In this document: positions 1-47,940 of the stretch, in pieces
Numbering within the stretch: position 1 is the stretch's first letter
Layout: every line of letters begins with the position of its first letter
DNA from: Nitrospiraceae bacterium
GTDB taxonomy: Bacteria; Nitrospirota_A; Leptospirillia; Leptospirillales; Leptospirillaceae
Direction: 5' to 3'
Assembly: GCA_028064945.1 (NCBI GenBank)
Contig: JAPTWQ010000081.1
Span: 1-47,940 of the forward strand
DNA: 47,940 nt
Notes under the pieces: generated by a model
Databases searched by the model: none
The model's input: the letters and a program-made list of their open reading frames with translations, nothing else
Told to the model about the DNA's origin: nothing
Translations under genes and position numbers: made by a program

Positions 1-476
1 AGCCTGACCTGGGCATAGACAAGCGGACCCCAGTCGCCGTAGGTTCCATTTCCAAAAGCTTCGCATTCCCCGACAGGATCTCCCCCGGGAGAAGCCACCT
101 GGTCGAGGGTGGTGGTATTGCTGAGGACAGATCTGAAGATCCTGAGGCCAGACGATCCAGTGTCGACCAGAATATTGGTGACGGTCTGGCAATTGCTTCC
201 GGAGCTGTCGCAGATGGTGACGTCGGTGCAGGGATTATTGATGGCGGAGCCGCAAACAGTCGAACTGTTGTCTCCGGCTGTGCCCAGATAAAGCGGCAAG
301 ATATTACCGAGCGAGGTGCCCGAATCCGTAGCTGTCTCGCAGCTGGCCGAAAGCGGCCCCAGTGCCGGTTCTCCCGCAGAGGGTGATGTTCCGCCACCAC
401 CACACCCGGAAAAAGAGAGAAAAAAACATCCCAGGATCCAAAGGAACATCCTTCGCATGGGGGGATGGTTTTTCAT
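1..476 (-). CDS. DUF3443-like secreted lipoprotein, N-terminal part (runs off window)
   Basis: An open frame without stop runs from an ATG at 476 off the left edge (158 codons visible). An AGGAG sits about 8 bases before the ATG, which fixes the start; in-frame ATGs at 458 and 449 are weaker. Residues 1-25 form a basic N-terminus, a hydrophobic stretch and a lipobox ending F-S-G-C25, followed by a glycine-rich linker, so the mature protein is probably a lipid-anchored outer-membrane or periplasmic protein. Residues 105-111 read DTGSSGL, followed by R-I-F, and further on there are paired cysteines and an ECEAF...WGP segment. This pattern matches what I know of DUF3443, a family of unknown function whose DTGS motif recalls pepsin-type aspartic proteases. 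Cysteines at about 46, 75, 83, 89 and 96 could form disulfides. Catalysis is not shown. Family assignment comes from motif recall. Confidence 0.75.
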   Translation of the reverse strand, partial: MKNHPPMRRMFLWILGCFFLSFSGCGGGGTSPSAGEPALGPLSASCETATDSGTSLGNILPLYLGTAGDNSSTVCGSAINNPCTDVTICDSSGSNCQTVTNILVDTGSSGLRIFRSVLSNTTTLDQVASPGGDPVGECEAFGNGTYGDWGPLVYAQVR

Positions 477-614
477 TCGAAGCGCTCCTTTCAGGCCATG
501 GCTGTGCGCAGGGTAGACTTTTTGAATGAACGATCCCAAGATAATATAAGCGAAAAAGGCAAAAGTTCTGTCTCATTCCGGCAAGGGGACGGGGGGGCAC
601 TCTTTTCGATCTCT

Positions 615-1415
615 TCAGGGGATTGTCGTGTTGCCTGGTGACTTCAGGGGGCCGGAAAACTCCGAAATGACCGGCGTGTGGTCCGAAGGACGCTCGCTTT
701 TTCTGGGCGCCGGATCGATAAAGGAGCGACGGTGAACCTCCTTAAGCGGGGCTGAAGCCAGGACAAGGTCGATTCTGAGGCCTTTATTTTGCCGGAACAT
801 CCCTTGCCGGTAGTCCCACCAACTGTATTGGCGCACCTCGGGGTTATCCTGCCTGAAGCAATCTGAAAACCCAAGATCGAAAATCCGTTGCAGGTGATCC
901 CGCTCGTCTTTCGAACAGAAAATCTGGTCCCTCATCCCATCCGGATCCCAAAGGTCGAGATCGGTCGGGGCGATGTTGAAGTCCCCGGTGACAATGACCG
1001 GATGATCTTTGGGGTGAAGCGTTTCAAGGTATTTCGTGAGGGCTGCGAGCCATTCCATTTTATACAGGAACTTCTCCGTTCCAAGGTCCTGTCCGTTTGG
1101 AATATAGCAGTTGACCACCCGTATTCCGCCGATGTCGGCGGAAACAACGCGTTTCTGGTGGTCATCGTATCCGGGAATATCATAGACAGGATCCTTGACC
1201 GGATGTTTTGAAAGAATCGCAACGCCATTATAGGTTTTTTGACCATTATAAAGACTGTTGTAGCCCATTTCCGTAAAAACGGAATGGGGAAAGTCCTCAT
1301 TGGTCGTTTTGGTCTCCTGAAGGCACAGGCAATCGGGACTGTTGTCCACAAGCCAATGTTGGACCTGTTCAAGGCGTACCTTCAAGGAGTTGACGTTCCA
1401 GGTTGCAAGTTTCAT
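615..1415 (-). CDS. xthA: Exodeoxyribonuclease III (AP endonuclease)
   Basis: 266 residues, the usual length for the ExoIII/APE family. It cuts DNA 5' of abasic sites and removes 3' blocking groups in base-excision repair. Visible catalytic residues are N7 in the WNVNS start, E34 in LQETK (metal ligand), D145 and N147 in GDFNIAP, and the terminal D245-H246 of SDHTPV. The start at 1415 (MKLATWNVNS) is chosen because the family begins there; an upstream in-frame ATG at 1460 would add 15 residues overlapping the previous gene. The Shine-Dalgarno is poor, so translation may be coupled to the upstream unknown gene, which stops only 13 bases earlier. It is probably the last gene of the folD-metF-panB run. 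An AlkD-like glycosylase, which would make its substrate, is nearby at 5173 but on the other strand. Confidence 0.95.
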   Translation of the reverse strand: MKLATWNVNSLKVRLEQVQHWLVDNSPDCLCLQETKTTNEDFPHSVFTEMGYNSLYNGQKTYNGVAILSKHPVKDPVYDIPGYDDHQKRVVSADIGGIRVVNCYIPNGQDLGTEKFLYKMEWLAALTKYLETLHPKDHPVIVTGDFNIAPTDLDLWDPDGMRDQIFCSKDERDHLQRIFDLGFSDCFRQDNPEVRQYSWWDYRQGMFRQNKGLRIDLVLASAPLKEVHRRSFIDPAPRKSERPSDHTPVISEFSGPLKSPGNTTIP

Positions 1416-1428
1416 GGATATCGCAGGG

Positions 1429-1971
1429 CTACATGGGTGTTCGGTGGTTGTTGCCCGCAAGCCCGTGCCACTTCATGACACTCATGACCGCATCGACCGC
1501 CAGATCTGAAACGGCCAGTTCCTGGAATTTTTCCGCAAGATAGATGATCCATTCAACCCCTGTTCCATTGGGACCGAATCCCTGCTTGGCAATCTTGATG
1601 ATCTCCTGAGGAACCATTTTCCCGATATAGTCCGGATGGCTCCTGTTCGAAAGGAAGTAGTACCCGTCTTCGGAGAGTTCGTTATTAATGATCATGGGAC
1701 CTTCCTTCAGGGTGAAATACTCCCCGTATCTCCCCTTGATCTTTTCAATGATCTCGTCTTCCTCGTCCTCATCGAGCAGGTAGGCATATCCTCGACAGTC
1801 GCCGGAGGTTTCAAATCCCAGTCCCGGGGAAGGGTTGGTCGGATTTCCCCAGCGATCGGTCATCATATAGTTGAAGGAACGGTGATGTTCTTCAAGAAGG
1901 GCTTTTTTCCGCTCTTCAAACGGGTAGGGAAAGTCCCACATCAGTTCGTCAAAGGTAAAGATCCAGGCCAT
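1429..1971 (-). CDS. Conserved-looking hypothetical protein, 180 residues
   Basis: I do not recognise the family. The protein starts MAWIFTFDELMWDFPYP at an ATG preceded by AAAGGA about 9 bases upstream; longer in-frame starts to 2397 would run inside panB antisense-like sequence rich in Ser/Pro/Arg and are rejected. The product is acidic and rich in aromatic residues, with a D-E-D-E-E-D-E-I-I-E run near residue 70, no signal peptide and no clear membrane span, so it is probably cytoplasmic. Residues near 93-105 (GPMIINNELSEDGYY) look folded and globular. It lies 115 bases after panB and 13 bases before xthA on the same strand, so it is likely co-transcribed. Codon use resembles its neighbours, which supports a real gene. 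No function can be assigned. Confidence 0.75.
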   Translation of the reverse strand: MAWIFTFDELMWDFPYPFEERKKALLEEHHRSFNYMMTDRWGNPTNPSPGLGFETSGDCRGYAYLLDEDEEDEIIEKIKGRYGEYFTLKEGPMIINNELSEDGYYFLSNRSHPDYIGKMVPQEIIKIAKQGFGPNGTGVEWIIYLAEKFQELAVSDLAVDAVMSVMKWHGLAGNNHRTPM

Positions 1972-2086
1972 GGGGGTGGGTTCCTTTCTTTTTATGGAAC
2001 GATACAGGGTATCGCCCGGGGCATCTTTTGACCAAGAGTCGGTCCCATTCTGGCATGATTTTGATTCGTCGTCACCTCCTGCCTTG

Positions 2087-2932
2087 CTATTCCTTCCTGG
2101 GGAGGATCTCTCCTGGAGGAATGGCTGTTTCCGGGTAGGACTCTTCCGGTGAAGGGAAAGAGTGGTTCCTGACCGATTCCGAAAAAGCCAGAACAGCCTT
2201 TCTGGCTTCAAGGCCGACCGATCCGAAGGGCCGGACAAATCGGGGAAGGGGGCGGTCAGACCAGCCGACAAGGTCGTGGAAGACCAGAACTTGCCCGTCA
2301 ACATGGATCCCGGCTCCGATTCCGATGGTGGGGATGGAGAGACGGGAGGTGATCGCCCTTGCCACATCGGGGGGGATCCCTTCAAGAACGATGGCAAAGG
2401 CTCCGGCCTGTTCGATCGCTACCGCATCCGCGATGACCTGCCTCGCTCCCTGCAGATCCTTGCCCTGAACCTTGTATCCTCCGGTCATGTTGATCGACTG
2501 GGGCTTCAATCCCACATGGCCCATGACCGGTATCATGGCCCTGGTCATCGCCCTCACCAGGGAGGAAATTTCGGCACCCCCCTCAAGTTTGACGCCATTG
2601 GCCCCACCTTCCTTGATCATTTTCCCGGCATTGGTGATCGCCTCTTTTTGAGAGGTGTTGTAGGAAAGAAATGGCATGTCTGTCACCAGAAAGGGGCCGT
2701 CGAGCCCCCGCCGGACGCAGCGGGTATGGTAGAGCATCTCTTCGACTGTAACCGGCAGGGTCGAATCATGACCCTGCACAATATTCCCGAGAGAGTCTCC
2801 AACGAGAGCAATATCGATTTCCGCTCCCGAAAGAAGCCTGGCCTCCATTGCGTCGTAGGCTGTCACCATCGTAATGGAGGGACCTTCTGTTTTGCGACGC
2901 AGGATTTCCGTGATGGTCAGCCGGCTGGACAT
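2087..2932 (-). CDS. panB: 3-methyl-2-oxobutanoate hydroxymethyltransferase (ketopantoate synthase)
   Basis: 281 residues, a typical PanB. It transfers the one-carbon unit of 5,10-methylene-THF to alpha-ketoisovalerate, making ketopantoate for pantothenate and CoA. Family hallmarks are the TAYDA motif near residue 24, VGDSLGN near 45 (metal-binding Asp), the GHVGLKPQ segment, VLEGIP with the catalytic Glu region, and TIGIGAG. The last 25 residues are less conserved. The ATG at 2932 lies 7 bases after the metF stop, with no strong Shine-Dalgarno, which suggests translational coupling. Position directly after folD and metF makes sense because FolD produces the methylene-THF that PanB consumes. 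No panC or panD is present in the window. Confidence 0.96.
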   Translation of the reverse strand: MSSRLTITEILRRKTEGPSITMVTAYDAMEARLLSGAEIDIALVGDSLGNIVQGHDSTLPVTVEEMLYHTRCVRRGLDGPFLVTDMPFLSYNTSQKEAITNAGKMIKEGGANGVKLEGGAEISSLVRAMTRAMIPVMGHVGLKPQSINMTGGYKVQGKDLQGARQVIADAVAIEQAGAFAIVLEGIPPDVARAITSRLSIPTIGIGAGIHVDGQVLVFHDLVGWSDRPLPRFVRPFGSVGLEARKAVLAFSESVRNHSFPSPEESYPETAIPPGEILPRKE

Positions 2933-2939
2933 CTTTGAG

Positions 2940-3809
2940 TCAGCACTCTGCCAGGTCGAGAATCCTCGGAATGGTCTCCTCGGCCCCGACAGTCATGATA
3001 TGGACTCCATGGACCATGGGCCGGATTGCCCTGATGGTCTCGGCTGCGATTTCAATGCCCACATCGAGCGCTCCTCCCTGGGGTGCCCTCTCAAGCCTGG
3101 CGATCAGTTCCTTGGGAACGGTGATCCCGGGAACCTTCTCGTTCAAATAATTGGCCATTCTGGCGGACTTGAGAAGGATGATCCCGGCGAGAACAGGGAC
3201 TCTGAAAGGGGAGGCAAACACCATGAATCGTTCCATTGTTTTCGGTGAAAAAACCGCCTGGGTCTGGAAAAAACGGGCGCCTGCCGAAAATTTTTCCTCG
3301 AACTTTCGGGTTTCCGCATCGAAATCTCCTTCGGGAGAGGTTGCCGCACCGGGGAGAATGTCTGTCGGTCCCGAGAGATCCTTTCCGGAAAGATCGGTCC
3401 CGCCGTTGAGAAGGGTTATGGCCCGGATGAGTTCCGGAGTCGGAAGATCAAAGACGGGTTTGGCCTCCGGATGATCCCCGAGGGTCGGAGGGTCTCCGGA
3501 GAGACAGAGTGCTTGCCGGATCCCGAGGGAGGACATGCCAAGGATGTCCGACTGGATAGCCAGACGGTTCCGGTCCCGAAGGGTGATCTGGACAATGGGG
3601 TCGATCCCGATGGACTGGAGATGGACTCCCATGGCGAGGGGACACATTCTCATGACTCCGGTCTGGTTGTCCGTGATGTTGAGGCCATGAACCCGGCCCT
3701 TAAGGGCCACGAGTCGCTCAAGCAAGGGGGCGACAAGGGTCCCCTTTGGAGGGGAGCATTCCCCTGTGATCATGAATGAATGGGCTGTGAGCGCTTCTCT
3801 GAAGGTCAT
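2940..3809 (-). CDS. metF: Methylenetetrahydrofolate reductase (short MetF type)
   Basis: 289 residues with the TIM-barrel flavoprotein fold of MetF and no extra C-terminal regulatory domain. It reduces 5,10-methylene-THF to 5-methyl-THF, which feeds methionine synthesis. Supporting motifs are GECSPPKG near residue 16 (where E. coli MetF has its catalytic Glu), LRDRNR near residue 78, LSGDPP near residue 104 and the C-terminal MTVGAEE. The ATG has GGAG 7 bases upstream. It starts 16 bases after folD stops and ends 7 bases before panB starts, so the three share substrate and probably transcript. Because the family also includes ferredoxin- or FADH2-dependent short forms, the electron donor cannot be read from sequence. 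Confidence 0.9.
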   Translation of the reverse strand: MTFREALTAHSFMITGECSPPKGTLVAPLLERLVALKGRVHGLNITDNQTGVMRMCPLAMGVHLQSIGIDPIVQITLRDRNRLAIQSDILGMSSLGIRQALCLSGDPPTLGDHPEAKPVFDLPTPELIRAITLLNGGTDLSGKDLSGPTDILPGAATSPEGDFDAETRKFEEKFSAGARFFQTQAVFSPKTMERFMVFASPFRVPVLAGIILLKSARMANYLNEKVPGITVPKELIARLERAPQGGALDVGIEIAAETIRAIRPMVHGVHIMTVGAEETIPRILDLAEC

Positions 3810-3825
3810 TGGGTTCTCCGTGTGA

Positions 3826-4683
3826 TCAGGATAGGTGATTTCGTTTTTTATAGGCTTTCAGCGTGTTTTCAAGAAGTGTTGCGATGGTCATCGGGCCAAC
3901 GCCTCCGGGAACCGGGGTGATCGCTGATGCGATTGGTTCCACACTGTCAAAATCGACATCTCCCACAAGTTTTCCCTTGTCATTTCGGGAGATCCCGACA
4001 TCAATCACCACCGCGCCCTTTTTCACGAAATCTTTTGTGATCATGAGGGGTTTCCCGAGCGCGGCGACCAGTATGTCGGCCTGTCGTGTCTCCTCCGACA
4101 GATTGGCTGTTTTACTGTGGCAGATGGTGACAGTGGCATCGGCGGCCAGCAGGAGAAGGGCCATCGGTTTTCCCACAATCAAGCTCCTGCCGAGAACGAC
4201 TGCCTTCTTTCCCTTTACAGGGATACCGTATCGGGAAAGAAGTGTCATGACGCCTGTGGGGGTGCAGGGGACCAGTGTGTCTTCTCCGATCACAAGTCGA
4301 CCGACGTTGATGGGATGAAATCCGTCGACATCCTTTTCGGGGTCGATCCTGAGAAGAATGTCATCTTTCGGAATATGGGGGGGGAGGGGAAGTTGAACGA
4401 GAATCCCGTCAATCCTGGGATCGGCATTCAGCTTGTCGACCCACTCCATCACCGTTTCCCTGGTGGTATCATGGGGCAGGTTGATTTCGGGAGCATGGAT
4501 CCCCGCTTCCTTGCAGGCATTTCTTTTGTTTTTCACGTAGGCATGGCTTGCAGGATCATCTCCGACAAGGATGACTCCGAGGCCAGGAGGACGTCCGGCT
4601 AAGGGTGCAAGCTTCCTGATCTCTTCTGTCTGTTCTGCCCGCAATGTAGCGGCAAGCTCTTTTCCATTCAAAATGGTCGCCAA
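3826..4683 (-). CDS. folD: Bifunctional methylene-THF dehydrogenase / methenyl-THF cyclohydrolase
   Basis: 285 residues, full length for FolD. It converts 5,10-methylene-THF to 10-formyl-THF with NADP+ in the cytoplasm, linking the serine-derived C1 pool to purine and formyl-Met synthesis. Y49 and K53 form the YxxxK catalytic pair, followed by ILVQLPLP, the EKDVDGFHP loop, VVLGRSLIVGKP of the nucleotide-binding domain and TPVPGGVGPMT near the end. The start is TTG at 4683 with GGGGAG 5 bases upstream; the next in-frame starts would cut into the conserved N-terminal helix. It heads a minus-strand run with metF, panB, an unknown gene and xthA. A roughly 490-base non-coding gap upstream should hold its promoter, which I could not pinpoint. 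Confidence 0.96.
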   Translation of the reverse strand: MATILNGKELAATLRAEQTEEIRKLAPLAGRPPGLGVILVGDDPASHAYVKNKRNACKEAGIHAPEINLPHDTTRETVMEWVDKLNADPRIDGILVQLPLPPHIPKDDILLRIDPEKDVDGFHPINVGRLVIGEDTLVPCTPTGVMTLLSRYGIPVKGKKAVVLGRSLIVGKPMALLLLAADATVTICHSKTANLSEETRQADILVAALGKPLMITKDFVKKGAVVIDVGISRNDKGKLVGDVDFDSVEPIASAITPVPGGVGPMTIATLLENTLKAYKKRNHLS

Positions 4684-5172
4684 TGGATCTCCCCGAAAGA
4701 GGTTTGAGAGGATTGTTGTTGGGATGATCTTTTTGATCCACTTTTTTCAGGACCATCAGACATGCCCATCTTATCGATATGAGGGATGGCAGATGAACTC
4801 TCCAGCCCCCAAGCGTTTTGCGGCTTATGGAGGGGGTTCCGGTCTCGCGAGCGGAAGTTCCTGTTTCTCCGGGACGTGCGCGAATGATGTTTCCTTCCGG
4901 GTCTTTTCTCTTCCCCAGCAGCCATTTCCGATCGTTCCGGCCTTGAGCCTTCTGGTGGAGATATTGACGTCGCAGACGCCACAGAGACCCCGTGGTGATC
5001 TCTGCCATGATATGGAAAAGATAACAGAAAAATAGGTTGTTCGCTAACCCCAGACCCATCCGATAGGCTGTGAGTCTGAAACGGGGTTCGCGATTCCGCT
5101 GGCAAATGAGCCTGAAAGCGATCGAATCGTTCATGATAACAGCCATCTTTGATCGGATTGGAGGAACAGCCT
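4684..5172. other. Divergent intergenic region between folD and the alkD-like gene (no assigned gene)
   Basis: Nearly 490 bases without a convincing gene. Both strands carry open frames, but those on the minus strand overlap folD by well over 100 bases and have Ser/Arg/Pro-rich compositions typical of chance frames. One minus-strand frame with an internal ATG at 5008 (MAEITTGSLW) lacks a ribosome binding site. The region must contain promoters for folD (minus) and the alkD-like gene (plus), yet no clear -35/-10 pair stood out. The GGAGG for the alkD-like gene is at 5160-5164. Confidence 0.5.
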
Positions 5173-5871
5173 ATGGAAAACCCTACAGAAAAAATCCTGA
5201 AGGAATTGCTGGCACATCGTGATGACGGTGTTGCCGCCGTTCATTCCGGATGGAGAAAGTCCGGCTCCCCCGGGCAATATCTGGGGGTCAAAAAAGCCGT
5301 TCGTCGCAGGATTGCAAAACAATATCGGGGGCTGTCCGTTTCTGCGATCTCCGAGCTCTTTTCCTCGAATGTATTGGATCTTCGATCGGTTGGGGCGTTG
5401 ATCCTTCTGGAAACATTCAGGAAGGTCGACGCCCGGGAACAGGAACGGATCTTCAGGGAGTTTCTGGATTATCGCCATCTGATCGATGACTGGGAACTTG
5501 TGGATGACCTTTCTCCTGTTTTGATCGGCACCATTTCGAACGGAGCGATGACCCCCGAGCTCGAGCTTCTCGCCACAAGTTCCCGGATGTGGGACAGGAG
5601 AATGGCGATGGTCTCAACGTTGTGGTCGGTGAGGAAAGGAGATCTCGATCTGCCATACCATCTTTCCCGGATGCTTTCGGGGGATCCGGAAATCTTGGTC
5701 CGGAAAGCCATCGGATGGGTTCTTCGAGAGGCGGGGAAAAAGGATCCCGAGCGATTGAGGAGGTTTCTCCGGGAGCAGGGGAAATTCCTCTCCCGAACGA
5801 CCATGGGCGTTGCAGTCGAACGGTTCGGGAAGGAGGAGCGGAAGCTTTTCAGACAGGACTGCGGGAACTAG
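5173..5871 (+). CDS. AlkD-like DNA glycosylase (HEAT-like repeats)
   Basis: 232 residues, the size of the DNA alkylation repair (AlkD/AlkC) family, an all-helical HEAT-like fold that removes alkylated bases without base flipping. The residues described for Bacillus cereus AlkD have counterparts here: W107 and D111 in DDWELVDD, R142/R143 in WDRRMAMVST and W182 in KAIGWVLRE. The start at 5173 has GGAGG 8 bases upstream; an in-frame TTG at 5149 would place that Shine-Dalgarno inside the gene. It stands alone on the plus strand and converges with folE, whose stop is only 9 bases beyond. Together with xthA it would give the first two steps of base-excision repair, though the genes are not in one operon. 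Substrate (3-methyl or 7-methyl purines) is inferred from the family. Confidence 0.85.
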   Translation: MENPTEKILKELLAHRDDGVAAVHSGWRKSGSPGQYLGVKKAVRRRIAKQYRGLSVSAISELFSSNVLDLRSVGALILLETFRKVDAREQERIFREFLDYRHLIDDWELVDDLSPVLIGTISNGAMTPELELLATSSRMWDRRMAMVSTLWSVRKGDLDLPYHLSRMLSGDPEILVRKAIGWVLREAGKKDPERLRRFLREQGKFLSRTTMGVAVERFGKEERKLFRQDCGN

Positions 5872-5880
5872 CCCTTGCCC

Positions 5881-6453
5881 TCAGCCATGATTTTTCATTG
5901 AGATCAGCGAGAGAAATTCCTGTCGGGTCTTGGCGTTTTTCCGGAAAATCCCCCTCACGGCGGATGTAACCACCGGAACACCCGGTTTTTTGATCCCCCG
6001 CATGGACAGGCACAGGTGCTCGGCCTCGAGGACAACCATCACCCCCTGGGGGGAGAGTCCTTCCATAATGCCATCCGCGACTTCTGCGGTGAGTCGCTCC
6101 TGGATCTGGGGGCGCCTCGCGAAGATGTCGAGAAGTCTTGCAAGGGATGAAAGCCCCGTCATCCGTCCTTCTTTGGGGATGTAGGCAATATGTCCCTTCC
6201 CGAAAAAGGGAAGGAAGTGATGCTCGCACATGGAGTGAAAGGGGATCCCTGCCAGAGCGACCATTTCGTCAAAATCCTCCCCCTTGATTGGCCGGAGGAT
6301 TTCTGTAGGGGTTTCATGGATTCCGCCCAGGATCTCAGCATAAAGCTCGGCCACCCGTCTGGGCGTCTCCTGAAGACCTGGCCTGCCGGGATTCTCTCCA
6401 AGTCCTTCAAGAATAAGCCTGAATCCTTCGGCGATCTTTTTTTGATCAATCAC
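5881..6453 (-). CDS. folE: GTP cyclohydrolase I
   Basis: 190 residues, typical of the type IA enzyme. It opens GTP to 7,8-dihydroneopterin triphosphate, the entry to tetrahydrofolate (and queuosine) synthesis, acting as a toroidal decamer. The zinc site is visible as C76, H79 in SMCEHHF and C148 in EHLCLSMRG; H146 is also conserved, and the R-G-I-K-K-P-G substrate loop follows. The gene overlaps the end of ygfA by 8 bases, so the two are very likely translated from one message. Its 3' end faces the convergent alkD-like gene with a 9-base gap and no recognisable terminator between them. Annotation is secure from motifs and length. Confidence 0.97.
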   Translation of the reverse strand: MIDQKKIAEGFRLILEGLGENPGRPGLQETPRRVAELYAEILGGIHETPTEILRPIKGEDFDEMVALAGIPFHSMCEHHFLPFFGKGHIAYIPKEGRMTGLSSLARLLDIFARRPQIQERLTAEVADGIMEGLSPQGVMVVLEAEHLCLSMRGIKKPGVPVVTSAVRGIFRKNAKTRQEFLSLISMKNHG

Positions 6454-7093
6454 AGTGAATGGTCTCCTTTTCGGTCAGGATCATGGTCATGGGAATATCC
6501 CATTTTGAGGACGGTACTTTTTCGAGCACCTGATGGGAAAAAGCAAGGGCAATTTTGGGAATATCCGGCCGGACCCCTGACAGAAGCCGGTCGTAGTAGC
6601 CTTTTCCGTAACCGATGCGGCCTCCTCCGGGATCGAATGCGACCCCCGGAAGAAAAAAAAGGGAGACGATGGAGGGATCGACCCGAACCACCGGATAAGG
6701 TTCCGGGATCTGAAAGGGGCCCGGTCGCCAGCGGGTATCCCGTCCAACACTGGAAAGGATCAGTGTGGAGTGGTTTTCCTCGTGATGAACAATGGGGACA
6801 ACCAGTCCAAACCCCATATCTTTGATTCTTTCCAGAAGAAAGTCCGTCTCGACCTCTTCCCCAAAAGAGCGAAATAGATGGATAATGGCTCCGGGTTTCA
6901 AATGGCCGCTGGAAATCCTTGTTTCGAGCAAAGAAACGGCCCTTCTGGTAATCTCTCCAGAGAACCGATCCCGTTCCTGTTTTGTGATGAGGCCTCTCAA
7001 CGCAATAATGGCGTTTCTGATGTCCTTTTTGCTCGAAAGAAGGATTTCCTGGCCGGTCGCCGTGTTTTCCTGATCGCTTCTGTTTTCAGCCAT
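6446..7093 (-). CDS. ygfA: 5-formyltetrahydrofolate cyclo-ligase
   Basis: 215 residues. It uses ATP to convert 5-formyl-THF (folinate) to 5,10-methenyl-THF, rescuing a storage or inhibitory folate form. Signatures are the SSKKDIR start of the folded domain (nucleotide-binding Lys near 22-23), SFGEEVETD near residue 80 and the C-terminal DPGGGRIGYGKGYYDRLL ATP/substrate loop. I place the start at 7093 because GGAG lies 6 bases before that ATG; an in-frame ATG at 7105 has no such site, and longer extensions run into the divergent carrier gene region. Its last 8 bases overlap folE, giving a two-gene folate operon separate from, but 2 kb away from, folD-metF. Confidence 0.92.
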   Translation of the reverse strand: MAENRSDQENTATGQEILLSSKKDIRNAIIALRGLITKQERDRFSGEITRRAVSLLETRISSGHLKPGAIIHLFRSFGEEVETDFLLERIKDMGFGLVVPIVHHEENHSTLILSSVGRDTRWRPGPFQIPEPYPVVRVDPSIVSLFFLPGVAFDPGGGRIGYGKGYYDRLLSGVRPDIPKIALAFSHQVLEKVPSSKWDIPMTMILTEKETIHCD

Positions 7094-7238
7094 TTGTGGC
7101 TCCATATGGGTCCCGGACCATTTTTTCTGAAGACACAGGGGGTATTGTGCTGTTTGAGCTTTCAATTGGCAAGTCGCCGGAATCGATCTCCCGGAATAGG
7201 CTTCCATCTGTTTCTCTCATGACTTGGACCTCCTCCCG

Positions 7239-9161
7239 ATGAGGCTTCTGGAGCTTGCCACGATCGTCGTTGTGGTAACGATTCTTCTCACAACACGCAT
7301 CGTTCCGGTTGAGGTTGTTGCCATTGGCATCCCGGCGGTCCTGGGTCTTTTCGGCATTCTTCCTCCGGATCGTATCCTTCAGGGATTTGCCCAGCCTGCG
7401 GTGTTTCTGGTCGCATCCCTTTTTGTCCTTTCGGAGGGGCTTTCCCGAACGAAGGTGATTCACCGGATCACGATGAGACTGATGATGCTTGTCCATCGGA
7501 AAAAGGAACGGATCGGACTGATCGTGACCCCAGCCGTGGGGATCATTTCGATGATCCTGAATGATACCGGAGCCTTTTCCCTGTTTCTTCCCGCGATCAA
7601 GAACCTGATCTCCGAAACAGGAGCTTCGGCAAAGCGGATCTGGATGCCTGTCGGCTTTGCAGCTCTTTTGGGTGGTTCCGCGACTCTTTTCGGATCGGCT
7701 TCGAACATTATCATCTCCGGATATATGGAGTCCCGGCATGAGGAAGGATTCAAGATCCTGGACTTTCTGCCCATTGGAGGAGGGGCCTTTTTAATCGGGC
7801 TCCTCTATCTTTGGCTTGTCGCCCCGAGAGTCTTTCCCGAGGACTCCCAGGAGCCCAATCGGCATGGATCGTCGGGGCGATCGTTCTTTGTGGAGCTTTT
7901 GATTGACGAGAGTTTTCCCTATCGGGGAATGAAATTTTCGGAAACGCCGCTTGCGGTCGATTGGGGGTTGAAACTGTCGAGTCCCCTTGCACCGGCTCCT
8001 CTTGAGGAAAGTGGTCCGAACCGTAAAGGATCGGCGATTTCCCTTTTAAAGGCGGCATGGGGCATGGCGAGGATGTCGGGGAAGACCGCTCCTCCTGGCC
8101 TGCCGGAACTTCTGGGAAATCCCGATGAGGTCCTGAAGAAGGGTATGCGTGTCCGTCTTCAGATGGATGTGGTTCTCCTTGGCCGGATCCTCGACCTGGG
8201 AGGAGTTCGTCTTCAGGGATTTTTGAGCCCATTATCCGAGCCCGAGCCGTCAGGTTTCCCGATTTCCTCAAAATCCCACTCCATCGATTCGGAGGAGACG
8301 GTCCTTTTGGAAGCGATCATGCAGCCGGATGTGGGAATGATCCACAAGCGTCTGAGGCAGATGGCCAACGCCCTCGGTCCTGGAGTCGAGATCGCCGGCC
8401 TTTTCCGGGAGTCGCCGCCTCAGGAGGGGTGGTTGGGCGAGACACTGCTTGCTCCTGGGGATGTTCTCCTGCTCAAGGGCAGAAGAGCGGAGATTGAAGC
8501 CGTCCAGACTTCAGGACTGTTTCTCTCATTAAACGAGATTCCCAGGAGGGTTTTTCGGACCAGCAAGGCGCCTCTTGCCATTTTTATCGCAGCCGCAACC
8601 ATTTCGGTTGCGCTTTCCGGGTTGCTCCCCGTTTCTCTTGCGGCTCTTTTGGGAGCTTTTCTGATGATGGCTTTTGGTGTGGTCCGTATGGAAGAGGCGA
8701 GAGACTCCATTGATTGGAGGGTTCTTCTCCTGATGGGTGGGCTTTTCCCCCTGGGATGGTCGATAGAGGATGCGGGGGTCGGAGCGATGGTCGCCCCTTA
8801 CCTCCTCCACTGGGGTGTGACTCTTTCCCCCAATGTTCTCCTGGGGGCACTGATGGTACTCACTGGAGTTCTGGTCCAGTTCTTTTCCCATACGCTTGTG
8901 GCCCTGACCTTGTCTCCTCTGGTTCTCTCCCTTGTTCACGGAATGGGACTCTCCCCCAAACCCTTCATGATGGGACTTGCGATTTCCTCAATGGCCCTTT
9001 TCCTCTCACCCCTTTCCCATCCGGTGAATCTTCTCTCGTGGAACGAGGGGGAATATCGCTTCAGGGACTTTTTTCATTTGGGATTTGGTCTTTTCATTCT
9101 GACCATTGGGTGGGGGGTATGGATTATTCCGAAAATCTGGCCGCTGATTCCCGGAAAGTAA
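7239..9161 (+). CDS. SLC13/DASS-type membrane carrier with central RCK_C (TrkA-C) domains
   Basis: 640 residues in the layout usual for this group: a hydrophobic half (residues 1-200, about five to six spans, with NDTGAFSLFLP and GGSATLFGSASN motifs), a soluble middle (about 210-440) and a second hydrophobic half to the end. The middle holds two TrkA-C/RCK_C-like folds; the second is clear in the E-T-V-L-L-E-A segment followed by GDVLLLKG. Such proteins move dicarboxylates, sulfate or other anions with sodium or protons; substrate cannot be told from sequence. ATG at 7239 gives MRLLELATI; a TTG at 7224 would add five residues, and neither has a good ribosome site. The stop lies 2 bases from the convergent plsC stop. 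It is divergent from ygfA. Confidence 0.85.
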   Translation: MRLLELATIVVVVTILLTTRIVPVEVVAIGIPAVLGLFGILPPDRILQGFAQPAVFLVASLFVLSEGLSRTKVIHRITMRLMMLVHRKKERIGLIVTPAVGIISMILNDTGAFSLFLPAIKNLISETGASAKRIWMPVGFAALLGGSATLFGSASNIIISGYMESRHEEGFKILDFLPIGGGAFLIGLLYLWLVAPRVFPEDSQEPNRHGSSGRSFFVELLIDESFPYRGMKFSETPLAVDWGLKLSSPLAPAPLEESGPNRKGSAISLLKAAWGMARMSGKTAPPGLPELLGNPDEVLKKGMRVRLQMDVVLLGRILDLGGVRLQGFLSPLSEPEPSGFPISSKSHSIDSEETVLLEAIMQPDVGMIHKRLRQMANALGPGVEIAGLFRESPPQEGWLGETLLAPGDVLLLKGRRAEIEAVQTSGLFLSLNEIPRRVFRTSKAPLAIFIAAATISVALSGLLPVSLAALLGAFLMMAFGVVRMEEARDSIDWRVLLLMGGLFPLGWSIEDAGVGAMVAPYLLHWGVTLSPNVLLGALMVLTGVLVQFFSHTLVALTLSPLVLSLVHGMGLSPKPFMMGLAISSMALFLSPLSHPVNLLSWNEGEYRFRDFFHLGFGLFILTIGWGVWIIPKIWPLIPGK

Positions 9162-9163
9162 GT

Positions 9164-9823
9164 CTATTTTGCCGGGGCGATGGTTTCGTAAAGGGCTTTG
9201 ACACGGTCTTCGGCCTGTTTGCTGAGAAAAATGCTGGCCTCTTTGGGGCCCATTTCCTCAATGGGGTATTCCCAAGGGAGGATGGGAGCAGAGAAAGCGA
9301 CTTTGATGCGGCCGGGTCTGGGAAATGTTCCTCCCGGACCCATGGAAAGACCTGTTCCCCATATTGCAGCGGGAACGATGGCGGCATGGCTTTTGATCGC
9401 AAGAAGGCCCATTCCCCTATGAAAGCTTCCGATTTTCCCCGTCCGGGTTCGTGTTCCTTCCGGAAAGATCGAAAGTACGACCCCTTTTTCCAGAAGGGTT
9501 TGTGAAAAACTCACGGCTTTTCTGTCACCCTCTCCCCTCGCAAGCGGAAAACCTCCTGTTTTGAGGAGAAGCCTGCTCCATGGCTCTTTTATAAAAAGTT
9601 CGGACTTTCCGGGGAACCGGGACTCTCGCGGAATGGAAAAGCCGAGAATGGGGACGTCAAGGAAGCTTTGATGATTGGCTGCCACAATGACTCCTCCCTC
9701 GGAGGGAATCCATTCTTGCCCGGAAACCTCGAGTCTGAGCCATGAACGGGTCAGGATGCTCATCAGGAAGTTGGCGATCTTGTAGGTCTTGAAGTGGGAG
9801 ACCTCCATCGGAATGGGCATCAT
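9164..9823 (-). CDS. plsC: 1-acyl-sn-glycerol-3-phosphate acyltransferase (PlsC family)
   Basis: 219 residues. It acylates lysophosphatidic acid to phosphatidic acid at the inner membrane in phospholipid synthesis. Acyltransferase motifs are in order: NHQSFLD at 50-56 (His/Asp catalytic pair), the RGEGDRK block near 97-102, FPEGTR at 120-125 and VPAAIWG near 150. The start at 9823 forms an ATGA overlap with the cmk stop and has AAAGG about 9 bases upstream; a second ATG follows directly. The gene ends the yebC-pheA-aroF-tyrA-aroA-cmk-plsC run and converges with the carrier gene. The N-terminus is only mildly hydrophobic, so attachment may be through an amphipathic helix. Other LPLAT roles are possible, but the motif set favours PlsC. 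Confidence 0.9.
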   Translation of the reverse strand: MMPIPMEVSHFKTYKIANFLMSILTRSWLRLEVSGQEWIPSEGGVIVAANHQSFLDVPILGFSIPRESRFPGKSELFIKEPWSRLLLKTGGFPLARGEGDRKAVSFSQTLLEKGVVLSIFPEGTRTRTGKIGSFHRGMGLLAIKSHAAIVPAAIWGTGLSMGPGGTFPRPGRIKVAFSAPILPWEYPIEEMGPKEASIFLSKQAEDRVKALYETIAPAK

Positions 9824-10491
9824 TTCGGGAGCCTTTCGATCACCCAATCAACCGATTCGTCGATCGTCATCCGGGAGTTGTCCAGATCGATCGCATCGGA
9901 TGCCCGTGTGAGCGGGGCAATGGAGCGGGCGAGATCCTGACGGTCCCTTTCTTCAAGGTCATCCTGGATTTCCTGTAAGCTCTGAGGAGCGTTTTCTCCG
10001 CCCAGTTGAAGCCACCTCCGGAGCGCTCGTGTTGCAGCCGGGGCGCTCAAAAAAATTTTGAGCGAGGCGTCGGGGAGGATGACTGTGCCGATATCTCTTC
10101 CATCCATCACGATGCGATCGTTTTCCGCAAAATGGCGCTGGACCGGGAGAAGATATGTCCTGACCGCCGGTATTGTCGCAACGGTCGACGCCCATTTGCC
10201 AACCGTTTCGGAACGAATATCCACGGTGACATCCCTGTCTCCGAGGAAAAAATGGATTTCACGGCTGGAAGATCCATCAGGACGAATGGAAAGATCCATT
10301 TCGGGAAGAAGGTCGAGGATCCTGTGCGGATCGTCAGTCGGCCCTCCCCGTTCCAGAAAAAAAAGCGCAACAGAGCGGTAAAGTCCGCCCGTTTCAAGGT
10401 GGTAGAGCCCAATCCTTCGGGCCAGTGCCTTGGCCAGACTGGATTTGCCGCACGCGGCAGGACCATCAATGGCGATGGAAAGGGGGGCCAT
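9820..10491 (-). CDS. cmk: Cytidylate (CMP/dCMP) kinase
   Basis: 223 residues, standard bacterial length. It phosphorylates CMP and dCMP with ATP, supplying CDP for nucleic acids and CDP-diacylglycerol. The P-loop is residues 10-17 (GPAACGKS). The NMP-binding region contains TGGLYRS near 34-40 and DGRDIGT at 130-136, and the lid carries ERDRQDLAR and DSRMTIDE-like sequence near the end. Its ATG overlaps the aroA stop by one base (TGATG), and its stop overlaps plsC, so translation along this operon is likely coupled. The aroA-cmk neighbourhood is common in several phyla, where rpsA often follows; here plsC takes that place. Confidence 0.96.
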   Translation of the reverse strand: MAPLSIAIDGPAACGKSSLAKALARRIGLYHLETGGLYRSVALFFLERGGPTDDPHRILDLLPEMDLSIRPDGSSSREIHFFLGDRDVTVDIRSETVGKWASTVATIPAVRTYLLPVQRHFAENDRIVMDGRDIGTVILPDASLKIFLSAPAATRALRRWLQLGGENAPQSLQEIQDDLEERDRQDLARSIAPLTRASDAIDLDNSRMTIDESVDWVIERLPK

Positions 10492-11831
10492 CAGTTCTGG
10501 ATCCCTGCGGTCTTGTTGAACAGCTCCACAAAGCCCGGAAAGCTTGTGGCAACAAAATCCGTACCATGGATCAAAAGTGTTTCACCAGGAGGAAGCCTCG
10601 AGCCCAGAACAACCATGCTCATGGTAATCCTGTGGTCATTATGGCTTTCGATTTCGGCTCCATGAATCTTGGGGGCAGGACCTCCTCCTTCGACAATCAA
10701 TCCGTCCGGGAGCTCTGTTACGGAGATTCCGGTTGAGGATAATGCCTGGCAGATTGCCGTGATCCGGTCGGATTCCTTGACCCGTAACTCGGAGGCATTC
10801 TTGATGATGGTTCTCCCTTTGGCAAATGCGGCGGCAACCGCCAAAACAGGAATTTCATCGATCGCCTGCGGGATCAGTTCTTCGGGGACTTCGATCCCTT
10901 CAAGGGAACTGGCCTGTATATGAAGTGTTCCGACAGGCTCGCCTTGACTTTCCATGGTTGTTACCTGGATTTTCCCGCCCATCAGTTGCAGAATCCGGAT
11001 GATTGCGGTTCGTGTCGGGTTCAGCCCGACTCCCTCGATCGTGAGGCTGGCTCCTGGCGTAATCAATCCCAGAACCATGAAAAAAGCAGCCGATGACAGG
11101 TCTCCTGGAACCGTAAAATCCAATGGGGAAAGGGGCCCTGGGTGAACGGTCTTTTCGTTGCCCCGCACAGTACAGGTTGCGCCAAACATGGGAAGCATCA
11201 GCTCTGTATGGTCCCTTGTCGCAACCGGTTCGATAACGGTGGTCGGCCCGTCGGCAGAGAGGCCGGCAAGGAGAATGGAGGATTTGACCTGTGCGCTCTT
11301 TTTCTCGTTCAGAAAAGTGATTGCCTTGAGTTTTCTCCCGCGGATGGCCAGAGGCAGCCGCTTGCCATTCGCGACTCCGTCGATGCTGGCACCCATCAAT
11401 GAGAGGGGCTCGGTCACCCGGCCCATTGGGCGGCTTCTGAGACTGTCATCTCCTGTGACAACGGAATGAAAGTTTGTTCCGGCAAGGATTCCCAGAAGAA
11501 GTCGCACGGCTGTGCCGGAGTTCCCAAGATCCAGAACGGTTTGTGGCTCAGTAAGACTTATTGCTCCCGGGCTTGAGATCCTGACGTGATTCTCTGAAAT
11601 GCGTTCTGTCCTGACCCCCATCAGGGAAAAAGCCAGAAGGGTGCCCAGACAATCGGAAGAGGGGAGAAAGCCGTGGATTTCGCTTGTTCCCATTGCCAGG
11701 GAAGCCATCATGACTGCACGGTGGGAGATCGACTTGTCGCCAGGAACGCGAATGCAGCCTGAGACACTCTTTGAGGATGTCACCCGGTAAGAACCGTTTC
11801 GCTGACCTCCGGAATATTCATCAATGGGCAT
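10491..11831 (-). CDS. aroA: 5-enolpyruvylshikimate-3-phosphate synthase
   Basis: 446 residues. It joins shikimate-3-phosphate and PEP, the sixth step of the shikimate pathway. Seen in order: PGDKSISHRA with K33, LDLGNSGTAVRLLLGIL near 100, RPMGRV near 135, GDLSSAAFF in the second half, ELRVKESDRI and NDHRITMS near the C-terminus. The GNSGTAVRL loop lacks the proline that follows in the E. coli loop and resembles the Bacillus form, so sensitivity to glyphosate cannot be assumed from the E. coli class. I start at ATG 11831 (MPIDEYSGG), inside the tyrA end with an 11-base overlap; a longer frame to 11954 would be Lys/Arg/Ser-rich and antisense-like to nothing known. It sits between tyrA and cmk. 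Confidence 0.95.
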   Translation of the reverse strand: MPIDEYSGGQRNGSYRVTSSKSVSGCIRVPGDKSISHRAVMMASLAMGTSEIHGFLPSSDCLGTLLAFSLMGVRTERISENHVRISSPGAISLTEPQTVLDLGNSGTAVRLLLGILAGTNFHSVVTGDDSLRSRPMGRVTEPLSLMGASIDGVANGKRLPLAIRGRKLKAITFLNEKKSAQVKSSILLAGLSADGPTTVIEPVATRDHTELMLPMFGATCTVRGNEKTVHPGPLSPLDFTVPGDLSSAAFFMVLGLITPGASLTIEGVGLNPTRTAIIRILQLMGGKIQVTTMESQGEPVGTLHIQASSLEGIEVPEELIPQAIDEIPVLAVAAAFAKGRTIIKNASELRVKESDRITAICQALSSTGISVTELPDGLIVEGGGPAPKIHGAEIESHNDHRITMSMVVLGSRLPPGETLLIHGTDFVATSFPGFVELFNKTAGIQN

Positions 11832-12744
11832 CGGACTCCTTCTTTTCCTTTTTGGCGAGTTTCTTGAGAGATTGGTGATGGTTCTGGACAGATTCAATTT
11901 TTTGGGAGATCTCTTCCATGGAGCCATTTCCAATCTGTTTTTTCCAGGATTCAAGAATCAGGATCAGTCGGGAAAGGTCGTTGAGCAGGAATTCTTGATT
12001 GGCCGCGAGAATTTCTCCCCAGAGTCCGGAATGGCTGTGTGAGATCCGGGTCATATCTGTCAGTGCCCCACCTTTTTGTTCCTCCCAGTTGAAATGGGTC
12101 AGGTGGTTCCTCTCTTCTGTCCGGTTTAAAAGCTCAAGAATGGCATAGGAAACAACATGGGGAAGGTGGCTGATGAGGGAGAGGATCTGATCGTGCTCCA
12201 TGGGGTCGACTGTGAAGGTTCCCTTGCAGCCAAGGCCAAGCCAGAAGTTCTCCCAGTCTCCTTCGGGGGGAGTTTTTGGACTTGCAAAGGGAACCAGAAA
12301 GGTGCTTCGACCATCAAACAGGTTGGCCCGTGCGCCCTGGGCTCCGGACTCCTCTCTGCCTGCCATGGGGTGAGAGCTTGTATAGCTTTTAAAACAGGAC
12401 TGGAGATTTTTTCTGAAGTCCATGTAAACAGGCGTTTTGACAGAGGAGATGTCTGTAACGGGAATCCCCGGAACCATTTCCGCGATCTCTTTTAAAATGC
12501 TGGCAATCGAGGAGGGAGGGGAGGCCACGATCACCCGGTCCGCGCCCAGAACGGCTTCCTTGTTGTTTTGGGTAAAGCGGTCTATATACCCTTTTTCAAG
12601 CGCAACCCTGCCATCAATGGTGGAGATGGATGATCCGACAATGACTGTGTCGGGGAAGGACCGCTTTTGGGCCGCGGCAATGGAAGCCCCCATCAGTCCC
12701 ACTCCCAGTATGGCGAGTTGCCGGCACTCACGCGCCGGCTTCAT
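11821..12744 (-). CDS. tyrA: Prephenate (or arogenate) dehydrogenase
   Basis: 307 residues. It oxidises prephenate to 4-hydroxyphenylpyruvate (or arogenate to tyrosine) with NAD(P)+. The Rossmann loop is GVGLMG at residues 14-19, after ILG. SSHPMAG near 123-129 contains the catalytic His, and TDMTRISHSHSGLWGEIL is the substrate-side motif (TRIA.S.P.LW in most members). No chorismate mutase or ACT domain is fused. The C-terminus ends in a lysine- and glutamate-rich tail (LKKLAKKEKKESDAH) that other TyrA proteins usually lack. Start codon overlaps the aroF stop by one base. NAD versus NADP and prephenate versus arogenate preference cannot be decided by reading. Confidence 0.92.
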   Translation of the reverse strand: MKPARECRQLAILGVGLMGASIAAAQKRSFPDTVIVGSSISTIDGRVALEKGYIDRFTQNNKEAVLGADRVIVASPPSSIASILKEIAEMVPGIPVTDISSVKTPVYMDFRKNLQSCFKSYTSSHPMAGREESGAQGARANLFDGRSTFLVPFASPKTPPEGDWENFWLGLGCKGTFTVDPMEHDQILSLISHLPHVVSYAILELLNRTEERNHLTHFNWEEQKGGALTDMTRISHSHSGLWGEILAANQEFLLNDLSRLILILESWKKQIGNGSMEEISQKIESVQNHHQSLKKLAKKEKKESDAH

Positions 12745-13763
12745 CAGGCGATAAACCTGTCAACAGCAGAGGCGACCTTGCGGCATTCCCTCATCAATCG
12801 TTCGAAATTTTCCGGGGTCAGGGATTCTTCGCCATCGGAAAAGGCCTCTTCAGGATTATTGTGGACTTCGATCATCAGCGCGTCGGCGCCAGCGGCGATT
12901 CCTGCCTTGGCCATGGGGATGACGAGATCCCATCGTCCGGTTCCATGGCTTGGGTCCACGAGAATTGGAAGATGTGTCAGGCTTTTCAGGACCGGAACAG
13001 CGTTCAGGTCGAGCGTATTTCTTGTCATGGTCTCAAACGTGCGGATCCCTCTCTCGCACAGGATGATGTCCTGATTTCCCTGTGAGGCAATGTATTCTGC
13101 CGCCATCAAGAACTCCTTGATTGTTGCGGAGAGCCCTCTTTTCAGAAGAACAGGTTTTCTGGCGCGGCCAACATCGGACAGAAGGCGGAAGTTCTGCATG
13201 TTTCTTGCGCCGATCTGGATAATGTCGGTGTGCTCCTCAACCATGTCAAGATCTCTGGGGTCCATCAGTTCCGTAATGACAAGAAGGCCGGTTTTTTCCC
13301 GGGCTTTCGAAAGGTGCTTGAGTCCTGTTTCTCCAAGTCCCTGGAAAGTGTAAGGGGATGTCCGGGGTTTGAACGCCCCTCCCCGAAGGATTTTTGCGCC
13401 TGATTCCTTGACCCTTTCCGCGACAAACAGAAGCTGCTCATCGGATTCCACTGCGCATGGTCCTGCCATGACCTGGATTTCTTCTCCACCGATGGTGACT
13501 CCGTTCGGAAATCGGATAATCGTGTTTTCTTTTTTGAATTCACGGCTGACGAGCTTGAAGGGCTGAAGGATCTTGTGAACGCTTTCCACTCCCGGGAAAA
13601 TGGCGAGCGGAAGCTCGGCCAAGAGCCTGTCATCCCCGATAGCTCCGATAATGGTCCGTTCCGACCCCTTTGAAATATGGACGGCCAAACCCTTTTCCTT
13701 TAATTTTCCGGAAATGTGAGCGATATCTGCCTGGGTTGCTTCCGGTTTCAAAACGATAATCAT
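12744..13763 (-). CDS. aroF: DAHP synthase, type I-beta with N-terminal ferredoxin-like regulatory domain
   Basis: 339 residues. It condenses PEP and erythrose-4-phosphate, the first step of aromatic amino acid synthesis. Residues 1-70 are a ferredoxin-like domain ([17 protein letters not shown]...) of the kind that mediates feedback inhibition by Tyr/Phe in Thermotoga maritima DAHP synthase. The TIM barrel follows with MAGPCAVES near 99, [13 protein letters not shown] near 127, [11 protein letters not shown] near 208, [10 protein letters not shown] and DPSHGTGR near 274 (metal ligand). AGGAG lies about 7 bases before the ATG. It is 135 bases downstream of pheA and overlaps tyrA by one base. 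Allostery is inferred from domain structure. Confidence 0.96.
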
Positions 13764-13898
13764 GGAGTTCTCCTGAATTCTTCTGATGATATTGTGTGTG
13801 CCCCTCGACTTTTGTCAGGCGTCGGAAGATTGTTTTTTATTCCTGTCGTGCAGACTCCCTGATGAGCTTCCATGCTTTGGCCTGTGAATGCGTCATGG

Positions 13899-14984
13899 TC
13901 AGGTCTGAGATGGTTTATCCTGCAAAGGATATGATCCCAATATCCTAACATATGGGCAAAGAGTCTGTAACTTCGTTAAAAGTTGCCGGATGTTTTCATC
14001 CGCCTGATGGCCTTCTATATCCATGAAGAAGATGTAATCCCATGCCTTTTTCCTGGAGGGACGGCTTTCAAGACGGGTCAGGTTGATTCCCTCTGTTGCT
14101 ATCAGGGAGAGAATCTCCGAGAGGGCTCCCACCCGGTCCAGAATGGAAACCATAATGGAGGTCTGGTCCTTTCGGGTTTTTCCGGGGTCGATGGTTCCGA
14201 TCACCAAAAACCGGGTCTGATTGTCGGGGAAGTCTTCAATATGTCTGGAAAAAATTGGAATATTGTAGACTTCTGCGGCCATTTCTCCGGCGATGGCAGC
14301 AGAATGAGGATCCTCAAGGGCCATTTCCACAGCCTTGGTATTGCTCGTTGTTTCACCGGTCGAGGCATCCGGAAGAGCGTTCGAAAGGTATATTCGGCAT
14401 TGGGCCAGTGCCTGGGGATGGGCGTAGACGGTCCGGATCTCTTTTGCGGATGTTGCCCTGGTCAGGAGGCAATGATGGATCGGGAGGATGATTTCCCCAC
14501 AGATTCTCAGGTCTGATTCCACCAGCGTGTCGAGGGTATTGTTGACCATTCCCTCGGTCGAGTTTTCGATCGGAACCACTCCATAGAGGGCCTCGCCGCT
14601 TTCAACAGCCCGAAACACCTCCCGGACAGTGGCGGCCGGAACATGTTTCAGTGAGTGGCCGAAATGCTTGAGTGCCGCCTGGTGGGTATAGGTAGCCGGA
14701 GGCCCCATGTAGGAGATGACGACGGGTTCTTCCAGGGACAGACAGGCAGAAAGGATTTCCCTGAAAATGGTCCGGATCGATTCTTTGGGGAAGGGCGCCG
14801 ATTCCAGTTCGGTGATCCGGTCGAGAATCTCCCGTTCTCTCGATACGACATGGAAGGGAAGAGCCCTGGCCTTTTTGTAATCACCCACTCTGGCAGCTAT
14901 GGCGGCCCGGTCTCTCAGAAGCCCGACAATCCTGGTGTCAATTTCGTCAATGGAATTTCTCAGGTTTCCCAGATCTTCAGTCAT
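13899..14984 (-). CDS. pheA: Bifunctional chorismate mutase / prephenate dehydratase (P-protein)
   Basis: 361 residues, three domains. Residues 1-85 are an AroQ-type chorismate mutase (LRNSIDEIDTRIVGLL...REREIL). Residues about 90-270 are prephenate dehydratase, with YMGPPATYTHQAAL, the PIENSTEGMV block and DNQTRFLVIG, the TRF motif whose Thr is catalytic. Residues about 280-355 form an ACT domain with VGALSEIL and LTRLESRPSRK, the ESRP motif that binds phenylalanine for feedback control. It turns chorismate into phenylpyruvate. AAGGAG sits about 14 bases before the ATG, longer than ideal, so the start is slightly uncertain. It follows yebC by 26 bases. A 135-base spacer before aroF holds no visible gene or riboswitch. 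Confidence 0.96.
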   Translation of the reverse strand: MTEDLGNLRNSIDEIDTRIVGLLRDRAAIAARVGDYKKARALPFHVVSREREILDRITELESAPFPKESIRTIFREILSACLSLEEPVVISYMGPPATYTHQAALKHFGHSLKHVPAATVREVFRAVESGEALYGVVPIENSTEGMVNNTLDTLVESDLRICGEIILPIHHCLLTRATSAKEIRTVYAHPQALAQCRIYLSNALPDASTGETTSNTKAVEMALEDPHSAAIAGEMAAEVYNIPIFSRHIEDFPDNQTRFLVIGTIDPGKTRKDQTSIMVSILDRVGALSEILSLIATEGINLTRLESRPSRKKAWDYIFFMDIEGHQADENIRQLLTKLQTLCPYVRILGSYPLQDKPSQT

Positions 14985-15010
14985 GATGCGGCTCAGGTCT
15001 CCTTCGCTTT

Positions 15011-15760
15011 TTAGGATGAGAGGGATTCGAGAATGTCATCCGGAATGTCAAAATTCGCATAGACATGCTGGACATCGTCATGATCTTCCAGCATTTCCAT
15101 GAGGCGCATCATGGTTTGTGCATCCTTTCCTTCCAGAGGAACCGTTGTTTGGGGAATCATCGTGACTTCTGCGAAGGATGGAGTGATTTTTTTGGATTTG
15201 ATGACTTCAAGAACATGGGAAAAATCCTGGGGAGCGGTCAAAAACTCATAGACGTCCTCATGGATTACGGCATCGTCCGCTCCCGCCTCGAGGGCGAGAT
15301 CCATGACCTGATCTTCAGGAAGTGAGGACTTGTCCACGGTAATAAGACCCTTGCTGTCGAACATCCATGACACACATCCGTTTTCCCCGAGAGCTCCCCC
15401 ATTCTTGGAAAAAATGGTCCGGAGTTCCGGAACGGTCCTGTTTTTGTTATCCGTCATGACTTTCAGAATGATCGCCACGCCTTTTGGACCATGTCCCTCG
15501 AACTGGTATTCCTCATATTGGGCTCCGGGGATTTCTCCGGTTCCGCGCTGGATGGCCTTCTTGATGTTGTCCTGGGGCATATTGTCTTCCCGGGCCTTCA
15601 AGATCGCGGTCCTTAACCGGGGATTCCCCTCTGGATCCCCGCCACCAATTCTTGCGGCAACCGCTATTTCCTTGGCGTGGCGGGTAAAGATCTTTCCGCG
15701 TTTTGAGTCGATGATTGCTTTCTTATGCTTGGTGGTTGCCCATTTCGAGTGACCGGACAA
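15011..15760 (-). CDS. yebC: YebC/PmpR family DNA-binding regulatory / translation factor
   Basis: 249 residues, the full-length family. Members act as DNA-binding regulators and, for some, as factors that ease ribosome stalling at proline stretches. The N-terminal signature SGHSKWATTKHKKAI, the R-I-G-G-G-D-P-E-G-N-P-R-L segment, GHGPKGVAI and the C-terminal DVQHVYANFDIP are all intact. The start is TTG at 15760 (the second residue is the conserved Ser), with GGGGGAG just upstream at a short spacing. It is the first gene of the aromatic operon and so may share its promoter, which I could not define. In many genomes yebC precedes ruvC; that is not so here. Nothing shows that it regulates the aromatic genes. 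Confidence 0.95.
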   Translation of the reverse strand: MSGHSKWATTKHKKAIIDSKRGKIFTRHAKEIAVAARIGGGDPEGNPRLRTAILKAREDNMPQDNIKKAIQRGTGEIPGAQYEEYQFEGHGPKGVAIILKVMTDNKNRTVPELRTIFSKNGGALGENGCVSWMFDSKGLITVDKSSLPEDQVMDLALEAGADDAVIHEDVYEFLTAPQDFSHVLEVIKSKKITPSFAEVTMIPQTTVPLEGKDAQTMMRLMEMLEDHDDVQHVYANFDIPDDILESLSS

Positions 15761-16592
15761 GGTCTCCCCCTTATAGATAAGTTAAGACTGAAAGGCTGTT
15801 TTGAATTTTTCCCCTTCCGACATGGAGATGCTGGATTCTTTCTGACAGTCGGAACGGGTATTTGTGGGATCGTAACATAACGGGCTGATTCGGGGCAAAA
15901 AGGATCTTTCAGACGATTGGTGGTCCTGAGGATGAAGTCCTGTTCGGGATGGTTCGGGGGATAGACGAGGTTTTTGCCCGCGGCTTTCCGGAGTTCAAAA
16001 ACGTCAAGGGAAGTTGTTTGTTTTCATGTCGTGCAAGAGATTCCTGTTTCAGTTTCTCTGGAAAAAAAGAGGATTTTGGGGGGAGAGTTCAGTGTTGAAT
16101 GAGGGTCTGGTGGAGAGGCAGAACAAAAGGCACCTGAAAAGAATGAGAAACAGAAGGAGGATCAGTACGATAAAAAAGAGTTTTGATTTCCAGTCTGGAA
16201 CGGGCCGTTTTTTTATTGATACCAGCATCGAACCACCCCCAGCGCCCAAAAGAGCGCTCATCTCAGGTAGACTCGGAGAGTTCCTGACAGCTTCCATGAA
16301 GCAGTCGGATGATCAGGATTTCCCATTTTTCGGATCTTCATGGAGCTTTCGATCGCCCCAAAATGGGGAGAATCTTTTGTCAGATCATCCCCTCCCCATA
16401 AAGGCTTTATGCAAGTCCCTGAAGAAGAAAGACTCCCTAGGGTTGCTTCAGTGATGGGGAGATCCGCCCTCATGACCGTCTACCTTTTGAAAAGGCATTC
16501 CTGATCAAAAGATCGACCCTCTTTACTATACTCTTATCGGCAGAATTCACAGAAACTTGTCTGACCCTGAATTGCTGGAGGAGAATGAAGTG
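15761..16592. other. Long divergent gap between yebC and the efflux operon (no assigned gene)
   Basis: More than 800 bases without a gene I can support. A plus-strand frame at 16014-16454 (TTG start, no ribosome site) and minus-strand frames at 16049-16297 and 16258-16473 exist. The 16049-16297 frame contains one strongly hydrophobic stretch of about 20 residues near its middle (L/I/F-rich), but it lacks a Shine-Dalgarno and its flanks look random. The right end carries a TATACT at 16527-16532 that could be a -10 box, without a good -35. The region could hold a decayed gene or an RNA. Confidence 0.4.
16527..16532 (+). promoter_or_regulatory. Possible -10 box for the efflux operon
   Basis: TATACT in an AT-rich stretch (CTTTACTATACTCTTATC). 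No good -35 hexamer lies 16-18 bases upstream, so it is a weak candidate or would need an activator. A second candidate is TTGCAG at 16610-16615 with TATAGG at 16634-16639 (18-base spacer). Confidence 0.3.
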
Positions 16593-16724
16593 ATGTCAGA
16601 TTTGACGGGTTGCAGAAAAAGGTTTTCCATGTTTATAGGAGAACATAAGGGAGTAGCTGTCGGAGTGTGCTTGGTGCACACTGTTTTTAGAGAATGTATC
16701 GGATCGATCCTGGTGGAAGCCTGA
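16593..16724 (+). CDS. Possible small protein or leader peptide, 43 residues
   Basis: A short frame starting MSDLTGCRKRFSMF and ending ILVEA, with GGAGGAG about 10 bases before its ATG and its stop one base before the TTG of the FUSC gene. The tight join would suit translational coupling. Against it: the codons (AGA, AGG, ATA, GTA) are less like the neighbours, and no family is recognised. Within it lies a 6-base inverted repeat, GTGTGC (16665-16670) and GCACAC (16676-16681), that could be an operator. It may be chance. Confidence 0.3.
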   Translation: MSDLTGCRKRFSMFIGEHKGVAVGVCLVHTVFRECIGSILVEA

Positions 16725-16725
16725 T

Positions 16726-18777
16726 TTGAAAAGTTTGGATGAAGTTCTGTCGATTGCCGGATTAAGGTCTGTGTCCGGAGATGTTTTATTTTCTTTCAAG
16801 ACCCTTATTGCGGCTGGATTTGCCCTCTATATCGCCTTTTCCCTGAATCTTCCCCAGGCCTACTGGGCCCTGGTCACAGTTCTGATCATTGCCCAGCCAT
16901 ATTCAGGGATGATCCGCTCGAAGGCCCTATATCGTGTTATTGGCACGATCGTTGGTGCCAGCTTTGTTGTTTTCATCATGCCGCTTCTGATCAACTCCCC
17001 GGAATTGTTTTCCATTGCCATTTGCCTTTGGATTGCCATCTGTCTTTTTCTGTCTCTTTATGATGGCTCACCAAGGAGCTACGGATTTATTCTGGGAGGA
17101 TATACCTCGGCTCTCATCGGATTTCCTGCGGTGGACTCTCCCGGAAGTATCTTTCTGCTGGCAAGATCCCGGGTTGAAGAGGTTGTTCTGGGCGTTCTGA
17201 CGACATTTTTGGTCAATGAGCTTTTTTTCCCACGTCAAGTCACACCCCTGCTCCTTTTACGGATGGATAAGTGGCTTTCCCATGTTGCGAAATGGGGGGG
17301 AGAGGAAGTTTCCGGACGGGGTATGACTCCTGGAGTGCCACATAGCCTTGGCGGGGAGATTTCAACGATGTCTGCCATGGGGATTCATGCTGCGTATGAA
17401 TCCCCGGATCCAAGGGTTTCGGGGTGGCTGGAGGCACTGATGTCCCGGATGCGTGACCTCCTGCCGGTTTTTGTCGATCTCAAGATCCATCGAAAAGCCC
17501 TTTCCCGTTTTTCTCCGGCCCTCTCGTCCGATCTCGAAATCCTGGGCAGGGAGATTGACGACTGGATGTCGGGAAAGCATCATCTTTCTTCAAAAGAGAT
17601 GGATCAGATGGTTTCCCGGTGGTTTTCGGAACATGGAATTTCTTTCGGGTTACTGAAAGGTGGCACGATTCCGACAGAACTCGGCTCCTTGATGGAGCGA
17701 CTTTCCCGGCGTTTTCACGAACTCGTGATAATCTGGGGAGACTGTCGGCGCATGCGCCAAAGAATTGCCCATGGAGGTGTTGAGGAACCCCCAACGCCGA
17801 AGGGTCGGGTTTCGGTGTTCCGTGATCCGCTTCTCCCGTTTCTTTCGGCGCTGGCTGTCTCTCTTGCTGTGGGGACCTCCATATTCATCTGGAGAGCGCT
17901 TGATTGGCCAGAAGGTTTTGCCGCAGCAATGATGGCGGCGGTTAGCGGTACCTTTTTTGCCGCGATGGATGATCCTTCAGGAGCGATTCTGGATTTTCTG
18001 GCAAAGATCAATATCGGATCCGCCGCAGGATTGGTCACACTCTTTTTCTTCCTTCCCCAGGTTCACGACTTTGCCGGACTGATGGCGGTTATGGGAATTG
18101 TCCTGATCCCTGCCGGGATCGTGTTGGCCCGTCCCGACGGTCCGCTCAAAGTGCTTCCATTCATGATCGGATTTTCAGGATTGATTGCCTTGCAGTCAAC
18201 CTACCATGCAGACTTCTCCCATGCATGGAATACCGCGATTTCAGAGGCTGTAGGTGTGTTTCTGGCGGCTCTTTCAACGGTATTGGTCCGGTCGGTGGGG
18301 GTGACGTTCAGCATCCGGAGGATCCTGTCATCGATCCATATGGAAATTGTCCAGCTGGCGAACCTTCAGGGAAAGATGGACCGGAGTGTGTTTGTGGACC
18401 ACATGTTTGACAGGATCGCACCATTGATGTCGAGGATGGGCGTCCTTGGAATGGATGCGCGGAAAAATCATCCGGATGGACTCTATGATATGGTTGTTGG
18501 TCTCGACCTGATCCGGCTTGGAGAGATCCGGGAAAAATTGCCTCCGGAGATGGGGGATTCCATTTCCCGGCTGACACTTGCCATCGGTACCTATTACGAT
18601 CGACCGGGAGAAGCCGGGAAGAAGGTCTTGAAATCCCTGTTCGACGAGGTTTGGCTCAAAATTGTCGATTCAACGGACATGGATCTTGAATCCGAAACGC
18701 TCTCCCTTCTCGCCAGTCTTCGATGGACACTTGACGGAGGGGGGTTTATGGCATCTTCCGATGGGAGGGCCAGATGA
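16726..18777 (+). CDS. FUSC-family inner-membrane transporter (AaeB-like efflux)
   Basis: 683 residues with the two-repeat FUSC layout. The first hydrophobic block of about five to six spans covers residues about 20-170 (SLNLPQAYWALVTVLI, the family's W-A-x-x-T/V motif). A soluble region follows, then a second block from about 370 to 530 (FLSALAVSLAVGTSIFIW) and a soluble C-terminal tail. The family includes AaeB, which exports hydroxylated aromatic acids together with AaeA and AaeX; homologues of both follow here. The start is TTG at 16726 with GGTGG upstream. It overlaps the DUF1656 gene by 4 bases (ATGA). No regulator or outer-membrane partner is adjacent, and the substrate is unknown. Confidence 0.85.
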   Translation: MKSLDEVLSIAGLRSVSGDVLFSFKTLIAAGFALYIAFSLNLPQAYWALVTVLIIAQPYSGMIRSKALYRVIGTIVGASFVVFIMPLLINSPELFSIAICLWIAICLFLSLYDGSPRSYGFILGGYTSALIGFPAVDSPGSIFLLARSRVEEVVLGVLTTFLVNELFFPRQVTPLLLLRMDKWLSHVAKWGGEEVSGRGMTPGVPHSLGGEISTMSAMGIHAAYESPDPRVSGWLEALMSRMRDLLPVFVDLKIHRKALSRFSPALSSDLEILGREIDDWMSGKHHLSSKEMDQMVSRWFSEHGISFGLLKGGTIPTELGSLMERLSRRFHELVIIWGDCRRMRQRIAHGGVEEPPTPKGRVSVFRDPLLPFLSALAVSLAVGTSIFIWRALDWPEGFAAAMMAAVSGTFFAAMDDPSGAILDFLAKINIGSAAGLVTLFFFLPQVHDFAGLMAVMGIVLIPAGIVLARPDGPLKVLPFMIGFSGLIALQSTYHADFSHAWNTAISEAVGVFLAALSTVLVRSVGVTFSIRRILSSIHMEIVQLANLQGKMDRSVFVDHMFDRIAPLMSRMGVLGMDARKNHPDGLYDMVVGLDLIRLGEIREKLPPEMGDSISRLTLAIGTYYDRPGEAGKKVLKSLFDEVWLKIVDSTDMDLESETLSLLASLRWTLDGGGFMASSDGRAR

Positions 18778-18968
18778 AAGAGATCGATGTTTTGGGGCTT
18801 TTCTTTCCACCGTTTCTGATCTGGGGAGTGATTGCCTTTTTGATTCTTGGATGGTTGAGGGTTTTGTTGGCCAGAATTGGTTTCTATCGTTTTGTCTGGC
18901 ATCGTTCCCTTGTGGATATTGCTCTCTGGGTGATCGTTTCGGGAGTCGTTGTCACTTTTTTGGGTTAG
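18774..18968 (+). CDS. DUF1656 small membrane protein (AaeX-like)
   Basis: 64 residues with two hydrophobic spans (about 8-28 and 43-62) separated by a basic turn containing F-Y-R-F-V-W-H, the conserved feature of DUF1656/AaeX. These peptides are encoded between FUSC pumps and HlyD adaptors; their role in the efflux complex is not known. It starts inside the end of the FUSC gene with an ATGA overlap and ends 10 bases before the adaptor start. Order, size and spacing fit the family exactly. Confidence 0.88.
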   Translation: MKEIDVLGLFFPPFLIWGVIAFLILGWLRVLLARIGFYRFVWHRSLVDIALWVIVSGVVVTFLG

Positions 18969-18978
18969 GGGAGGACTA

Positions 18979-19875
18979 TTGGCAGGAAATTCGTCTCTCA
19001 TGTCTCGGGTAGCCTTGACACTTGTGATATTGATTCTGTCCTCTTTTGTCGGCTGGAGACTGTGGGTGTATTACCTTGAGGCTCCTTGGACCCGTGATGG
19101 GAAGATCCGGGCTGACTTTATCTCTGTCGCTCCGGATGTTTCCGGTTTGGTCAGCCAGATTTTTGTCCATGAGAATGATCAGGTCAAAAAAGGCGACATT
19201 CTCTTCCGTATCGATCCGGAACGTTTTCGAATCGCGATCCTCCAAGCCCGGGCGAGGGTTCTTGGTACGATGGCCGTTATGGATGAGGCAGGCCGCAATG
19301 CCAGAAGGTACCATCAACTCATGCTGAACGGAGACGCTACGCGGGAAGTGGCGAGAAATATGGAAGCCCGATATGAAAAATCGCGGGCCGACTATCAGGA
19401 AGCGATGGCGCAGCTCTCCCTTTCCATCCTGGACCAGAAGCGTTCTGAAGTCCGGGCCCGGGTCAACGGAAAAATTGCAAACATGACTCTTGAGCCGGGG
19501 GATTATGTTCATCGTGGAGATGGCGTCCTCTCTCTCGTCGATACGGACTCTCTCCATGTCGACGGCTACTTTGAGGAGACAAAACTGTCGAGAATCCACA
19601 TCGGCGATCCTGTTGAAATTCGGATGATGGGGGCCCGTCGTTCCATATGGGGACATGTGAGCGGTATCGCGGGAGGTATTCGGGACAGGGAGAGGCATGA
19701 GCGTCCGGGAAGCCCTCCTGATGTCAACCCGACATTCAGTTGGGTCAGGCTCGCCCAGAGGATCCCGGTAAGGGTCCATCTTGACAAGGTTCCTCCCGGT
19801 CTGAGACTTGTTTCGGGAAGAACGGTGACCGTGATTGACCGGAAAGGTCCACTTGTTGGCAAGTTGTTTCCGTAA
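18979..19875 (+). CDS. HlyD/EmrA-type periplasmic adaptor (AaeA-like)
   Basis: About 298 residues. One N-terminal membrane anchor (VALTLVILILSSFVGW) is followed by EAPWTRDGKIRADFISVAPDVSG, typical of AaeA/EmrA adaptors, a lipoyl half-motif, a short coiled-coil hairpin (about residues 80-150), the second lipoyl half (VRARVNGKIANMTLEPGDYV) and a beta-barrel domain. It would link the FUSC pump to an outer-membrane channel. The start is uncertain: TTG at 18979 follows GGGGAGG by four bases, while ATG at 19000 lacks a site but also gives a sensible protein. It is the last gene of this set. No outer-membrane factor is encoded in the window. Confidence 0.87.
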   Translation: MAGNSSLMSRVALTLVILILSSFVGWRLWVYYLEAPWTRDGKIRADFISVAPDVSGLVSQIFVHENDQVKKGDILFRIDPERFRIAILQARARVLGTMAVMDEAGRNARRYHQLMLNGDATREVARNMEARYEKSRADYQEAMAQLSLSILDQKRSEVRARVNGKIANMTLEPGDYVHRGDGVLSLVDTDSLHVDGYFEETKLSRIHIGDPVEIRMMGARRSIWGHVSGIAGGIRDRERHERPGSPPDVNPTFSWVRLAQRIPVRVHLDKVPPGLRLVSGRTVTVIDRKGPLVGKLFP

Positions 19876-19890
19876 TGCATTGATTTTTAA

Positions 19891-19907
19891 TCAGGATATA
19901 ATCCTGA
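19891..19907. repeat. Perfect palindrome TCAGGAT-ATA-ATCCTGA
   Basis: Two 7-base arms around a 3-base centre. The sequence includes TATAAT (19897-19902), so a protein bound here would cover a possible -10 box. No T-run follows, so it is unlikely to be a terminator. No matching -35 is visible at 16-18 bases. Confidence 0.5.
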
Positions 19908-20002
19908 ATCGGAAAAAAACTTGCTAGATTCATCTCTGGCATGCTAGGGTTCTTGTGAGCCATTGAGTGGCCGGCCGAAAGTTTTTGACCACCCCCAAGT
20001 TG

Positions 20003-20030
20003 ATCGAACCAAACAAACTTCCATCGAACC
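20003..20030. repeat. Direct repeat ATCGAACC x2, 20-base period
   Basis: ATCGAACC occurs at 20003-20010 and 20023-20030, two helical turns apart on the same DNA face, upstream of treZ. This arrangement is common for activator or response-regulator sites. Chance is not excluded for an 8-base pair of copies. Confidence 0.35.
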
Positions 20031-20186
20031 TTTTTCTCCAATCGCCCAGATTTCGCGATCGGCCATTTTTTATTTTTGGCGATTGAAGATTTTGGATCAA
20101 TAACCATATTTTGGGGTGTTTGTTTTTCTTTTCAACTCGTCAGAAGATTGCCTCTCCCGGAGGAAAACCAAAAGGAGATCAGTTTT

Positions 20187-22109
20187 ATGGATTGTTCCGG
20201 TCACCATCTGATTTCCCGAAATGACATCGACTCTGTCGCACTTGATCATGCACTTGGACCCATTGGTGCCGTTCTCCAAAAGGATGGTTCCGTTCTTTTC
20301 AGGGTGTGGGCCCCACAATTTTTTCATGTCCATCTGGTCCTGCCCGATCAAAAAAAATCCCCCCTTTTAATGGTTTCTGAAGGAAATGGGTACCATCATC
20401 TCTCACTTTCAGGTATTGGCGTCGGGACCCGCTATCTTTTCCAGCTTGAGGGAGTCGGAACCTATCCGGATCCGGCATCAAGGTGGCAGCCGGATGGCGT
20501 GCACAAAGCCTCCGCCGTGTGGTTCCCGGAGGAATCCTTTCCCTCTCCTCTCCCCGCTTGGCAGGGCCACAGGCTCGACTCCCTGATCATCTATGAGCTC
20601 CATGTCGGAACCTTTACCGCTGAAGGGACATTCGACGGACTCATCCAACATCTTGGACATTTGCAAGAGCTTGGTGTCACCGCGATTGAGGTCATGCCGG
20701 TCGCCTCCTTTCCGGGAGAGCGGAACTGGGGGTATGATGGCGTTTATCTGTTTGCTGTTCAGCAGTCCTATGGTGGCCCCGACGGTTTTGGCCGGTTTGT
20801 CCGTGGCTGTCATGAACGTGGAATTTCGGTCCTTTTGGATGTTGTCTATAACCACCTGGGTCCTGAAGGAAATTATCTCGGAAAGTTTGCTCCCTATTTT
20901 TCAAAAATCTCCCGGACCCCCTGGGGTGATGCGATCAATTTCGATGGCCCCGAGAGTGATCATGTCCGACATTTTTTTCTGGAGAACCTTCGCACCTATT
21001 TAGAGGTCTTTGATGTGGACGGGTTCCGGTTCGACGCGATCCATGCCATCATCGACCAGTCCCCGGTTCCTTTTCTGACAGATGTTTCAAGGCTTTGTCG
21101 TCAGATTTCCGAAAAACGGGGAAGACCGGTTCACCTGATCGGTGAGTCCCATCAGAATGACCGCAGGGCGGTTCTTCCGGAAGATCAAAACGGAATCGGT
21201 TTCGACAGCCAGTGGAGTGATGACTTTCACCATGCCCTTCATGTTTTCCTGACAGGGGAAAGGGAAGGGTATTATCAGGACTTTTCCGGAGCGTCCGACC
21301 TGCCCCGCATTTTTTCAGAAGGTTTTCTGTATCAGGGCGAATATGCCCCTTCATTCAGGCGTCGCAGGGGCTCTTCTCCTGAGGGGCTTTCCGGCTCTTC
21401 CTTCGTTGTTTTCTCCCAAAATCATGACCAAGTGGGCAATCGGCCGGCGGCTGACCGGCTTACCGCAAGAATTCCCGATGCCGGACTGCGTCTCGCGGCT
21501 TCCCTGACGCTCCTGTCTCCTTTTTTGCCACTTCTTTTTATGGGGGAAGAGTTTGGCGAGACGAACCCCTTCCATTATTTTACAAGCCATGGAGACGAGG
21601 ATCTGATCAACGCTGTTCGGGAGGGGAGAAAAAGGGAGTTCCAGGATTTTCCCGGATGGACGGATCATCTTGATCCGCAGGGGTTGGAGGTGTTTGAAAA
21701 CTCCCGGTTGTCCATGCTCGACCCCGGAAGTCGGATCGGCTCCTCGCTCAAGCTTTATGCCTTTTATCGGGAGCTGATTCGCATCAGGAAATCCTATCCG
21801 GCTCTTGTGCCGCCGAACACTCTTCCTGGTCCGGATTGTCGTCTCCTTCCATCCAATCCTCCCCTATTGCTGGTTCGTCGGGAGGGTGGCGGGGAAGTGG
21901 TTCTGATTGTCGGGAACCTGTCAGAGTTACCACAAAGACTCGGGAACATCCTTTCCAACGCTCCGGGGCGGTGGTCAAAAGTTCTCGACTCCGAAGAAGA
22001 ACGCTGGGGTGGGGGAGGCAGTCTCTTTCCGGAGAGACTGGAGTCCTCTTCTGATGAAAATGTTTGTGCTCCTTATCAGGTCGCTCTCTACCGGGGGGTG
22101 GCCTCTTGA
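20187..22109 (+). CDS. treZ: Malto-oligosyltrehalose trehalohydrolase
   Basis: 640 residues, GH13. It cuts trehalose from the reducing end of maltooligosyl-trehalose made by TreY. An N-terminal E-set/CBM48-like domain (about 30-115) is followed by the barrel. Catalytic set: DVVYNH at 218-223, nucleophile D283 in FRFDAIH, acid E320 in LIGESH, and D414 in QNHDQVGNR. The family-specific HLGHLQELGVTAIEVMPVASFPG is present. A GlgB branching enzyme is less likely given QNHDQVGNRP and the treY neighbour. The ATG at 20187 has GGAG 9 bases upstream; frames extending to 20076 are rejected. The stop overlaps treY by four bases. It is the first gene of the six-gene trehalose/glucan run. Confidence 0.95.
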   Translation: MDCSGHHLISRNDIDSVALDHALGPIGAVLQKDGSVLFRVWAPQFFHVHLVLPDQKKSPLLMVSEGNGYHHLSLSGIGVGTRYLFQLEGVGTYPDPASRWQPDGVHKASAVWFPEESFPSPLPAWQGHRLDSLIIYELHVGTFTAEGTFDGLIQHLGHLQELGVTAIEVMPVASFPGERNWGYDGVYLFAVQQSYGGPDGFGRFVRGCHERGISVLLDVVYNHLGPEGNYLGKFAPYFSKISRTPWGDAINFDGPESDHVRHFFLENLRTYLEVFDVDGFRFDAIHAIIDQSPVPFLTDVSRLCRQISEKRGRPVHLIGESHQNDRRAVLPEDQNGIGFDSQWSDDFHHALHVFLTGEREGYYQDFSGASDLPRIFSEGFLYQGEYAPSFRRRRGSSPEGLSGSSFVVFSQNHDQVGNRPAADRLTARIPDAGLRLAASLTLLSPFLPLLFMGEEFGETNPFHYFTSHGDEDLINAVREGRKREFQDFPGWTDHLDPQGLEVFENSRLSMLDPGSRIGSSLKLYAFYRELIRIRKSYPALVPPNTLPGPDCRLLPSNPPLLLVRREGGGEVVLIVGNLSELPQRLGNILSNAPGRWSKVLDSEEERWGGGGSLFPERLESSSDENVCAPYQVALYRGVAS

Positions 22110-25063
22110 GTTTTCCGATAACGGCCACCTACAGAATGGGATTTTCAAAAGACTTCCGGCTTCAGGACGCCTCCCGTCTGGTCTCTTATCTCGACACTCT
22201 TGGAATCTCGACGTTGTATGCATCCCCCCTTTTCAAATCCCGAAAGGGGAGTGCCCATGGGTATGATGTGACCGATCCCACCTGTCTTAATCCCGAAATT
22301 GGCCAGATCGCCGACCTTTCGAGTCTGTCTGATTCTCTTGTGAAAAAAGGGATGGGGATGATTCTGGATATTGTTCCCAACCATATGGCCGCTCATTTTG
22401 AAAACAGGTGGTGGAGGGATGTCCTCGAGTTCGGGGAGATTTCTCCCTTTGCCGTTTTCTTCGATATCGACTGGAATCCACCTCAGGAGGCTCTCCATCG
22501 CCGGATCAGCCTTCCGATCCTCGGGGCTCCCTATGGACGGATTCTTGAAAACGGAGAGCTACGGCTGGATTATGACCGTCAGGGATTCGCGATTTATTAT
22601 TGGGATAATCGCCTGCCCGTCTCCCCATTCTCGATCCTTCCGATCGTCTCGGATATTGCAGACCGTTACCGGCAGATCACCCAGGAGATTCCGGAGGGGG
22701 ACTCTGGCGCAATCGATCTGTCCGGGATCCTGGAAGCGGTGAACGCCCTCTCAAGGGGAAGCGATGACCCCAGAAAAAATCGGATGAGGATTCAAAAATC
22801 CCGATCGGTTCTTTCAAAAATCTGGAGCCTTTCCCGTAAAAATCACGACTTTGCCAGAGCGGTTTCGGAGACAATCTCCTCCTACCGGGGTGTTCGGGGC
22901 GTTCCCTCTTCCTGGGACCGTCTGGACAGGATTATCAATGGGCAGGTTTACTGGCTGTCCCATTGGAAGACTGTGACGAGAACATTGAATTACCGGAGAT
23001 TTTTTGATGTTGCCGATCTCGTCGGGGTTCGGACGGGCGATCCGGGTGTCTTTTCAGCTCTTCATGGTTTTCTGCTCTCGATTTCCCGAAACGGATGGAT
23101 CTCCGGGGTCAGGGTCGATCACGTCGATGGTCTCTCGGATCCTTCCGGCTATCTGCGGCGATTATCGGAAGAATTGGCCCATTCCTCGGATTCACCGGAT
23201 CAACCCAATATATGGGTTGAAAAAATTGTGCTCGATGACGAGCTCCTCGATCCCCAGTGGCCGATCCGTGGCACGACAGGGTATGAATTTTTAAATCAGA
23301 CCAACCGTCTCTTCGTGGATCCCGAAGGCGCGGACCGGCTGTCAAGATGGTATTCCGAGCGGATTGATCCGGGTGCTTCGTTCAAGGATATCTGCTATCA
23401 GCAGAAAAAGAAGATTTGCGAGACACTTCTGGGGGGTGAGCTCAGACGTCTGACCTTTATTCTGGAGCATCTTGCCCAGAAGAGCCGATATGCGAGGGAA
23501 CTGCCTTTTCGGGAGCTCCAGACAGGCTTGGTGGAAGTGACCGCATGTATGGGGGTCTACAGGACTTATATCCAGGATGGTCATGTTCCGAAGCAGGATC
23601 GATCGATTATCCAGGCGACTCTTCAGGAGGCAAGGCGACGCCATCCCGGGAGAAGGCGTGGCCTTTACCAGTTTTTCGAAAAAATCTTCATGATGGATTT
23701 TCCTGAAGGAATCTCGATGGAGCATCGTATGCTCTGGACCAATTTTGTCGAAAGATGGCAGCAGTTTACCGGTCCGGTTATGGCCAAGGGGGTCGAGGAT
23801 ACTTCCTTCTATCTCTACTCCCCGTTGATCTCTGCCAATGAGGTGGGGGGTGATCCGGAGCATCTGTCGATTTCGACAGACCGTTTTCACCAGATGAACC
23901 GCAGGCGGCTTGAGTCTGCCAGCAAGTCCATTTCTGCAAGCTCGACACATGACACGAAGCGAAGCGAGGATGTACGGGCAAGAATCAATGTGCTTTCCGA
24001 AATCTCTTCAGAGTGGTGCGAGCGTGTTGAAAAATGGATGAAGTTCAACAAGAAGGCCAAAATCCGTGGGCAGGGGGAATGGATCCCGGAACCCAGCCTT
24101 GAGCTTTTCATTTACCAGACCTTGTTGGGTGCTTGGCCACTATTCAAAAAGGAAGAAGGGGATTTTCGCACCAGGATGGCGAGTTACCTGGTCAAGGTCG
24201 CGAGGGAGCGAAAGCGTCACTCCGACTGGATCACTCCGGATGTTGTCTACGAAGAGAGCCTGTTGGCATTTCTCTCAGGCATTCTTCGGGAAGACCGTTC
24301 GAATCATTTTTTTTCCGATTTCCGCATGTTTGCCAGAAGAATTGCCTTGGGAGGGGCTCAAAACTCCATTTCCCAGACCATTGTGAAACTTTTATCGCCG
24401 GGAATCCCGGACTTTTATCAGGGAACGGAACTGTGGGATTTTTCCCTTGTGGATCCCGACAACCGGCGACCGGTGAAGTATGGGCTCAGGGAAACTCTTT
24501 TGGCGAGTCTTCAAAAGAAGTTCGCTGAGTCTCCTGAAGATTTATGGAGAGAACTCCTTTCCCAATGGGAGGATGGAAGGATCAAGCTTTTTGTGACACA
24601 CATCCTTCTTCGGCTGAGACGCATGGTTCCGGACTTGTTTTTTTCGGGAAGCTACCATCCGTTGCCGGAAGAGTGGGAGCAGTCGGAGAAAATGATCGGA
24701 TTTGCCCGGATGGCCGGGAAGCAAGCTATCCTGTTCGCGGTTTCCAGAAAGCCATTGTCCCATATTGACGGGCAATCCGGGATTGCTGTTGACCCATTGA
24801 TCTGGGGCGACAGAGGAATGCCTCTTCCTCCGGGGCTGCCGGGCCCCTGGTTTCATGCTTTTCATGGACGCCCGGTCCCTGTTTTTCAGGATGGGGGAGA
24901 GGGGAATCCTTTAAGTGTCCGGATGATAGATGCTTTTGGCGATGCGATTTTTACGGTGCTTTTCGCCAACATCAACTCACCTGATTCTCCTGGGGCAGAG
25001 AAGCAGGCAGTCGGAAGCGAACATTATCAGATGGAAAGAGGTGGTTGTGGACGAGCCGGTTAA
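22106..25063 (+). CDS. treY: Malto-oligosyltrehalose synthase
   Basis: About 985 residues, GH13_26, at the long end for TreY. It isomerises the terminal alpha-1,4 bond of maltodextrin to alpha,alpha-1,1. Motifs: ATYRMGFSKDF (family start ATYRLQ), LYASPLFKSRKGSAHGYDVTDP, DIVPNHMA near 88-95, nucleophile D338 in GVRVDHVDGLSDP, E372 in WVEKIV, and D616 in STHDTKRSEDVRAR. The C-terminus includes PDFYQGTELWDFSLVDPDNRRPV. The start is TTG at 22106, overlapping the treZ stop (TTGA), because the conserved ATYR would be lost with any later start. Its end overlaps the next gene by about 17 bases. No frameshift is visible across 3 kb. Confidence 0.95.
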   Translation: MSFPITATYRMGFSKDFRLQDASRLVSYLDTLGISTLYASPLFKSRKGSAHGYDVTDPTCLNPEIGQIADLSSLSDSLVKKGMGMILDIVPNHMAAHFENRWWRDVLEFGEISPFAVFFDIDWNPPQEALHRRISLPILGAPYGRILENGELRLDYDRQGFAIYYWDNRLPVSPFSILPIVSDIADRYRQITQEIPEGDSGAIDLSGILEAVNALSRGSDDPRKNRMRIQKSRSVLSKIWSLSRKNHDFARAVSETISSYRGVRGVPSSWDRLDRIINGQVYWLSHWKTVTRTLNYRRFFDVADLVGVRTGDPGVFSALHGFLLSISRNGWISGVRVDHVDGLSDPSGYLRRLSEELAHSSDSPDQPNIWVEKIVLDDELLDPQWPIRGTTGYEFLNQTNRLFVDPEGADRLSRWYSERIDPGASFKDICYQQKKKICETLLGGELRRLTFILEHLAQKSRYARELPFRELQTGLVEVTACMGVYRTYIQDGHVPKQDRSIIQATLQEARRRHPGRRRGLYQFFEKIFMMDFPEGISMEHRMLWTNFVERWQQFTGPVMAKGVEDTSFYLYSPLISANEVGGDPEHLSISTDRFHQMNRRRLESASKSISASSTHDTKRSEDVRARINVLSEISSEWCERVEKWMKFNKKAKIRGQGEWIPEPSLELFIYQTLLGAWPLFKKEEGDFRTRMASYLVKVARERKRHSDWITPDVVYEESLLAFLSGILREDRSNHFFSDFRMFARRIALGGAQNSISQTIVKLLSPGIPDFYQGTELWDFSLVDPDNRRPVKYGLRETLLASLQKKFAESPEDLWRELLSQWEDGRIKLFVTHILLRLRRMVPDLFFSGSYHPLPEEWEQSEKMIGFARMAGKQAILFAVSRKPLSHIDGQSGIAVDPLIWGDRGMPLPPGLPGPWFHAFHGRPVPVFQDGGEGNPLSVRMIDAFGDAIFTVLFANINSPDSPGAEKQAVGSEHYQMERGGCGRAG

Positions 25064-26714
25064 TCCCATATTGCACGGTGTGATGTACGAGATTTACATC
25101 AGGAGCTATTCGGACCATTCCGGAGACGGGACCGGCGATTTTCTGGGTATCGTGGACCGACTGGATTATATTTCCAGACTGGGTGTCAGTTCGATTCTTC
25201 TCAATTGTCCTTTTCTGTCTGTTCACGGAAAAGATCATCATCCCCTGCTGGACTGGATGAAACTGGATCATGAGCTGGGCACCCTCTCAGACTTTTTGCT
25301 TCTTCTTGAAAAAGCTCACATGAAAGGATTGAAGGTCCTGCTTTCTCTTCCGGTGAATGCGACGAGTGACCAGCATGTCTGGTTTTCCGAGTCCCGATTG
25401 TCCCGGGGATCCCTGTTTTCAAACAGTTACTTCTGGTCTGATACGCCCCCTCCCGAGCCAGAGACGAGACACGATCCTCCAGAAAAGATCAACTGGACCC
25501 TTGATGCCGATTCCGGGAGATACTATTGGTTTGGCGATCATAAGGACGAGCCTTCCCTCAATTATGGTGATGCGGAAGTGCTTTCCGAAATGTGTCGCAT
25601 CTTCGAGCACTGGTTTGCGCTTGAGGTGGACGGATTTCGTCTTGCCGGAGCCGGAAGGCTTCATTCCTGGAAAAAAAATGAAATCATTCCCGTCCAGGAT
25701 CCTTTTCAAACCTTTCATCCTGTCATTTACCCGCTCAAAAAATCCTATCCGGAAAAGATGTTCCTTTTTGAAACCGGATCTCCTCCCTCAAAACGCGGGC
25801 AGGTAAATGATTCAAGGCTTTTCTATCATTTCAATCCTTTTTTCCCCGCGGTGATCTCTGCGATTAAAAACGAGGACCGGTCACCACTTGAACCGATCCT
25901 TGATGGGAAGCCCAAAGGACGCTCGAAAAAGAGCCTCTCCAGAAACAGGACGATCCACCTGAGAGAGCGTTCGGAAGAAACCTTTGAATTGCTCGACACA
26001 CTGTCAAGCGATGACGCGCTCTTTCCATTGGCTCCGGATCTCCCGGAGGATCGCCCGATCCTGTCCAGGGTGGCACGGCTCATGGAAAATGGAAGACGAC
26101 GAATCCAGCTGGTGATGAGTCTTTTTTTAACCTTCCCTGGACTTCCTGTCCTGTATTACGGGGATGAGATCGGTATGGGCGATCATCCCCACCTCAGGGG
26201 AAAAAACCCGATCCGTACCCCGATGCACTGGTCGGCTGACCGGAATGCCGGATTTTCCAGGGCGGATCCGGAAGAGCTCTTCAACCCTGTGATTGAAGAC
26301 CCTCTTTACAGCTATCAGATGGTGAACGTTGAAAGTCAGGAACGATTTCCTGATTCCCATCTCTGGAATGTCCGAAGAATGATTGAAGTTCGGAATCAGA
26401 ATCCTCTTCTTTATGGAGACGGGGATTTTGAGCTGATTGAAACAAGGTCGGCATCGATCCTGGCTTATGTCCGCTCCTGTGATGGGGCAACCGGCCTTTT
26501 TATCCACAATCTTTCAAAATCGGCCATGTTTGGACATCTGGATTTGGCGAAATGGCACGGTTACAAGCCACGGGAGATGTTTTCAGGCGGGGCTTTTCCC
26601 ACGGTGGGGAAAGCCCCTTACCTGATCACCATGACTCCGTATTCAACCATATGGTTTTTACTGGAGGCTCCGATCAGAAAGAAAATGGCCAAAAGTCGGA
26701 GGAGGGGATCTTGA
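25047..26714 (+). CDS. TreS-like GH13 protein lacking catalytic residues (probable pseudoenzyme)
   Basis: About 555 residues, similar along its length to the TreS encoded directly after it. Shared parts include YEIYIRSYSD near the start, YYWFGDHKDEPSLNYGD, VLYYGDEIGMGDHPHL, RTPMHWSADRNAGFS and DPLYSYQMVNVESQ. Active-site positions differ: the nucleophile Asp (D205 in TreS, RAD) is A200 (RLA); the NH motif His (H108) is A105 (VNATSD); NHDE becomes SDDA at 321-324; the DDGYD-RDY motif is replaced by KDHHPLLDWMKL. The acid Glu (E242) and one Asp (D323) remain. Loss of the nucleophile predicts no glycosidase or isomerase activity. The frame is intact, so it is not an ordinary pseudogene. GTG at 25047 follows AGAGG; GTG 25041 or ATG 25083 are alternatives. 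It overlaps treY by 17 bases and treS by four. Confidence 0.88.
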   Translation: MDEPVNPILHGVMYEIYIRSYSDHSGDGTGDFLGIVDRLDYISRLGVSSILLNCPFLSVHGKDHHPLLDWMKLDHELGTLSDFLLLLEKAHMKGLKVLLSLPVNATSDQHVWFSESRLSRGSLFSNSYFWSDTPPPEPETRHDPPEKINWTLDADSGRYYWFGDHKDEPSLNYGDAEVLSEMCRIFEHWFALEVDGFRLAGAGRLHSWKKNEIIPVQDPFQTFHPVIYPLKKSYPEKMFLFETGSPPSKRGQVNDSRLFYHFNPFFPAVISAIKNEDRSPLEPILDGKPKGRSKKSLSRNRTIHLRERSEETFELLDTLSSDDALFPLAPDLPEDRPILSRVARLMENGRRRIQLVMSLFLTFPGLPVLYYGDEIGMGDHPHLRGKNPIRTPMHWSADRNAGFSRADPEELFNPVIEDPLYSYQMVNVESQERFPDSHLWNVRRMIEVRNQNPLLYGDGDFELIETRSASILAYVRSCDGATGLFIHNLSKSAMFGHLDLAKWHGYKPREMFSGGAFPTVGKAPYLITMTPYSTIWFLLEAPIRKKMAKSRRRGS

Positions 26715-28423
26715 ACGAGAACACAGCTGATTCTCTCTGGTACAAGGATGCGATCATTTACGAAATTCCGGTCAAATCCTTTTTTGATTCCAATAACGAT
26801 GGAGTGGGGGATCTGAAAGGGCTGACCCAAAAGCTCGACTATATCCAGAGCCTTGGTGTGACCGTGATCTGGCTATTGCCGATCACCGATTCGCCGTTGC
26901 GGGACGACGGGTATGACATCAGGGACTATTATACGATCCACCCATCGTATGGAACGATGAAAGATTTCGAGACCTTTCTTTCCGAGGCCCACATTCGTGG
27001 AATCCGGGTCATTGCTGAAATGGTTTTGAACCATACATCCGATACCCATCCATGGTTTGTCTCGGCAAGATCGTCCAGAAACTCACCGTTCAGGGACTAC
27101 TATGTCTGGAGTGATACGGTCGAGCGTTACCGTGAGACCCGGATTATTTTCGGTGACTCGGAAAAATCAAACTGGACATGGGAGCCAAAAACCCACCAGT
27201 ACTACTGGCATCGTTTCTTTTATCACCAGCCCGATCTCAACTTTGATAATCCAAAAGTCCAGGAAGAAATGCTGAATGTCGTCAAGTTCTGGTTCTCTCT
27301 TGGAGTCGATGGGCTCCGCGCCGATGCGGTTCCCTATTTGTACGAAAGGGAAGGAACGTCCTGCGAGAATCTCCCGGAAACGCATTCTTTCCTGAAAAAA
27401 ATCCGCTCCGAGGTGGACCGTCTTTTTCCCGGAAGAATGCTTTTGGCCGAGGCCAATCAGTGGCCACAGGATGTCCTTCATTATTTTGGAAATGAGGATG
27501 AGTTTCAGATGGCGTATCACTTTCCCCTGATGCCCAGGCTTTTTATTGCGATTGCCCAGGGGAACAGAAAACCGATTGTGGATATCCTGGCCCAGACGCC
27601 TCCTATTCCGAACTCTTGCCAGTGGGCGATTTTCCTCAGGAATCATGACGAGTTGACTCTTGAGATGGTTTCTGATCAGGAGCGGGATTATCTTTGGTCC
27701 ACCTATGCCTCGGACCACCGGATGCGCCTCAATATCGGAATCAGGAGACGACTGTCTCCGCTGATGTCGAACGACCGAAGAAAGATCGACCTGATGCAAA
27801 GCCTTCTCCTGACCCTTCCGGGGACGCCGATCCTATATTACGGAGATGAGATCGGTATGGGAGACAATATCCATCTTGGAGACAGAAACGGAGTCCGTAC
27901 TCCGATGCAATGGTCTTCAGACAGAAACGGGGGGTTTTCCCAGGGGGATCCGTCCTCTCTGTTCAGTCCACCAATCCAGAACCCGGTTTACGGGTTTCAG
28001 GTGGTGAATGTCGAGGTTCAGTCAAGATATCCCACAAGCCCTCTCAATATGCTCAGGCAGATGATTTCGGTCCGTCAGTCTGTCCAGATTTTCGGGAGAG
28101 GAACGATGACAGTCCTGTCTCCCAAGAATCAAAAAGTCATGGCCTATCTCAGGGAGTTTGGGGGAGAGGTTGTTCTGGTGGTGAACAACCTTTCCGATTC
28201 CACTGAGTCGGTTACGATCGATCTTTCTGCCTATGCTGGCTGGACACCTTTTGAAATGTTCAGCCAGACCGGTTTCCCGGAAATTTCAAGATCTCCATAC
28301 CACTTCTCACTCAGTCCATACGGTTTTTTTTGGCTCAAGCTTGTTCCTGCCGGAAAAAAAGAGAAAAAGCGACAGTCCCGATCTGTTGAATTGCCGAAAT
28401 CTTCTGTCTCGAGGAGGAAATAA
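26711..28423 (+). CDS. treS: Trehalose synthase (maltose alpha-D-glucosyltransferase)
   Basis: 570 residues, GH13_16, without a fused maltokinase domain. It interconverts trehalose and maltose. The start LWYKDAIIYEIPVKSFFDSNNDGVGDLKGL is the classic TreS N-terminus; DDGYDIRDYY, NH at 107-108, nucleophile D205 in GLRADAVPYLYE, acid E247 in LLAEANQWP and D313 in NHDELTLEM are all intact. The LYYGDEIGMGDNIHLGDRNGVRTPMQWS block confirms the subfamily. The TTG at 26711 overlaps the preceding stop (TTGA) and has GGAGG about 9 bases upstream. It abuts glgE by one base. In the GlgE pathway its maltose product is phosphorylated by the maltokinase encoded two genes later. Confidence 0.97.
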   Translation: MNENTADSLWYKDAIIYEIPVKSFFDSNNDGVGDLKGLTQKLDYIQSLGVTVIWLLPITDSPLRDDGYDIRDYYTIHPSYGTMKDFETFLSEAHIRGIRVIAEMVLNHTSDTHPWFVSARSSRNSPFRDYYVWSDTVERYRETRIIFGDSEKSNWTWEPKTHQYYWHRFFYHQPDLNFDNPKVQEEMLNVVKFWFSLGVDGLRADAVPYLYEREGTSCENLPETHSFLKKIRSEVDRLFPGRMLLAEANQWPQDVLHYFGNEDEFQMAYHFPLMPRLFIAIAQGNRKPIVDILAQTPPIPNSCQWAIFLRNHDELTLEMVSDQERDYLWSTYASDHRMRLNIGIRRRLSPLMSNDRRKIDLMQSLLLTLPGTPILYYGDEIGMGDNIHLGDRNGVRTPMQWSSDRNGGFSQGDPSSLFSPPIQNPVYGFQVVNVEVQSRYPTSPLNMLRQMISVRQSVQIFGRGTMTVLSPKNQKVMAYLREFGGEVVLVVNNLSDSTESVTIDLSAYAGWTPFEMFSQTGFPEISRSPYHFSLSPYGFFWLKLVPAGKKEKKRQSRSVELPKSSVSRRK

Positions 28424-30390
28424 TGATGGATGTGAATGGCGGTCTTCCGATCGTCAAGGGGGACAAACCGTCCTGCCGGGTTGTGATTGAACGTGTTGAG
28501 CCCAGGATTGATTGTGGGGGATATCCGGTCAAAAGGCATTCCGGGGAATCCTTGACTGTGTCTGCGGATATTTTTGCGGATGGTCAGGATCCATTGCGTG
28601 TTCTTCTGGAGTATTGTTGTTCCGGAGCCGGAACCTGGCAATCGGAGTTGATGACTCCGCTTGGGAACGATCGATGGTCTGCTTCTTTGACCCTTCCCGA
28701 GATGGGGCTGGTGCATTTTCGGATTTCAGGCTGGATTGACGAGTATGCAGCCTTTTCGGACCGGATCGTTAAAAAGTTTCAGGCTGGACAGGAGACGGAT
28801 CTTGAATATGCGGAGCTCATTCTTCTGATACGGAAAACCGCGGAAAGATCCAGTGATTCGGAACGACTGATGGCATGGGCGGAAAGGGTCCATGGAGAAC
28901 TGAACCCCGAGAAACGTCTTCATATTGCAACCGAACAGGAGATGATCCTGTTTGCCTCGATGTTTCCGGATCCTGCTGAGGTTGCACGCACGACAGCGGA
29001 TTTCAAGGTCTTGGTGGAAAGGGAAAGGGCTTCTGTCGGGGCATGGTATGAGTTTTTTCCCAGAAGTGCTTCCCCCGACTCAAAGAGGTCCGGAACCATC
29101 AAGGATGCAATCGGAAGACTTCCGGAGATCGCATCGATGGGATTTGACGTGATTTATCCGGGACCACTGACTCCGATCGGATCCGCATTCCGAAAAGGAG
29201 CCAACAATAGCCCGAAGTGTCTTCCGGGAGATCCCGGAAGTCCATGGGCCATCGGTTCATCCGCAGGTGGACACATGTCCATTCATCCCGATCTGGGATC
29301 GATGGAGGATTTTTCCGAACTGGTCGCCACGGCAAAGTCACTGGGAATGGAAATCGCGATGGAGCTGGCGCTCCAGTGCTCCCCCGACCATCCTTATGTC
29401 AAGGATCATCCCGAATGGTTCAGGAAGCGTCCGGACGGTTCAATCCATTATGCCGAAAATCCTCCAAAGAAGTATCAGGACATTTATCCCTTTGATTTCC
29501 ATTGTGATCAATGGAAGGCGCTTTGGGAGGAGATACTGGCGATTGTTTTATTCTGGGGTGAAAAAGGTGTCCGTGCCTTTCGGGTCGACAATCCGCATAC
29601 AAAACCGTTCGCTTTCTGGGAATGGCTCCTTGAAAACGCGCGGAAGAGCTATCCGGACATGGTTTTTCTGGCAGAGGCCTTTACGCGTCCCAATGTGATG
29701 TACCAGCTTGCAAAGGTCGGATTTTCGCAGTCGTACACTTACTTTACCTGGCGGAACTCCAAACGCGAAATCATAGAGTATGTGACAGAGTTGACAACGG
29801 CTCCGGTCAAGGATTTTTTTCGTCCGAATTTTTGGCCCAACACCCCGGATATCCTGCATGAATACTTGCAAAAAGGAGGTCCTCCAGCCTTTGTGATCCG
29901 CTTGGTTCTCGCCGCAACATTCTCTTCAAGCTACGGAATATTCGGTCCGGCTTACGAGCGTTGCGAGTCTCAGCCGATCTCAGAAGGATCGGAAGAATAT
30001 CTCGATTCGGAAAAGTATGAGATTCGTCATTGGGGACCGAAGCCCCCGTTCGATATCAGCGGGGTCATTTCCAGCATCAACAGGTTCAGGAGAAGCTACC
30101 CGGCTTTTTTAAAAAATGAAGGAATCCGTTTCCTTCCGATAGACAATGACCAGATGCTGGCTTATCTGAAACCGGGTCCATCCGGCTCTCCTGACGTGAT
30201 TGTCCTTGTCACACTTGATCCGCATGCTCCTGTGGAAGGAACGCTTGCCTATCATCCTGATGGTTCTGGCAACGCGTTCAGGTTGAAAAACCTGATGGAT
30301 GATTCGTTTTCAGAATGGACGGGGAGGAGTCATTTTATCCGCATTGATCCATCTGTCACTCCATTCATGATCTTCGCAAGGGAGGGGTGA
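28423..30390 (+). CDS. glgE: Alpha-1,4-glucan:maltose-1-phosphate maltosyltransferase
   Basis: 655 residues, GH13_3. It adds maltosyl units from maltose-1-phosphate to the end of alpha-1,4-glucan. An N-terminal beta domain (to about 120) and helical insert precede the barrel. Motifs: TPIGSAFRKGANN near 250, GGHMSIHPDLGS, ELALQCSPDHPY, nucleophile D389 in FRVDNPHTKPFAFW, acid E418 in FLAEAFTRP, and WPNTPDILHEYLQ. The ATG at 28423 shares one base with the treS stop, with GGAGG upstream; a second ATG follows directly. It overlaps the maltokinase gene by one base. With TreS and maltokinase it forms the GlgE route to glucan known from actinobacteria. No branching enzyme (glgB) lies in the window. 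Confidence 0.96.
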   Translation: MMDVNGGLPIVKGDKPSCRVVIERVEPRIDCGGYPVKRHSGESLTVSADIFADGQDPLRVLLEYCCSGAGTWQSELMTPLGNDRWSASLTLPEMGLVHFRISGWIDEYAAFSDRIVKKFQAGQETDLEYAELILLIRKTAERSSDSERLMAWAERVHGELNPEKRLHIATEQEMILFASMFPDPAEVARTTADFKVLVERERASVGAWYEFFPRSASPDSKRSGTIKDAIGRLPEIASMGFDVIYPGPLTPIGSAFRKGANNSPKCLPGDPGSPWAIGSSAGGHMSIHPDLGSMEDFSELVATAKSLGMEIAMELALQCSPDHPYVKDHPEWFRKRPDGSIHYAENPPKKYQDIYPFDFHCDQWKALWEEILAIVLFWGEKGVRAFRVDNPHTKPFAFWEWLLENARKSYPDMVFLAEAFTRPNVMYQLAKVGFSQSYTYFTWRNSKREIIEYVTELTTAPVKDFFRPNFWPNTPDILHEYLQKGGPPAFVIRLVLAATFSSSYGIFGPAYERCESQPISEGSEEYLDSEKYEIRHWGPKPPFDISGVISSINRFRRSYPAFLKNEGIRFLPIDNDQMLAYLKPGPSGSPDVIVLVTLDPHAPVEGTLAYHPDGSGNAFRLKNLMDDSFSEWTGRSHFIRIDPSVTPFMIFAREG

Positions 30391-31925
30391 TGGCTCCCTC
30401 TCAGGAAGAGAGACCCGTGGTCCGGATGGCTGGAAAGATTGCGGATCTTCCACGCCTGTTTCAGGGAGAGCGGGGATACCGGATCTTGTCATCGTGGCTG
30501 GGGAGCCAACGATGGTTTGCCGGAAAATCGAAAAAGATCATCTCAGGGGATTTTTCGGATTATTTCAGTCTTGGAGTCAGGGAAAATGAGGTTTTCTTTG
30601 GAGGATTCCTGAACCTCCATTATGAGTCCGGGGAAGGGGATTCCTATTTTATCCCCCTTTCTTTTTCCCGAAAGACTTCAAGAACGCTTTTCCCATTGGG
30701 AACGCTTGAGTTTGATGATGGTTCGGGGGTTTTGGAAGATGGTTTGCTGATTCCCGAGATGGGCCAGACCCTTTTAAAGATATTTTTCGAAAAACAGGAT
30801 TCTGCAGCCCTCTCTGTTCAGCAAACATCCCTTTTTCCAACTCTGGCAAGAACTTCGGATTTGGATATTCTGCCCAGAGTCTTGTCGGGAGAGCAGAGCA
30901 ATACCTCTCTGCTCTTTGGTCGCTCCTTGATCATGAAGTGCTATCGCCGTCCGGAAAAAGGCGGAAATTGTGATTTTGAAATGGGAGCGTTTTTTTCGTC
31001 TCGCACCCTCAGCCTTCCTGTGGCACCGCTTCTGGGCGCACTCTGTCATTCTCCCGAATCGGGGGGCTCGATTGTCATCGCCCTCTTGTCCGGATTTGTG
31101 GAAAACAGGGGAGATGCGTGGAGCTGGCTTTTAAAAGCGATTGATCCGGACAAGGTGGTCGAAAACTTCCATTCCGGTCAAAAAAGTCTTCTGGATAAAG
31201 ATGTTATCAGGCTTGTGAAAAAGATAGGCGCAAGTACAGGGTTGATGCACCGGTGCCTCTCTGAAGAGTCCTTCTCGCCCGAAATGGCTCCAGTGCCATT
31301 TCTTCCAGAAGATTGGGAGCTTCTGGGGCGATCGGTACTCGCCATGGGACGGGATGTTTTTCCGGAGGGAAGCTCTTTGCCACCTTCCTGGTGGCCGGAC
31401 CATCTGCTCGGTTTTGAGGAGGCTTCCCGGGCGTTTTGGAGACGGATTCCAGCCTTTTTCTCCGGGCCCATGGATGGAGACTCGGCCGATTCCTGGGGGG
31501 GAAGGATCCGTTGCCATGGGGACTATCATCTGGGTCAGCTTTTGGTTACGAGTGATCTGGACATTGTTGTCATCGATTTCGAAGGGGAACCTTCCGTTCC
31601 CATTTCCGTCCGCAGGGAGAAACGCTCTCCCCTGTCCGATGTTGCCGGAATGGTTCGATCTCTGGACTACCTCTCGAAAATGATTTTCCCGGATTTTGAA
31701 AGCAGGGCCGTTTCAAAAGCGCTGTTCGCCGAGTTATCTCTTCATTTTCTGGACGAATATCAGCAAGAAATGGCAGGGGCAGGGGAACTTCCCTCTGGGG
31801 GCGCCTATTCCCGATTGCTGAAAGCCTGCCTGCTCAGAAAGGCTTTTTACGAGCTATCCTACGAGATCAACAACCGTCCGGACTGGTGCCACGTTCCCCT
31901 TGCAGGGATTCTGGAACTTCTCTAA
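30390..31925 (+). CDS. Maltokinase (Pep2/Mak type)
   Basis: 511 residues. It phosphorylates maltose with ATP to maltose-1-phosphate for GlgE. The N-terminal cap contains LGSQRWFAGKSKKI, typical of maltokinases (W-F-x-G-K). The kinase core has the HGDYHLGQLL loop with catalytic D378 and the metal site D396 in VIDFEGEP; the C-terminus RKAFYELSYEINNRPDWCHVPL is also characteristic. The ATG at 30390 overlaps the glgE stop by one base (TGATG); a GTG one codon earlier is less well spaced from GGGAGG. In mycobacteria the maltokinase forms a complex with TreS; here they are separate genes of the same run. It is the last gene of the operon. Confidence 0.94.
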   Translation: MAPSQEERPVVRMAGKIADLPRLFQGERGYRILSSWLGSQRWFAGKSKKIISGDFSDYFSLGVRENEVFFGGFLNLHYESGEGDSYFIPLSFSRKTSRTLFPLGTLEFDDGSGVLEDGLLIPEMGQTLLKIFFEKQDSAALSVQQTSLFPTLARTSDLDILPRVLSGEQSNTSLLFGRSLIMKCYRRPEKGGNCDFEMGAFFSSRTLSLPVAPLLGALCHSPESGGSIVIALLSGFVENRGDAWSWLLKAIDPDKVVENFHSGQKSLLDKDVIRLVKKIGASTGLMHRCLSEESFSPEMAPVPFLPEDWELLGRSVLAMGRDVFPEGSSLPPSWWPDHLLGFEEASRAFWRRIPAFFSGPMDGDSADSWGGRIRCHGDYHLGQLLVTSDLDIVVIDFEGEPSVPISVRREKRSPLSDVAGMVRSLDYLSKMIFPDFESRAVSKALFAELSLHFLDEYQQEMAGAGELPSGGAYSRLLKACLLRKAFYELSYEINNRPDWCHVPLAGILELL

Positions 31926-32284
31926 GGAGATCCTCAAGGCAGTGATGTTTCCGGGTGGCTCATTTTAGCCGGGTCAGGGACCCTCGTCCGGACTTCAGCT
32001 TGAGCGGATAGAGTTTTGTGGGTGTTGACACAATTTTTCAAACCATCGATAATGAAAAATCGAGCGGCAAGAAGTGCAGTTCGTTCGGCAAGGGCATTAA
32101 AAACATTTTTTGGAGCGATCCCGAACCGGACACTTCTTGACCTGAATGGCCACCGTTCGCATCTCCTATGGATGGAAGAGATCCTTGGTGTGTGTTTCTT
32201 GCATCAATCGGTGGGCGACGAATTGGTCTGGGCAATTCCGCCTGGTGCCGGAGTTTCCGGTGCGGGGCTTTCAAGGAGTCAGCG
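31926..32284 (+). other. Gap with promoter and long leader before the cytochrome gene
   Basis: 359 bases with no supported gene. After the maltokinase stop is a small hairpin, GGGTC (31971-31975) and GACCC (31979-31983), without a T-run, so a weak terminator at best. A strong promoter follows at 32025-32053. The predicted transcript leader is about 225 bases long, ending in AAGGAG at 32273-32278 before the cytochrome ATG. No known riboswitch pattern was recognised. Confidence 0.5.
32025..32053 (+). promoter_or_regulatory. Sigma-70-type promoter for the cytochrome c gene
   Basis: TTGACA at 32025-32030 (perfect -35), a 17-base spacer and GATAAT at 32048-32053 (one mismatch to TATAAT). It is one of the two best promoter matches in the window. 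Transcription would start near 32060. Confidence 0.75.
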
Positions 32285-32815
32285 ATGGCTTATCGTGAGT
32301 ACAAGTTTGGCACCATGATGATCGGTACCCTTTTTGTGATCGTGTTATCGATCGTTGTTTTGTTCCCGTCCCTCCAGATGGCAAAGATTCCGCCAACTGC
32401 AACAGCTGTCCAGAAGTCCAAGGACTATGGATCTGAAAGCGGATGGACCCTTGAGGATCCGATGATGACCGGAGACAATCGGCCAACGATGATCGGAAAA
32501 GGAAAAGTGGTTTTTATTCGTGAAGGATGCTGGTGGTGTCACACCCTGCTTCCGGAGCAGACACAGGACTGGCAGTATTTTGGAGCTCCTCCGACAGCCG
32601 CTGATTTTGTGGGCGAGAGCCCGACAGTGTTCGGATCTGACCGAAAGGCTCCTGACCTCCTCCATGTGGGAAGCCGTTTGCCCATCAAGGGATGGCATCT
32701 TGTTCACCATGCCAATCCACGGGCCGTTCAGCCGAAATCCATGATGCCGGCGTTCAACTACCTTCGCAAGAAGGATCTTGACGCTTTGGCTGACTACATG
32801 GCAAGTCTCAAGTAA
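32285..32815 (+). CDS. Mono-haem cytochrome c, cbb3-oxidase subunit II (CcoO/FixO) type
   Basis: 176 residues. One N-terminal membrane span (TMMIGTLFVIVLSIVVLFPSL) anchors a periplasmic cytochrome c domain. Haem attachment is CWWCH at 82-86 in REGCWWCHTLLPEQ, corresponding to EGCYVCH in FixO. APDLLHVGSRLPIKGWHLVHHANPRAVQPKSMMPAF matches the GPDL.RVG...W...H..(D/N)PR.V.P.S.MP pattern; M153 or M154 is the likely axial Met. CcoO passes electrons to the CcoN catalytic subunit. No ccoN or ccoP lies nearby, so it acts with subunits encoded elsewhere or in another electron chain. The ATG at 32285 has AAGGAG 7 bases upstream. Promoter and terminators make it a single-gene unit. Confidence 0.88.
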   Translation: MAYREYKFGTMMIGTLFVIVLSIVVLFPSLQMAKIPPTATAVQKSKDYGSESGWTLEDPMMTGDNRPTMIGKGKVVFIREGCWWCHTLLPEQTQDWQYFGAPPTAADFVGESPTVFGSDRKAPDLLHVGSRLPIKGWHLVHHANPRAVQPKSMMPAFNYLRKKDLDALADYMASLK

Positions 32816-32833
32816 ACATTTGATCCTGTCTTT

Positions 32834-32864
32834 CCGTCTCCGGAAATCTTTTGACCGGAGACGG
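32834..32864 (+). terminator. Hairpin, perfect 10-bp stem, after the cytochrome gene
   Basis: CCGTCTCCGG (32834-32843) and CCGGAGACGG (32855-32864) pair fully around an 11-base loop, 19 bases after the stop. The following ATCTTTATC is only partly T-rich, so alone it would be a moderate terminator; a second hairpin follows. Confidence 0.65.
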
Positions 32865-32877
32865 ATCTTTATCTGTG

Positions 32878-32914
32878 CCCCGCTTCTGATCACAAGAGGC
32901 GGGGTTTTCTTTTT
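32878..32914 (+). terminator. Intrinsic terminator
   Basis: CCCCGCTTCT (32878-32887) pairs with AGAGGCGGGG (32895-32904) including one G-T pair, with a 7-base loop, followed directly by TTTTCTTTTT. It is a textbook rho-independent terminator for the cytochrome transcript. Confidence 0.9.
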
Positions 32915-33013
32915 CCAGGGCGAAAGAGGACCATCCGTTCGTGAGAGCTGGGCCTCCATTCAATCCTCAGCTGAGTGGCGGGAGAGTGCATAAATGATTT
33001 CCTGGAGTGCTCG

Positions 33014-34315
33014 ATGACAGGTTCGGTGCTTCCTTCTGTTGCGGCGACTCTTCCGATCGAGTCGATCCTTCTGTTATTGGGACTTTCCTTTTTTTTGGGA
33101 CTTGCTGTTGAGGAAATGGTCTCTCCCTCCATCGAACGACCCGGAGGGATCAGAACGATTCCTCTTCTTTCGCTTTTGGGTCTGACCCTTACGGTCATTG
33201 TTCCGGGCAATACGGTTTTTGTTCTGGCCGGATTTTTCTCCCTGGCACTCTGGCTGTCCCTCCATCATGTTTCCAAAAATTCTCCTGATCCTGACAGCAA
33301 GGGATATTCCCTGATTCATCCGGTGATTGCCCTGATGGCTTACCTTCTGGGGCCGGTGACAATCCTCCTGCCGCATTGGTTTTCCATTTCATTTGTGGTG
33401 TTCATCGTGCTCACTCTCGGGGGGCGAGACCGACTCCACGACCTTGCGAAATCCGTTCCCCAGGAGGAGATTTTTACCGCTGGAAAGTTTTTGATCCTTG
33501 CGGGAATTATCTGGCCGCTGGTTCCGGACCATCTGGTTGTTGCATGGCTTCCTCTGACGCCTTACAAGATTTGGGAGTATGTGATCGTTGTTTCGTCCCT
33601 CTCTTATGCGAGTTATTTGATCCAGCGCTTCTTTTCGGCAAAGGGAGGGCTTCTTGCCGGTTCCGTTTTTGGGGGGCTTGTTTCCTCAACGGCTGCGACG
33701 GTGATGCTTTCGAGAAAGGCAAAAGAGCTCTTGCCCGATCAGAAGGCTTCTGTGTCCGCTGAACTCCACGGTGCCATTGTTCTTGCCAATACCCTGATGT
33801 ATCTGAGAATTCTTCTGGTTGTCGTCTTCCTCTATCCCGCAATGGCAAGGCCGCTCCTTTTGCCTCTTTTGGGAGCTTGCGTCATTGGCTCAGCCATGGC
33901 TCTTTATCTTGTCTACCGGAAGAAAGTCTCCAAAGACGGGGCAGTCGCCCCCGAAAACTTCCCCTCCCACCCTTTGGAGCTCACTACTGCATTGGTATTT
34001 GCCCTGTCTCTTGTGATTGTCACGGTCGTTCTGGGTTGGGTCGGGCGACATTTTGGAACTTCAGGGATCGATTTGATGGCCTTTTTGGTGGGGTTCACGG
34101 ACATCATTCCTTTTGTCCTGGGGCTTGTGCATCAGTCGACTCCCGATCAGGCGGGTATGGTGGCAGGCGCTATCATGATTTCTGCGTCTTCAAACAATCT
34201 GGCCAAGGCTGCTTACGAGATTTCCATTCTTGGCTTGAGGAGATCGATTCCCTCGGTCATTCCGCTCCTTGTGTTGGCAATTCTTGGATTTGTTTATGCA
34301 TACTTAGTCGTTTGA
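33014..34315 (+). CDS. MgtC/DUF4010-type multi-span membrane protein
   Basis: 433 residues, almost entirely hydrophobic with about 12 spans. The first part (LLLLGLSFFLGLAVEEM...RPGGIRTIPLLSLLG) is the MgtC/SapB-like N-terminal domain with the G-x-R-T motif; the second part, with GGLLAGSVFGGLVSSTAATVMLSR and SNNLAKAAYE, matches DUF4010. Function is unknown for the family; links to magnesium or acid adaptation in MgtC do not transfer safely. The ATG at 33014 has GGAG 6 bases upstream; a GTG at 32975 would add 13 residues lacking hydrophobic character. The 3' end overlaps the convergent thiO-like gene by 12 bases. It follows the cytochrome terminators, so it needs its own promoter. Confidence 0.85.
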   Translation: MTGSVLPSVAATLPIESILLLLGLSFFLGLAVEEMVSPSIERPGGIRTIPLLSLLGLTLTVIVPGNTVFVLAGFFSLALWLSLHHVSKNSPDPDSKGYSLIHPVIALMAYLLGPVTILLPHWFSISFVVFIVLTLGGRDRLHDLAKSVPQEEIFTAGKFLILAGIIWPLVPDHLVVAWLPLTPYKIWEYVIVVSSLSYASYLIQRFFSAKGGLLAGSVFGGLVSSTAATVMLSRKAKELLPDQKASVSAELHGAIVLANTLMYLRILLVVVFLYPAMARPLLLPLLGACVIGSAMALYLVYRKKVSKDGAVAPENFPSHPLELTTALVFALSLVIVTVVLGWVGRHFGTSGIDLMAFLVGFTDIIPFVLGLVHQSTPDQAGMVAGAIMISASSNNLAKAAYEISILGLRRSIPSVIPLLVLAILGFVYAYLVV

Positions 34316-35437
34316 CTGAAATCTTTTTGGGCTGAATGGCTCAATCGGGACAGGAAGCGGTTTTCCAGTCAGGAGAGAGGCAATGATGGCTCCCGTGACT
34401 GGTGAGAGAAGAATTCCGTTCCGGTAGTGTCCAGCCGCAACCATGATGTTTGGTGATGAAGGGTGGGGACCAATGATGGGGAGACCATCGGGGGTTTTGG
34501 GCCGAAGTCCGGACCAGGCATGATGAAAGGGTTGCTCCAGCAGATGCGGCGAGACTTTTTTCAGGGGGGAAAGGAACTCGATCATTCCTTTGGGGGTGAC
34601 CTTTGTCTCAAAGCCGTAATCGTCTTCGCTGGCACCGATGACGACCGTGCCGTCAAGTTTGGGGACGAAATACCCTTTGGGTGGATAGAAGACGATGTGC
34701 CGGTATGGGCGCATCGTTGTCCGAACCGCCAGAATCTGGCCGTTGACGGGCGTGACCGGCATGACGGGCGGGGGAAGGGAGATCCCTCCCATAAAGGCTC
34801 CGGGAGTCAGGATCACCTTCTCAGCGAAAATCTGATCTCCCCGTGATGTTGTGACAACCACACCTCTTGATCCATTTTCCCGAACGGAAGTGACCGGTTC
34901 TCCCCGTCTCCATGAAATTTTTCTTTGGGAGATGGATCCCTGTAATGCTCTTAAAAGCCTCGGAGCGTACACATGCGATTCATGGGGGTATCGTATGGCA
35001 GATCGGACCTCTTCCCCGAGGTGGGGTTCAAGTTCCCTCGCGGATTTTCCGGAAAGCCATTCGATGGAGTGGTCGATTGGTTTTTGCCACTGCCACCTTT
35101 TTTTGAGGGCGTCTTCCTCCTCATCCGAAGAGGCTACGGAGAGAATGCCGCTTTTGACAAAGTCGGGGGAGAGTCCTGTTTCCTCGATGAGGGAAGCGAC
35201 AAAATCAGGGTAGAGTGACAGGCTTGCTCTCATGAGATCGAGGAAGGGACCTTCCCGGTCGGTTTCGTTGAACGGTCCGAGGATGCCTGCCGCGGCATTC
35301 GTTGCAAGCCCTCCCGGCTCTGACCTGTCGAGAATCAGGATGTCCGTTTCCATGGCCCTGGAGAGATGCCATGCGATCGAAGTACCAATAATTCCTGCGC
35401 CAACGATCACGGTCTTCACATGGAATTGGCTTGGCAA
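34304..35437 (-). CDS. thiO: FAD-dependent glycine oxidase, ThiO/DadA-like
   Basis: 377 residues of the DAO superfamily. ThiO oxidises glycine to iminoglycine for the thiazole ring of thiamine. The FAD loop is G13-x-G15-x-x-G18 in VIVGAGIIGTSIA, followed by the acidic end of beta-2 (ILDR) and the NAAAGILGP segment; the C-terminus carries HAWSGLRPKTPDGLPIIGP and AAGHYRNGILLSPVTG, both typical of ThiO. No other thi gene is in the window, so related D-amino-acid dehydrogenase roles are possible. The start is TTG at 35437 with AAGGA 6 bases upstream; GTG at 35419 is an alternative. It is divergent from ugd and convergent, with a 12-base overlap, with the DUF4010 gene. Confidence 0.85.
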   Translation of the reverse strand: MPSQFHVKTVIVGAGIIGTSIAWHLSRAMETDILILDRSEPGGLATNAAAGILGPFNETDREGPFLDLMRASLSLYPDFVASLIEETGLSPDFVKSGILSVASSDEEEDALKKRWQWQKPIDHSIEWLSGKSARELEPHLGEEVRSAIRYPHESHVYAPRLLRALQGSISQRKISWRRGEPVTSVRENGSRGVVVTTSRGDQIFAEKVILTPGAFMGGISLPPPVMPVTPVNGQILAVRTTMRPYRHIVFYPPKGYFVPKLDGTVVIGASEDDYGFETKVTPKGMIEFLSPLKKVSPHLLEQPFHHAWSGLRPKTPDGLPIIGPHPSSPNIMVAAGHYRNGILLSPVTGAIIASLLTGKPLPVPIEPFSPKRFQSND

Positions 35438-35507
35438 TGGAGGTCCTTTTGTTGGATGGATGATTTTTCTTTGTCAGTCGGGACCTTCCGGACCTTCAGG
35501 GGCAAGA

Positions 35508-35536
35508 TTGCCTCTCTCATTCAGGGTTGTTATTAT
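35508..35536 (+). promoter_or_regulatory. Probable promoter for the ugd operon
   Basis: TTGCCT at 35508-35513, 17-base spacer, TATTAT at 35531-35536. Transcription would start near 35543, giving a leader of about 60 bases before the ugd ATG. Confidence 0.55.
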
Positions 35537-35604
35537 CCCACAGGAGATTTGGCGGTTCAACGGCGGAGGAGAATGCGTTTCCTTCAGGGAGGATGTTGAT
35601 AAGG

Positions 35605-36942
35605 ATGAACATTTGTGTGGTTGGATCCGGATATGTCGGACTTGTGACGGCGACATGCTTTGCGGAAATGGGTCATTCTGTCATTGGTGTGGATGTGGAT
35701 GCGGCGAAGGTGGACCGTCTCTCGAAAGGGGAGTCTCCGCTCTATGAGCCAGGCCTTTCAGAGTTGCTTCACCGAAATATCAAGGCGGGTCGCCTCTCTT
35801 TTACGACAGATCTTCCTTTGGCTGTTTCCAGATCCCTATTCGTGTTCGTTGCAGTCGGAACTCCCATGGGGGCGGATGGAAGCGCCGACCTGAAGTCGGT
35901 TCTCTCTGTTGCAAGATCTGTGGCACTCACGATGAGTGGGTATAGGGTGGTTGTGATCAAGTCAACCGTGCCGGTGGGAACATGCCGTCTTGTCGCCGAG
36001 GAGATTTCCGGGGTTCTGGATGGACGCAAGCTTGAGGTTCCGGTTCCGTTTGATGTGGTTTCCAATCCCGAGTTCTTGAAGGAAGGCTCCGCTGTCAATG
36101 ATTTCATGCGTCCGGATCGGGTTGTTGTCGGTGTTTCCAACCCGGAGGTCTCGGAGGTCATGCGGGAGCTGTATGCCCCTTTTCTTCGAAACGGACATCC
36201 GGTCATCATGATGGATGTCCTCTCCTCGGAACTGACAAAATACGCATCAAATTCATTTTTGGCCATGAAGATATCCTTTATGAACAAGGTTGCCCAGATT
36301 TGTGACAAGGTTGGTGCAGATGTCATGAGTGTCCGGAAAGGAATGGGGTCCGATCCGAGAATTGGGCTCCCATTCCTGTATGCGGGGGTTGGCTATGGGG
36401 GATCCTGCTTTCCGAAAGATGTTCAGGCTTTTGTCCGGACTGGAGCATCCATTGGTGTTGACATGAGTCTTCTTGAAGAGGTTGAGAAGATCAATGAACA
36501 GCAAAAAAACTGGGCGATCCAAAAAATTGTTGAGTCTTATCCTGACCAGACCGCTTTGAAGGTCGCCATCTGGGGTGGAGCTTTCAAGCCTGAAACGGAC
36601 GATATCCGGGACGCGCCTTCCATTTCAGTCATTTCTGAGCTTCTTGCGCGCAAAGTCCTTGTTTCCCTCTATGACCCGGAGGCCATGTCCGGACTCCGGG
36701 CTGTCTTTCCCTCCGGCGTCGAGTATTGCGAAAACCCTTACGATGTTCTGAAAGATGCGGACATTCTCCTTTTGCTGACGGAGTGGAGAGAGTTTCGCAA
36801 TCCCGACTGGGACCAGGTGAAAAGCCTGATGAAGGGAACCCTTGTGCTTGACGGTCGCAATCAGTATGAGGCTTCTGATCTTGCTGTTCATGGTCTGTCT
36901 TGTGTGGGGGTTGGAAGAGGATGCTTTACAGGACAACCCTGA
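35605..36942 (+). CDS. ugd: UDP-glucose 6-dehydrogenase
   Basis: 445 residues. It oxidises UDP-glucose to UDP-glucuronate with two NAD+. The Rossmann loop is GSGYVG at residues 7-12, with VGTPMGADGSADL, STVPVGT and NPEFLKEGSAVNDFMRPDR following. C268 in GYGGSCFPKD is the catalytic cysteine, and the C-terminal UDP domain begins at GGAFKPETDDIRDAPS. I start at 35605 (MNICVVGSGYVG) as the family does; GGGAGG lies about 13 bases upstream, and ATG 35593 is possible. The end overlaps sfsA by about 22 bases. Two genes on is UDP-glucuronate decarboxylase, which would use its product. The sugar probably goes to a surface polysaccharide. Confidence 0.97.
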   Translation: MNICVVGSGYVGLVTATCFAEMGHSVIGVDVDAAKVDRLSKGESPLYEPGLSELLHRNIKAGRLSFTTDLPLAVSRSLFVFVAVGTPMGADGSADLKSVLSVARSVALTMSGYRVVVIKSTVPVGTCRLVAEEISGVLDGRKLEVPVPFDVVSNPEFLKEGSAVNDFMRPDRVVVGVSNPEVSEVMRELYAPFLRNGHPVIMMDVLSSELTKYASNSFLAMKISFMNKVAQICDKVGADVMSVRKGMGSDPRIGLPFLYAGVGYGGSCFPKDVQAFVRTGASIGVDMSLLEEVEKINEQQKNWAIQKIVESYPDQTALKVAIWGGAFKPETDDIRDAPSISVISELLARKVLVSLYDPEAMSGLRAVFPSGVEYCENPYDVLKDADILLLLTEWREFRNPDWDQVKSLMKGTLVLDGRNQYEASDLAVHGLSCVGVGRGCFTGQP

Positions 36943-37664
36943 CTCCGGCCGTTTTCCTTCGCCGGGAGAAACGGTATTCCGTTCTTTGCCGGCTCTTGTC
37001 CGGAGAGGAGGTCTGGGCCCATTGTGCCAATCCGGGCCGTCTTCTGTCCTGTCTGACCGAACCCGGGACTCCGGTTTATCTCCTTTTCCATGAGCCGGAC
37101 GGAAAAAAAGAGCGTAAAACCTCCTGGAGTCTTGAGCAGTCCGAGCCGATTCCGGGTGTTCGTGTCGGGCTTATGCCCATCAGGGGAAATGCACTCTTTG
37201 AGGAGGCACTCGGGATGGGATTTTTCCCCGGGTTTTCAAATTATCCGGAATTGAGACGGGAGGTCCCCTACGGAGAGGGTTCCCGAGTCGACTTTGTCCT
37301 GTCTGGCCCGGAAGGACAGATCTTTGTCGAGGTCAAGAGTGTCACGTATCGTGATGGAGATGCGGCCCTGTTTCCTGATGCCGTTTCCCAAAGGGCAAGT
37401 CGTCATGCCCTTGAGCTTTCCAGGGTTCGGAGAGAGGGGATACGGTCCGCCATGGTATTCGTCGTCATGCGGTCTGATTGTCGATACGTCATGCCAGCTT
37501 CTGGGATCGATCCTTCCTATGCCAGGGTTTTTGCGTCCGTTTGCAAGGAAGGGGTCGAGGCCCATTCTTTTTCTGTAACAGCCACAGAATCGGGATTGTT
37601 TCCAGGGCGTTCCACGCCGGTTTTTCCAGAGGGGATTCCCGCTGAAACTGAAAGGAGCCAATGA
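36921..37664 (+). CDS. sfsA: SfsA family protein (sugar fermentation stimulation protein homologue)
   Basis: 247 residues. Motifs are AHCANPGRLLSCL near residue 34-46 (AHCPNPG in the family), RVDFVLSG and the nuclease-fold VEVKSVTYRDGDAALFPDAVSQRASRHA. These give a PD-(D/E)xK-like set (Asp of RVDF, E-V-K), and an OB-fold precedes them. SfsA was linked to maltose gene expression in E. coli, but the molecular role is unresolved; nucleic-acid binding or nuclease action is possible. The start is ATG 36921; a TTG at 36900 would add seven residues. It lies wholly in an overlap chain: 22 bases with ugd and four (ATGA) with uxs. Its presence between two nucleotide-sugar genes is not explained by known function. 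Confidence 0.93.
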   Translation: MLYRTTLTPAVFLRREKRYSVLCRLLSGEEVWAHCANPGRLLSCLTEPGTPVYLLFHEPDGKKERKTSWSLEQSEPIPGVRVGLMPIRGNALFEEALGMGFFPGFSNYPELRREVPYGEGSRVDFVLSGPEGQIFVEVKSVTYRDGDAALFPDAVSQRASRHALELSRVRREGIRSAMVFVVMRSDCRYVMPASGIDPSYARVFASVCKEGVEAHSFSVTATESGLFPGRSTPVFPEGIPAETERSQ

Positions 37665-38593
37665 AAGTACTTGTTACGGGAGGTGCCGGATTTATCGGTT
37701 CCCACCTGATTGAATCTCTTGTCTCGATGGGTAACGAGGTGGATGTCCTCGACAACTTTCATACGGGAAGACGGGAAAATGTTGATCTTTCCGGAAAGGT
37801 CAGCAACCTTTACGTCCAGGATGTTTCGGAGCCGCTTTCTCGAGCCCGGAAGTATGATCGGATCTACCACATGGCTTGCCCTGCTTCTCCTGTTCATTAC
37901 CAGTCCGATCCGGTCCATACCTTCAAGACGGCGGTTTTTGGGACCTACCGGATGCTTGAGCTTGCCAGGGAAACCGGTGCCCGCCTTCTGATCGCATCCA
38001 CCTCCGAGGTTTACGGAGACCCTTTGGAGCATCCCCAGACGGAGCAGTACTGGGGCCATGTCAATCCGGTGGGACCGAGGTCCTGTTACGATGAGGGCAA
38101 ACGGGGGGCGGAGACGCTTGCATCCGACTATGCCAGGACGATGGGCGTGGATTTGCGGATTGTCCGTATTTTCAACACCTATGGTCCAAGAATGCTTTTC
38201 GATGACGGCCGGGTCGTCAGCAACTTCATTCATCAGGCCCTTCTGGGTCACCCCCTGACCCTTTACGGAGATGGGCGGCAGACTCGATCCTTTTGTTATG
38301 TTTCGGATCTTGTCAGGGGTATTCTTTCATTGATGGAATCAGATGTGGTGGCACTTCCGGTCAATATGGGAAATCCCACTGAGTTCACGATCCATGATCT
38401 TGCCAGGCTGGTCCTTTCCAAGGTCAAGTCCTCATCAACCATCGTCAACCACCCCATGCCGACAGACGATCCTGCCAGAAGATGTCCGGATATCTCGCGT
38501 GCACAAGATCGTCTCGGGTGGTCTCCGGTGATCGATCTTTCCAGTGGCCTTGATCTTACGATTGAGGAGTTTCGCTCGAGACTTCATCCGTGA
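37661..38593 (+). CDS. uxs: UDP-glucuronate decarboxylase (UDP-xylose synthase)
   Basis: 310 residues, extended SDR. It converts UDP-glucuronate to UDP-xylose with bound NAD+. The nucleotide loop GGAGFIGSH is at residues 7-15. TSEVYGDP leads to the SCYDEGKR motif, with Y143 and K147 of the YxxxK pair and the D-E between them that marks UXS; IFNTYGPRM and YGDGRQTRSFCYVSDLV follow. The ArnA-type decarboxylase, which makes a 4-keto sugar, differs in this region, so UXS is preferred. It overlaps sfsA and the next gene by four bases each. Product UDP-xylose probably supplies a glycosyltransferase encoded elsewhere. Confidence 0.93.
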   Translation: MKVLVTGGAGFIGSHLIESLVSMGNEVDVLDNFHTGRRENVDLSGKVSNLYVQDVSEPLSRARKYDRIYHMACPASPVHYQSDPVHTFKTAVFGTYRMLELARETGARLLIASTSEVYGDPLEHPQTEQYWGHVNPVGPRSCYDEGKRGAETLASDYARTMGVDLRIVRIFNTYGPRMLFDDGRVVSNFIHQALLGHPLTLYGDGRQTRSFCYVSDLVRGILSLMESDVVALPVNMGNPTEFTIHDLARLVLSKVKSSSTIVNHPMPTDDPARRCPDISRAQDRLGWSPVIDLSSGLDLTIEEFRSRLHP

Positions 38594-39564
38594 AAAAGCG
38601 CATTCAGCTTTTTCTGGGGTTTGCTGTCAGTGGAGTGGCTCTCTGGGCCTCTCTTGCCCACGCCAATATGAGGGAGCTTGGTCATGCGTTGTGGCGGGGC
38701 CATTATGGCTGGCTGATCCCGATATTCCTGCTGATGAATGTTTCCTTTTTGCTCAGGGCCTTTTTCTGGAAAACAACATTGTCCGTTCGACATCGTGTTT
38801 CGGTGGGGCATCTGTTTTCCTCGGTCATAGTGGGTGTCATGGCAAACAATATTTTGCCTTTTCGCGCGGGAGAGCTTGTCCGGATCGCCTATACGAGGCA
38901 GGTTGAGGGAATCGGCGCTCCAATCCTTCTGACGACTGTCTTCATGGAGCGGTTCTTTGATGTGACGATGCTGACTTTTGTCATTTTTATCGATCTCTTT
39001 CTTGTCGGGGGTTCCAACCTCAGAACACCGGCAATCATCCTGGCCTGTGTGGTGGGTGGGTTCTTTTTGGGAGGTGCGATCCTGATCCGGAAACATCTGT
39101 CTGTTTTTTCCGTGATCCTGGGATTTTTCGAGAGAGTGCCTGCATTCAGGGACAGGCTCCGAAAAGTGCTGATGACAGCGGTTGACGGGTTTTCAAGCCT
39201 GAGATCGATACGAGAGACCTTCACCCTTTTTCTCCTGAGCTTCGGAATCTGGATGGGAAGTCTTGCTTCCTGTTACTTTTTTCTGAGGATTTTTGATCTC
39301 TCAATGGATCCCGTGCCCATGAGCCTCTCTCTTCTTTTATATACGAGCCTTGCCTTTCTTGTTCCGGCATCTCCCGGAGGAGTTGGCGTTGTCCAGCTGG
39401 CAACGGTTTATGCACTTCGGGGGTATCATGTCGGGGACTCCAGATCATTGGCCCTTTCCGTGGTCTTTCAGATTGTTCCTTTTCTCTTTACAATGGTCGC
39501 CGGGTGGTATTTTATTCACCGCGATCATTTCTCCCTCTTTGGAAAGAGGGAGCGTCCTGCCTGA
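38590..39564 (+). CDS. UPF0104 / lysylphosphatidylglycerol synthase TM-like membrane protein
   Basis: 324 residues with about seven to eight hydrophobic spans. NNILPFRAGELVRIAYTRQ near 88-106 and the ASPGGVGVVQLATVYAL segment near 266 are the signatures of the LPG-synthase membrane (flippase-like) domain; no lysyl-transferase domain is attached. Such stand-alone proteins often occur in lipid or polysaccharide gene clusters, and some are thought to move lipid-linked substrates. The start is GTG at 38590, overlapping the uxs stop (GTGA). It closes the ugd-sfsA-uxs run. Function in glycan export is inference from neighbours only. Confidence 0.85.
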   Translation: MKKRIQLFLGFAVSGVALWASLAHANMRELGHALWRGHYGWLIPIFLLMNVSFLLRAFFWKTTLSVRHRVSVGHLFSSVIVGVMANNILPFRAGELVRIAYTRQVEGIGAPILLTTVFMERFFDVTMLTFVIFIDLFLVGGSNLRTPAIILACVVGGFFLGGAILIRKHLSVFSVILGFFERVPAFRDRLRKVLMTAVDGFSSLRSIRETFTLFLLSFGIWMGSLASCYFFLRIFDLSMDPVPMSLSLLLYTSLAFLVPASPGGVGVVQLATVYALRGYHVGDSRSLALSVVFQIVPFLFTMVAGWYFIHRDHFSLFGKRERPA

Positions 39565-39595
39565 GATCATTTTTCAGGGACAGAAAAAAAGTCAG

Positions 39596-39610
39596 CCCGA
39601 AAGATTCGGG
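39596..39610 (+). repeat. Small hairpin CCCGAA-AGA-TTCGGG
   Basis: Six-base arms around three bases, 31 bases after the flippase-like gene stop and 41 before ndk. No T-run follows, so it may be a weak terminator or an mRNA-end stem. Confidence 0.35.
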
Positions 39611-39651
39611 TTGAATCACAAGCGATTTCAAGACGGAGGTTCCAGATCATC

Positions 39652-40068
39652 ATGCAACAACAAACACTTGCCATCGTCAAGCCGGATGCGTTCCGGAAAC
39701 AGTCCACCGGAGCCATTCTCGCCCGTTATGAAAAAGAAGGTTTCAAAATCAAGGCTGCCCGCGTCAGATGGTTGTCTGTTCGTGAAGCAGAGAGTTTTTA
39801 TGCAGTGCACAGGGAACGTCCATTTTTTTCAAGTCTGACAGCCTTCATGGCATCAGGACCGGTCATGACGCTTGTCCTTGAAGCAGAGAATGCGGTCCTC
39901 CGGCACAGGGACCTTTTGGGTGCCACCGATCCGGCCAAGGCCGCTCCGCAGACCCTTCGGAATCTTTTTGGTGCTTCGATTGAAGAAAATGCTGTTCATG
40001 GCTCCGATTCCGAAGAGAATGCCAGACAGGAAATTGCCTTCTTTTTTTCGGGCGCCGAGATCTTTTAG
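39652..40068 (+). CDS. ndk: Nucleoside diphosphate kinase
   Basis: 138 residues, standard. It transfers phosphate from ATP to other nucleoside diphosphates through a phospho-His. LAIVKPDAF near the start and NAVHGSDS with H116 are the defining motifs. Compared with the usual L-x-x-x-Y-x-x-H-(K/Y)-x-(R/K)-P-F-(F/Y) the window shows FYAVHRERPFF. GGAGG lies 9 bases before the ATG. It sits 87 bases after the flippase-like gene and 20 bases before a flavoprotein-like gene on the same strand. Annotation is secure. Confidence 0.97.
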   Translation: MQQQTLAIVKPDAFRKQSTGAILARYEKEGFKIKAARVRWLSVREAESFYAVHRERPFFSSLTAFMASGPVMTLVLEAENAVLRHRDLLGATDPAKAAPQTLRNLFGASIEENAVHGSDSEENARQEIAFFFSGAEIF

Positions 40069-40088
40069 TTGAATTCCAGGTAGTTGTT

Positions 40089-41282
40089 ATGGCCAAAATG
40101 CTGATAGCAGCCAGGGGATGGCCGGGATTGGCTGCGGCCATTACGGCTCATCGCCGAGGTTACGATTGCCGGCTCATTTACGAGGATGCTCCTTCCACAG
40201 GGAGGCTTCTGGGGGATTCCGGCCCTCTTTCCTCATGGCTTTCCGGTATGGGGATTTCGTTTGAGGACAGTTTTTTTCAGAAGAACATTCCATCTCTTCT
40301 CTATACGGGGGAGAGATGGGAACTTCTGGGGATCTATAATGTTCTGACCGAAGCCCATTTGGCAGAAAAAAATCGCTTTTATCATGATTTAAAACCGATT
40401 GACACTCCACTTTTTCAAAAAGTCCGCAATGATCTCAGTCAATCTTTTGAAAGAGCGGAACACTATCACTCTTTTGCAGGGAAGACCCTGGGCTGGTTCC
40501 GTTCTCCCGTCAGAAAAGCAAAACGCCTTCTCCTGAAACACAAGGTTTTGAAAAATATCCATTCCATCTTCGACTGGGAGCCTCTTTTTTTTGCACTTGA
40601 ATCTGCAATGGGGTTTTCAGAAAAGGACTGCCTGACGGTGCAGCGTATTGTTCTGAGCCTTTTTCTGGGGCAACTCCATCATGTGAATGAAGCGGCCCTT
40701 TTTGAGAAACTTCTTTCGGATGCAACCAGACTGGGCATTCGTGTTGAAAAAGCAGGCTCCGCTCCGATTGAGATCCAAAAGGAAGGAGGTCGCGGCTTTA
40801 TCGATTCCCAAACGAATGAACGGTTTGACCGGGTTCTGGATCTATCCTCTTCCTGTCACCCTAGAGGGGGGGAAAGGATGGAGATCCGGATCCCTTGCCT
40901 CCTTTATCCGGAACTTTGGCCTGATATGATCCTGATTCCGGGAGGGGGCTCCCAAAAGCCCTTTTTTCTGGAAGTTTTGGACAAACAAGAGCAGGATCTT
41001 GTTGCCAAGGTTCACTTTTCAGGCCCATCAGAATCCGTTCTGTCCAAGCTTTCCGACCTGTTTCATTCAGAACCTGGGGAAATGGTCGTGGGGAAAATTC
41101 CTGAGGATGCGAGGCCAATCCTCTCCCTTGAAGGGCGTTCTCCCCACTTTCGTCGATCAGGGCCCTATGCGTTTCGGGACGGAACCTTTTCTCTTTTAAC
41201 GGATCCGTCCATGCTGCCTTTTTTCGGGGAGGACTGGGTGGTATCGCTTTATGAATCTCTTCCCAACCTCAAAAAAACCTGA
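40089..41282 (+). CDS. Flavoprotein-like protein with altered nucleotide-binding loop, function unknown
   Basis: 397 residues. The N-terminus resembles the FAD/NAD-binding start of phytoene-desaturase or amine-oxidase-like proteins: a beta strand (KMLIA), a loop A8-R-G10-W-P-G13 where GxGxxG is usual, helix LAAAITAHRRG, a second strand ending in an acidic residue (LIYED) and a TGRLLGD segment like the GGR motif. The first glycine of the loop is Ala. The middle (about 90-200) is helical and basic. Near the C-terminus GPYAFRDGTFSLLTDPS differs from the usual FAD-closing motif. I cannot name a function or prove cofactor binding. The ribosome site is weak (CCAGG). It is 20 bases after ndk. Confidence 0.7.
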   Translation: MAKMLIAARGWPGLAAAITAHRRGYDCRLIYEDAPSTGRLLGDSGPLSSWLSGMGISFEDSFFQKNIPSLLYTGERWELLGIYNVLTEAHLAEKNRFYHDLKPIDTPLFQKVRNDLSQSFERAEHYHSFAGKTLGWFRSPVRKAKRLLLKHKVLKNIHSIFDWEPLFFALESAMGFSEKDCLTVQRIVLSLFLGQLHHVNEAALFEKLLSDATRLGIRVEKAGSAPIEIQKEGGRGFIDSQTNERFDRVLDLSSSCHPRGGERMEIRIPCLLYPELWPDMILIPGGGSQKPFFLEVLDKQEQDLVAKVHFSGPSESVLSKLSDLFHSEPGEMVVGKIPEDARPILSLEGRSPHFRRSGPYAFRDGTFSLLTDPSMLPFFGEDWVVSLYESLPNLKKT

Positions 41283-41621
41283 TTATCCGCTTGTTCCTTA
41301 ATGTTTTTCCTGCCAAGACCTGTCCGTTCATTTAAGGACCTGTCTTCTGAAAATCCCATGGTTGGCCGTAATTGCTTGACAATATAGTCCGGGGGCCTAT
41401 ACGATTCTTCCTTGAGAGATTTGTCTCCGCTCCCTGACTGCCAGCCGGTTTTGATCAATCCCTCCGGTATAAGGATGTTCTCCCAGACAGAGGTATGGCA
41501 CAATCGTCCTGTTGTTTTCTGCGGAATCGTTATTCTGTGAGGGATCTTTTGATCCGTCTTGGGGGATTGGCTTGTCCTGGAGGCGAATGTTCAAGAGTAA
41601 TCATTTTTTGAAGGAGATTTG
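41283..41621 (+). other. Leader region of tyrS (no gene)
   Basis: 339 bases. It holds a direct repeat GACCTGTC near 41320-41345, a strong promoter at 41376-41403, and a leader of about 210 bases with a small hairpin GGATC (41542-41546) / GATCC (41551-41555). I looked for a T-box (the conserved AGGGTGG-type sequence) and did not find one. GAAGGAG precedes the tyrS ATG. Confidence 0.5.
41376..41403 (+). promoter_or_regulatory. Sigma-70-type promoter for tyrS
   Basis: TTGACA at 41376-41381, 16-base spacer, TATACG at 41398-41403. Transcription would begin near 41410, about 210 bases before the tyrS start. Confidence 0.65.
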
Positions 41622-42815
41622 ATGACTGCACCAGAGCGTGTTTCTCAATCGGAGGCCATGGAGATTCTTCTTCGGGGTGTTTCAAATATTCATCATGCTG
41701 AAGATCTGGCTACAAAACAGGCACATTTCCTTAAAACAGGGACCCCGCTCCGCATCAAGGCCGGATTTGATCCAACCGCTCCTGACCTTCATCTCGGACA
41801 TTTTGTCCTCCTCAAGAAACTACGGGAGTTTCAGGACCTCGGTCATCAGGTCCTTTTTCTCATTGGGGACTTTACGGCGATGATCGGAGATCCGACCGGT
41901 CGATCGGAGCTTCGGAAGCCTTTGACCCGGGAACAGATTCTTGAGAACTCAAAAACCTATACAAATCAGGTATTCCGGGTTCTTGATCCAGCCAGGACAG
42001 AGGTTTTGTACAATAGCTCCTGGATGAGCGAGATCGGGGTCGAGGGGATGATCCGGCTGGCGGCAAAAGAAACCGTTGCCCGTTTCCTTGAGCGGGATGA
42101 TTTCAGCCAGAGGATGACAAAAGGGCTTCCCATTTTTCTTCATGAACTTCTCTACCCTTTGATTCAGGGCTATGACTCTGTCGCGATGAGAGCAGACGTC
42201 GAGCTCGGGGGAACGGATCAGCTCTTCAATCTACTCGTTGGCCGGGACTTGATGAGGAATCATGAAATGTCTCCACAGGTGGTCATGACCATGCCTCTGT
42301 TGGTCGGTCTTGATGGAGAAAGGAAAATGAGCAAGAGTCTGAAAAATGCCATCGGTCTCCTTGATGGTCCGGATGAAATGTTTGGAAAAGTGATGTCCAT
42401 ACCCGATTCGTTGATGGCTGACTGGATGACTCTTCTGACGGATCTTCCCCTCTCGCTCCTGTCGGGACATCCAAGAGATGCAAAAATGGCTTTGGCTTCA
42501 GCGATTGTGGGACGCTTTCATGGCCGGGAAACTGCGGATCTGTCCAGGGAAAATTTTATCAGGACTTTTTCGAGGAGAGAGACTCCACTCGAGATGCCGG
42601 AATTCTTTCTTGAAGAACCGTTTCCCCTGAAGCTTTCGACCATTATGGTGAAGGTTGGCGCGGCTCCCAGCGAGTCGAAGGCAAAGCAGCTGATTCAACA
42701 AAAATCAGTGGATATTGACGGAACGACTGTCGTCGATCCCTTTCATGTGATGCAATCTGCGGGCTTTCAGATGAGAGTCGGAAAACGTTTCCATTGCAGG
42801 GTTCTAAAATCATGA
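41622..42815 (+). CDS. tyrS: Tyrosyl-tRNA synthetase
   Basis: 397 residues, class I synthetase that charges tRNA-Tyr. The HIGH-type motif is HLGH at 57-60, the KMSKS loop is exact at 235-239, and the C-terminal S4 RNA-binding domain is seen in SESKAKQLIQQKSVDIDG. GFDPTAPDLHLGH and YPLIQGYDSVAMRADVELGGTDQLFNLLVGRD mark the TyrZ-like bacterial branch. The ATG at 41622 has GGAG 5 bases upstream; a TTG one codon earlier is possible. The stop overlaps the RND adaptor start (ATGA), so a metal-pump gene set appears to follow in the same message. Confidence 0.97.
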   Translation: MTAPERVSQSEAMEILLRGVSNIHHAEDLATKQAHFLKTGTPLRIKAGFDPTAPDLHLGHFVLLKKLREFQDLGHQVLFLIGDFTAMIGDPTGRSELRKPLTREQILENSKTYTNQVFRVLDPARTEVLYNSSWMSEIGVEGMIRLAAKETVARFLERDDFSQRMTKGLPIFLHELLYPLIQGYDSVAMRADVELGGTDQLFNLLVGRDLMRNHEMSPQVVMTMPLLVGLDGERKMSKSLKNAIGLLDGPDEMFGKVMSIPDSLMADWMTLLTDLPLSLLSGHPRDAKMALASAIVGRFHGRETADLSRENFIRTFSRRETPLEMPEFFLEEPFPLKLSTIMVKVGAAPSESKAKQLIQQKSVDIDGTTVVDPFHVMQSAGFQMRVGKRFHCRVLKS

Positions 42816-43927
42816 CTCCAATCCTTACCGCTCGGAAGCGTTCAATTTTAACCTTTCCGGGACCAATCGTTTTTTTAATGGCGTTGATCCTATTTTTTCC
42901 GGGGAATGAAACAGTGTATGCGCTTGAGGCCGGAGAGGTTTCCCTGCCGGAGGATACCATATCGAAGCTTTCGATCGAGTCGCACCTCTACCATCAGGAG
43001 CTTGGGAAGAAATCCCTGTCGGTCTATGGCGTTGCCCAGGTTGCGGATGATCGGGTTTCCGATGTGACCGTTCCTGTTCTTGGACTCGGTGCCCAGGTGG
43101 CAGGCCATGTTCATGGGGTTTATGCGGATTTTGGGGACTTTGTCCGAAAGGGCCAGCCACTGGTCCGGATTTATAGTCCGGATTATATCGATGCCCAGGC
43201 AGCCTATCTTGGAGCCATTGCTCTCTTGAAAGCCTCTCCAGGGGATTCGGCTTCTCTGGCCGTGGTCGCTTCGGCGACTGAGCGGCTCAGAAATATGGGG
43301 GTCTCCGCTCATGAGATCCAGGCCCTCAAGCGATCAGGACATCCCCACCGGGAGCAGGTTATCCACTCCCAGATCAATGGGGTTGTTTTGGTCAAAAATG
43401 TGGTCAAGGGGCAGACGATCACGGCGGGACAAAGGCTTTTTGAGATTGGGAATATCGATGTCATCAGAATCAACGGACATGTGCCTCAGGAGATGGTCCA
43501 CCGGATTCATCTTGGCGATCCCCTTAAGGTGTTTCTTCCCGATGGGGAAAAAAACGTTTCCGGGCATGTTGTCTACATTAGCCCTGTTGAAGATCCGGTG
43601 ACCCGTACTGTTCTGGTCAGGGGGCTATTCCCCAATCGTCCTCTCAGGATTCGTCCGGGGATGTTTGTGACGATGAAGATCGGTCTGTCGGGGAGTACTC
43701 CCCGATTCTGGCTACCGCGCCGGGCGGTTTATCTGGTCAGTGGACGATCTGTTGTTTTTACAGAAAACACTCCTGGTCATTTTCACATGGTTCCTGTCAA
43801 AAGGGGGAACGCTTGGGCCGGACGAGTTCCTGTCAGCGGTCCATTTCCTCCATCCCCCATGATCGTTGACCAGAATGGATATTGGGTCAAGGCGCAGTTT
43901 GAACGCATGAAGAAATCGGGAAACTGA
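42812..43927 (+). CDS. RND periplasmic adaptor (CusB/CzcB type)
   Basis: 371 residues. A signal peptide or anchor (IVFLMALILFFPG) precedes the periplasmic part. Membrane-fusion features: a GLGAQVAGHVHGVYADFGDFVRKGQPLVRIYSPDYIDAQAAYL lipoyl half with the CusB-like YSPDYIDAQ, a short helical hairpin, the second half (INGVVLVKNVVKGQTITAGQRLFEIG), and beta-barrel domains with GHVVYISPVEDPVTRTVLVR and RPGMFV. The N-terminal methionine cluster that binds copper in E. coli CusB is not evident. The ATG at 42812 overlaps the tyrS stop by four bases. The pump gene follows after 2 bases. No outer-membrane channel gene is adjacent. Confidence 0.9.
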   Translation: MTPILTARKRSILTFPGPIVFLMALILFFPGNETVYALEAGEVSLPEDTISKLSIESHLYHQELGKKSLSVYGVAQVADDRVSDVTVPVLGLGAQVAGHVHGVYADFGDFVRKGQPLVRIYSPDYIDAQAAYLGAIALLKASPGDSASLAVVASATERLRNMGVSAHEIQALKRSGHPHREQVIHSQINGVVLVKNVVKGQTITAGQRLFEIGNIDVIRINGHVPQEMVHRIHLGDPLKVFLPDGEKNVSGHVVYISPVEDPVTRTVLVRGLFPNRPLRIRPGMFVTMKIGLSGSTPRFWLPRRAVYLVSGRSVVFTENTPGHFHMVPVKRGNAWAGRVPVSGPFPPSPMIVDQNGYWVKAQFERMKKSGN

Positions 43928-43929
43928 GG

Positions 43930-46900
43930 GTGTCCAGGCGATATTTCAGCTGGGTTCTCGAGAACCGGTTCCTGATTTTTGCAATGGCTCTTTTTATCCT
44001 GGGGGCCGGGATCCTTTCCATCCGTCAACTCACAGTGGATGCCTTGCCGGATGTGGCTCCGGTCTCTGTAACGATTCTGACCGAGGTTCCCGGCATGGCT
44101 CCTGTGGAAGTTGAGCGTCAGGTGACCAATACCATCGAGATGGTTATGAACGGTATTCCTGGTGTTGTCAGAATCCGTTCAAAGACGCTGTTCGGCCTTT
44201 CGCAAGTCACGGTGCTATTTCGTCCGGATGTGGATATCTATCGGGCGAGATCCCAGATGATGGAGCGGTTGTCCGAAACCCGGGGCTCCCTTCCTTCCGG
44301 AGTCTCTCCCACTTTGGGGGCCGTATCGACCCCGACAGGAATTATTTATCGCTATACCCTTGAAGGGCAGGGGAAGGATCTGATGCAGCTCCGGACCCTT
44401 CAGGACTGGGTGGTCAAACGTCAGCTTCTGACCGTTCATGGGGTTGCGGGAGTTCTGTCCTACGGAGGATACGTCAAAGGTTATTTCGTCAATATCGATC
44501 CCCATAAACTTCTTGCCCACCATTTGACTTTTTCTCAGGTTCTCCCGGTTTTTTCTGCCAACAACGAAAATGTTGGTGGAGGGTTCGTCAATACAGGAGG
44601 AGAGACCTATCTTGTCAGGGGGGTTGGTCGACTGATTGGACGAAAGGATCTTGAGCGTCTGGTGGTCTCTTATGACAATGGAATTCCAGTCCGGATCAGT
44701 GACATTGCCCAGGTTGAGATCTCTCCGGAGGTTCGAAGGGGGGCCGCCCTTCTGGACGGAAGGGAGGTTGTGAAGGGGTCGGTGATCATGCTTCGGGGAG
44801 AGAATGCCCTCAAGACGCTTGACCGGATCAACAAGAAAGTTGAGGAAATCAATAGCCATCTTCTTCCCCCCGGTGTGAAAATTGTTCCCTTTTCCCAGGC
44901 AGCACCACTGATCACATCGGCTATCAGGACCGTTGTTCACTCTCTTCTCGAGGGCTCTGTCCTCGTTCTTTTGGTTCTGGTCCTTTTCCTTGGTCGTCCT
45001 GGCGCATCCCTTGTTGTGGCTTTGACGTTGCCAATGTCAATCCTGATGACCTTTCTGGTCATGAGCCGGATTCATCTGACCGCAGACCTGATGAGTCTTG
45101 GCGGGATTGTGATCGGCATTGGCATGATGGTTGATGGATCGATTGTGATGGTCGAGAATATGGAACACCTTTTTCCCCAGGGTGGGGAAGGAATCCCCCC
45201 ATGGGAGATCCGTGATGCCGCCCTTGAGGTTTTTCGTCCGATTCTCTTTGCAATTGCGATTATTGCTGCCGTCTTTCTCCCCATCCTTTACCTTCCGGGT
45301 ATACCCGGGAAGATGTTTTCTCCCATGGCAAAAGCCATTCTGATTTGTCTCGGGGCCTCTCTCTTTTTGACAATGACACTGGTTCCCCCACTGATGACGT
45401 TTGTACGGGGGCGGCAGGATGGACTCCTGGCGCGTTTGGGTGAATGGATCTTTCAGAGGGTCAAGCGCGGATATGGAAAGATTTTGGCGGTCTCCCTCAG
45501 GTATCGTTGGTGGGTATTGGCTACCGGAGCGTTGACGATTCTTTTGGGGGGAGTCGCCCTCTCAAGGATTGGAACAGAGTTTATCCCTGTTCTGGATGAG
45601 GGATCTCTCCTGATTATTGCGGATTTGTGGCCTTCCGCCTCGATGGATGAGACGGCCAATGCCAGCAGGGTCATCGATACGATTCTTCACCGGTATCCGG
45701 AGGTTGAGCTTGATCAGGCCAGAATAGGACGGGCACAGTCCGGAACGGATACAGATGTTCCTTCCCATGCGGAGATTTATGTCAAGCTCAAGGACCGTTC
45801 CTTGTGGCCGGCTAAAATGACGAAGGAAAAGCTGGTTTCCCAAGTGGAAAAATCCCTGACCCAGGCTCTTCCGTCCGTCTCATTCGATATATCCCAGCCC
45901 ATTGAGGAGCGGATAGACGAGATGGTCTCCGGCGTCAAGGCGCAGGTTGCCATCAGGATTTATGGGGACGACCTTGATGCTCTTGCCACCTATGGAAACA
46001 GGATTTCTCAAGGGATTTCCGGAGTCAGGGGCGTTCACGATGTCACTGTTCAGCGGATCATGGGGCAACCGAATATCATTATCAGAGTGAAGCGGAGGGC
46101 ACTCTTCCGGTCGGGGCTGTCCGTTTCGGACATTTTAGGGATTGTTCAGCAGGGGATTGGTCCGGATGGTGTGGTTACACAGGTCTTGAAAGGGGTCAGG
46201 CGAATCAATGTTCACATTCGCCTGCAGAAACCTTTCAGGGATTCGATGGAGAGCATTCGGTCCATTCCGGTTTTGACGCCAACAGGCCTTGTCCTGACAC
46301 TAGGGTCGGTTGCGACGGTCACCAGGGAGATCGGCCCCTCAAGAGTTTTTCATGAAGGGGGGAACCGGTTGCTGATGGTTCAGTTCAATATCCGCGGCCG
46401 CTCGACAAGCCATGTTGTTCAGGAAATACGCAATCTGATCCGTCTTCATATGGCGCCGCCACTCGGGATGAGAATCTCTTATGCCGGTGAATTCCAGAAC
46501 ACCCAGATCACAATGGATCGGCTCAAGATTTTGGTGCCGCTCACCTTAATGATAGTTTTTATGTTACTTTACTGGAATTTCAGGTCTTTATCCTATTCAT
46601 TCCTGATTCTCCTGAATATTCCCTTTTCTCTGTCAGGGGGTGTACTCGCTCTCCTGTTGTCTCATGAATATCTATCCATTCCGGCTTCGATCGGATTTAT
46701 TGCCCTGTTTGGAGTTGCTGTCCAGAATGGAGTTCTTCTTCTATCTTTTGCCAAGGACGCAAGGGAGAAAGGAGAGGGGGTTTATGAGGCTATTGTAGAG
46801 GCGGGAAACAGGAGGGTCAGGCCCGTTCTGATGACAGCCTTGGTTGGCGGACTGGGCATTCTGCCCCTCCTTCTCTCCCATGAGACAGGTGCCAACATCC

Positions 46901-47031
46901 AGCGTCCGCTAGCGGCTGTTGTCATGGGAGGGCTGGTCAGTTCAACGGCTATGACACTTTTGGTTTTGCCTGCTATTTTTTCGATTGTTTTTGCTCCCAG
47001 GGAGAAATTCGAAAAAACCGGACATGTGTAA
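43930..47031 (+). CDS. Heavy-metal RND efflux pump (CzcA/CusA family)
   Basis: 1033 residues, the full HME-RND size, with 12 spans and two large periplasmic loops. It would export metal ions by proton antiport. The TM4 proton relay is GMMVDGSIVMVEN with D402 and E409; only one Asp occurs there, as in CusA, where CzcA has two. In the porter domain RIDEMVSGV (E664) resembles the NELISG pattern of divalent-ion CzcA rather than the Met of CusA. TM10-TM12 (PSVHD-type to GGLGILPLLLSHETGANIQRPLAAVVMGG) are intact. Substrate is therefore open. GTG at 43930 directly follows the adaptor stop (GAGG just upstream). The gene is complete. Confidence 0.93.
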   Translation: MSRRYFSWVLENRFLIFAMALFILGAGILSIRQLTVDALPDVAPVSVTILTEVPGMAPVEVERQVTNTIEMVMNGIPGVVRIRSKTLFGLSQVTVLFRPDVDIYRARSQMMERLSETRGSLPSGVSPTLGAVSTPTGIIYRYTLEGQGKDLMQLRTLQDWVVKRQLLTVHGVAGVLSYGGYVKGYFVNIDPHKLLAHHLTFSQVLPVFSANNENVGGGFVNTGGETYLVRGVGRLIGRKDLERLVVSYDNGIPVRISDIAQVEISPEVRRGAALLDGREVVKGSVIMLRGENALKTLDRINKKVEEINSHLLPPGVKIVPFSQAAPLITSAIRTVVHSLLEGSVLVLLVLVLFLGRPGASLVVALTLPMSILMTFLVMSRIHLTADLMSLGGIVIGIGMMVDGSIVMVENMEHLFPQGGEGIPPWEIRDAALEVFRPILFAIAIIAAVFLPILYLPGIPGKMFSPMAKAILICLGASLFLTMTLVPPLMTFVRGRQDGLLARLGEWIFQRVKRGYGKILAVSLRYRWWVLATGALTILLGGVALSRIGTEFIPVLDEGSLLIIADLWPSASMDETANASRVIDTILHRYPEVELDQARIGRAQSGTDTDVPSHAEIYVKLKDRSLWPAKMTKEKLVSQVEKSLTQALPSVSFDISQPIEERIDEMVSGVKAQVAIRIYGDDLDALATYGNRISQGISGVRGVHDVTVQRIMGQPNIIIRVKRRALFRSGLSVSDILGIVQQGIGPDGVVTQVLKGVRRINVHIRLQKPFRDSMESIRSIPVLTPTGLVLTLGSVATVTREIGPSRVFHEGGNRLLMVQFNIRGRSTSHVVQEIRNLIRLHMAPPLGMRISYAGEFQNTQITMDRLKILVPLTLMIVFMLLYWNFRSLSYSFLILLNIPFSLSGGVLALLLSHEYLSIPASIGFIALFGVAVQNGVLLLSFAKDAREKGEGVYEAIVEAGNRRVRPVLMTALVGGLGILPLLLSHETGANIQRPLAAVVMGGLVSSTAMTLLVLPAIFSIVFAPREKFEKTGHV

Positions 47032-47043
47032 CAGGGAGGATCA

Positions 47044-47766
47044 ATGACGAAGGATCGTAAGGCTGTTTTGATTCGCCATGTAGCATTTGAAGGACCTGGA
47101 ATCCTGTCCCCCATTCTGGCTTCAATGGGATTTTCCCAGAGGATTGTGGATGCCAGCGATGATGCCCTCTCCAGAGAGGATCCCGGGGATTTGCTGGTGG
47201 TTCTGGGAGGGCCGATCGGCGCGTATGATGACCGGGATTACCCTTTTCTGCTCGATGAAATGAAGCTGATTGAGCAATCTTTCAAAAAGGAAATTCCGTT
47301 CATCGGCATTTGTCTGGGGAGCCAGCTGGCCGCCAGGGTATTGGGCGCCAGGGTTTACCCGGGAAAGTCTAAAGAGATCGGGTGGGGCGAGGTTTCCCTG
47401 AGCAGTGAAGGTTTTCAGTCTCCATTGGGATGTGAGGGGGGGATTTATGGGGTGAAGGTGCTTCACTGGCATGGAGATACGTTCGATCTTCCTGCGGGAG
47501 CGTCGAGACTTGCCGAAACGAATGTCACTCCGAATCAGGCGTTTTCAGTCGGCAATAACCTATTGGCTTTGCAGTTCCATCTTGAGGCAACGGCCACAGA
47601 TCTGGAAAAATGGTTTGTCGGACATTCTTTTGAAATTTCCAAAACCGAAAGGGTGTCTGTCGGAGATTTGAGAAGGCAAACCGCGCTTTATGCCAAAACG
47701 TGCGAGAAGGCTGGAGAAGCTGTTTTTCGAAGTTTCCTGTCTCGTGCCGGATTCGGCGAAATATAG
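47044..47766 (+). CDS. Class I glutamine amidotransferase (GMP-synthase-like)
   Basis: 240 residues. It has the GATase-1 fold with VVLGGPIGAYDD near 53-64, nucleophile C90 in IGICLGSQLAARVLG, HWHGDTFDLPAG, and H179-x-E181 in ALQFHLEAT as the catalytic triad. No synthase domain is attached. Stand-alone members of this kind, such as those related to YfeJ, are mostly uncharacterised; the family also includes gamma-glutamyl peptide hydrolases. GGGAGG lies 4 bases before the ATG. It follows the RND pump by 12 bases and may be the last gene of the tyrS transcript. Role in metal resistance is unknown. Confidence 0.88.
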   Translation: MTKDRKAVLIRHVAFEGPGILSPILASMGFSQRIVDASDDALSREDPGDLLVVLGGPIGAYDDRDYPFLLDEMKLIEQSFKKEIPFIGICLGSQLAARVLGARVYPGKSKEIGWGEVSLSSEGFQSPLGCEGGIYGVKVLHWHGDTFDLPAGASRLAETNVTPNQAFSVGNNLLALQFHLEATATDLEKWFVGHSFEISKTERVSVGDLRRQTALYAKTCEKAGEAVFRSFLSRAGFGEI

Positions 47767-47846
47767 GATTTTTGCCGATCAATCCCATAATGGGTACTAC
47801 CTTCAGGGCTTTTTGACCCAAAAACCGAAATTGATTTTAAAACCGG

Positions 47847-47890
47847 CCCTCGCAAGAGGGGTAAAGAGAGGGAGCCTTCATTTTTGAAGG
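47847..47890 (+). terminator. Two adjacent hairpins after the amidotransferase gene
   Basis: CCCTC-GCAA-GAGGG (47847-47860, GNRA-type loop) and CCTTCA-TTTT-TGAAGG (47875-47890). Neither has a clear T-run after it on the plus strand. They may protect or end the transcript; CCCA-TAA-TGGG at about 47784 is a third, weaker stem. Confidence 0.4.
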
Positions 47891-47940
47891 GAAGGATTCC
47901 CCACCGCATCCCGATCTAATGGCCAGAAGAGGGAAAACCG

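Follow-up and report, generated by a model that had tools for sequence, protein, structure and literature searches.

A 47,940-nucleotide stretch of a Nitrospiraceae genome, referred to here as the window, encodes a catalytically dead paralogue of trehalose synthase (pTreS) directly ahead of an active-type treS. The Asp-Glu-Asp triad of TreS is broken in pTreS and in every orthologue compared, the gene is maintained, and treS follows it in every locus found. With moderate confidence, we propose that pTreS acts as a non-catalytic subunit, one that would pair with TreS and modulate its stability or activity.

Gene context and loss of catalytic residues

All features described below lie on the forward strand (+). 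pTreS is encoded at 25047..26714 in a single uninterrupted reading frame of 555 codons (555 aa), with a GTG start preceded by GAGG ~5 bases upstream. Its start lies within the end of treY, the two genes overlapping by 17 bases (treY stop at 25061-25063), and its TGA stop shares an NTGA-type four-base overlap, TTGA at 26711..26714, with the TTG start of treS. Both the uninterrupted frame of ~555 codons and the four-base overlap had been recorded in the initial annotation and were verified. The treS gene (26711..28423) has its catalytic residues present, and the longer frame at 26552-28423 reaches 886 bits with TIGR02456, exceeding the cut-off. The pair is embedded in a set of genes all running in one direction. 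Upstream lie treZ (20076..22109; TIGR02402 above cut-off) and treY (22064..25063; TIGR02401 above cut-off), both with approximate starts; downstream lie glgE (28423..30390; PF11896, PF21702) and a maltokinase-like gene (30387..31925), which is matched by solved maltokinases and scores 250 bits with TIGR02457, under its cut-off of 375.

The resemblance of pTreS to TreS, also reported initially, extends over the whole length, with 36% identity to the adjoining TreS of the window (E 5e-114). TIGR02456 gives 393 bits for pTreS, short of its curated cut-off of 678. The predicted pTreS model (mean pLDDT 79.4) has solved TreS structures as its best structural matches: the top 28 Foldseek matches are all TreS, as were rows 1-19 in a second look. 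The S7 and S8 loops of this model are of low confidence, S8 being low in the TreS model too, and we therefore draw no inference from side chains in either.

Residues were compared between 22 pTreS orthologue clusters and 54 TreS. The pTreS clusters comprise the query together with P0004-P0024 from the best 120 of 4,948 matches; P0003, a self match, and P0025, a fragment, were dropped. A joint TreS set (n=70) combines 17 TreS of the carrier family with 53 others. The Asp-Glu-Asp triad is complete in 70 of 70 TreS and missing both from all 22 pTreS clusters, which carry Ala-Glu-Ser (18), Ser-Glu-Ser (2) or Ala-Gly-Ser (2) at these positions, and from all 17 full-length pTreS loci. Because all 22 clusters inherited a single loss, they do not count as independent of one another.

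At codon 200 (25644..25646), Ala replaces the nucleophile, D205 of TreS (Ala in 20/22 clusters, Ser in 2/22), and at codon 105 (25359..25361) it replaces the active-site His, H108 of TreS (Ala 21/22, Ser 1/22). The alignment agrees with the initial annotation on both positions, and the changes are common to the orthologues: no cluster of the 22 keeps the nucleophile or a complete triad. The DDGYD motif is missing, as had been noticed: His-Pro-Leu at codons 65-67 (25239..25247) takes the place of Tyr-Asp-Ile of DDGYDI in 22/22 clusters. Arg-Ser at codons 308-309 (25968..25973) replaces His-Asp in 22/22, so that the second active-site His has become Arg and the Asp serving as transition-state stabiliser has become Ser (Ser309). 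The substitution of SDDA for NHDE described initially was misplaced; the homologous segments are RERSEET in pTreS and RNHDELT in TreS, N-H-D-E having become E-R-S-E, and the SDDA string occupies residues 321-324 inside the divergent S7 lid. The acid/base Glu at codon 242 (25770..25772) is retained, with Gly in 2/22 clusters. The earlier statement that this Glu and one Asp remain is thus correct for the Glu and not for the Asp, as no catalytic Asp is left.

Distribution, selection and pairing with treS

The carrier family is apparently that of the iron-oxidiser Leptospirillum, as published L. ferriphilum treS1 primers suggest, and the nearest genome (G001) has 98% of the window's sampled words in common. 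Among the best 120 of 4,948 matches, full-length orthologues score at least 644 bits and the fragment P0025 scores 526, followed by the first ordinary TreS at 381. A search of 61 relatives of G001 found pTreS in 17 genomes, all from a single family (21 family genomes). With a pTreS profile run on 395 genomes of the phylum, at most three candidates being scored per genome, scores of at least 644 bits occur solely in this family (f1, 17 genomes), unbroken copies score at least 962, and the best match outside the family reaches 446. Four family genomes (G002, G003, G010 and G015; 70-88% complete) gave neither pTreS nor a TreS-level match; the treY match in G003 covers residues 10-451 only, which makes a contig end likely there. 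A search of genome contigs returned at least 80 loci, one from the family (L047) and the remainder other TreS.

A long stem branch (3.2 changes per column) leads to pTreS, and the data do not reject a single clade uniting it with family TreS (p-AU 0.565). The tree allows, and does not prove, that pTreS arose once, perhaps through tandem duplication of treS in the family ancestor. A TreS-like tandem pair in another genome (G046) was considered as a second dead case and rejected, as both members keep the Asp at the nucleophile position (FRIDA, FRMDV).

Across the 17 full-length loci, pTreS has a median dN/dS of 0.134 and TreS one of 0.094 (Nei-Gojobori, own script; 78 of 136 pairs, dS 0.05-1.5), and the 24 closest differing pairs give 0.05-0.12 for pTreS; these pairs are not independent, since they include near-duplicates (G011/G020) and close kin (G013/G019/G021). 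pTreS is under purifying selection. Orthologues with an intact motif are absent among the 22 clusters and the 17 full-length loci. With its shared losses and this selection, the maintained pseudoenzyme envisaged in the initial annotation is well supported.

In all 18 loci, which come from 17 genomes, treS stands directly after pTreS on the same strand, in keeping with the expectation that pTreS always precedes it. An NTGA stop-start overlap joins the two genes in 16 of 17 full-length loci; in the exception (L121), the pTreS stop lies ~30 bases ahead of the likely treS start. Upstream, treY is found in 13 of the 18 loci. Three (L119, L120, L128) begin too near the pair for treY to be judged, and in two, one in G007 (L114) and one being the second G009 copy (L127), it is missing over the ~6 kb read.

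Among the 21 family genomes, the TreY query matches 15, GlgE 12 and maltokinase 10, and these matches have 35-56% identity in family genomes beyond the window's genus. G007, which is 99% complete, lacks matches to TreY and GlgE at 1e-30 and to maltokinase at 0.001; the other family genomes without matches are 64-89% complete, G007 alone exceeding 90%. In G009, the neighbours of the extra pTreS-TreS pair include a transposase of the IS605 type, a gene resembling an integrase (under Pfam's cut-off), EF-Tu and a sigma-54 activator. In G007 the pair stands by itself. The conserved unit is thus pTreS with TreS, not the pathway. Since G007 keeps the pair without matches to TreY, maltokinase or GlgE, the likely partner of pTreS is TreS itself.

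Regional conservation, the inner pocket and competing readings

Excerpts of the structural report on D. radiodurans TreS (PMC4257617) assign the main dimer interface to S8 and domain C and the active-site gate to B and S7. Domain boundaries were transferred to pTreS by hand numbering offsets from that enzyme, placing the two interface parts at residues ~372-437 for S8 (26160..26357) and ~451-540 for domain C (26397..26666). Mean identity of pTreS to the 54 TreS is 63% in S8 and 35% in domain C; S8 and not domain C is thus the best kept part, which corrects the initial remark that the C-terminal TreS blocks are well kept. Of the TreS residues conserved at 90% or above, pTreS keeps 30/38 in S8 and 17/26 in C, against 32/98 in the barrel, 15/39 in B and 8/31 in S7 (S8+C versus barrel+B+S7, Fisher p 2.6e-8, with alignment columns taken as independent). 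Relative to TreS of the same genome, pTreS changes at a rate of 0.82 in S8 and 0.96 in C; the ratio rises to 1.9 for the barrel, 2.8 for B and 4.6 for the S7 lid. Domain C counts for little in this comparison, as it is the fastest main domain in TreS as well (0.321 mean difference).

A sliding comparison with no assumed domains, in which the similarity of pTreS to TreS from outside the family was expressed relative to that of family TreS, gave ratios of 0.23-0.39 over residues 191-350 and 0.82-0.94 over 351-450. The ratio is 0.61 at 451-490, indicating that part of domain C is not kept, and exceeds 1 after 491. Gene conversion was rejected as the source of the S8 similarity, since TreS of the same genome is no closer to pTreS in S8 (identity 0.643) than other family TreS (0.640) or outside TreS (0.638). 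S8 and C, which would hold a surface for pairing with TreS, are conserved as regions. This pattern would suit a pTreS homodimer too, and in S8 it may instead reflect constraints of folding.

The former active site has been remodelled and is conserved in its new form. Mean entropy over 14 inner pocket columns is 0.235 in pTreS versus 0.918 in the pool, a value matched by a fraction of 0.00025 of 20,000 random column sets. The inner pocket carries a net charge of -5 in all TreS of the set and of between +1 and +3 in pTreS, where six residues, His65, Arg204, Arg308, Ser309, Glu310 and Glu314, are invariant (22/22). For the eight columns of the gate, which drift, entropy is 1.224, and a fraction of 0.84 of random sets had values no higher; the gate was accordingly rejected as a conserved binding site. 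Adding the gate columns brings the mean charge of pTreS close to zero (-0.32), compared with -6 for TreS, and the change to a positive charge is thus confined to the inner pocket.

Domain C holds a further difference in charge. Codon 491 of pTreS (26517..26519) is Lys in 22/22 clusters, and codon 496 of treS (28196..28198) is the oppositely charged Asp in 17/17 family TreS and Arg in 40/53 other TreS; in mycobacteria the equivalent Arg contacts maltokinase, according to excerpts of PMC6509496. An inter-subunit contact between Asp496 and Lys491 is one possibility. The opposition may also be due to chance, as four further columns, all outside S8 and C, are opposite in charge between family TreS and pTreS. 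Both residues are present in G007. As this genome has no maltokinase match, docking of that enzyme is not a general reason for the charge pair, and the idea that docking was handed from TreS to pTreS is weakened.

These features bear on how far the proposed role can be extended and on what might replace it. It is possible, if speculative, that pTreS is the allosteric sensor half of a TreS heterodimer, its cation-lined dead site binding an anionic metabolite, for example a sugar phosphate, and thereby reporting the state of the cell to the active half. The putative ligand would then be a general one and not maltose 1-phosphate, because the pair persists without GlgE or maltokinase matches. An independent homodimeric protein that binds or senses a charged sugar, with the gene pair kept for co-expression alone, seems unlikely. 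It would account for the highly conserved inner pocket and its shift in charge, and S8 and C would serve a homodimer just as well. However, its ligand is only putative, the gate columns are not conserved, and neither the opposite charges at Asp496 and Lys491 nor the presence of treS beside pTreS in all 18 loci, even in G007 without the other pathway genes, would be expected of such a protein.

The strong conservation of the inner pocket in its new form, with six residues fixed in 22/22 clusters, could alternatively reflect an enzyme with new chemistry. We consider this quite improbable: Glu242, the sole retained catalytic residue, is not itself fixed, the gate columns vary freely, and the S7 lid evolves at 4.6 times the TreS rate. 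That pTreS serves maltokinase or GlgE as a scaffold or docking platform is very doubtful. Such a role would suit the position of glgE and mak after treS in the window and the docking of mycobacterial maltokinase on TreS domain C (excerpts of PMC6509496), with the docking Arg represented by Lys in pTreS (22/22) and by Asp in family TreS. Yet glgE lies directly 3' of treS in just 2 of 18 loci (L111, L113), some contigs ending soon after treS, and the nearly complete G007 retains pTreS with Lys491 while matching neither partner. The initial suggestion of a partner for maltokinase or GlgE is consequently not supported as a general role. Finally, a decaying pseudogene or assembly artefact is largely refuted and carries a negligible probability: one frame is broken (L128) and the stem branch is long, but that break contains N letters, the frame is open throughout in the other 17 loci (the stop counted within L121 being the gene's own end), dN/dS is close to the TreS value, and L. 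ferriphilum treS1 primers encoding pTreS peptides accompany reported expression (excerpts of PMC6828654).

Proposed role and comparison with known systems

A non-catalytic TreS subunit remains our preferred reading of pTreS, which combines lost catalytic residues with a maintained gene. Its identification as a partner for TreS, already raised in the initial annotation, has gained support of an indirect kind from the constant pairing, the frequent overlaps and the kept dimer-module region. We envisage that treS was duplicated once in the family ancestor, perhaps in tandem, and that pTreS then lost GH13 chemistry, a loss visible in its sequence, while S8 and domain C, the regions of TreS subunit pairing, stayed conserved. 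The NTGA overlap may couple synthesis of pTreS to that of TreS, allowing the two to join as a pseudo-symmetric heteromer. Within it, pTreS would tune the stability or activity of TreS, as ISA2 does for ISA1 in plants, and the old active-site pocket, now positively charged, may bind something or prop the fold.

Genes for pTreS are read as ordinary enzymes, though judged by its residues pTreS should not make trehalose. Orthologues P0014 and P0025 are named maltose alpha-D-glucosyltransferase/alpha-amylase at source. The treS1 primers given in excerpts of PMC6828654 encode YQDHKD and WFNLDV, peptide words that occur in orthologues of pTreS, P0015 for one. In G009, G014 and G017 the forward primer is an exact match to pTreS, and at least seven further loci differ from it by a single mismatch; the reverse primer matches solely with three mismatches, in G009. 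By its primers, the transcript measured as trehalose synthase is that of pTreS; the same excerpts report that L. ferriphilum treS1 is expressed, with no significant change after 80 min of NaCl. Three further L. ferriphilum genes are listed as trehalose synthases in the excerpted text of PMC4769503, and the treS described as up-regulated in that of PMC2996932 could be pTreS or TreS. In the open-licence literature, nothing combines "trehalose synthase" with "pseudoenzyme", a search for GH13 glycoside hydrolase pseudoenzymes surfaced only dairy-product matter, and no dead TreS is evident from titles and the starts of abstracts. The excerpted text of a review of prokaryotic alpha-glucan enzymes makes no mention of Leptospirillum, pseudoenzymes or heteromers.

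Among known systems, TreS itself (GH13 trehalose synthase, maltose alpha-D-glucosyltransferase, TIGR02456) differs from pTreS, which has no nucleophile, stabiliser Asp or active-site His. Another GH13-fold protein among the pTreS matches is rBAT (SLC3A1), the heavy chain of amino-acid transporters and a non-catalytic partner subunit. Unlike pTreS, rBAT is a membrane protein of animals that partners a transporter, and its score is far below that of TreS. The mycobacterial TreS:Pep2 complex offers a likeness in that the TreS tetramer is a platform for another protein via domain C; its partner, however, is maltokinase, and no dead paralogue is mentioned in the excerpts (PMC6509496).

By analogy, the closest parallel to pTreS-TreS would be ISA1-ISA2 of plants. 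Asp-510, which is replaced in ISA2, is the stabiliser. Like pTreS, ISA2 is a GH13 paralogue with conserved residues replaced (among them Asp-375 and Asp-510, by Ile and Ser) that stands beside an active sister, and excerpts of PMC3787081 describe the ISA1-ISA2 complex as shown, its subunits being interdependent for stability. ISA2 belongs to another GH13 subfamily and is eukaryotic, and its complex is experimental whereas the pTreS heteromer is a prediction. If that heteromer exists, it would be a bacterial counterpart of ISA1-ISA2, an enzyme divided by duplication into active and dead halves, and the 17 full-length natural pairs would be available for studying the influence of a dead subunit on its live sister.

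pTreS–treS pairs in G009 and G007

A second pair of treS and its catalytically dead paralogue pTreS occurs in genome G009 (locus L127, contig C30, 6398–9774), with no further trehalose genes around it. Genes for EF-Tu and an IS605-type transposase lie close by, as does an integrase-like gene. This setting suggests that pTreS and treS may be jointly travelling genes. The pair is also present in G007 (locus L114), a genome of the same bacterial family, in which TreY, GlgE and maltokinase gave no matches; the acid/base Glu of this pTreS is replaced by Gly.

Other TreS-like loci

Genome G046 carries two adjoining TreS-like genes (locus L129, 6371–9620), both of which retain the nucleophile Asp, and the locus is another tandem of active-type GH13 enzymes. 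For the treS2 primers of the L. ferriphilum study (PMC6828654), a search of the fetched loci allowing up to three mismatches gave a single match, that of the forward primer alone, with three mismatches, in locus L049.

TreS and maltokinase

The maltokinase-like protein of the window (30387–31925) is diverged, since it scores under the TIGR02457 cut-off and matched no Pfam family at 0.001. Among the TreS matches listed outside the bacterial family that carries pTreS, 30 fall within open frames of 1,075–1,148 aa, a length that would fit TreS–maltokinase fusions; in the window, TreS and the maltokinase-like protein are encoded by two separate genes.
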